From the IMG/VR virus record IMGVR_UViG_3300017714_000095, positions 1 through 30,367 of that record: a stretch of DNA of 30,367 nucleotides; one strand, given 5' to 3'. This stretch comes from a virus. The notes below the pieces were generated by a model. It saw only the letters and a list, made by a program, of their open reading frames with translations. It made no database searches and had not been told where the DNA came from. How positions within the stretch are numbered: the first letter of the stretch is position 1; each line of letters starts with the position of its first letter. This document shows, piece after piece, positions 1 through 30,367 of this stretch. The position numbers were made by a program, and so were the translations under genes.

Positions 1-657
1 CAAACAATACAAACAATCATCAATATAACTGAAACATCTTTGCTGTTTGCCATCTCCGTATATGATTGGTTGCTTACCTTGTAACATCCTGTTCAACATG
101 ATTGACATCACGTTTCTAAATGGATCGTCATACTTCTGTCTTGGGCCAACAATGTTGTGTGGGACAGCGATAACATACTCTACTCCGTGTGTTTCACATA
201 AGTTTCTTAACACATCTTCGCCGGCTTTCTTTGCAATACCGTATGGATCTTGGGGACGACACTCGTAAGTTTCTTTGTATGGCATCTCATCATGATGTCC
301 GTATCTTGCCATGCTAGAACAATATACAATACGTTTTACTTTGTTTCTTATGGCCGCCGTAATAGTTGTGACTGATGCTTCAAATATATTTCGTGTAACA
401 AGCACAGGTGAAAATACTGATAGTCCTTCGTAAGCCGTAGCGGCAGTATGATATACTATGTCACACCCTTCCATGGCTTTGGTCATATTTTCTAAATCGC
501 AACAATCCACTTGATGGAACTCTACATTCTGAGGAACATTATCTGTATAGCCGCCAATCATATTGTCATTACCGGCAACAGTATGACCTTCCGACAGCAT
601 TAAATCTGCTAAATGAGATCCTAAAAATCCTGCGACACCTGTTATAAAAATTTTCAT
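1..657 (-). CDS. NAD-dependent epimerase/dehydratase (extended SDR), 3' end cut by window
   Basis: Probably a nucleotide-sugar epimerase or dehydratase that supplies sugars to the neighbouring glycan genes. The 219 visible residues begin MKIFITGVAGFLGS, the GxxGFxG dinucleotide-binding motif of the Rossmann fold (residues 7-13). The SDR catalytic set is present: Ser114/115 (YCSSM) and Y139-x3-K143 (YGIAKK). A GPRQKY segment near residue 171 is typical of the GalE/RmlB-like substrate-binding half. The C-terminal part lies beyond base 1. It is last in a leftward cluster of four genes, 17 nt after the FkbM gene, with a late-like box just upstream. The family is clear; substrate specificity cannot be read from sequence. 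Confidence 0.9.
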   Translation of the reverse strand, partial: MKIFITGVAGFLGSHLADLMLSEGHTVAGNDNMIGGYTDNVPQNVEFHQVDCCDLENMTKAMEGCDIVYHTAATAYEGLSVFSPVLVTRNIFEASVTTITAAIRNKVKRIVYCSSMARYGHHDEMPYKETYECRPQDPYGIAKKAGEDVLRNLCETHGVEYVIAVPHNIVGPRQKYDDPFRNVMSIMLNRMLQGKQPIIYGDGKQQRCFSYIDDCLYCL

Positions 658-663
658 TTTTAG

Positions 664-671
664 TATTTAAA
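664..671 (-). promoter_or_regulatory. Possible late-promoter box (TTTAAATA)
   Basis: On the minus strand TTTAAATA is followed by six bases and then the epimerase ATG. It resembles the T4 late -10 element (TATAAATA) and has the same close placement to the ATG as several other genes here. It sits in the short gap between two co-directional genes, so it may be chance AT-rich sequence. Confidence 0.35.
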
Positions 672-674
672 TTA

Positions 675-1301
675 CTACTTTTTGCGAAATACTTGATCTG
701 GCCATTGTTTAATAAGAGATTTGAATCCTAGCGACTCTAGATACTCTTCTATTTTACCGTTGCTCGAGCCATATTTTTTTGTGTTGTTGTTCAATTCAAT
801 CATAATGTATTGAACATCTTGTAAGGTTTTTTCTGCACCTTTCAATACCTCCATTTCATAACCTTCTACATCTATCTTTATTAAATCTATATCGTCTAGT
901 TCCAAACTATCAATAGTGACCATAGGAATAGATCCTTCTCCCATAACACGTTTGCTTTGTGTAAAATTGTCATCGGACAGTGATATTAATTTTTTTTCTG
1001 ATCCTATTGCAAGTTGGTGTGTCTCTACATTGTCGGGAACATTTTTGACTAAACATTCATAATGTAAAGCGTCTGGTTCAAATGCAATTACCCTTCCGCA
1101 AAATTTATTCATTGCTATACTCCATGTGCCTACCCATGCTCCTATATCTAAAATATGATTAAATTTTTTGTTTTCTGATTCACAGTGTTCGATAAAACGT
1201 AGCAAACATTTATTTTGTGTGAAAGGTTTGCCAGCTCTCCACTCTGCGATATGTATGTCGTTGCTTGGTACCCATACACCATTAATTTGTTCTATGCTCA
1301 T
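675..1301 (-). CDS. FkbM-family SAM-dependent methyltransferase
   Basis: Predicted O-methyltransferase acting on a sugar or glycan. The 208 residues carry the SAM-binding motif I as LDIGAWVGTW (51-60), an acidic ribose-binding strand ending in AFEPDA (73-78), and the FkbM signature IKIDVEGYEMEVLKGA (141-156). Length suits a stand-alone FkbM domain. Its ATG overlaps the stop of the upstream gene in an ATGA, so translation is probably coupled. It lies between a sugar epimerase and a glycan-transferase-like gene, which fits methylation of a surface or virion glycan. Members also methylate other substrates, so the target is inferred from context only. Confidence 0.9.
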   Translation of the reverse strand: MSIEQINGVWVPSNDIHIAEWRAGKPFTQNKCLLRFIEHCESENKKFNHILDIGAWVGTWSIAMNKFCGRVIAFEPDALHYECLVKNVPDNVETHQLAIGSEKKLISLSDDNFTQSKRVMGEGSIPMVTIDSLELDDIDLIKIDVEGYEMEVLKGAEKTLQDVQYIMIELNNNTKKYGSSNGKIEEYLESLGFKSLIKQWPDQVFRKK

Positions 1302-2110
1302 AGTAAACCTTTGTCTAGTAATATTTCAACTGCTTTACCGTTTTCAATTTCTTCCGGTGTGAATTGTTGATAGGCCAAACTGTAAAGCCAATCTTCACAG
1401 CCAACAAAGAATGGATTTTCAATGTCTGCAAGTTCTTGTCCACCAACTTCTTTGGCAAAACTTTTCTCATTACATATTACAGGTATGCCCATACATTGTG
1501 CCTCAACGGCCGCTATAGAACAACTTGTTACACATACCCAAGCGTCTTTGAGATCTTCTGATAAGGGAACCGTTGCTTCACTCGGTCCCGACGTTCCTCT
1601 GCCCCTAGGCTTGTGTCGAATTTTTATTGGTCTGTCTGTGTATCTTTTTATTTGTTCTACAATGTCGCTGGTCCAATTTGGTTTATCTAAATAATTGTGT
1701 ATGCCTGCCGAGCTAGGACATACCAACACGTGTCTGCCTTTGAAGTTGGGTGCTTTAATTTTAATTCCGAATTTATCAAATCTATCCGACTTACACATCT
1801 TGATGTACGATGCATGAATTTTGTTTCTGCAGATACGCCAATAATGATTGTCAGGTTTAAGATTGTTGTTATCAAATCTTCCAAAATAGGGAGTATCTGT
1901 GAACCAAAACTGATGCTTACGAGCTTCTAATTTTTTTACAAGTGGTAGATTGTTATTTACAAATCCCCAAAACATACTATTAGGCACAGGATCAATTTCC
2001 TGAGAATTATCTAATGTCTTTACCTGCTCCGGCCAAGATTTTTGTACACCGTCAAACACCTCCCATGCTTTTGATTTTTTGTTGTTATATGGTGCGTAGA
2101 TTGTTAGCAT
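1298..2110 (-). CDS. Glycan-transferase-like protein, paralogue A of four
   Basis: Unnamed 270-residue protein with three relatives in this window (starting at 4658, 5460 and 7339). All share a C-terminal block: a hydrophobic strand ending in S or N-S-(S/T/C), a GIPV-like turn, a conserved IENP or IETP, then a LAYxQ(F/W)TxxEIxxG ending. Here these read TSCSIAAVEAQCMGIPV, ADIENP and SLAYQQFTPEEIENG. The arrangement recalls GT-B transferases of capsule and Kdo type, where a small-residue strand near the C-terminus helps bind the sugar nucleotide. That assignment is by shape only. It overlaps the upstream SGNH gene by 26 nt and the FkbM gene by 4 nt, indicating one operon. Confidence 0.75.
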   Translation of the reverse strand: MLTIYAPYNNKKSKAWEVFDGVQKSWPEQVKTLDNSQEIDPVPNSMFWGFVNNNLPLVKKLEARKHQFWFTDTPYFGRFDNNNLKPDNHYWRICRNKIHASYIKMCKSDRFDKFGIKIKAPNFKGRHVLVCPSSAGIHNYLDKPNWTSDIVEQIKRYTDRPIKIRHKPRGRGTSGPSEATVPLSEDLKDAWVCVTSCSIAAVEAQCMGIPVICNEKSFAKEVGGQELADIENPFFVGCEDWLYSLAYQQFTPEEIENGKAVEILLDKGLL

Positions 2111-2750
2111 CTATAAATTCCTTTAATAACTTTGCCCATTCTAAATGACCTTCCGCAGACGGATGTGGGTCGTTTGGACTTACAATTAATTTTTTATCGG
2201 CAATAAATTCATAATGACTGACATTAGGACTAAAAAATCTTTTCATATTAATTGATCTTGCTATGACTTCAAAATCACTTACATCGCTTCGGAAATCATT
2301 TGGCAAAGCATTGTACATTACATATGGAATTTTTTTCCTTTCAAAATAATTTTGTAAATCAAATACATTATCTAGGAATGACATAATTGCATTGTTTTCA
2401 ATATCCCAGCCTTGGTTGTGCCTTATAAAACTTACATTGTCTAATGTTTTCCATGTTCGCCATGTCAACTCGCTATCTGGTATCCTACCCTTTTTCCAGC
2501 CGTCGTTGGTTACATAATCATTCCTGTGAGAGCTTGACCACCCAATTATTGCAAAGGTATCTTTACTGCTATTTTGCTCAAACCATAATTTGGTAGTAAA
2601 ACTGATCCTATCATTTCCTCTACCTCCCATAGCAAGATTAAATAGTTGTAAATTATATTCATCGGCTAAGATTTTTGTTACAAAAGTATCAACGTTATCT
2701 TTAGGACGGGCACCTAAGAAGCTACAACCATTGGAAAATAATTTGGACAT
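2085..2750 (-). CDS. SGNH/GDSL-type hydrolase
   Basis: Predicted esterase or acyltransferase-like enzyme that could remove or move acetyl groups on glycans. The 221 residues show the SGNH blocks: nucleophile Ser10 in NGCSF, a Gly/Asn block GGRGND (42-47), and the C-terminal catalytic pair in D194-P-H196 (NDPHPSAEGH). There is no signal peptide, so it probably acts in the cytoplasm. It is first in the leftward glycan cluster and is divergent from the GT61 gene across a 29-bp gap. Its ATG has no Shine-Dalgarno sequence but stands 5 nt after ATAAAATA. Confidence 0.8.
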   Translation of the reverse strand: MSKLFSNGCSFLGARPKDNVDTFVTKILADEYNLQLFNLAMGGRGNDRISFTTKLWFEQNSSKDTFAIIGWSSSHRNDYVTNDGWKKGRIPDSELTWRTWKTLDNVSFIRHNQGWDIENNAIMSFLDNVFDLQNYFERKKIPYVMYNALPNDFRSDVSDFEVIARSINMKRFFSPNVSHYEFIADKKLIVSPNDPHPSAEGHLEWAKLLKEFIDANNLRTI

Positions 2751-2771
2751 ATGACTATTTTATAGTATAAT
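2743..2771 (+). promoter_or_regulatory. Sigma70-type promoter for the glycan operon
   Basis: TTGGAC (-35, 2743-2748), 17-bp spacer, then a perfect TATAAT (2766-2771). The ATG of the GT61 gene follows after only 8 nt and has no Shine-Dalgarno sequence, so the predicted transcript starts at or almost at the ATG. Confidence 0.6.
2756..2763 (-). promoter_or_regulatory. Late-like box 5 nt before SGNH ATG
   Basis: The minus strand reads ATAAAATA-GTCAT-ATG. With T4-like late spacing the transcript would begin at the start codon. The box shares the 29-bp gap with the rightward -10 element for the GT61 gene. Confidence 0.5.
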
Positions 2772-2779
2772 TATTAGAA

Positions 2780-3865
2780 ATGCAAACAGTTAAAAATATT
2801 ACCAGCCTAAAATACTTCCTTGAACGAGGCGAAACAGTGGACCATGAGTATGCATTTGATGTCAAATACCACAAAGATGCAAAAAGTCATTTCCATAGTT
2901 TACCTACGTTTGTTGCAGAATTTAAAAATTGTTCTGTTCATACCTTGCCTTTGTTGTTGACAGAGGACAGACACATGATAACAGACCATGTATGGCCATT
3001 ATTGCATAAAACAAAACACAAAGGAAAACAACACGGTCTATGGAACCATTGGGATGAAGAAATTGATATTGCCTTACCACCAATAACAAGACAATTCAAC
3101 GGTACATTCCAGTTTGTATGGTTGCCAATCGACGAGGCCAGTGCAGAAAATCCATGGCACATCTGGATAGATGTCATTTCAAAATTTAGATTATTAGAGA
3201 AAAGATGGAGTACTAATTTTGCCAAGTATGTTTATATTTTGCCAAATAGAAGCAAGTACTTCGACAAAGTCGTAAAAGAATTATTTCCGGAATTGAAATA
3301 TGAAGTGATGCCTAAAGGAGAGGTATGGAGGTTTCAACATCTGCTGGTACCGTCTATGAGTAACCATGACGACGGAGTTACTACACCACATCTAATTCCG
3401 TGGTTACGACACATAAAAGGTAGGTATGAAGTTCCCGAAACTAGAGATAGAAAAATTTACATACAACGACAAGGTGCAGTCACACGTAAGGTAAAAAATC
3501 ATAATGATCTGTTGTTAGCATTGAAAGGATGGGAGTCTGTTGCACTAGAAAAACTTTCAATAGCAGATCAAATAAAAACCTTTGCAAGTGCTAGTCATAT
3601 TTTAGCACCACATGGTGCTGGGCTTGTAAATCTATTATGGTGTAGGCAAGGTACAAAGGTAATTGAAATGCAAGATGCAAAAATGATACACAAAAAAGTA
3701 TACCCTGTACTATCACACCATTTAGGATTAAACCATGAATTGTATATCACTGATACTGTTCCTATAACCACCCAAGGAAAAGCCAAACCAAAAGGAGTAA
3801 AAAGATTCAATGATCTAATAGATTTCAATGTCAATATTCCAGATTTAATTAGACATTTAGATTAA
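2780..3865 (+). CDS. Glycosyltransferase family 61 (DUF563) protein
   Basis: Predicted GT-B glycosyltransferase of the GT61 type, which includes xylosyl- and GlcNAc-transferases. The 361 residues contain the family hallmark near the C-terminus, HILAPHGAGLVNLLW (273-287), followed by GTKVIEM (291-297). A strand with IYIQRQ (226-231) starts the second Rossmann half, as expected. No membrane segment is visible, so it is likely soluble. It is the first rightward gene of the island, expressed from its own sigma70-like promoter and followed 19 nt later by the oxygenase gene. Donor and acceptor sugars cannot be deduced. Confidence 0.85.
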   Translation: MQTVKNITSLKYFLERGETVDHEYAFDVKYHKDAKSHFHSLPTFVAEFKNCSVHTLPLLLTEDRHMITDHVWPLLHKTKHKGKQHGLWNHWDEEIDIALPPITRQFNGTFQFVWLPIDEASAENPWHIWIDVISKFRLLEKRWSTNFAKYVYILPNRSKYFDKVVKELFPELKYEVMPKGEVWRFQHLLVPSMSNHDDGVTTPHLIPWLRHIKGRYEVPETRDRKIYIQRQGAVTRKVKNHNDLLLALKGWESVALEKLSIADQIKTFASASHILAPHGAGLVNLLWCRQGTKVIEMQDAKMIHKKVYPVLSHHLGLNHELYITDTVPITTQGKAKPKGVKRFNDLIDFNVNIPDLIRHLD

Positions 3866-3878
3866 TTAAAAGTATAAT
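3850..3878 (+). promoter_or_regulatory. Sigma70-type promoter for the oxygenase gene
   Basis: TAGACA (3850-3855), 17-bp spacer, TATAAT (3873-3878), then 6 nt to the ATG at 3885. A typical 6-nt discriminator would place transcription start on the A of the ATG, and no Shine-Dalgarno sequence is present. Confidence 0.6.
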
Positions 3879-3884
3879 AAAAGC

Positions 3885-4658
3885 ATGTATTCTTTGTTGA
3901 ACAAAAAACCAAAACTAATAACAGATCCTTATCCACATGTGGTAATTGAAGAAGCATTACCTTGGGATCTTTATGAAAAACTTGAAAAAGAATTTCCAGA
4001 GAAAACACTTCTTGCCACAGAACCTTTTGACAACAACATATGTTATAGAATGAAAGCAGACAAATTACTTGATCCTTTGTTCGAATCAGAGACATGGCGA
4101 GAATTTGCAAAGTATCACACTTCAGCGGAATGGTTTATGGAAGTGTTTGAGTTGTTCAAGCCTTGGCTAGAAAACAAACCAAAACTAACAGACCTCATGC
4201 ATGACTTACCACATAACCTCGGTGCAAGAGGGTGGGCAGGAAAAGAAATAAATTTATGGAGTGATTGCCAAGTTGTAATGCACAAACCAATTACACAAAC
4301 TACTTCTCGTACTGCACACATCGACAATCCTATGGAAATGTTTGCTGGATTACTTTACATGCCGTACAAAGACGATGATAGTACAGGAGGTGATTTTCAA
4401 ATACACACTGTGAAGAATGATGTTAAAAAGGTAGACATGAAAGGCGGCAGACAAGTTTATGCAGAAGATTTAGGCGATGTACACACAACAGTTCCCTACA
4501 AAAGAAACACTTTTGTAATGTTTTGTAATTGTAATGCCAATACAGTGCATAGTGTATCTAATAGAATTAATCCAAAACTACACAGACGGAGTATTAACAT
4601 CATAGCAGAGTTTAGAAGACATTATGCAAAAATGTATGATGTGGAGGAAGTTAGATAA
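3885..4658 (+). CDS. 2-oxoglutarate/Fe(II)-dependent oxygenase
   Basis: Predicted non-haem iron hydroxylase. The 257 residues carry the H-x-D iron ligands in AHID (H145, D147), the distal histidine in NTVHSVSN (H222), and basic residues (R234, R235) placed to bind the 2OG carboxylate. Between them, a GLLYMPYKDDDSTGGDFQIH stretch has the usual jelly-roll strand and GG-D turn. The substrate may be a sugar or an amino acid; the position inside a glycan operon favours modification of a glycan or its carrier. The stop and the next ATG overlap as TAATG, so it is translationally linked to paralogue B. Confidence 0.88.
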   Translation: MYSLLNKKPKLITDPYPHVVIEEALPWDLYEKLEKEFPEKTLLATEPFDNNICYRMKADKLLDPLFESETWREFAKYHTSAEWFMEVFELFKPWLENKPKLTDLMHDLPHNLGARGWAGKEINLWSDCQVVMHKPITQTTSRTAHIDNPMEMFAGLLYMPYKDDDSTGGDFQIHTVKNDVKKVDMKGGRQVYAEDLGDVHTTVPYKRNTFVMFCNCNANTVHSVSNRINPKLHRRSINIIAEFRRHYAKMYDVEEVR

Positions 4659-5470
4659 TGCACTATGGTGTTAGAACCAATAGGCCTATTACTGAGAAAT
4701 ATGTAGAAGCGGCCGCTAAAGGTATGAATGCAAATGTAGTTGCACATACAGATATTTTACAATCCGAAAACTGTGACAAGGTAGTATTCATGGGAGTGCT
4801 GAGGGGTACTCATTTGGTATACAAATGGGCTCAAGAAAATAAAAAAAACTTTTATTACATAGATAGACCATACTGGGGGGAGAGTAGAAAATCTCCGTAT
4901 TGGATGAGATGTGTAAAAAATCAGCATGTCAAAACATTTAAAGATCATAAACCGGATGATAGATTCAAGGCCACATTCAAAGATGATATAAAACCATTCC
5001 ATAAAAATGGCAAGTATATTTTGGTTGTACCGCCTAGTCATGCCATGGCAGAAATGTTTGACGGGAAGAATTGGCTTGATGATACATTAAATATTTTAAA
5101 GAAACACACAGATAGAGAATTAGTGATCAGAGAAAAACCATACAACCCACCAGCAGTTATAGACGATAAAGGCCAGATGCAACCGGGACAAAGCGAAAAC
5201 AATCAACCAAGTAAACCATTTGAATGGGAAAAGGTCCATGCTGTTGTGACATTTAACAGCTCGATCACAATTAAAGCATTGACAAATGGTGTGCCTGTTT
5301 TTGCAAACTTTGATAATCCATGCCTACCAGTGGCAGAACAAGATTTCAGTAAGATAGAAACACCATTGTATGAAGATCCTAGGCCGGTATTTTATTCCTT
5401 AGCCTATGGACAGTTCACACAACAGGAGTTTAGAAGCGGATATTATTTGGAGGTATTAGATGGACGTTGA
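4658..5470 (+). CDS. Glycan-transferase-like protein, paralogue B
   Basis: A 270-residue relative of paralogue A, identical in length to it. Shared features are an aromatic N-terminal motif YYIDRPYWG (A has FTDTPYFGR), a central LVIREKP corresponding to A's IKIRHKPRGRG, and the C-terminal series VVTFNSSITIKAL, NGVPVFA, KIETP and SLAYGQFTQQEF. This supports one fold and probably one type of reaction with different substrates. The start is fixed by the TAATG overlap with the oxygenase. It overlaps paralogue C by 11 nt. GT-B-like transferase is an inference. Confidence 0.75.
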   Translation: MHYGVRTNRPITEKYVEAAAKGMNANVVAHTDILQSENCDKVVFMGVLRGTHLVYKWAQENKKNFYYIDRPYWGESRKSPYWMRCVKNQHVKTFKDHKPDDRFKATFKDDIKPFHKNGKYILVVPPSHAMAEMFDGKNWLDDTLNILKKHTDRELVIREKPYNPPAVIDDKGQMQPGQSENNQPSKPFEWEKVHAVVTFNSSITIKALTNGVPVFANFDNPCLPVAEQDFSKIETPLYEDPRPVFYSLAYGQFTQQEFRSGYYLEVLDGR

Positions 5471-6443
5471 AATTTTTAGAAGAACAGTCAAGGACAGAAA
5501 GAGAGGAGCAAGTTACGATCTATTACAAGACATGGCTACCGGCATTCGTGCCTGTGGCGACAACCCAATAATTGTAAATGAAAATAAAACCGGTCCATGG
5601 ACAGACAACGAAATGGAGCCTACTGCACCTATTGGATGTATGTTTGGGTATGGCGGCACTAATCAGTTACACCATACAAAAGGTAGAAGGAGAGATCTTG
5701 TAGAACGTGCAAAGAAAAAAGGCATCTATATTATTACTTTTGACGGAGGTATCTTATCTAGTTTTGGTAACACAGTAACACACCCTAAACATCATTGGCG
5801 TGTTGCTTTGTACTCTCCGATGAACAACGGCAATTTTTTAAGTGACAACTCACCTCCGGATAGATGGGAAATGATGAAGAAGCTATGGAACGTACAATAT
5901 AATCCGTGGCGTAAATCAAATCCAGAAGACCCTATACTATTTGTATTGCAACCAAAAGACAACTGGAGCATGAACGAACTTGATCCAATAGATTGGTTTA
6001 ATGACGTATATAAAAAAATTAGGCCACTCACTAGTAGAAAGTTTTTGGTTCGACCGCATCCTAATCATGTTGCAAAAATGGAAAGTAGAAAAGACGAATT
6101 TCCTAAAGATGTAGAAGTTATAATTGGACAAAAGTTTTTTGAAGGAGATGAAAAAAAGTACTACAGATTCAACTACCAAGATGCTTTAAATAATTGTCAT
6201 GCTGTTGTTACTCACAATTCTACTGCCTGCATCGACTCTTGTGTTCGTGGAATACCTACCTTTTGCACCTCAGATCTTGCACTTGCTTGGCCAGTAGCAA
6301 ATAAAGATTTAAACAAAATTGAAAATCCAGAATATCCTGACAGAGATCAATGGGTATACGATATCGGGTATAAGCAATGGACGAATGAAGAAATTATAAA
6401 TGGAACAGTTTTTAAAAGATTTAAGGAAAAACTTGGATTATGA
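5460..6443 (+). CDS. Glycan-transferase-like protein, paralogue C
   Basis: The longest paralogue at 327 residues. It keeps the central FLVRPHPNH motif and the C-terminal VVTHNSTACIDSCVRGIPTF, KIENPEYPDRDQW and YKQWTNEEIINGT. The R-P-H-P motif is seen in Kdo/capsule-type GT-B transferases (KpsC/KpsS-like), where His and Arg contact the CMP-sugar; calling it that here is inference. It overlaps B by 11 nt and the next gene by the ATGA of 6440-6443, so the operon is continuous. Confidence 0.75.
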   Translation: MDVEIFRRTVKDRKRGASYDLLQDMATGIRACGDNPIIVNENKTGPWTDNEMEPTAPIGCMFGYGGTNQLHHTKGRRRDLVERAKKKGIYIITFDGGILSSFGNTVTHPKHHWRVALYSPMNNGNFLSDNSPPDRWEMMKKLWNVQYNPWRKSNPEDPILFVLQPKDNWSMNELDPIDWFNDVYKKIRPLTSRKFLVRPHPNHVAKMESRKDEFPKDVEVIIGQKFFEGDEKKYYRFNYQDALNNCHAVVTHNSTACIDSCVRGIPTFCTSDLALAWPVANKDLNKIENPEYPDRDQWVYDIGYKQWTNEEIINGTVFKRFKEKLGL

Positions 6444-7342
6444 AAATAAAAGTTATTACATCTTATAAGCCGGGCACATGGGAATCATTTGCAAAACGTG
6501 GAGTACAATCCATGCTAGATCATTTCCCAAACAATATAGATATCACAGTGTACAACGAAGAACCAAAACCAAATTTTGATAACGAAAAAATTACTTGGGT
6601 GGATCTAAACAATGCAGAACCAAAATTATTTGCTTTTAAAAGTAAACACAAAAACGATCCTGTAGCATGTGGACAGCTCGAAGAGATTCCGGGAGGTGTT
6701 CGTAGATCTGAAAAACTTAAAACAGGTGGTGGCAAAGATGCCAACAAAGGTTCGTTTCTTTGGGACGCAGTAAGATTTTCTAATAAAGTATTCAGTGTTA
6801 TAAATGCTGTACGTAACTCAGAAGGATACGACTATGTAGTCTGGATAGATGCAGATACATTTACGTTCAGAGATGTTCCGTTAGATTTTTTAACAAATCT
6901 TTTACCTGCAGATACAATGTTGACTTATTTAGGAAGAGAACGTTTTCAGTTAAACGACGGCGGAAAGTATCCTGAATGTGGATTTGTAGGATACAATCTT
7001 AAACATCCTAAAATACAAAACTTTGTAAACGACTGGGAAGAACTATACAATACTGATAAAGTTTTTGAGTTACTAGAGTGGCACGACTCGTATGTATTTT
7101 GGCATCTTACAAAAAAATATCAAAATGAACAAAACATAAAAGTAAACGACATTGGTTATGCTAAAGGTGTAAAAGGGCATCACGTATTTGTTAATAGCGA
7201 ATTGGGACTATACATGGATCACTTAAAAGGTAAACGTAAAAAAACAGGCACTAGTGCAAAAAATGATCTACGTCCAGTGAGAAGCGATGCTCCTGCCGAT
7301 GTGTCACAAATTGATTATTGGAAGAATAGACCTGCGTCATGA
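6440..7342 (+). CDS. GT-A type glycosyltransferase
   Basis: Predicted retaining or inverting transferase with a nucleotide-sugar fold. The 300 residues begin with a short strand (KIKVITSY) and have YDYVVWIDADTF (130-141), whose D137-x-D139 is the metal-binding DxD motif. A later GFVGYNLKHPKI is typical of GT8/GT32-like proteins that build glycans from a bound nucleotide sugar. Insertions rich in Gly/Lys near residues 85-103 are probably loops. It overlaps both neighbours by 4 nt in ATGA. Unlike the flanking paralogues it is not GT-B-like, so the operon combines both folds. Confidence 0.8.
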   Translation: MKIKVITSYKPGTWESFAKRGVQSMLDHFPNNIDITVYNEEPKPNFDNEKITWVDLNNAEPKLFAFKSKHKNDPVACGQLEEIPGGVRRSEKLKTGGGKDANKGSFLWDAVRFSNKVFSVINAVRNSEGYDYVVWIDADTFTFRDVPLDFLTNLLPADTMLTYLGRERFQLNDGGKYPECGFVGYNLKHPKIQNFVNDWEELYNTDKVFELLEWHDSYVFWHLTKKYQNEQNIKVNDIGYAKGVKGHHVFVNSELGLYMDHLKGKRKKTGTSAKNDLRPVRSDAPADVSQIDYWKNRPAS

Positions 7343-8214
7343 GAATAAGTGTTTTCACACAATACGGTCCACTTAATTCAAAACCTATCTTTGATGCGTT
7401 CATTCATAGCCTCAAAGAAGACGGGCAAGAAGTAATTGTAGACAAAGAAGAAAATTCAGATGTTGCTGTAATTTGGTCAGTGCTATGGCTTGGCAGGATG
7501 TCCGGCTACAAACAAATATGGGAAAAATTTAGAAATCTTGGCAAGCCTGTTATAGTGATAGAAGTTGGTGGACTTTCACGTAACATAACTTTTAAGTTAG
7601 GCATCAACGGAATTAACAACGATGCCGATTTTGCCAATCAAGATTTTGATGACAAACGATGGCCTATGTTAAACAAAACTTTAAGACCATGGAATCCCAC
7701 AGGCGACATGATTGTAATATGTGGACAACACGATGCCAGTGAGCAGTGGAAAGGACTTCCAAAAATGCAACAATGGATTGAACAGCAAATAAAAGAAATA
7801 CGACAATACACCACTAGACCAATATTGGTTAGGCCTCATCCTCGTAATCATTTTAATCTAGATGAAGGGAAGTATAATAACGTCAAAGTCAGATTACCTA
7901 AAAGGGATTATAATACCATTGATGATACAGATTTCAAAGCCACACTTGACAGGACATGGGCAGTTGTCAATCACAGTTCTAATCCTGCAATGGAGGCAGT
8001 GTTCGCAGGCATTCCTGTTTTTGTTTCTAAATCTAGTTTGTGTTTGGATGTTGGCAACACAGAACTACGTGACATCAATAATCCTGCTATGCCAAACAGA
8101 GTACAATGGGCACAGAAATTGGCCTACACAGAATGGCGAGAGGATGAAATACGAGCAGGGCAACCATGGAAAAGAATTAAAGGAAGGTTAGTTGAAAAAT
8201 ATGCAAAAAGTTAA
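7339..8214 (+). CDS. Glycan-transferase-like protein, paralogue D
   Basis: A 291-residue relative of A to C. It shows a central ILVRPHPRNHF (compare FLVRPHPNH in C), then AVVNHSSNPAMEAVFAGIPVFV, INNPAMPNRVQW and LAYTEWREDEIRAG. C and D look closest to each other because both keep R-P-H-P and the extended PxRxQW segment. The N-terminus has a strand-helix-strand start (ISVFTQYGP) that could be the first Rossmann half. It overlaps the preceding gene by ATGA and the following gene by about 14 nt. Confidence 0.75.
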   Translation: MRISVFTQYGPLNSKPIFDAFIHSLKEDGQEVIVDKEENSDVAVIWSVLWLGRMSGYKQIWEKFRNLGKPVIVIEVGGLSRNITFKLGINGINNDADFANQDFDDKRWPMLNKTLRPWNPTGDMIVICGQHDASEQWKGLPKMQQWIEQQIKEIRQYTTRPILVRPHPRNHFNLDEGKYNNVKVRLPKRDYNTIDDTDFKATLDRTWAVVNHSSNPAMEAVFAGIPVFVSKSSLCLDVGNTELRDINNPAMPNRVQWAQKLAYTEWREDEIRAGQPWKRIKGRLVEKYAKS

Positions 8215-8965
8215 TTTACGTACACAGGCAGATCCGTTCCCACAGATAGAATGGACACAATACAAAGGCGAAACCATCATTGTCAAAACAATCATAAGGA
8301 AGGGAAAGAAAATTCAAGAGACTGCATTCTATGAAGACAAAGTCAAAGCAGTGCCTAGAGGTAATGCTTATATTATTGGTAACGGTCCTTCACGTAAAGG
8401 TTTTGATCTAAATGTTCTAAAAAATACAGGACAGACATACGGATGCAACGCATTGTACAGAGATTTTTGGCCAGACTATATATTTTCTGTCGATACACAG
8501 ATGACATCAAAAATGTGCGAAGATGAAGTCGGACTAAAGACTGTACACTATGCACCATCTCTTGAAGTCAACAGGAAACAAAACAAGGACATGTTAAACC
8601 TAATACCTAACAATCCACATTGGATATCGGGTAACGCGGCTATGTGGACAGCCTGTGTGCATGGACACAAACATATTGTATTGTTGGGTTTTGAATTTAG
8701 AGAATATGGAAAGGGCCAACAGAACAACATCTACCAAGACACAGACAATTACGGACCGAGGACTAGCGATACAATTTTTGAAGGTTGGTTACGGCAATTT
8801 AGAGGATTGCAAAAAATGAGACACGACTGCAAGTTTACAGTTGTACATGACAATCCACCGGATTATTTAAAAGTATGCAATCCTGCATTCGAGGATGGAA
8901 GCAATAGATTTGAGCTGTTAAACTATAAAGAATTTAACGATAAAGTCTTAAACCAGCAGACTTAA
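8201..8965 (+). CDS. GNGPS-motif protein, DUF115/GT42-like sugar transferase candidate
   Basis: A 254-residue protein with AYIIGNGPSRKG (56-67) followed by QTYGCNALYRDF (78-89) and YIFSVD (93-98). The order GNGPS, then a CN-x-x-Y strand, then a DTQM segment resembles the CMP-binding region of bacterial sialyltransferase-like (GT42) and DUF115/Maf proteins, so it may use a CMP-activated sugar. That is inference. I start it at the ATG; a TTG nine bases upstream sits closer to the AAGGAAGG ribosome site and is an alternative. It ends the rightward glycan operon and overlaps the convergent SprT-like gene by 32 nt. Confidence 0.72.
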   Translation: MQKVNLRTQADPFPQIEWTQYKGETIIVKTIIRKGKKIQETAFYEDKVKAVPRGNAYIIGNGPSRKGFDLNVLKNTGQTYGCNALYRDFWPDYIFSVDTQMTSKMCEDEVGLKTVHYAPSLEVNRKQNKDMLNLIPNNPHWISGNAAMWTACVHGHKHIVLLGFEFREYGKGQQNNIYQDTDNYGPRTSDTIFEGWLRQFRGLQKMRHDCKFTVVHDNPPDYLKVCNPAFEDGSNRFELLNYKEFNDKVLNQQT

Positions 8966-9410
8966 ATTTTGGTACGAACGCATAAAAGTTTGCGTTATGA
9001 TTTGAATAAGGATCTTTCAATACAGTCATTTGATATAAGTGTACCATTTCGTGTGCTAGGGTTTCGATGAAGTCCTTCCATTTAGGAAACTTACAATGTA
9101 ATTCTATTCTGTAAAATACATCTGCTTTATCATAAGGAATTACTCTTTGATTGTACGTTCCTTTTCTACATTGTCTATTGTCCCAATCAGCAACGCATCT
9201 ACCCCAATCATGATGTAATTTTTTAATATGTATTTCTACACTTGGTAATCTATTACCAAAAAGCATTTGATTTAATCTTCTATACCAATGAAGAACAACC
9301 ATAGGTGTTGGTTTATATCCTTTAACATCTTCTTTCACAGTCAGAACTTCCTTAAACTGTTTTTTGAGAGTTTTAGTTTTATGTTTTCTTGCTTTTTTCT
9401 GTTTTTTCAT
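8934..9410 (-). CDS. SprT-like zinc metalloprotease
   Basis: Predicted small metallopeptidase of the SprT/Spartan fold. The 158 residues have a very basic N-terminus and the HExxH catalytic motif as HEMVH (H120-H124) preceded by FIETLA, with a likely third zinc ligand in NHNANF (H138). In cells, Spartan-like proteins cut proteins crosslinked to DNA; phage members are often found near replication genes but their role is not established. It is convergent with the glycan operon and divergent from the replication operon, sharing the 63-bp upstream gap with that promoter. Confidence 0.85.
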   Translation of the reverse strand: MKKQKKARKHKTKTLKKQFKEVLTVKEDVKGYKPTPMVVLHWYRRLNQMLFGNRLPSVEIHIKKLHHDWGRCVADWDNRQCRKGTYNQRVIPYDKADVFYRIELHCKFPKWKDFIETLAHEMVHLYQMTVLKDPYSNHNANFYAFVPKFKSAGLRLYR

Positions 9411-9412
9411 GG

Positions 9413-9440
9413 TTGACTATATTACCAGTTATGCTATAAT
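9413..9440 (+). promoter_or_regulatory. Sigma70 promoter of the replication operon
   Basis: TTGACT (9413-9418), 16-bp spacer, TATAAT (9435-9440). The first ATG follows after 33 nt, leaving a normal leader with a weak CAGGA ribosome site. This looks like an early host-polymerase promoter. Confidence 0.7.
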
Positions 9441-9473
9441 ATACTAATAATTATCAAGAAACACCAGGATAAA

Positions 9474-10562
9474 ATGCACACAGATTTACCAAAAACAATT
9501 AACGAAGCACTTAAAATACTAGCATATAATGATTATTTTTGGGAAGACAGCCAAAAGGGTCGTATTAATCCCCACAACAAAGATATCGAGACAGTCAAAT
9601 CCCTAGCAGAGGCACAGTATGCCTGGACCGAGAAACAGGCAAAACTAGCAGTTGTAATACTAAAAAGATATCTTACAAAGTTTCAAAAACACGGAATGGA
9701 TATAAAAAAATTGCTAGATCTTCCTGTATATGATGATGCTTTTAGAGTTATCAGTTTTGAAAAAACTATTGAGAAATATATCGACGAAGATGAGGATAAA
9801 ATTGAATTAAAATTTCCTTATAACAAGAAGATAATACAACTAGTTAGATGCCTTAAGGACAGGAAAGGCTTGCCTAGTAGCTATGCAAGGTACGACGGTG
9901 AAAGCAAAACGTGGACATTCAAACAGACCGATGTTACAACATATTATCTTACATTGATTGCAGTAAGATATGATTTCAAATTTATCAACGAAACATTACT
10001 CGACGAGTATGATGTCGTGAAAAACGAGATTAAAAATTACAAACAACCAACTGCACATATGATCGGAGGACATATTGTACTGAACGATGCCCCAGAATCT
10101 TTGCAAGAGTATTGGGAAAAGAATTTGAAAGATAAAAAAGTTGTACAGCAAGTTGATGCACTAAAAAATCTTTATGTACAGATGCCAAACAATATGAATA
10201 TTACAACACAAACGTACACCGCAAAAAAAATTGCCCAATGCACCAATCATAAAATATGGATAGACAGAAACGAATATAGTAGAGATGAAGTTATTGCAGG
10301 ACTCAAAGAACTAGAAGCATTTCCTATTATAATGCCTGTATCCGGAGAGATATCAAGTACAGAAGATATATCAGAATACTGGCATTGGATCAAATCTTTT
10401 GAACGAAACGGAATAGATCCCTTAAAAGAAATGTCGTGGGGTTTTGACTTGAAGGAACCTAAAAGAGAAAAAGACATAGAAGAATCTGTCTATAAGAATT
10501 TGTTATTGGTAATAATCTTCCAGACGAAAAGTTTGAACAATTATTTGAACTACACCAACTGA
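9474..10562 (+). CDS. Unrecognised protein upstream of UvsW, 5' part of a frameshifted gene
   Basis: The frame is open for 362 residues, but the last 21 or so after TATAAG (near 10491) look unlike the rest. The -1 frame from 10496 continues a plausible acidic protein (EFVIGNNLPDEKFEQL) that runs on to 10807. One extra A in TATAAG, giving TATAAAGAA, would join the two parts into about 444 residues. A segment LKFPYNKKIIQLVRCL followed by YDGESKTWTF (about 113-150) faintly resembles the HARP-type module of annealing helicases; no Walker motif is seen. It is the first gene of the replication operon, next to uvsW, so a role in DNA replication or recombination is plausible but unproven. Confidence 0.7.
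   Translation: MHTDLPKTINEALKILAYNDYFWEDSQKGRINPHNKDIETVKSLAEAQYAWTEKQAKLAVVILKRYLTKFQKHGMDIKKLLDLPVYDDAFRVISFEKTIEKYIDEDEDKIELKFPYNKKIIQLVRCLKDRKGLPSSYARYDGESKTWTFKQTDVTTYYLTLIAVRYDFKFINETLLDEYDVVKNEIKNYKQPTAHMIGGHIVLNDAPESLQEYWEKNLKDKKVVQQVDALKNLYVQMPNNMNITTQTYTAKKIAQCTNHKIWIDRNEYSRDEVIAGLKELEAFPIIMPVSGEISSTEDISEYWHWIKSFERNGIDPLKEMSWGFDLKEPKREKDIEESVYKNLLLVIIFQTKSLNNYLNYTN
10494..10496 (+). other. Frameshift site (one base missing or -1 shift)
   Basis: Before this point frame 0 carries the protein; after it the -1 frame does. The -1 frame has a TAA at 10493-10495, so the change must lie just after it. No X-XXY-YYZ slippery heptamer is present, so programmed slippage is less likely than an assembly error or a true deletion in the short A run. 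Confidence 0.6.
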
Positions 10563-10597
10563 GCAAACAATTCAAATATATAGATAAAAATACCAAA

Positions 10598-10807
10598 GTG
10601 ATGTTTGTGAGGAATAGAATACCGAGATCACTAATGAAATCTGCTGTGAAGCCTAAAGCTTCTCTTGTTACTCTCGGTGGTGGTTATTTTTCGTCTGGTA
10701 CCGATAACTTGAAAAGATTACTTGATAATTTGCCTAAAAAGTTGTATTATAGTGATAGTCAGCCAAGCAGTTGGGATTGGCATGATAACATTATAATAAA
10801 ACTATGA
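10598..10807 (+). CDS. 3' part of the frameshifted gene upstream of UvsW
   Basis: Sixty-nine residues from an internal ATG; the open frame reaches back to about 10496 and joins the preceding gene if one base is restored. It contains a basic stretch NRIPRSLMK, a glycine-rich LVTLGGGYFSSG, and a SSWDWHDNIIIKL end. Its stop overlaps the uvsW ATG in an ATGA, the normal coupling in this operon, which supports it as the true C-terminus and not a separate gene. Confidence 0.6.
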   Translation: MMFVRNRIPRSLMKSAVKPKASLVTLGGGYFSSGTDNLKRLLDNLPKKLYYSDSQPSSWDWHDNIIIKL

Positions 10808-12270
10808 GTTCATGTAAATTAGTAATAAAAGATGAAGTAAACGTAAAGTTTGAAAACTTATCTCTAGAGTGGAGAAAAAAACTTACCAACAAATTCAAAT
10901 ACGAAATACCATATGCCAGACATCTTCCAGCATTCAAGTTGGGACGTTGGGACGGAAAGGTTTCTTTTTTTGGTCTGGGTGGCTCTACTTACTTGAGTCT
11001 AGTAGAAGAAATATTACCAATCCTAGAAGACGGAGGAGTGTATGTAGATTTCGAAGACCGTAGAACACCTCACAACTTTGAGTTTAAGGCTATTGATAAA
11101 AATTATTTGTCAGACATTAAGTGGCCTGATACACACCCAATGGCAGGACAACCTATAGAATTAAGAGATTATCAAGTAGAAACAATAAACAAATTTATAG
11201 AAAATCCACAGTGTATCCAAGAGATAGCCACAGGAGCAGGTAAGACAATTATTACTGCGGCATTGTGTCAACTAGTAGAACCATATGGACGTACACTAAC
11301 AATAGTGCCAAACAAAAGCCTAGTAACACAAACAGAGGAAGACTTCCTTGCTTGTAATCTAGATGTAGGTGTGTACTATGGAGACCGAAAAGAGTTAGGT
11401 AGATTCAACACAATAGCAACATGGCAGTCATTGAATGTATTAGAAAAGAAAAGTAAAGACGAACATTCCGAAGCATTTGCAGAGGCCATAAAAGGAATCA
11501 ACACAGTAATTATAGATGAGGTGCACATGGCCAAGGCAGATGTACTGAAAAGATTACTGACTGGGCCTTTTGCACACTGCGGAATACGTTGGGGGCTGAC
11601 AGGTACTGTCCCTAAAGCAGAATACGAATTTATGGGTTTGAAATGTAGCATAGGTGATGTGACACATAGAATACAAGCAAGTGAATTGCAGGACAAAGGT
11701 GTACTTGCAAACTGTCACGTGAATGTTTTGCAAACACAAGACCATCCACAGTTCAAAACCTATGCCGAAGAATTAAAATGGCTAACTACGGATACTACCA
11801 GGATGACCTGGGTAGCCAAAACAATAAATGATATTTCAACTTCGGGAAACACTTTAATATTAGTAGACAGAATTTCCGCGGGCGAAATACTACAAAAAAA
11901 CTTAAAAGATTCTGTGTTTATATCAGGGTCAACAAAAAATTTAGAAAGGAAAGAACACTACGATGAAGTGTCTACAACACAAAATAAAATCATTATTGCA
12001 ACTTACGGGGTCGCATCCGTTGGAATTAATATTCCTAGGATATTTAATCTTGTTCTTATTGAACCTGGTAAATCATTCGTGAGAGTTATACAGAGTATAG
12101 GCAGAGGCATTCGTAAAGCAGAAGACAAAGACAATGTACAGATATGGGATATTACCAGCAGTTGCAAATTTGCAAAAAGACATCTCGGTGCAAGGAAAAA
12201 GTTTTACAAAGAGGCAAATTATCCGTATAATATAGAAAAGATAAATTATGAAAATCCTTACACTAGATAA
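10804..12270 (+). CDS. uvsW: UvsW-type DNA/RNA helicase (SF2)
   Basis: T4 UvsW unwinds R-loops and branched DNA, switching origin-type to recombination-dependent replication. The 488 residues are close to the T4 length (about 500). Visible motifs in order: a Q-motif-like QVETINKF, Walker A IATGAGKT (141-148), DEVH box VIIDEVH (235-241), motif III WGLTGT (263-268), and motif VI QSIGRGIRK (430-438). The N-terminal 100 residues, with FKLGRWDGKVSFF, match the small N-terminal domain expected for UvsW. It overlaps the previous gene by 4 nt and the next by 23 nt. Confidence 0.92.
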   Translation: MSSCKLVIKDEVNVKFENLSLEWRKKLTNKFKYEIPYARHLPAFKLGRWDGKVSFFGLGGSTYLSLVEEILPILEDGGVYVDFEDRRTPHNFEFKAIDKNYLSDIKWPDTHPMAGQPIELRDYQVETINKFIENPQCIQEIATGAGKTIITAALCQLVEPYGRTLTIVPNKSLVTQTEEDFLACNLDVGVYYGDRKELGRFNTIATWQSLNVLEKKSKDEHSEAFAEAIKGINTVIIDEVHMAKADVLKRLLTGPFAHCGIRWGLTGTVPKAEYEFMGLKCSIGDVTHRIQASELQDKGVLANCHVNVLQTQDHPQFKTYAEELKWLTTDTTRMTWVAKTINDISTSGNTLILVDRISAGEILQKNLKDSVFISGSTKNLERKEHYDEVSTTQNKIIIATYGVASVGINIPRIFNLVLIEPGKSFVRVIQSIGRGIRKAEDKDNVQIWDITSSCKFAKRHLGARKKFYKEANYPYNIEKINYENPYTR

Positions 12271-12751
12271 TAAAAGTTATACACTAGAAAAAATACCAGA
12301 ATATGTAGATGAACATTTACGTTTCGCTGTGTTGGACAATTCGGATCCAAACGAACCAGATTTCTTTTACATACCATTAATATTTTTAGAAAGTTTTAAT
12401 GCCCCGGCGGCTGTGTTACAAATTGGCAAACACAAGATTAAGATGCCGTTGGATTGGAAGATGTTGATAGGCGAGCAAGGACAACCTGAAATGCATGTAT
12501 TACCTATAACAAGTTTAAACGATAGAGGGTTTGACGCTTTTACTTTCAATCCCTTGTCGAGTGCTAAACCAGACTTTTATCCCATTGATGTTGTAGATAT
12601 CTACACCGAAGTGAAATGGTACTTTCCAAAAGTTAAATCGGGACAGTTACTTGCAGTTCCTTTAACCAATGGTCCTAAACCGATGTGTGCTTATTTCGTT
12701 AAGGACATATCAAGACAATGTGAACAGTTAGATTATGGCTCAGTCTGGTAG
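12248..12751 (+). CDS. Conserved-looking protein downstream of UvsW, function unknown
   Basis: A 167-residue acidic, aromatic-rich protein with no motif I can assign. Features are an N-terminal MKILTLDNKSYTLEKIPE, a proline and phenylalanine run around residues 36-52, and repeated WK(M)L/WYF segments suggesting a beta-rich fold. It begins inside the end of uvsW and overlaps the following gene by 17 nt, so it belongs to the replication operon. In T4, uvsY lies next to uvsW, but the length and composition here do not resemble UvsY, so I do not use that name. Confidence 0.75.
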   Translation: MKILTLDNKSYTLEKIPEYVDEHLRFAVLDNSDPNEPDFFYIPLIFLESFNAPAAVLQIGKHKIKMPLDWKMLIGEQGQPEMHVLPITSLNDRGFDAFTFNPLSSAKPDFYPIDVVDIYTEVKWYFPKVKSGQLLAVPLTNGPKPMCAYFVKDISRQCEQLDYGSVW

Positions 12752-12980
12752 AAAAACAATTAAAATAGAAGCGCCAATCATAGTGACTACAGACGGCACA
12801 CCTGTATGGATGGATGATGGTAAATGGGCAATGGATTTTTTTGATTGGCTGTCCAAATCTAAATTAAATGATAAACTTTCAGGTTTACAACATTTACATA
12901 ATAAAATAAAATTAACTTTTGTGTCGCCAAAAGATTGCACAACATTTGGATTAAAATATGCCGGAAAAACAAAAAAGTAA
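12735..12980 (+). CDS. Small operon protein, function unknown
   Basis: An 81-residue protein starting MAQSGRKTIKIEAPIIV. It has a short beta-strand-like N-terminus, a WMDDGKWAMDFFDWL segment rich in Trp and Asp, and a basic tail (KYAGKTKK). No known domain recognised. It overlaps its upstream neighbour by 17 nt and the gp62 candidate by 23 nt, as expected for a compact phage operon. Confidence 0.65.
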   Translation: MAQSGRKTIKIEAPIIVTTDGTPVWMDDGKWAMDFFDWLSKSKLNDKLSGLQHLHNKIKLTFVSPKDCTTFGLKYAGKTKK

Positions 12981-13422
12981 AAGAAAATTTTTTGAATTAC
13001 GTAATGGCCTTAAAGCAGTGGATTACAGGAACAAAGACTATTATGATAGAATAGATGATCATGAAAAATCATTGTACTCGCCCTATATGTTGATGAGATA
13101 TGCATCTAGTGTGTCGTCCAAAGATAAATTTTATATAGAGCATTATGTAGAAATGGTCAATGAATGTGTGAATAAGCATCTGTTCACTCTATCGAGTAAA
13201 CACAAAAAATTATGTTGGATACTTACTGCTATGTGTGGTGCGTTACAACCACAGTTCCATCCATGGATAAAACAAATGAAACGTGTACCTAATAAGTCGC
13301 TGAAACAGTTGCAACAGTTGTATCCAAATGCTAAAGAAACAGATCTAGAAACATTAGATGCAGTAATCACTGACCGAGAGCTTGAACAATTATTAGAGGA
13401 ACATGGAATCGAAAAAATATAA
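12958..13422 (+). CDS. Probable clamp-loader small subunit (gp62-like)
   Basis: T4 gp62 joins four copies of gp44 to load the gp45 sliding clamp. The 154-residue length fits gp62-type proteins (T4 gp62 is somewhat longer). The pattern LYSPYMLMRYASSVS at 39-53, a VEMVNECVNKH helix, a FHPWIKQMKR motif and a C-terminal LEQLLEEHGIEKI recall marine-phage gp62 proteins. This is by pattern memory and not alignment, and no gp44 or gp45 gene is visible next to it as in T4. It overlaps the genes on both sides by 20-23 nt. Confidence 0.5.
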   Translation: MPEKQKSKRKFFELRNGLKAVDYRNKDYYDRIDDHEKSLYSPYMLMRYASSVSSKDKFYIEHYVEMVNECVNKHLFTLSSKHKKLCWILTAMCGALQPQFHPWIKQMKRVPNKSLKQLQQLYPNAKETDLETLDAVITDRELEQLLEEHGIEKI

Positions 13423-14089
13423 ATGCACATACTGTGGCAAGGAGTTTGCTAAGGAACGAACACTGCAAGTACATCTGTGCGAGCCCAAAAGAAGATATCT
13501 GCAAAGAGATGAAAAGTGGGTCGTGAATGCGTTCATGGTTTTCCAAAGATTCTATCAAATACATCAGCACAACATGAAACAAAAAACTTATGACGATTTT
13601 TGTAACTCACCTTACTACAATGCATTTGTAAAATTTGGCAGATACATCATGCACATCAACCCGTTGTACCCAGAGAAGTACATAGACTTTGTGATCACTT
13701 CTAAAGTAAAACTTGATTATTGGTCACGTGATGATTTGTACGAAACATACCTAATAGCAACTATGAAATCAGAACCAGTTGAGGCCGCACTTCAGAGAAC
13801 CATTGCTACAATGATGGACTGGGCTGAGGAGCAGAATGCACAATGGTCAGACTACTTTAGACTAGTAAACACAAACAGAGCTGTGCAACATATTCAACAA
13901 GGCAAGATAAGTCCATGGATGTTGCTAGGTTGCTCTGCAGGAAAAAAAATGTTACAATCGTTTAGCGACGAACAATTACAGATGACACAGAGATTTATTA
14001 ATGCAGAATTTTGGTCTAACAAATTTAAACAATACCCAGCAGACAAAATGTTTGTCAGGGAAACAGCCAAGGAGGCAAAAGTTGAGTAA
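13403..14089 (+). CDS. Zinc-finger protein, probably DNA- or protein-binding
   Basis: The 228 residues open with a classic single zinc finger, YKCTYCGKEFAKERTLQVH-L-C: C8-x2-C11-x12-H24 with C26 close behind, so the site is CCHC-like and not strict C2H2. The rest is helical and rich in Tyr, Phe and Trp, with no domain I can name. A basic segment EPKRRYLQRDEKW follows the finger. Its place between the gp62 candidate and the DnaE-like protein suggests a replication accessory factor; this is inference. It overlaps the downstream TTG-start gene by 8 nt. Confidence 0.72.
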   Translation: MESKKYKCTYCGKEFAKERTLQVHLCEPKRRYLQRDEKWVVNAFMVFQRFYQIHQHNMKQKTYDDFCNSPYYNAFVKFGRYIMHINPLYPEKYIDFVITSKVKLDYWSRDDLYETYLIATMKSEPVEAALQRTIATMMDWAEEQNAQWSDYFRLVNTNRAVQHIQQGKISPWMLLGCSAGKKMLQSFSDEQLQMTQRFINAEFWSNKFKQYPADKMFVRETAKEAKVE

Positions 14090-14306
14090 AATAGATTTAG
14101 AAATATCCGACGATTTGCAATTTGAGGATGGTGACTCGTGTGTGATAATAAAGAGAGATGGATCAGTTGGTAGAGTGGTAATGCCAAAAATGGATCACCA
14201 AACTCTTGTTACGCCCGGCTATAAAAAATTATTAGACGTATTAGAATTCTTGCACCCCGGGGCTCGCAATCATTTTATAAGTTATAACAAAGGAAAATAT
14301 CACTAA
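14082..14306 (+). CDS. Small acidic protein with TTG start
   Basis: Seventy-four residues beginning (TTG)SKIDLEISDD. I place the start at the TTG because an excellent AAGGAGG ribosome site stands 5 nt upstream, whereas the upstream ATG at 14001 lies deep in the previous gene. The protein has an N-terminal acidic strand region with CVIIKRDGSVGRVVMP and an HPGARNHFISYN end. Its stop shares bases with the next ATG (TAATG). Function not recognised. Confidence 0.65.
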   Translation: MSKIDLEISDDLQFEDGDSCVIIKRDGSVGRVVMPKMDHQTLVTPGYKKLLDVLEFLHPGARNHFISYNKGKYH

Positions 14307-14479
14307 TGGGAAAATATATTAAGACAGCAATGGATGATAGATTTATAAACTCACTAGGTATAGAAGTTTACAAACTTGACCCAAACAATCAAGTGTTAAA
14401 CACATTAATGAATCTACCAAACTTTGAAGGTGGAGAATTAAAGAAAACAATAAAGGATTACAAAAAGAAAAATGCCTGA
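14306..14479 (+). CDS. Small protein, 57 residues
   Basis: Starts on the TAATG overlap with its upstream neighbour and reads MGKYIKTAMDDRFINSLGIE. The C-terminus is lysine-rich (KKTIKDYKKKNA). The stop overlaps the start of the DnaE-like gene by 8 nt. Open frame, coupling on both sides and the absence of any alternative gene support it. Function unknown. Confidence 0.6.
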   Translation: MGKYIKTAMDDRFINSLGIEVYKLDPNNQVLNTLMNLPNFEGGELKKTIKDYKKKNA

Positions 14480-15062
14480 TGTAGACATAGACTTTTTTGA
14501 TAGAGACGGTGTACTGAAATTATTCAAACATTCGCCTGCATCTATTATAAAAGATGATAAAATAGAAAAACATAAAACCGGTGTTTACTTTCATGCGGTA
14601 CCAACTGATCCTATAGATGGCCAAGCCACATTGGATCACAAGAAAGCGGAAGATAGAGGATACTTCAAAATTGATTGCTTGAATGTGAACATATACAAAG
14701 ATGTCAAGTCCGAGCAAGAGCTTGTAGAATTAATGATACAAGAACCTGATTGGGACATGCTCAAAGATGCAAAAACTGTTGAAACCCTTTTCCATTTGAA
14801 TGGACACTTTAATATTGTTAACAAACTTGAACCTAAAACGATAGAACAACTTGCGGCTGTATTGGCAATTATACGTCCTGCAAAAAGAGGACTTATGTAC
14901 AAGGACTGGAAAGATATAATGAAAGAAGTCTGGACTAAACCTGCAGATGGCTCATACTTCTTTAAAAAATCCCATGCCATTGCATATGCCCAGGCTATCG
15001 TTGTACAGATGAATTTGATTGCACGTGATAAATATAGCTTTGATGCAACATCAAAAACCTAA
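14472..15062 (+). CDS. Miniature C-family DNA polymerase (DnaE) relative
   Basis: This 196-residue protein looks like pieces of the bacterial replicative polymerase DnaE joined together. It opens with PDVDIDF (2-8), the palm motif holding two catalytic aspartates. It continues with H34-KTGVYFH, matching DnaE's HAAGVVI region, then YFKID68CL, matching the KxDFLGL strand with the third aspartate. The C-terminus has LEPKTIEQLAAVLAIIRPAKRG (compare LKPxxFEDLxAxxALYRPGP) and FKKSHAIAYA (164-173), close to FNKSHAxAYA. DnaE itself exceeds 1000 residues, so PHP, fingers and tau-binding parts are missing. It may have lost activity and serve another role. Confidence 0.7.
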   Translation: MPDVDIDFFDRDGVLKLFKHSPASIIKDDKIEKHKTGVYFHAVPTDPIDGQATLDHKKAEDRGYFKIDCLNVNIYKDVKSEQELVELMIQEPDWDMLKDAKTVETLFHLNGHFNIVNKLEPKTIEQLAAVLAIIRPAKRGLMYKDWKDIMKEVWTKPADGSYFFKKSHAIAYAQAIVVQMNLIARDKYSFDATSKT

Positions 15063-15198
15063 AAAGAAAATCCAAAAAAAACGTTCTAAAAAATACTCCG
15101 CTTCTAAAAAGGATCCATATGGTTATCAGCCAGATAGTCCGTTAACACAACACTATCTTACAACTGGTGCTATACTTCCTGAAAAGAAATTAGATTAG
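15043..15198 (+). CDS. Very basic small protein, 51 residues
   Basis: Starts inside the end of the DnaE-like gene and reads MQHQKPKKKIQKKRSKKYSA, followed by SKKDPYGYQPDSPLTQHY. The dense lysine and arginine run suggests nucleic-acid binding. It closes the replication operon and ends 4 nt into the convergent gene. No family recognised. Confidence 0.55.
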   Translation: MQHQKPKKKIQKKRSKKYSASKKDPYGYQPDSPLTQHYLTTGAILPEKKLD

Positions 15199-15569
15199 AT
15201 CGGACGTCTTACTAACTGAATAGTTCTTCTTTTTACTCGCTTCTTTGAAATTTCAGCCAGCTTCACTGTTGGCCCATGTGCTATTTCTACATCTTTTGAG
15301 TTTAATGTTTTAAGAGTATTTCTAAAATACCTAAAATCACCTTTGAGGAAGATATTAATTGGTATTTTTCTATTTGACTCGTACCACCAAATTTCACCAC
15401 ACTTCAAATATCTCATTTTGTCCTGCGGGTTCATTAGACTGCCGTAATCGTAAAAGCTGATCACATTTGCGTCTTCATTTTGTACGATGCCCACAAACTC
15501 CATGTCACCCTTTCTTATAAGGCTTAAAAATGGGAATTTGTCCCTCAGTGTGTTAAAAACTTCATTCAT
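15195..15569 (-). CDS. Unrecognised protein, 124 residues
   Basis: A lone leftward gene between two rightward groups. The sequence MNEVFNTLRDKFPFLSLIRK begins a likely helix, followed by beta-like segments (MEFVGIVQNED, ANVISFYDYG), IWWYESNRKIPINIFLK, and a very basic tail with KKRVKRRTIQLVRR. The shape, a compact body with an Arg-rich C-terminus, recalls small phage regulators, but no domain is identified. Its upstream region is shared with the late box of the virion-like gene. Confidence 0.65.
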   Translation of the reverse strand: MNEVFNTLRDKFPFLSLIRKGDMEFVGIVQNEDANVISFYDYGSLMNPQDKMRYLKCGEIWWYESNRKIPINIFLKGDFRYFRNTLKTLNSKDVEIAHGPTVKLAEISKKRVKRRTIQLVRRPI

Positions 15570-15577
15570 TCTCTGTC

Positions 15578-15585
15578 CATAAATA
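15578..15585 (+). promoter_or_regulatory. Late-promoter box (CATAAATA)
   Basis: CATAAATA matches T4-type late -10 elements at 7 of 8 positions. It stands upstream of the virion-like gene and suggests late expression from a phage-modified polymerase. No clear -35 is visible, as expected for T4 late promoters. Confidence 0.55.
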
Positions 15586-15634
15586 TTGTTAAATATGTAC
15601 TATGCAAACAATACAAAGGTATTTAATAAAACAG

Positions 15635-16423
15635 ATGGTAATTGTTTACCAAAGTGGTTATCACGGAAGGAATTCAAAAGTGTACGATAGACGACTAACA
15701 CTACATAGAGGAGTTACTAATCCCCTTACATTTACGTTCAAAAACGAAGATCAGAAGAAGCAGGACGTATCTGCAAAAACTGTAGACACGGGTAATTACT
15801 ATCAATTAGATATTATAGATACTCAATCAAAGAAAGCAGTAATCACAAAAACACTAAAACCAATCGACGATGGAAGCACAGTATCAAAAAAAGGCCAGGC
15901 AGTATGCGAGATATCTGATGGTGATTTATTAGGGTTAGATGCCAAGTTTTACAACTATTCTATAAAAGAAATCAAAGAAGACGGAAGTACGATAGTGACT
16001 TATACAGATACAAGTTATGTTGCAGGCGGCACTATCGAAGTACTAGATGGAGCATATCCGGAGTTTGTGGGTAGTCATGAAACATCAACATTCACACTTA
16101 CTACTGGTCCACTGCCAAGAACATCTTCTGTGATAGACGCAAGACCAGGAATCAACAACAACAAAGCATTACACACAATCCAAGTTTACACAACAAACTT
16201 TACCGGCACATTAAGAGTGCAGGGCACAATGGAAAGCGACACTAACACTACCAATTGGTTTGATATTACCTTAGATGGTCAAGCAAAACCGGGCGTAGAC
16301 TTCAGCAGTTCATCTGCCGTCAACTATTACAACTTCAATGGTGTTTACCAACAAATAAGATTCAGTTGGGGTAACTCATCTGGTAACACTGGTTCAGTTG
16401 ACAAAATACTTTATAGACAGTAA
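15635..16423 (+). CDS. Probable virion structural protein, beta-rich
   Basis: A 262-residue protein rich in Thr, Ser, Asn and Gly with many short alternating strands, typical of tail, baseplate or fibre-associated domains. The start is uncertain: ATG at 15602 adds 11 residues; I prefer the one before VIVYQSGYHGR. Early text such as RLTLHRGVTNPLTFTFKNEDQ suggests an N-terminal beta domain like those of baseplate upper-protein modules. A second half with IQVYTTNFTGTLRVQGTME and VYQQIRFSWGNSSGN has the repetitive texture of carbohydrate-binding or capping domains. Late expression is supported by the CATAAATA box upstream. Family not identified. Confidence 0.6.
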   Translation: MVIVYQSGYHGRNSKVYDRRLTLHRGVTNPLTFTFKNEDQKKQDVSAKTVDTGNYYQLDIIDTQSKKAVITKTLKPIDDGSTVSKKGQAVCEISDGDLLGLDAKFYNYSIKEIKEDGSTIVTYTDTSYVAGGTIEVLDGAYPEFVGSHETSTFTLTTGPLPRTSSVIDARPGINNNKALHTIQVYTTNFTGTLRVQGTMESDTNTTNWFDITLDGQAKPGVDFSSSSAVNYYNFNGVYQQIRFSWGNSSGNTGSVDKILYRQ

Positions 16424-16434
16424 AATAGTAGAAT

Positions 16435-17448
16435 ATGAACCTGATACAGAATACAATTCTGACTTCGTTGCCTAGCGGTAAAAAGAAAACCCCAAGTGGA
16501 TGGATAAGTTTCAATGCACCTTGTTGCATACATAATGGCGAATCGCAGGACAAAAAGAAACGTGGCGGAATCATGACAGGTGTGGACGGCGCCCTATCTT
16601 ATCATTGTTTCAACTGTGGATACAAGACATCATACATAATTGGACGTAGGCTAACACAAAAAATGCGAACCTTGATGGGTTGGCTTGGTATACCAGAAGA
16701 CACAATAAAAAAATTAGCAATAGAGGCCATGAGGGAAGAAGCCTCAGACTTCAAATACGAAAAGAAAAAATTTGTAACATTCAAACACAAGAACCTTCCT
16801 AAAAATTCACACAACCTAGAAGTTTGGTTGGAAAAGTATTTTGCAAAGGACTTAACTGCACCACAATGGGAGAAGATAAACGGATTACTAGATTATCTCA
16901 GAACCAGAGGTATAGGTCCGGATTGGTATGACTTCATGTATTCCCCAGATCAAACCTGGGACGTAGATAAAAGATTATTGATTCCATTTTATTGGAGAGG
17001 TGATATTGTTGGATTTACAGGCAGACTGTTTGACGGATCAGATAAAGTAAAATACTATACCGACGTGCAACCAGGCTATGTGTTCAATATGGACGTACAA
17101 GATTGGTCAAGAAAGTTTGTGTTGGTAACAGAAGGTCCATTTGATGCAATTACCGTTTCTGGAGTCAGCATACTTGGCTCAGAGATAAATGATGTACAAA
17201 GAGAATTGATTAACAATTTAAATCGACAAGTGATAGTTGTTCCTGATAGAGATGCACCAGGAGAAAAGTTGATTAACCAGGCTATAGAATTTGGATGGTC
17301 TGTTGCTTTTCCAGAATGGGAAGATGGAGTTGACGATGTGGCCGATGCTGTGTTAAAATATGGAAGACTATTTACTATACAATCTATACTAAAAAGTACA
17401 GAATCAAGTAAACTAAAAATAGATTTAAAGAGAAAGATGTATGGCTGA
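16435..17448 (+). CDS. DNA primase, gp61-type with zinc ribbon and TOPRIM
   Basis: Makes RNA primers for lagging-strand synthesis together with the adjacent helicase. The 337 residues have an N-terminal zinc ribbon (C30/C31, H33, C58-x2-C61) followed by a linker and a TOPRIM core: EGPFDAI (233-239) with the metal-binding glutamate E233, and VPDRDAPG (269-276) with D271 and D273. T4 gp61 is 342 residues, almost the same length. The gene overlaps the helicase start by 8 nt, matching their physical partnership in the primosome. Confidence 0.92.
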   Translation: MNLIQNTILTSLPSGKKKTPSGWISFNAPCCIHNGESQDKKKRGGIMTGVDGALSYHCFNCGYKTSYIIGRRLTQKMRTLMGWLGIPEDTIKKLAIEAMREEASDFKYEKKKFVTFKHKNLPKNSHNLEVWLEKYFAKDLTAPQWEKINGLLDYLRTRGIGPDWYDFMYSPDQTWDVDKRLLIPFYWRGDIVGFTGRLFDGSDKVKYYTDVQPGYVFNMDVQDWSRKFVLVTEGPFDAITVSGVSILGSEINDVQRELINNLNRQVIVVPDRDAPGEKLINQAIEFGWSVAFPEWEDGVDDVADAVLKYGRLFTIQSILKSTESSKLKIDLKRKMYG

Positions 17449-18913
17449 TTATAAAGATCAACAACCTGAAGCAAAAAACTATTCGTTCGATGTACAAAAG
17501 TTGTATATGGAAATGCTGTTAGCAGATGCCGAATCGTTTGCAAGAGCACAAAATATATTTGAACCAAAAGCATTTGATAGAAAACTGCAACCAATTGCAA
17601 AGTTTATCAAAGAGTATATGGACGAATATAAGGTTATGCCAGAAGTAGAAATAGTAAATGCAGAACACGATATAAAACTTAAAACAGCAAAAGATTTAGA
17701 TCCAGCACACTTCAATTGGTTACTAGACGAGTTTGAAACATTTTGTCGACATAAGGCATTAGAACGTGCAATACTTTCGTCGGCAGATATGTTAGAACGA
17801 GGAGACTATGCACCCGTGGAAGACATGGTCAAAGAAGCAGTGAACGTTGGACTTACAAGAGATTTAGGAACAGATTATTTTGATGATCCTAAAGCAAGGT
17901 TGGAGGCTTTAAAAAACTCCAACGGGCAAATCAGCACAGGGTGGGCCAATTTAGATAAGAAACTGTTTGGTGGATTTAACCGAGGAGAACTAAACATATT
18001 TGCAGGTGGATCAGGTGCCGGCAAAAGTTTATTCTTACAGAATCTTGCAGTTAATTGGTCACTGGCTGGTTTGAATACAGTTTACATATCGTTTGAATTA
18101 AGTGAACAACTTACAGCCATGAGATTAGATGCCATGATGACTAACATTCCAACCAAGAAAGTTTTTCCGGAAATAGATACTGTAGAAATGAAAGTTAAGA
18201 TGCTGGCAAAGAAAGCAGGAAATTTACAAATCAAATACTTGCCAAGTGGCAGTAATGTATTAGATATTAGAACATACCTTAAAGAATTAGAGCTGAAAAC
18301 AAAAAAGAAAATAGATTGTATATTGATAGACTATTTGGATCTCATGATGCCAAAATCAAAAAGAATATCCCCGGCAGATTTGTTTATCAAAGACAAGTAT
18401 GTTTCTGAAGAACTTAGAAATTTAGTTGTGGAAAAACAATGTATACTGGCAACAGCATCACAGTTGAACAGGGCCAGTGTTGAAGAGATAGAGTTTGATC
18501 ACTCTCACATATCAGGTGGACTATCCAAGATACAAACTGCTGACAACGTGATAGGTATATTCACGAGTAGGGCAATGAAGGAACGTGGCAGATATCAGAT
18601 ACAGTTCATGAAGACTAGAAGTAGTTCTGGTGTTGGACAGAAAGTAGACTTGGAGTTTGATGTGGACAGTTTGAGAATAAGAGACCTAGATGAGGAAGAA
18701 TCACAAAGTTATAATCAGCAAAGCAAAAATAAAATATACGATTCGTTAAAGCAGACGTCTAAAGTATCAGCATCAGATGGCACGCCAAAAAATACTGGTC
18801 CGGGTGTCCCTGATCCTACAAAAGGAGACACAATAGGCAAGGTCAAGGCCACAGTAGAAGGTGGAAAACTGAGACAACTTTTAAACGAACTCCATTCAGA
18901 CGAAGAACAATAA
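17441..18913 (+). CDS. Replicative DNA helicase, gp41/DnaB-type
   Basis: Hexameric 5'-3' helicase moving with the replication fork and coupled to primase. The 490 residues match T4 gp41 (475) in size. The P-loop is GGSGAGKS (189-196), Walker B is CILIDYLDLM (293-302), and a later Gln-containing ATASQLNRASVEEI plus RSSSGVGQK fits the DnaB H3 and H4 motifs. The N-terminal ~150 residues are helical, as in the DnaB N-terminal domain. After residue 430 there is a low-complexity tail with Gly, Pro, Ser and Asp that probably protrudes. Confidence 0.92.
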   Translation: MADYKDQQPEAKNYSFDVQKLYMEMLLADAESFARAQNIFEPKAFDRKLQPIAKFIKEYMDEYKVMPEVEIVNAEHDIKLKTAKDLDPAHFNWLLDEFETFCRHKALERAILSSADMLERGDYAPVEDMVKEAVNVGLTRDLGTDYFDDPKARLEALKNSNGQISTGWANLDKKLFGGFNRGELNIFAGGSGAGKSLFLQNLAVNWSLAGLNTVYISFELSEQLTAMRLDAMMTNIPTKKVFPEIDTVEMKVKMLAKKAGNLQIKYLPSGSNVLDIRTYLKELELKTKKKIDCILIDYLDLMMPKSKRISPADLFIKDKYVSEELRNLVVEKQCILATASQLNRASVEEIEFDHSHISGGLSKIQTADNVIGIFTSRAMKERGRYQIQFMKTRSSSGVGQKVDLEFDVDSLRIRDLDEEESQSYNQQSKNKIYDSLKQTSKVSASDGTPKNTGPGVPDPTKGDTIGKVKATVEGGKLRQLLNELHSDEEQ

Positions 18914-19028
18914 CCAAAAGGCGTAAAGCGTAAATTACCAAAAATGCGTTAATTAAGAAATACGCGAAGCGTAAAAATGCGTAAAGACGGCCTGCCCTTT
19001 TGAACTGACCGCCTAAACGTTTGTCGGA
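18914..19028. repeat. Short intergenic region with repeated GCGTAAA
   Basis: In 115 bases the heptamer GCGTAAA occurs four times (two near-tandem at the left, two more after about 40 bases), with a related GCGTTAATT. No gene or clear hairpin terminator is visible. The role is unknown; it may be a small regulatory or recombination site. Confidence 0.4.
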
Positions 19029-19397
19029 TTAGAACTTAAATTTGAATCCAACTGTTGTGTCGGTGTGGTCTAAATTCACATCAAAGTCTGACTGACTATA
19101 AATGGAAATTTTTTCGTTTAAACCTTTTGAGAAATCTAATTCAAAAGAATCAAACGTAGCGTCTAGACTATTGTCTACCGAGTAGTTTACACCTGATGTA
19201 CCAGTTATTCCTAACGGTAAACCAACTGACGAATCCAAATACATCTTGTTAGTATTTGCTTCTAGTTTCTTCTCAGCACCAAACGTGAAATCCACATCTG
19301 CCGCCTCTGCTGGAGCAGGTTTGAACACCCACCCTAGTACTCCTAGTGCTATAATAATAGCCACACCTAGGCCTACTTTTTTCTTTGTCATTTTCAT
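19029..19397 (-). CDS. Small secreted outer-membrane-barrel-like protein
   Basis: A 122-residue protein with a clear signal peptide: basic start (MKMTKKK), a hydrophobic stretch to WVF, and a probable cleavage at AEA-AD near residue 33. The mature part alternates hydrophobic and polar residues (LDSSVGLPLG, FDSFELDFSKG) and ends in GFKFKF. Its last residue is phenylalanine, the usual C-terminal signal for BAM-inserted outer-membrane proteins. About 90 mature residues would give only a few strands, so a small or oligomeric barrel is implied. A good GGAG ribosome site precedes the ATG. It could alter the host surface or block superinfection; that is inference. Confidence 0.65.
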   Translation of the reverse strand: MKMTKKKVGLGVAIIIALGVLGWVFKPAPAEAADVDFTFGAEKKLEANTNKMYLDSSVGLPLGITGTSGVNYSVDNSLDATFDSFELDFSKGLNEKISIYSQSDFDVNLDHTDTTVGFKFKF

Positions 19398-19468
19398 TAA
19401 CTTTTCTCCTTTTGTGATGTTTAATGAATTGCGATTGCCGGCCGACAACCGCTCTGGATTGTAGCACT

Positions 19469-19476
19469 TATTTATT
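19469..19476 (-). promoter_or_regulatory. Late-promoter box upstream of barrel-like gene
   Basis: On the minus strand AATAAATA, about 70 nt before the ATG of the small outer-membrane-like gene, leaving a leader that holds an AAAGGAG ribosome site. Here the leader is conventional, unlike the close boxes elsewhere. Confidence 0.4.
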
Positions 19477-19564
19477 GGTAATAGCAACCTATAATTGTAA
19501 TGATGGTAAAAAAAATGCACACCCCATGAAACAGATAATTACAAGTAACAATGAGGAACCAACG

Positions 19565-19747
19565 ATGGGAATACACTACGACTACAAAAGCACCAGAGGT
19601 GACCGGAAGATGCGTAAGCAGGCAGAAAAGGAAGCTCGTAGACTGGCCAAGAAGAAGGCACAGGTAGACAAGCCCACAAGCACCGTGCCCGAGGACGTGG
19701 TGCTGACCATGGACATGATCACAGATCCCAATCTCACAAATGATTAA
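19565..19747 (+). CDS. Small charged protein before the radical SAM gene
   Basis: Sixty residues beginning MGIHYDYKSTRGDRKMRKQA and rich in Lys, Arg and Ala, with a likely basic helix, then a linker and acidic end (VLTMDMITDPNLTND). I chose this ATG because GAGGA stands 7 nt upstream; an in-frame ATG 39 bases earlier is possible. It overlaps the radical SAM gene by 8 nt and so may be its partner. Function unknown. Confidence 0.6.
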   Translation: MGIHYDYKSTRGDRKMRKQAEKEARRLAKKKAQVDKPTSTVPEDVVLTMDMITDPNLTND

Positions 19748-20735
19748 TCAACGACTGTTCACACACTACAACATAGACACTGCCAAGGACCTGGCCATAC
19801 CCACCACGTGTGCGAGGCCCTATGACACACTGCTGATAGACAGTTGGGGCAGTTGCTTTGTGTGTGAGTGCCAGGCCTGGTTGCCGCAGAGCGTGGGCAA
19901 CCTACACAGGAACACCATACCGGAGATATTGAACAGTGCCATGACACGTGAGATGCAGGACAGCGTCACGGACGGCACCTACAGGTACTGCAACAATCAT
20001 CAGTGCATGTACATCAAGAAAGGCGACATAAGGCCAGTGACACAGGGCAGGGCTCTGCAACATCTCAGGTTGGCCATAGACGACAGTTGCAATCTCAGTT
20101 GTCCCAGTTGCAGGCAGAGTAAGATATTTCTCAAGTCGGGCAAGATGTTTGATATGCGTATGCGTCTGGTGGACAGATTGATACAGTTCCTCGAACAGAG
20201 ATCAGATCCTTTGAAGATACACATAGGCAGTGATGGAGATCCGTTCGCCAGTCTGATCTACAGGAGATTCATGAGGAAGGTTCCGGATCTGGATAATCTA
20301 TCCTACAGTTTTCAGACCAACGGACTGTTGATCAAACAGATGTACCCCAGGGTACGAAACATATTCGAGAAGTTACACACTCTCAACATCAGCATCGACG
20401 GTGCCAGCAAATCCACCTATGAGACACTGAGGCGTGGTGGCAGTTGGAAAAAGATCAACGATAACCTGCAGTTCGTGGCAGGACTCAAACACAGGCACGG
20501 ATTTAAATTGGAACTGCACATGGTTGTACAGGCTAGCAACTGGCACGAGATGATGGACATGTGTGAATTGGGATCCAGCATTGGTGCGGACCATGTTGTT
20601 CTCAACAGGATAGAGAACTGGCAGACTTATGGCGATTTCAACAAACACAGGGTTCCTGACACAGCAGATGTCAGACAGCTCTTGGATCAAGTGGACTCAC
20701 ATCCATTGAGTGTGACTTGGTCAAGACTTAATTGA
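19740..20735 (+). CDS. Radical SAM enzyme with N-terminal Cys-rich auxiliary region
   Basis: Predicted iron-sulfur enzyme that uses S-adenosylmethionine to start radical chemistry. The core motif is CNLSCPSC (C117, C121, C124). Before it lie extra cysteines (C24, C39, C42, C44, C84, C89) in GSCFVCECQAWLPQSVGNL and YRYCNNHQC, a layout like SPASM/twitch domains that hold auxiliary Fe-S clusters, but unusually placed at the N-terminus. The NLSISIDGASKSTYETLRRGG segment is the usual beta-5 region of SPASM-type proteins. Such enzymes often modify peptides. It is convergent with a second radical SAM gene. Confidence 0.85.
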   Translation: MINQRLFTHYNIDTAKDLAIPTTCARPYDTLLIDSWGSCFVCECQAWLPQSVGNLHRNTIPEILNSAMTREMQDSVTDGTYRYCNNHQCMYIKKGDIRPVTQGRALQHLRLAIDDSCNLSCPSCRQSKIFLKSGKMFDMRMRLVDRLIQFLEQRSDPLKIHIGSDGDPFASLIYRRFMRKVPDLDNLSYSFQTNGLLIKQMYPRVRNIFEKLHTLNISIDGASKSTYETLRRGGSWKKINDNLQFVAGLKHRHGFKLELHMVVQASNWHEMMDMCELGSSIGADHVVLNRIENWQTYGDFNKHRVPDTADVRQLLDQVDSHPLSVTWSRLN

Positions 20736-21852
20736 TAGTATTATAGACCTTCATAATTTTGGCTAGCTCTTCCGGTGTACGAGCCTTTGGCGCACAGGTG
20801 CCGCAGTGGCAATGTGTCTGGGCACAGGTCAGCACCGGCACAGTATTGGTCTCCTGTATCTGCTTTCGTATTTTGTCTGTGTACTGATCCATTGTTTGTA
20901 TGTTTGCTATGGGACCAAGTTTTCCATCCAATCTCACTCTGCAATCCTTGTTTGTGTAATATGTGCCAACGACTGTGTTTGCAAATATAAAAAACTGATT
21001 GGCCGAACAGGTCCAACCTTTGTAACCTTCCGGACCACGTGGCACAAGAGTCTGAGGAGACTTGAACTCTCTGTTTGTACACAACGGACGTGCACCACAG
21101 CAGGCTCTCATCTTACTGACTGTGAGTTTTTCTCCGGGCTTCAGAGAATCTAATTCATCACTGCCGAAGAACTCTGCCAGCTCTTGTATCTGTGTTTCGC
21201 TGTATGTTCCCAGTTTGCCATCCAGCAACCTAGGTCTGGAACGCAGTTTGTTTTCCTTACACCATCTAGCGAACTCCAGGCATTCTTGCCAGTAGTCTTT
21301 GTGTGGATACATCAACACAACAATATCATGCTCCTTGTCTATGTCAACGAGATGTTGTAGGTTGGCTCGGAATAATTTTTTTAGTTTTTGCGGGCCTTGG
21401 GTATGATAACTCATTGTCACGCCTTCCATGTGGCTGACAATAGTTTTCCAATTTTTTTCTGTTGCTGTGCCATTGGTTGTCAGTCTCCTTCTCAATCGCC
21501 AACGGTCCTTGTATTGCTCAAACTCCCTGGTTGTCGCTTCCGCCAACTGAACAAACTGCGGATGGAACACTGCCTCACCTCCGTACATATTCATGATGGC
21601 ATCTTTGAGACGATCCTTCTTCTTCATCATCATTACATCCGTGTATGCATACAGTTGCTTCAACATACCAAGACATCTATCATAGTCAGGGTGTGGTATG
21701 CTGTTGTTGTGACCATGCATTCCGATGTCGCAATAGCTACAATCATAGTTGCACTTCAAGGTCACCAACCAATCTATCAGTATTCCCAATTTTGAGGCGG
21801 GCAGATAGGCCGGCTCTATGGAGTTCAATTTATCAAATGACGTGCATGGCAT
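20728..21852 (-). CDS. Second radical SAM protein
   Basis: A 374-residue protein with the motif CNYDCSYC (C34, C38, C41) close to the N-terminus, followed by MNMYGGEAVFHP (88-98), the GGE motif that helps bind SAM. Several cysteines cluster further on (ACCGARPLC, then THCHCGTC near the C-terminus), compatible with additional Fe-S clusters in a SPASM-like tail. Its substrate is unknown. It overlaps the convergent radical SAM gene by 8 nt and its ATG stands 5 nt after an ATTAAATA box with no ribosome site. Confidence 0.85.
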   Translation of the reverse strand: MPCTSFDKLNSIEPAYLPASKLGILIDWLVTLKCNYDCSYCDIGMHGHNNSIPHPDYDRCLGMLKQLYAYTDVMMMKKKDRLKDAIMNMYGGEAVFHPQFVQLAEATTREFEQYKDRWRLRRRLTTNGTATEKNWKTIVSHMEGVTMSYHTQGPQKLKKLFRANLQHLVDIDKEHDIVVLMYPHKDYWQECLEFARWCKENKLRSRPRLLDGKLGTYSETQIQELAEFFGSDELDSLKPGEKLTVSKMRACCGARPLCTNREFKSPQTLVPRGPEGYKGWTCSANQFFIFANTVVGTYYTNKDCRVRLDGKLGPIANIQTMDQYTDKIRKQIQETNTVPVLTCAQTHCHCGTCAPKARTPEELAKIMKVYNTIN

Positions 21853-21857
21853 ACTGG

Positions 21858-21865
21858 TATTTAAT
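21858..21865 (-). promoter_or_regulatory. Late-like box 5 nt before radical SAM ATG
   Basis: The minus strand reads ATTAAATA-CCAGT-ATG. No Shine-Dalgarno sequence is seen between box and ATG, so a leaderless transcript is expected if this box is active. Confidence 0.5.
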
Positions 21866-21885
21866 GGTGCAAAATTGCTGAAGAT

Positions 21886-22566
21886 TTATTTTAATTGATG
21901 TTTGAATTTGGCCAGAAACATACTAGCAAACTGTTTATGATGCTCCACACCATAATGTTTTCCATCTTTGGCCACACTATGTCTTGTGATTGATTCCCTC
22001 TGTGATCCTTCTCCTAGATAGTGATCCCACACAGGCCAACATCTCTTGATCGTGGTTTCGTTGAAGACATTTGATGTTTGGGGCAGATCATACACATCTT
22101 GTGCAAAACAATGAAACACCTTTGCGTCTGTTTTCTCTGCAAACTTTTCCACAAAGAATACATTTTTCAAAAAGTTATTTCGGTCGGTGTCTTCTGTCTC
22201 GGTTCCAAGTTCTGAATTGTCACTGGTAAGACTCTGCGGGTATAGATCTAATCTTTCTCTTCTGCTCCATGCTGGCCAACATGCTATTATGATTTCCGGA
22301 AACAGCACTTTTTCACTTCCGTGTAGTATCCGTACCATTTTGTCTGCACTTGCTCCCGGCTGTCCTAGATTCCAGTAACGTAATCTTTCTGTGTTGTGTT
22401 GTGAAAGGAAATGTACCCAGTGTTCGTTGTCTTCCAGGCCTTCGCCGTATGTGTGAGAACACCCAAGCACCACAACATTTTTTTTGCCCTCAGGCATAGG
22501 AACCCAACTGGGGCATCTGTAATCACCTTCTGGTAGTTCTGTATCTGTGTAAAAGCCAAACTTCAT
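21886..22566 (-). CDS. SGNH-like hydrolase, second copy
   Basis: A 226-residue protein with the SGNH block I VVLGCSHTYGEG (32-43, nucleophile candidate S37) and block II-like NLGQPGASAD (66-75, with Gly and Asn for the oxyanion hole). A C-terminal DGKHYGVEHHKQF supplies candidate acid and base residues. It may be an esterase or acetyl-sugar-modifying enzyme. It differs clearly from the SGNH protein in the glycan island, so they are not recent duplicates. The start is placed 5 nt after ATTAAGTA. Confidence 0.75.
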   Translation of the reverse strand: MKFGFYTDTELPEGDYRCPSWVPMPEGKKNVVVLGCSHTYGEGLEDNEHWVHFLSQHNTERLRYWNLGQPGASADKMVRILHGSEKVLFPEIIIACWPAWSRRERLDLYPQSLTSDNSELGTETEDTDRNNFLKNVFFVEKFAEKTDAKVFHCFAQDVYDLPQTSNVFNETTIKRCWPVWDHYLGEGSQRESITRHSVAKDGKHYGVEHHKQFASMFLAKFKHQLK

Positions 22567-22571
22567 ATCAA

Positions 22572-22579
22572 TACTTAAT
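22572..22579 (-). promoter_or_regulatory. Late-like box 5 nt before SGNH-like ATG
   Basis: Minus strand ATTAAGTA-TTGAT-ATG, a one-base variant of the ATTAAATA box with the same 5-nt gap. No Shine-Dalgarno sequence. Confidence 0.4.
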
Positions 22580-22587
22580 CGCTGGAT

Positions 22588-22662
22588 TGGTAGTCCCTAG
22601 GAGAATCGAACTCCTCTTTGCGAGATGAAAACCCGCTGTCCTAACCGATAGACGAAGGGACC
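22588..22662 (-). tRNA. tRNA-Glu (anticodon TTC)
   Basis: Cloverleaf read from the reverse complement: acceptor GGTCCCT pairs with AGGGACT, anticodon stem GCGGG/CTCGC closes a loop TTTTCAT with anticodon TTC, and the T arm AGGAG-TTCGATT-CTCCT is intact. The CCA end is encoded. It reads codons GAA and GAG. The first base pair is G-T, a small departure from the usual G-C. Confidence 0.93.
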
Positions 22663-22738
22663 AACTGTTGTGATACCAAAATCACCAAAAACACCAACAT
22701 TACCAAAATACTTGTTGAGTAGTTCGTTTCGTGTTATA
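22663..22738. other. Spacer between the two tRNA genes
   Basis: A short AT-rich stretch holding several ACCAA- and TTACCAAAA-like words (from about 22674 to 22710) resembling, but not identical to, the TACCAA/TTACCA sites at the right end of the window. No gene is visible. Confidence 0.35.
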
Positions 22739-22814
22739 TGGTGCCGCTTCACGGATTCGAACCGCGGACCTACTGATTACAAATCAGTTGCTCTACCAAC
22801 TGAGCTAAAGCGGC
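22739..22814 (-). tRNA. tRNA-Thr (anticodon TGT)
   Basis: Cloverleaf on the reverse complement: acceptor GCCGCTT/AAGCGGC, D arm GCTC-AGTTGGTA-GAGC, anticodon stem ACTGA/TCAGT with loop TTTGTAA and anticodon TGT, T arm CGCGG-TTCGAAT-CCGTG. The CCA end is encoded. It reads ACA and ACG. Both tRNAs have an encoded CCA. Confidence 0.95.
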
Positions 22815-22966
22815 GTCACAGTAATTATATTACACGATAAACCCGTCGTAGTCTACCTTTTAAACGCACATAGATGCACGTACACGCATGGTAAAGTACA
22901 TCCAGGAGTAGTTATACATTTGAAGAAATTACCAGTAAAGTATGTAGATTTTGCAGGTCAGCCATG

Positions 22967-22994
22967 TTGACAATGCATAAATATTTTGTATAAT
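22967..22994 (+). promoter_or_regulatory. Perfect sigma70 promoter with embedded late box
   Basis: TTGACA (22967-22972), 16-bp spacer, TATAAT (22989-22994), followed 6 nt later by ATG. The spacer contains CATAAATA (22976-22983), a T4-late-like box, so one site may serve both early and late transcription. The sigma70 start would fall on the A of the ATG; the late start would lie about 11 nt upstream. Confidence 0.7.
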
Positions 22995-23000
22995 ATTATT

Positions 23001-23186
23001 ATGAGAGACACAAAACTATTACAGACATATCGCACAAAACAGATGCGTGAACAAAAAGAGAGGCAACTGCAAAGACACCTGCGTAAAGAAGTAGAGACGG
23101 GTGCGAGTGGAACTCAAAAGTATGTAATAAAGTCAGGTACCAATGCCGGGAAGATCGCAGAAGGCTTCCAAAAAACCCAATCATAA
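23001..23186 (+). CDS. Small basic protein, 61 residues
   Basis: Begins MRDTKLLQTYRTKQMREQKE and continues as a highly charged, probably helical protein with a glycine-containing tail (GASGTQKYVIKSGTNAGK). No ribosome site is present, but a strong promoter ends directly before the ATG, supporting this start over the TTG 15 bases upstream. No family recognised. Confidence 0.6.
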   Translation: MRDTKLLQTYRTKQMREQKERQLQRHLRKEVETGASGTQKYVIKSGTNAGKIAEGFQKTQS

Positions 23187-23229
23187 ACACACGTTAAATA
23201 AACACAACAACCGGTAGTAAATAATTCAC

Positions 23230-23445
23230 ATGAATAAAGAATTCGAAAGGTATCTTATTGTTTTTCTATTGTTGATATTGATAGGAATGTCTGGCTGTGT
23301 GAAGAAACACATAGAAGCAGATCATCCTAAACAACCAACTACATTAGATACTATTACAAAACTAGATGCTATTGCAAATGTGTTAGGATGTATGTTTGAT
23401 CCTGCACCGTGTCAAAAACAAAAAGAAAAGGAAATGAAAAAATGA
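23230..23445 (+). CDS. Putative lipoprotein
   Basis: A 71-residue protein with a hydrophobic N-terminal segment (YLIVFLLLILIGMSGC) ending in a lipobox-like cysteine (C22), followed by a polar tail rich in Lys, Asp and Pro. It fits a membrane-anchored lipoprotein exported to the periplasm. Its stop overlaps the next ATG in an ATGA. Small phage lipoproteins include o-spanins in lysis modules, but no paired i-spanin is obvious. Confidence 0.65.
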   Translation: MNKEFERYLIVFLLLILIGMSGCVKKHIEADHPKQPTTLDTITKLDAIANVLGCMFDPAPCQKQKEKEMKK

Positions 23446-23558
23446 TTGAATGCGTATGCGAAAAGTGTAGTTGCGAATGCCACTGCAAATCATCATGCCT
23501 CGAATGTTTAGACTGTCCTGATTGTGTTTGTAAATGTACCAAGGATAAAAAGGATTAG
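23442..23558 (+). CDS. Cys-rich peptide, metallothionein-like
   Basis: A 38-residue open frame whose start overlaps the lipoprotein stop. Twelve of the residues are cysteine (positions 4, 6, 9, 11, 13, 15, 19, 22, 25, 28, 30, 32), arranged mainly as C-x-C and C-x2-C, with one histidine (H14) and acidic or lysine residues between. Such density and spacing are typical of metal-thiolate proteins such as metallothioneins. I do not recognise a specific family. The absence of aromatic residues also fits. Possible roles are binding zinc, copper or cadmium, or buffering redox, but this is inference from composition. Confidence 0.55.
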   Translation: MIECVCEKCSCECHCKSSCLECLDCPDCVCKCTKDKKD

Positions 23559-23576
23559 CACATGGAGGTAGCCAGG

Positions 23577-23654
23577 ATGAACATTAGATTTACAATACTG
23601 TTGTTTGTTTTGTTGGGATTACTTGCTGTGTTTGGTGGTCCACCCGGGTATTAA
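23577..23654 (+). CDS. Micro-peptide with one membrane segment
   Basis: Twenty-five residues: MNIRFTILLFVLLGLLAVFG, then GPPGY. A strong GGAGG ribosome site stands 8 nt before the ATG. A single hydrophobic helix implies an inner-membrane micro-protein. It ends 4 nt inside the convergent gene. No function assigned. Confidence 0.5.
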   Translation: MNIRFTILLFVLLGLLAVFGGPPGY

Positions 23655-23965
23655 ACTTCTAATCTATTATCAGAAAAATTTAACCCTTGTAACTCTTTGG
23701 GTTTGCCTTTTGGATATGTTGGCTCAATCCGGAACTCTTCACCTGTTTGATCGTTCTTGCAACCTGCCACGAGCCAATCCCATTTGAAGTCTCCGTCATT
23801 AACAAATTCCCATAACACATCGTAGGTATCTCTAACAGGATCTTTCAGCAACAGTTCTTGTTTGCATTGTTCCATTGTATCAAATGTTCTTTGCATTTGA
23901 AATGTTTGTTGAGTTTCAATAGGAGATTGTCCTATCATGTAAGCGAGAATTAAAATTTTGTACAT
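23651..23965 (-). CDS. Unrecognised protein, 104 residues
   Basis: Begins with a short hydrophobic stretch (MYKILILAYMIG), then a polar body with two cysteines (C34, C69) in MEQCKQEL and VAGCKND, suggesting an exported protein that forms a disulfide. A DGDFKWDWLVAGC segment has several aromatic residues. Its ATG overlaps the preceding stop in a TAATG, so the leftward genes here are coupled. No known family seen. Confidence 0.6.
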   Translation of the reverse strand: MYKILILAYMIGQSPIETQQTFQMQRTFDTMEQCKQELLLKDPVRDTYDVLWEFVNDGDFKWDWLVAGCKNDQTGEEFRIEPTYPKGKPKELQGLNFSDNRLEV

Positions 23966-24291
23966 TAGTGAATGCTGTGTTTAAATGATGCTTGGTGTGG
24001 TGAAAAAGCAAATTCATCATAAAGACTACCCCAGGTGATAGATTTGTCCGGGAAATGTTTTTCTAATTTTTCTTTTGTGTGTTTGTTATCGACCATTGCG
24101 TACAAGTGTTGTCCAGGAGTTTTACCTGTAGACTTGTGTACCAAAATATCAACACCACCACTAACCAAACTTCTTTGGTATTCACCTGTAACTGCTCCTG
24201 TTATACCGCTTGAAGTTAAACTTCCGATAAGTGGAACAGAACACGCATTAAGCGAGGTTAAAAGTAAAATAGATAACAATATTTTTTTCAT
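23965..24291 (-). CDS. Putative lipoprotein, 108 residues
   Basis: Signal sequence MKKILLSILLLTSLNAC with a textbook lipobox (LNAC, C17). The mature part starts SVPLIGSLTSSGITG and carries a Gly- and Ser-rich stretch, then a soluble domain with HLYAMVDNKHTKEKLEKHF. I start it at MKK and not at the earlier ATG because the signal peptide begins there. The periplasmic or outer-membrane role is unknown. Confidence 0.7.
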   Translation of the reverse strand: MKKILLSILLLTSLNACSVPLIGSLTSSGITGAVTGEYQRSLVSGGVDILVHKSTGKTPGQHLYAMVDNKHTKEKLEKHFPDKSITWGSLYDEFAFSPHQASFKHSIH

Positions 24292-24310
24292 AATATTATA
24301 TATTTGTAAA

Positions 24311-24502
24311 TTAGTCTGCAATAAGTTTGCAGTTTTCTTTATTGGCTTCTAGACCGGTGTTCTTGTTGTACAACCATGCATATGACCAAACCACTTGATC
24401 ATCTTGAACTGCACACTTCTTACCAAAAGAAACTTTTGGATTCTTTGGTACGGAACAACCAACTAGTATCAATGCTGTTAATAGTATTCCTATGTTTTTC
24501 AT
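24311..24502 (-). CDS. Putative lipoprotein, 63 residues
   Basis: Signal MKNIGILLTALILVGC with lipobox LVGC at residue 16 and two later cysteines (GKKCAVQDD, KENCKLIAD), likely a disulfide in the periplasm. The late box AATAAATA stands 7 nt before this ATG. Its first mature residues, SVP, also follow the lipobox cysteine of the neighbouring lipoprotein, suggesting a relation or convergent selection. Confidence 0.68.
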   Translation of the reverse strand: MKNIGILLTALILVGCSVPKNPKVSFGKKCAVQDDQVVWSYAWLYNKNTGLEANKENCKLIAD

Positions 24503-24509
24503 ATATGTG

Positions 24510-24517
24510 TATTTATT
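24510..24517 (-). promoter_or_regulatory. Late box before the lipoprotein gene
   Basis: Minus strand AATAAATA-CACATAT-ATG. The gap to the ATG is 7 nt. No ribosome site. Confidence 0.5.
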
Positions 24518-24603
24518 TAATATACTACTATAATAACACACATATTGCAGTTGTCAACTATCAAATACCTACTTGCAAGTATCTACACACGGGGTAATAG
24601 TGC

Positions 24604-24611
24604 CATAAATA
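24604..24611 (+). promoter_or_regulatory. Late-promoter box (CATAAATA)
   Basis: CATAAATACTG is close to the T4 late consensus including the base after the box. A 27-nt gap with an AAGGAG ribosome site follows before the ATG at 24639, so this is a conventional late promoter and a good contrast to the close boxes. Confidence 0.65.
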
Positions 24612-24638
24612 CTGATATATTAATAAGGAGAATATATT

Positions 24639-24809
24639 ATGAATCCAATTAATTTTGTGAAAGCAAGACTAGATGAAAGAACATCATGGGATGGCGCAGT
24701 ACTAATATTATGTGGTATTGTCGTGTTGATTGCAGGACCATTGGCCAAATTAGCGGCATGGGGAGCAATCGGATATGGTGCCTGGACTCTATACAAAAGA
24801 GAGAAGTAG
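24639..24809 (+). CDS. Small membrane protein, 56 residues
   Basis: Reads MNPINFVKARLDERTSWDGA, then a hydrophobic helix (VLILCGIVVLIAGPLAKLAA) and a second one (WGAIGYGAWTLY), ending in KREK. The topology with a charged N-terminus and two membrane segments is clear. A good ribosome site and late box precede it. It may be a holin-like or assembly-associated protein; not proven. Confidence 0.65.
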   Translation: MNPINFVKARLDERTSWDGAVLILCGIVVLIAGPLAKLAAWGAIGYGAWTLYKREK

Positions 24810-24810
24810 T

Positions 24811-24963
24811 ATGAAATTTAAGATACCAAAGATGCCAAAGATCAAAATGCCAGACGTTGTTGGTAAAGCAAAGTCACTTGGTAAGGGAATCAAAGACGAA
24901 ATGGGTTCCAAGACCAAGGGTGCAATCAAAGGTGTTAAGAATTTAAATCCATTCAAAAAGTAA
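24811..24963 (+). CDS. Small basic protein, 50 residues
   Basis: Reads MKFKIPKMPKIKMPDVVGKA, rich in Lys and Pro, and ends LNPFKK. It follows the small membrane protein by 1 nt (TAGTATG), so translation is likely coupled. The repetitive KxPKM start suggests a disordered nucleic-acid- or membrane-binding tail. Function unknown. Confidence 0.55.
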   Translation: MKFKIPKMPKIKMPDVVGKAKSLGKGIKDEMGSKTKGAIKGVKNLNPFKK

Positions 24964-24975
24964 AGGAGTATTTTT

Positions 24976-25107
24976 ATGCTGAACTGGATTAAGAGTTTGA
25001 CGTGGGCTAAAATTATCGGCACAGAACAACCGTTAGTGCTTACCAAAGCCATGGAAGTCAAACCAAAAAAGAAAAAGAAGTCCAAGAAAAAATCTAAAAA
25101 GAAATAA
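24976..25107 (+). CDS. Small protein with poly-lysine tail, 43 residues
   Basis: Starts MLNWIKSLTWAKIIG after an AAAGGAG ribosome site 9 nt upstream. The C-terminus is a run of lysines and serines (KPKKKKKSKKKSKKK), which may bind DNA, RNA or acidic membrane surfaces. Part of a string of four small rightward genes. Confidence 0.55.
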   Translation: MLNWIKSLTWAKIIGTEQPLVLTKAMEVKPKKKKKSKKKSKKK

Positions 25108-25256
25108 TGAGAATTATTTTTTTGTGCCTGCTGGTGGCATCGTGTGCCAAAACAAACACAACGTATTTGCTACCAGAGGTATACACCTACCCTGAAGAAA
25201 GAAATGTTCAAATGGCTGTGCCTATACACCCAGTCTATGTCGAACAGTTGAACTAG
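25107..25256 (+). CDS. Putative small lipoprotein, 49 residues
   Basis: Start overlaps the previous stop in TAATG. A short signal, MRIIFLCLLVASC, ends in a lipobox cysteine (VASC, C13), followed by a polar 36-residue mature part with PEVYTYPEERN. It could be an o-spanin-like or other lipoprotein. It ends 4 nt into the convergent membrane gene. Confidence 0.6.
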   Translation: MRIIFLCLLVASCAKTNTTYLLPEVYTYPEERNVQMAVPIHPVYVEQLN

Positions 25257-25450
25257 TCCTTTTTAGAATTTACTAAAATTTTGTTGCTTGTGGTTTGTTT
25301 GTGTTTGCCATACTTGTATCCCATCCAGTATGCCGCGACTATGAACGTCGCTATGATCAGTGTGTGCCAAATGTAAAACATAGTGTTACTTATCTGTTCT
25401 CTGTCTGTGTGATTTAATATGTCTGGCCAAAAATGGAAACTGCTGGTCAC
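25253..25450 (-). CDS. Small membrane protein with uncertain start
   Basis: From the GTG that overlaps the oxygenase stop (GTGA), 65 residues; from the internal ATG at 25381, only 42. The hydrophobic segment YIWHTLIIATFIVAAYWMGY is one membrane helix, followed by a basic tail (KYGKHKQTTSNK). The GTG is favoured by tight coupling; the ATG lacks a ribosome site too. Function unknown. Confidence 0.5.
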   Translation of the reverse strand: MTSSFHFWPDILNHTDREQISNTMFYIWHTLIIATFIVAAYWMGYKYGKHKQTTSNKILVNSKKD

Positions 25451-25980
25451 CTTTGTTTAGTTTGGAAATAAGAATAACTTGTTAATCTTTGCACAGTTTC
25501 TGGTACTTTGTTTTCCATGCCGTGCATCTGTTTATCATTGTTGAACATTATGTAGCCTGTGTTTTTATTGAAATCAAATGCTTTCCTTATCTCGTCGCCT
25601 TCGTAAAATACTGTTCCTAAATCCTTTGGTGCATCTGACAAAAATATCTGCATCACATAGTCTATACCGTCATTGTCCAAATGCTTTGGGCAATCAAAGT
25701 CATGATAGTCTAACCAAAATCTTGTGTCAATCTGTGTGATTTCCAATCCAGTTGCCTTGCTGATTTGTTCTCTGTTATCGTTGTAATGATCTGCAATAGA
25801 TTGTAGTGTGCTACCAGGCATGGGCATCAGACGTTTCCTGTTCCATGTTTCCTGCCATTCCTGTTTTGTGTATGGCAATTCTTCTAACACCTCATGGGAT
25901 AATTGTTGAATCATTTCATCAGTGAGTATCTGATCCACCAAGAACAAATCCTTTTTATCATCCACAGGAGTGATGTGCAT
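25447..25980 (-). CDS. Prolyl-4-hydroxylase-like 2OG-Fe(II) oxygenase
   Basis: Predicted iron hydroxylase of 177 residues. The ligand pair is H100-x-D102 in KHLDNDGID, with the distal H153 in QMHGM; RLTSYSYF beyond it offers the 2OG-binding arginine (R165). Between the ligands, VMQIFLSDAPKDLGTVFYE matches the P4H jelly roll. I start it at the ATG that overlaps the clpP stop (TAATG); the longer frame upstream is a shadow of clpP. Viral P4H-like enzymes can hydroxylate peptides; the target here is unknown. It shares the clpP transcript. Confidence 0.8.
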   Translation of the reverse strand: MHITPVDDKKDLFLVDQILTDEMIQQLSHEVLEELPYTKQEWQETWNRKRLMPMPGSTLQSIADHYNDNREQISKATGLEITQIDTRFWLDYHDFDCPKHLDNDGIDYVMQIFLSDAPKDLGTVFYEGDEIRKAFDFNKNTGYIMFNNDKQMHGMENKVPETVQRLTSYSYFQTKQR

Positions 25981-26576
25981 TAGTTGTCTTTGTTGTCTTC
26001 TTCTCTGCTGGAAACTATCTTGTCCACCAAGCCATAAGCAACAGCCTCTTCGGCGTTCATGAACTTGTCCCGTTCCATGTCGTCCTTCAACTTGTCCAGG
26101 GGTTGTCCTGTGTGCTTCTCGTATATCTCTGTCAGCTCTTTCTTCCATCTCAACAGTTCGTTGGCTCTGATCTCAACATCTGTGGCTTGTCCCGAAGCAC
26201 CGCCCAGTGGTTGGTGTATCATGTGTCTGGCATGTGGTAGCATGAATCTCTTGCCCTTGGTACCTGCCGAGGCCAGTAGTGATCCCATGGAACAGGCCTG
26301 TCCCATCACTATGGTCTGTATGTCGGTGCTGATGTACTGCATGGTATCATATATTGCCATACCAGCAGTCACCAGACCACCAGGGGAGTTTATGTATAAT
26401 GTAATGTCTTTCTTGCTGTCCTGCGATTCGAGAAACAACAGTTGGGCACACATCACTGATGCTGTGTGTTCCTCTATCGGTCCTTCCAGTAGGATAATTC
26501 TGTCTTTTAATAATCTAGAGAATATGTCGTAACTTCTCTCGCCCTTGCTTGTCTGTTCTATTACTATTGGTGTCAT
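25980..26576 (-). CDS. clpP: ClpP-like serine protease
   Basis: Forms a barrel-shaped protease, usually fed by ClpX or ClpA. The 198 residues show the full catalytic triad: S96 in GQACSMGS, H121 in MIHQP, and D170 in MERDKFM. Other ClpP landmarks are INSPGG (62-67, oxyanion loop) and [11 protein letters not shown] (123-133). It begins [23 protein letters not shown], without a long propeptide. A phage copy could process head proteins or shift host proteolysis. Strong sigma70 promoter upstream, stop coupled to the oxygenase start. Confidence 0.93.
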
Positions 26577-26582
26577 GTGTTA

Positions 26583-26611
26583 ATTGTATGACACTTTGAC
26601 CGAACTGTCAA
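26583..26611 (-). promoter_or_regulatory. Sigma70 promoter for clpP
   Basis: On the minus strand TTGACA (26606-26611), 17-bp spacer, TACAAT (26583-26588), then TAACAC and the ATG: 6 nt from the -10 box to the start codon. No ribosome site. Transcription should begin at the A of the ATG. Confidence 0.65.
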
Positions 26612-27907
26612 CTATTTGTTGGTGGTAATGTTCTTGTACCTGTCCGCGGGATGGTAACTGCCCATCTTGATGCTTGGTCCCAATTTTTCTATGTCAGCGA
26701 ACGGATATTTGTGGTCCAGCATGTACTGGGCCATCCAGCCTTTGTGTTTGCGGTTCTTCAACTGGGCCGTGGTATTGAGCCATGCCTGTACCAGTGCCAC
26801 ACTCATCATGGGGCAACGCATCTCTATTCCCCAGTGGCCGCCCACTGCTTCTGTCCTGTTGTGGAAGTCCTGGAACACGTTGTTCTCATGCCATGGCCAC
26901 ACATTGGCCAGCACGTCCGGGAAGTGTCCTCCGAATCGGCTGTGTTTCCTCATGCGGTGTCCGTGGAATCCATAGTCGGAATAGATGTCATCACCTCCAT
27001 CACCGGTGAGCATTATGCGTTTTTTCTTGGGCAACATGTGATCGCGATAGATCGCCGTGTCGCCTGCGTTCATGAACCAGTTGTATTCTATGTGTTCGTT
27101 GTCCGGGAACACCTCTGCCAGTTGGTTCTGCATTTCTGGTGTTCCGTGTTGACCTTTTAGGTCTATGGTGGTTATGCTGTGTATGTCACCACGCAGTTGC
27201 AACACATCATTTTGTTCGTGTTCGTTGTGTATGGTGTAGCAGTCTATGTCCGAGTAAAACTTGTTGGCTGTGCAGGCCACCATGCCTGAGTCATATCCAC
27301 TGCTGATGGCTATGCTGGTGTTCGGTGTGTACCTGTCTATGATGCTCTTCTCCCACATCTGCCATACCGTGTCGTAGGACCTGTTGGTCTGTGAAAGATC
27401 CCATTGCCTGTTGACCTGGCGGGTCACTGTGCCGGAGGTCCTGTCCCACGTGTAGATGCTGTTGGCCTGGCAACGATAATACCTGCTGTGCAGTTCCTGT
27501 ACCGGTCCGGGCAGTGAGCTCACTGTTAGGTCCTTGCCCGTGGAATAGTAGTACAATGGTCTCATTCCAAACACATCGGTACAGAAGGTCACTGACTGTT
27601 CCGTGCACCAGATCAGTGCATATTCTCCGTCCATGGATCTGATGGTGTCCACGGTGTCTGCTATGTGATTGGCTATCCATTCTGTGTCGGACATGTGCAG
27701 GCTGTTGTAGGTAGCGCCGTTGTACTGCAACACGCCTTCGGGTCGGATCACTGGTTGGTCCACCACTGCGCCTCGGGTGGTCAGCCTGGCCGAACCAAAG
27801 TAGCCCAGGCCGGGTATCACGGCCTCTTGCCATGCATCCGGTCCCCTGCGTTGTAGCTGTTCTGTGTTCCGGGGTCTGTTGACAGTGGAATAGTAGTGTC
27901 CGCACAT
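26612..27907 (-). CDS. Asparagine-synthetase-like amidotransferase (AsnB family)
   Basis: Two-domain enzyme of the class II glutamine amidotransferase family, 431 residues against about 550 for bacterial AsnB. The N-terminal domain keeps the catalytic Cys2 (MCGHYY), RRGPDA (20-25) and DGEYALIW (93-100). The synthetase domain carries the pyrophosphatase-type ATP motif as SSGYDSG (202-208); the usual form is SGGxDSS. Later GDGGDDIYSDYG (compare GxGxDE) is present. It may make asparagine or transfer an amide to another acceptor. Phage copies could boost nitrogen or glycan metabolism. The altered motifs mean activity should be checked. Confidence 0.85.
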   Translation of the reverse strand: MCGHYYSTVNRPRNTEQLQRRGPDAWQEAVIPGLGYFGSARLTTRGAVVDQPVIRPEGVLQYNGATYNSLHMSDTEWIANHIADTVDTIRSMDGEYALIWCTEQSVTFCTDVFGMRPLYYYSTGKDLTVSSLPGPVQELHSRYYRCQANSIYTWDRTSGTVTRQVNRQWDLSQTNRSYDTVWQMWEKSIIDRYTPNTSIAISSGYDSGMVACTANKFYSDIDCYTIHNEHEQNDVLQLRGDIHSITTIDLKGQHGTPEMQNQLAEVFPDNEHIEYNWFMNAGDTAIYRDHMLPKKKRIMLTGDGGDDIYSDYGFHGHRMRKHSRFGGHFPDVLANVWPWHENNVFQDFHNRTEAVGGHWGIEMRCPMMSVALVQAWLNTTAQLKNRKHKGWMAQYMLDHKYPFADIEKLGPSIKMGSYHPADRYKNITTNK

Positions 27908-27912
27908 ACCCG

Positions 27913-27920
27913 TAATTATG
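27913..27920 (-). promoter_or_regulatory. Late-like box 5 nt before AsnB-like ATG
   Basis: Minus strand CATAATTA-CGGGT-ATG, differing from CATAAATA by one base and with the same 5-nt gap as other genes. CATAAT alone could also act as a weak sigma70 -10. Confidence 0.4.
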
Positions 27921-27926
27921 GGCGGT

Positions 27927-28157
27927 TTATGGTATGCGGAGAACTTTGTGGACGAACCACTTGAGGAATCGCTTGATGTGACCGTTCACGAATCGGTTGA
28001 AGAAATAACGCACGAATCGGACCACTATCAGCACAGGACTGCTCAGCACGTCGAAAGCGATCAATCCCACGTCCACTATGAGATCTATCCAATGGTCCAC
28101 GGTGTTCCATTCCCTGATCCTCTGCCAACGATGTCTGAGTCTCTGTCTGATTGTCAT
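27927..28157 (-). CDS. Small membrane-associated protein, 76 residues
   Basis: From ATG at 28157: MTIRQRLRHRWQRIREW, then a hydrophobic helix (LIVDVGLIAFDVLSSPVLIVV) and a basic, aromatic tail with FVRYFFNRFVNGHIKRFLKWF. A GTG 24 bases earlier is in frame but lies almost on the late box, so I use the ATG. An amphipathic or membrane-inserted role is likely. Overlapping longer frames here are shadows. Confidence 0.55.
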   Translation of the reverse strand: MTIRQRLRHRWQRIREWNTVDHWIDLIVDVGLIAFDVLSSPVLIVVRFVRYFFNRFVNGHIKRFLKWFVHKVLRIP

Positions 28158-28184
28158 TGATGCCTGCCAGTTTGTACGCACCAG

Positions 28185-28192
28185 TATTTATT
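28185..28192 (-). promoter_or_regulatory. Late-promoter box (AATAAATA)
   Basis: Minus strand AATAAATACTGG, upstream of the small membrane-associated gene. The distance to its ATG is 27 nt, with a short AGG as possible ribosome site. Confidence 0.55.
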
Positions 28193-28384
28193 TTAACCCG
28201 GTATTTCCTCACAACTAGCACGTATGGCAGTGACGTCGGGGTTGCTCGCCGTGAATTGGTGCTGTGCCTGTATGCACAGTTCTGCGTTGTCGTGTATGGT
28301 CTTGTACCAGTCCCGCATGTGCAGTTGCTCGGCAGTGTGCCATTCACCCGCCAGGTAGAAGCTCACGATCATTGCCCATTTCAT
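28193..28384 (-). CDS. Small protein, 63 residues, exported-looking N-terminus
   Basis: Begins MKWAMIVSFYLAGEWHTAEQ, a short hydrophobic start followed by polar residues, and has two cysteines (AELCIQAQ and RASCEEI), suggesting a disulfide. The ATG follows ATTAAATA-CCCAC with no ribosome site. It resembles the Cys-pair small exported proteins elsewhere in this window. No family recognised. Confidence 0.6.
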   Translation of the reverse strand: MKWAMIVSFYLAGEWHTAEQLHMRDWYKTIHDNAELCIQAQHQFTASNPDVTAIRASCEEIPG

Positions 28385-28389
28385 GTGGG

Positions 28390-28397
28390 TATTTAAT
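28390..28397 (-). promoter_or_regulatory. Late-like box 5 nt before ATG
   Basis: Minus strand ATTAAATA-CCCAC-ATG, identical in box and gap to the radical SAM gene box at 21858-21865. Confidence 0.5.
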
Positions 28398-28442
28398 AAC
28401 CTACTATTATTTTAAACTGCTAGGATAAGTTATCCAGGGTTA

Positions 28443-28520
28443 TTATAGATATGACACTGCACCGCAGATGGCAAAGAACATGATGAACGCCCATGTGTCC
28501 AACCTGTACTTCTCCACCAT
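28443..28520 (-). CDS. Micro-peptide with one membrane segment, 25 residues
   Basis: Reads MVEKYRLDTWAFIMFFAICG plus AVSYL. A charged N-terminus followed by a single hydrophobic helix. AAGGA stands about 9 nt before the ATG. It lies 23 nt after its upstream neighbour. Small but supported by the ribosome site. Confidence 0.45.
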   Translation of the reverse strand: MVEKYRLDTWAFIMFFAICGAVSYL

Positions 28521-28543
28521 GGTGTACTGTTCCTTGTCGCTCA

Positions 28544-28723
28544 CTAGACCTGCACCGGTACTATGTACTGTTTGCCGTCCACTTCTATAGTGGTCTTGAT
28601 GGCCCAGTCGTGTTTGCGTAGGTCCTTCTGCTTGGGTGGTTGTCCGTCCGCTGTCTGGTTGCTGACTCTCTTCTTTTTGGCCGGCTTGCTCAGCCATTCG
28701 TGTTCTTGATCTGTGTATATCAT
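28544..28723 (-). CDS. Small basic protein, 59 residues
   Basis: Reads MIYTDQEHEWLSKPAKKKRV, then a polar linker and WAIKTTIEVDGKQYIVPVQV, whose end looks like a small beta hairpin. An AAAGGA ribosome site precedes the ATG by about 12 nt, and an ATAAAATA-like late box lies further upstream. Compact and likely real; function unknown. It overlaps a longer open frame on the same strand, which is a shadow. Confidence 0.55.
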   Translation of the reverse strand: MIYTDQEHEWLSKPAKKKRVSNQTADGQPPKQKDLRKHDWAIKTTIEVDGKQYIVPVQV

Positions 28724-28800
28724 TTGGGTGTGTGTTCCTTTGTTTCTTAGTATTTTATCTGATCTCGATGCAAAAGTCTAGTGTTCGTTGTGCATGACTG

Positions 28801-29157
28801 CTATGCGGGTATCAGATGCTGTGCCAGGACCATCATGCTGAGCCATATCCAGAGAGTGTTGAATCCAACCAGTGTCGGTAGAAGTTTTTTGTAACTGGCC
28901 CATATCAACATCGCACTGGTCAACAGGCTGAAGAAATACAGTTGCCATATCTGTAATCCATATATGAGTCCGGGAATTATTATCACTGCTTTGGCTATCC
29001 AAGACACTGCTTCGACTATGTTGTAGTTGGTCCAATACTTCCGTGTGCACCACATCTTGTAACAGCCAATGATCTTGCCCCACCCTATCCATGTGTACAG
29101 GACACACACTATGATTGCAGATGTTATCAGGGCAAACAGTATCTGTGTCAGGTTCAT
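28801..29157 (-). CDS. Multi-pass membrane protein, 118 residues
   Basis: Three to four hydrophobic stretches: ILFALITSAIIVCVLY, IAKAVIIIPGLIYGL, FFSLLTSAMLIWA and GFNTLWIWLSMMVLA, separated by short charged loops such as KMWCTRKYWTN. An inner-membrane protein with unknown role; it could be involved in lysis timing or uptake. The ATG has no ribosome site, so coupling from a short upstream frame, or leaderless translation, is possible. Confidence 0.65.
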   Translation of the reverse strand: MNLTQILFALITSAIIVCVLYTWIGWGKIIGCYKMWCTRKYWTNYNIVEAVSWIAKAVIIIPGLIYGLQIWQLYFFSLLTSAMLIWASYKKLLPTLVGFNTLWIWLSMMVLAQHLIPA

Positions 29158-29252
29158 ATAGTGGTAGTTATTGGTGGTGGGGAGCAGGTGTGCGGAACGT
29201 GGTTCAATGGCGCCAGGACCCGATCCCCTCTCGCTTCACGAATCCTGTACAT
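29154..29252 (-). CDS. Possible leader peptide, 32 residues
   Basis: An open frame reading MYRIREARGDRVLAPLNHVP, then polar, with a stop that overlaps the ATG of the membrane protein in an ATGA. It has no ribosome site and low confidence, but the overlap repeats the coupling used across the window. Confidence 0.22.
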   Translation of the reverse strand: MYRIREARGDRVLAPLNHVPHTCSPPPITTTI

Positions 29253-29306
29253 GCCACGTAATCGTTACTGTGTAATTATATGATATGCCAGGTGGTATTG
29301 CTACCG

Positions 29307-29486
29307 TTATTTTTTTCCGCGTGTAAATTTTTGCAATCTGTGGTACACCCAGGCCAGGCCCGTTTTGACACTTGCAATATCCTTGCCCAAGCATCCGTCA
29401 CGCCAACTGGTGAATAAAGCAAGAGTAGTGCCAATGGCAAGCAATACAAGTGCGAAGTATACAAGTGCTATGATAAAGCCCATCAT
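29307..29486 (-). CDS. Small membrane protein, 59 residues
   Basis: Reads MMGFIIALVYFALVLLAIGT, a hydrophobic helix, then a soluble part with SWRDGCLGKDIASVKTG and a basic end. The ATG overlaps the preceding stop (ATGATG). It is the last and largest of four coupled micro-genes. Function unknown. Confidence 0.6.
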   Translation of the reverse strand: MMGFIIALVYFALVLLAIGTTLALFTSWRDGCLGKDIASVKTGLAWVYHRLQKFTRGKK

Positions 29487-29575
29487 ATGATCAGTGTTCC
29501 ATGTATCTTGCCTAACACAACGGCTATTGCTATTGCACTGACAAATATGCCTGTGATGATCCACACAATATCCAT
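29483..29575 (-). CDS. Micro-peptide with one membrane segment, 30 residues
   Basis: Reads MDIVWIITGIFVSAIAIAVV plus LGKIHGTLII. Nearly all residues are hydrophobic, so it is a membrane-spanning peptide. It overlaps the preceding stop by 1 nt (TAATG) and the next ATG by 4 nt. An alternative ATG 15 bases upstream would add five residues. Confidence 0.5.
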   Translation of the reverse strand: MDIVWIITGIFVSAIAIAVVLGKIHGTLII

Positions 29576-29646
29576 TATCTTAGACTCCATATTGCTAGTG
29601 GTATTGCTAGGGCGTAGTATGTGACTATAATGATCTCTACTACCAT
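29575..29646 (-). CDS. Micro-peptide with one membrane segment, 23 residues
   Basis: Reads MVVEIIIVTYYALAIPLAIW, ending in SLR. It is hydrophobic throughout. Its start overlaps the stop of the preceding micro-gene by 7 nt and its stop overlaps the next start. No function assigned. Confidence 0.45.
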   Translation of the reverse strand: MVVEIIIVTYYALAIPLAIWSLR

Positions 29647-29711
29647 ACGTATATGCCCAGGTAGATGCTGACTGCTATTACTATTAGCCAAAATGCTAGT
29701 TGTGAACGCAT
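29640..29711 (-). CDS. Micro-peptide with one membrane segment, 23 residues
   Basis: Reads MRSQLAFWLIVIAVSIYLGI, ending in YVW. The ATG stands 5 nt after GGTAAGTA, the same spacing as the late-like boxes elsewhere, and has no ribosome site. It could instead be the C-terminal membrane segment of a longer frame that reaches 30002 on this strand. Confidence 0.42.
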   Translation of the reverse strand: MRSQLAFWLIVIAVSIYLGIYVW

Positions 29712-30147
29712 ACAAGTACTTACCGTCGTTTGACACGGTCTTGAGGCCGGGTAAGCGTGGGTGTTTTGAGTATGTGCATTTTTTCTTATATGGGGGTATT
29801 TTATCATTGCCCTACCAGTTTTGCCACCATGCTCATAAAATGCTATGCGACCGAAGAAATATTTTTTCAGAAAATCTTTTCGATACCGACCGGGCCGTTC
29901 GTGCCACATCTGAATGTCCTTTCGGTTCTCCACGCTGTGCCACGCTGTGCCACATTGTCCACTCTGTTCTAACCCTACATAACTCTGCCACCACTGTGTC
30001 ATTATGTGAGTCTATATATGTCGCCATGTCTGTGTGTCGTGCCGGAGGCGGAGGTTGGTAAAGGTGGGGCTCGGCCGGGTCAAACCCAGAAGGAGGTTGG
30101 TAGACTTTGGTAATGTTCTGTGCTACTATATCGTTAGGGTTTACCAA
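29712..30147 (-). other. Region with two competing open frames
   Basis: Two overlapping leftward frames are open. One (29640-30002, starting MTQWWQSYVGLEQSGQ) has a plausible body with HERPGRYRKDFLKKYFFGR and would end in the micro-peptide's membrane helix. The other (29833-30147, from TTG) has a proline-rich YQPP start and a basic Ser-Arg end. A tandem 10-base repeat (GTGGCACAGC) lies in the overlap. I cannot decide which, if either, is expressed. Confidence 0.3.
29717..29724 (-). promoter_or_regulatory. Late-like box 5 nt before micro-gene ATG
   Basis: Minus strand GGTAAGTA-CTTGT-ATG; the last five bases match the ATTAAGTA box at 22572-22579. It would start transcription of the four-gene micro-membrane chain. 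Confidence 0.35.
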
Positions 30148-30346
30148 GACTTACCAACCCGTGCGACCAAACCAAAACCACCATGCACTTTCGCATCGCG
30201 AGCACAGAATCCCTACCAATCCTTACCATAAGCCATTGTGGCTCCCACCCGGCCACTGTGTGCCTTTACCAAACATTACCACCTGACCCGACCAAACCAA
30301 ACACACCAATGGTCTTGCATGTGTCGACGCCTACCAATCCTTACCA
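30098..30346. repeat. Iteron-like repeats, consensus TACCAANNNYTACCA
   Basis: Four direct 15-bp copies start at 30142, 30214, 30267 and 30332 (intervals 72, 53 and 65), and one inverted copy lies at 30098-30112. The second and fourth are identical (TACCAATCCTTACCA). From 30148 to the window end no gene is convincing, so the repeats lie in a non-coding stretch of at least 220 bases. They could be protein-binding sites for replication, packaging or control; unproven. Confidence 0.5.
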
Positions 30347-30367
30347 TGTGACAGCGTGAGCCAGACC

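Follow-up and report, generated by a model that had tools for sequence, protein, structure and literature searches.

Animal metallothioneins consist of an alpha domain, in which 11 Cys hold four Zn, and a beta domain, in which nine Cys hold three Zn, each domain being about 30 residues long. Bacterial metallothioneins bind three to four Zn(II) ions, often with the help of His ligands, and in SmtA a zinc-finger fold is formed around one metal site (PMC10612145). For phages, no relevant paper on metallothioneins was found in the open-licence literature, and a review from 2024 on the small proteins of phages mentions neither metal nor zinc nor cysteine (PMC11323111). Here, we analysed a linear IMG/VR virus contig of 30,367 bases, the whole of which is referred to as the window, and in particular a gene at positions 23442-23558 on the plus strand, which codes for a Cys-rich microprotein of 38 aa.

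The product of this gene, MIECVCEKCSCECHCKSSCLECLDCPDCVCKCTKDKKD, contains 12 Cys, one His and no Phe, Trp or Tyr. Its ATG (23442-23444) shares bases with the TGA (23443-23445) of the preceding lipoprotein gene, so that both the clean, aromatic-free frame and the ATGA start (23442-23445) described in the original prediction are borne out by translation and coordinates. With 12 Cys per 30 residues it is the densest in Cys of all stop-free frames in the window; in 300 windows of 30 kb simulated with a first-order Markov model, the maximum was nine Cys per 30 residues and usually six. The protein has the small size, the Cys fraction (about 20-35% in this class), the C-x-C/C-x2-C composition and the scarcity of aromatics that characterise the functional class of the metallothioneins. 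By inspection of alignments, no signal or leader sequence precedes the Cys core, the first Cys of which falls at approximately residue 3-10, which does not fit a secreted disulfide-rich peptide or a RiPP precursor.

A first homologue search returned six viral loci with 65-69% identity, and an alignment search of IMG/VR confirmed 183 stretches. The expectation that relatives would keep the Cys spacing held, as the pattern C-x2-C-x-C-x2-H-C-x3-C-x2-C-x2-C-x2-C-x-C(-x2-C) was present in at least 119 IMG/VR stretches when spacing was the only search term. Family members are 35-48 aa long with mostly 10-12 Cys, exactly ten in 132 of the 143 distinct proteins read, and a simple core-identity rule clusters them into 26 representatives. 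There are two main paralogue groups, A and B, which often occur in tandem. The 183 stretches form group A, with the consensus MIKYICExCGCEQHCKxSCTECxDCPDCxCKEC; group B, the MEEPRKICHRCNCDPHCDESCSNCEKCDHCDCDRCLERAF type, was found at 63 loci, keeps the spacing of A and often lies directly upstream of it. Alignments place the family-core ligands of the window protein at Cys 6, 9, 11, 15, 19, 22, 25, 28 and 30 and at His14, with its last Cys, Cys32, one position away from where most relatives have theirs; the 10-Cys family core is supplemented by Cys4 and Cys13. The window protein is a divergent member of the family: its start, MIECVCEKCSCE, recurs slightly altered at four loci (L358, L296, L314 and L299), where the related subfamily MIECVCEKCSCEHHC... 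also has Cys4. The lack of aromatic residues is not a family trait, as only 17 of the 143 distinct members are free of Phe, Trp and Tyr and most relatives have one or two aromatics, mainly a Tyr or Phe ahead of the first Cys. At one locus, L317, a minus-strand ORF (reverse-complement positions 2173-2442) encodes an in-frame B-A fusion of 75 residues and 21 Cys, the second module of which could still start alone from an internal Met. A fusion to a larger protein at L101 and L105 was rejected, since the long upstream frame merely overlaps another gene; the product there probably starts at an internal Met.

The comparison of synonymous with nonsynonymous change was in favour of the original prediction. 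The median dN/dS is 0.09 in group A (72 distinct coding sequences) and 0.15 in group B (32 sequences), and at the core Cys codons TGT and TGC alternate to saturation with zero nonsynonymous change. Because homologues were found with Cys patterns, the Cys invariance of the broad set is partly a result of how its members were selected. Loci were therefore fetched by a 186-aa protein encoded upstream of the Cys gene, and this test, which picks by the guide protein and not by Cys, is the only one free of the effect. All 80 best-matching loci, which are close relatives with 88-100% guide identity and thereby limit the reach of the test, carry intact Cys copies just downstream, one copy in 52 and two copies in 28 of them; frame disruption in close relatives, which would speak against the original prediction, was thus looked for and was absent from these loci. 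When the most divergent members are aligned (40 rows), conservation is confined to the ten Cys, the last at 90% or more, and the His; this is as expected if the ligands are the constraint, although it partly reflects the selection by Cys patterns. One might regard the ORF as a product of chance without a protein, as it has just 38 codons and most relatives of the surrounding cassette have no such gene, but the probability of this is negligible given a dN/dS far below 1, the 80 intact copies out of 80 in one group and the lack of any simulated equivalent, and for the family as a whole the dN/dS, 80-locus and simulation results refute it. The ORF represents a genuine gene of the phage, and selection acts on its protein.

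The window carries T4-type replication genes, namely for UvsW-like and gp41/DnaB-like helicases, and among isolates it is closest to large phages infecting Rhizobiales and Pseudomonas, at about 50% identity. It also contains two tRNA genes on the minus strand, for Glu(TTC) at 22588-22662 and Thr(TGT) at 22739-22814, and a run of genes at 1-8965 that by eye resembles surface-sugar, glycosyl- and methyl-transferase genes. This T4-like phage further has a complete gene for the ClpP protease at 25980-26576 (minus strand; Pfam E 4e-83), which is also found in L009. The Cys gene is the last of a three-gene cassette of small ORFs, ahead of which lies a sigma-70 promoter that matches the consensus perfectly (TTGACA-N16-TATAAT; 22967-22994, plus strand); 0.08 such promoters are expected by chance in the window. 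The first gene of this presumed operon (23001-23186, plus strand) codes for a basic protein of 61 aa, MRDTKLLQTYRTKQMREQK..., which is common to L008 and L213. It is followed by the lipoprotein gene (23230-23445, plus strand; 71 aa, lipobox-like LIGMSGC), and in L008 and L215 too, the Cys gene is preceded by this lipoprotein gene. The 3' boundary of the site is formed by a convergent gene at 23651-23965 (minus strand) that encodes a 104-aa protein, MYKILILAYMIGQ.... In L008, which was found through the lipoprotein, the Cys gene is at exactly the place it has in the window, and a sigma-70 promoter with the same hexamers, 16-base spacer and position is present at 5739-5766. L213, L214 and L009 represent the empty site: they have no Cys gene there, and the lipoprotein gene ends directly against the convergent gene for the 104-aa protein. 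Among 63 loci found by the convergent gene, only L215 has the family Cys gene beside it; at L225, another of these loci, the Cys-rich ORF is of a different kind and is located farther away.

Beyond this site after the small lipoprotein gene, shared by the window, L008 and L215, the family has two other recurring kinds of site, one downstream of the 186-aa gene, with an FkbM methyltransferase gene following, the other at the end of a virion structural protein of approximately 1,990 aa (phrog_5838; the 296-aa C-terminal part was tested). In 125 of the 166 copies, the start codon either overlaps the stop codon of the preceding gene or adjoins it; the gene is frequently added behind another gene without a promoter of its own. 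A T4-late-type promoter, TATAAATA, is present at just 4 of 159 copies, and a general late-promoter link was rejected on this count. The settings thus differ, from a sigma-70 promoter to structural genes and TATAAATA, and no single expression class backs one role. From the three recurring kinds of site, the empty sites and the isolated position of L215 among the 63 convergent-gene loci, we conclude that the Cys gene is accessory and has been gained or lost at sites that vary. The original prediction had held a phage-borne metal-binding micro-protein to be unusual; this was wrong, since marine viruses commonly carry the gene as an accessory.

The overlap of one group with the end of the long phrog_5838 protein raises the question of whether the microprotein is a virion component, produced along with the structural genes and built into the tail or neck as a small metal-bound piece. 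In S-CAM1, a protein related to phrog_5838 is followed by the neck genes gp13-gp16, and a Cys-rich ORF of another type sits between scaffold and capsid genes in pelagiphages. We nevertheless consider a virion role improbable. The copies of the window and L008 lie in a small-gene lipoprotein cassette behind a sigma-70 promoter, most relatives sharing the cassette lack the Cys gene, and in S-CAM1 and Atu_ph07 the homologous genes have no Cys gene next to them. As both these cassette relatives and S-CAM1 and Atu_ph07 are without it, the gene seems dispensable to the virion.

Homologues were sought widely outside the viral contigs. With the window, A, A-like and window-like sequences as tblastn queries, no true homologue was detected in isolate phages; none was found in plasmids, and an A3 pattern search found no relative in GTDB genomes. 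The spacing pattern gave 11 matches in 84,980 GTDB species genomes, ten of which were rejected as low-complexity or frame artefacts. The sole true match, L280 (NHCU01000032.1), is on a contig binned to a Betaproteobacterium MAG (TMED41), where the Cys gene is accompanied, as at the phage loci, by the 186-aa gene and the FkbM gene. Because of these two shared neighbours, we regard L280 as a virus contig; when the profile was run against 399 genomes from its phylum, 398 were empty and the one match was its own genome. The family thus appears to be virus-specific, as in our searches it was found solely in viral contigs. Searches for known families gave no Pfam metallothionein model for the window protein, its relatives or 40 aligned members, only noise in NCBIfam for 33 members and no metallothionein chain in the PDB at E <= 10. 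PHROGs gave no family match, the best weak one being phrog_24592 (unknown function; E 0.0085) for a single divergent member, L377, and Foldseek gave nothing significant for two models against the PDB and one against BFVD. The original interpretation was borne out in part: its gene call and its label metallothionein-like stand. Ligand-type spacing kept in distant relatives, strong purifying selection and the 10-12 Cys with an invariant His speak for them, and no known metallothionein family was matched; read from its sequence, the protein would be metallothionein-like in its working, yet lies outside every family tested (Pfam, NCBIfam, PDB; PHROGs weak at best).

With at least ten thiolates and a His within about 30 residues, the chain very probably folds only around metal. 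Since so dense a set of ligands is unlikely to be divided into separate sites of four, the predicted arrangement is a shared cluster of approximately three to four Zn(II) or more Cu(I). AlphaFold2 models, which were calculated without metals and call for cautious reading, reached a pLDDT of 76.5 and a pTM of 0.45 for the window protein and were compact and moderately confident for the group A consensus (pLDDT 84, pTM 0.54). High thiol content would also suit a thiol reservoir or a scavenger of copper or oxidants, which would act against oxidative or metal stress and not in zinc handling, and metallothioneins are reported to take a part in the defence against reactive species (PMC10612145). We judge this very unlikely, as the strict spacing and the invariant His indicate a defined metal geometry and not bulk thiol, and no recognisable copper or redox gene lies beside the Cys gene in the window.

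The core pattern implies a CCHC zinc-knuckle spacing in the first half of every member (C-x2-C-x4-H-x4-C; Cys6, Cys9, His14 and Cys19 in the window protein, residues 6-19), with further Cys interwoven and a second, all-Cys half following. This could point to a structural or regulatory zinc protein, in which the cluster merely stabilises an adaptor for a specific partner such as the host RNA polymerase, an RNA or the phage protein encoded by the upstream gene. The top PDB profile matches, although insignificant (E 1.3 or worse), are to CCHC proteins, HIV NCp7 and yeast Air2; overlap with the same upstream partner gene is frequent; and small phage proteins such as TraR homologues are known to act on the host RNA polymerase (PMC11323111). 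In addition, some non-ligand residues are invariant within the groups, Glu, Ser, Asp and Pro in group A and Arg and Leu in group B, and may reflect a binding partner rather than free buffering. This conservation is lost between groups A and B, however, the Cys count is twice what a knuckle needs, and Pfam scans of 40 members gave no zf-CCHC match at E <= 1. The upstream partners are also unrelated (the 186-aa protein, the approximately 1,990-aa virion protein and the lipoprotein), which suggests no common cognate partner. An adaptor function seems rather unlikely to us, yet it is the main rival reading, kept in play by the residues that are invariant within each group.

Instead, we favour, if with modest confidence, a virus-specific cytosolic metal-thiolate microprotein acting as a metallothionein-like buffer as the best explanation of the data as a whole. 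Whether it would serve as a buffer, sink or donor of metal at the time of infection, and not as a structural part of one complex, we consider an even call. In the proposed mechanism, the Cys protein would be expressed in small operons or as a promoterless add-on to other phage genes, would stay cytosolic and take up Zn(II) or Cu(I), and would then buffer or supply Zn or Cu that enzymes of the phage and the host release or require. More tentatively, we speculate that several lineages of T4-like marine phages have their own metallothioneins without a cellular counterpart and have repeatedly gained a mobile micro-gene of one or two modules, which might capture or reallocate the zinc or copper of the infected cell and possibly feed phage metalloenzymes or starve those of the host. 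If metal binding is true, phage infections in the metal-poor ocean would commonly involve the control of metal, exerted by a protein that is among the smallest metal proteins known. The unannotated, apparently virus-specific family offers a defined and cheaply made set of peptides, of which variants with one and with two modules occur naturally, and makes the management of host zinc or copper by phages directly testable; possibly related ORFs, here called type C, are present in phages of cultured Pelagibacter.

These type C Cys-rich ORFs (Eyrgjafa gp_29, Gjalp and HTVC041P), with their different spacing, reach only E values of 0.7-4, and their kinship with the family is tentative. They are closer to the ORF of L225, a type C microprotein with nine Cys and two His at 4875-4988 (plus strand), directly upstream of a ribonucleotide reductase-like gene; KT997847 matches the L225 ORF with an E of 1e-8. 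In cultured Pelagibacter podoviruses, type C-like ORFs are located between the scaffold and capsid genes (Eyrgjafa_gp_29). Among the other contigs, we noted by eye, on a viral contig (L015, 7390-8397), a row of genes resembling those for ferredoxin and for IscA (iron-sulfur assembly) and, on a phage contig (L106, 236-1282), a protein resembling a TctC-type tricarboxylate-binding receptor.

Compared with known systems, the phage family shares with the bacterial metallothioneins (SmtA of Synechococcus, Pseudomonas) its small size, its Cys-rich C-x-C/C-x2-C composition and a likely His ligand. In contrast to these, it is shorter (35-48 aa), has no Pfam or PDB sequence match and was found here on viral contigs only. 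The Cys spacing of SmtA differs from that of the phage family. A cluster of three to four metals with a finger-like first site, as in SmtA (PMC10612145), is nevertheless plausible for the family. The CCHC zinc knuckle of retroviral nucleocapsid proteins and Air2 recurs as C-x2-C-x4-H-x4-C in the N-terminal half of all members, but the phage family has two extra Cys inside this stretch and a second, all-Cys half. Similarly, type C (Eyrgjafa_gp_29, HTVC041P and the KT997847 ORF) is Cys-rich like A and B, with a C-x2-C...C-H-C start and a C-x-C-x2-C-x-C end, but has a different middle spacing and eight to nine Cys in its core motif, and is possibly related to them. Length, ligand count (ten Cys and one His) and Cys density are those of a domain of animal metallothioneins, from which the family differs by its conserved His, the absence of core Cys-Cys pairs and the lack of detected sequence similarity. 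Finally, the two-module version in L317, with its 21 Cys, is likewise similar to the animal proteins, and together with the tandem A and B copies this fusion resembles the multi-module build of metallothioneins.
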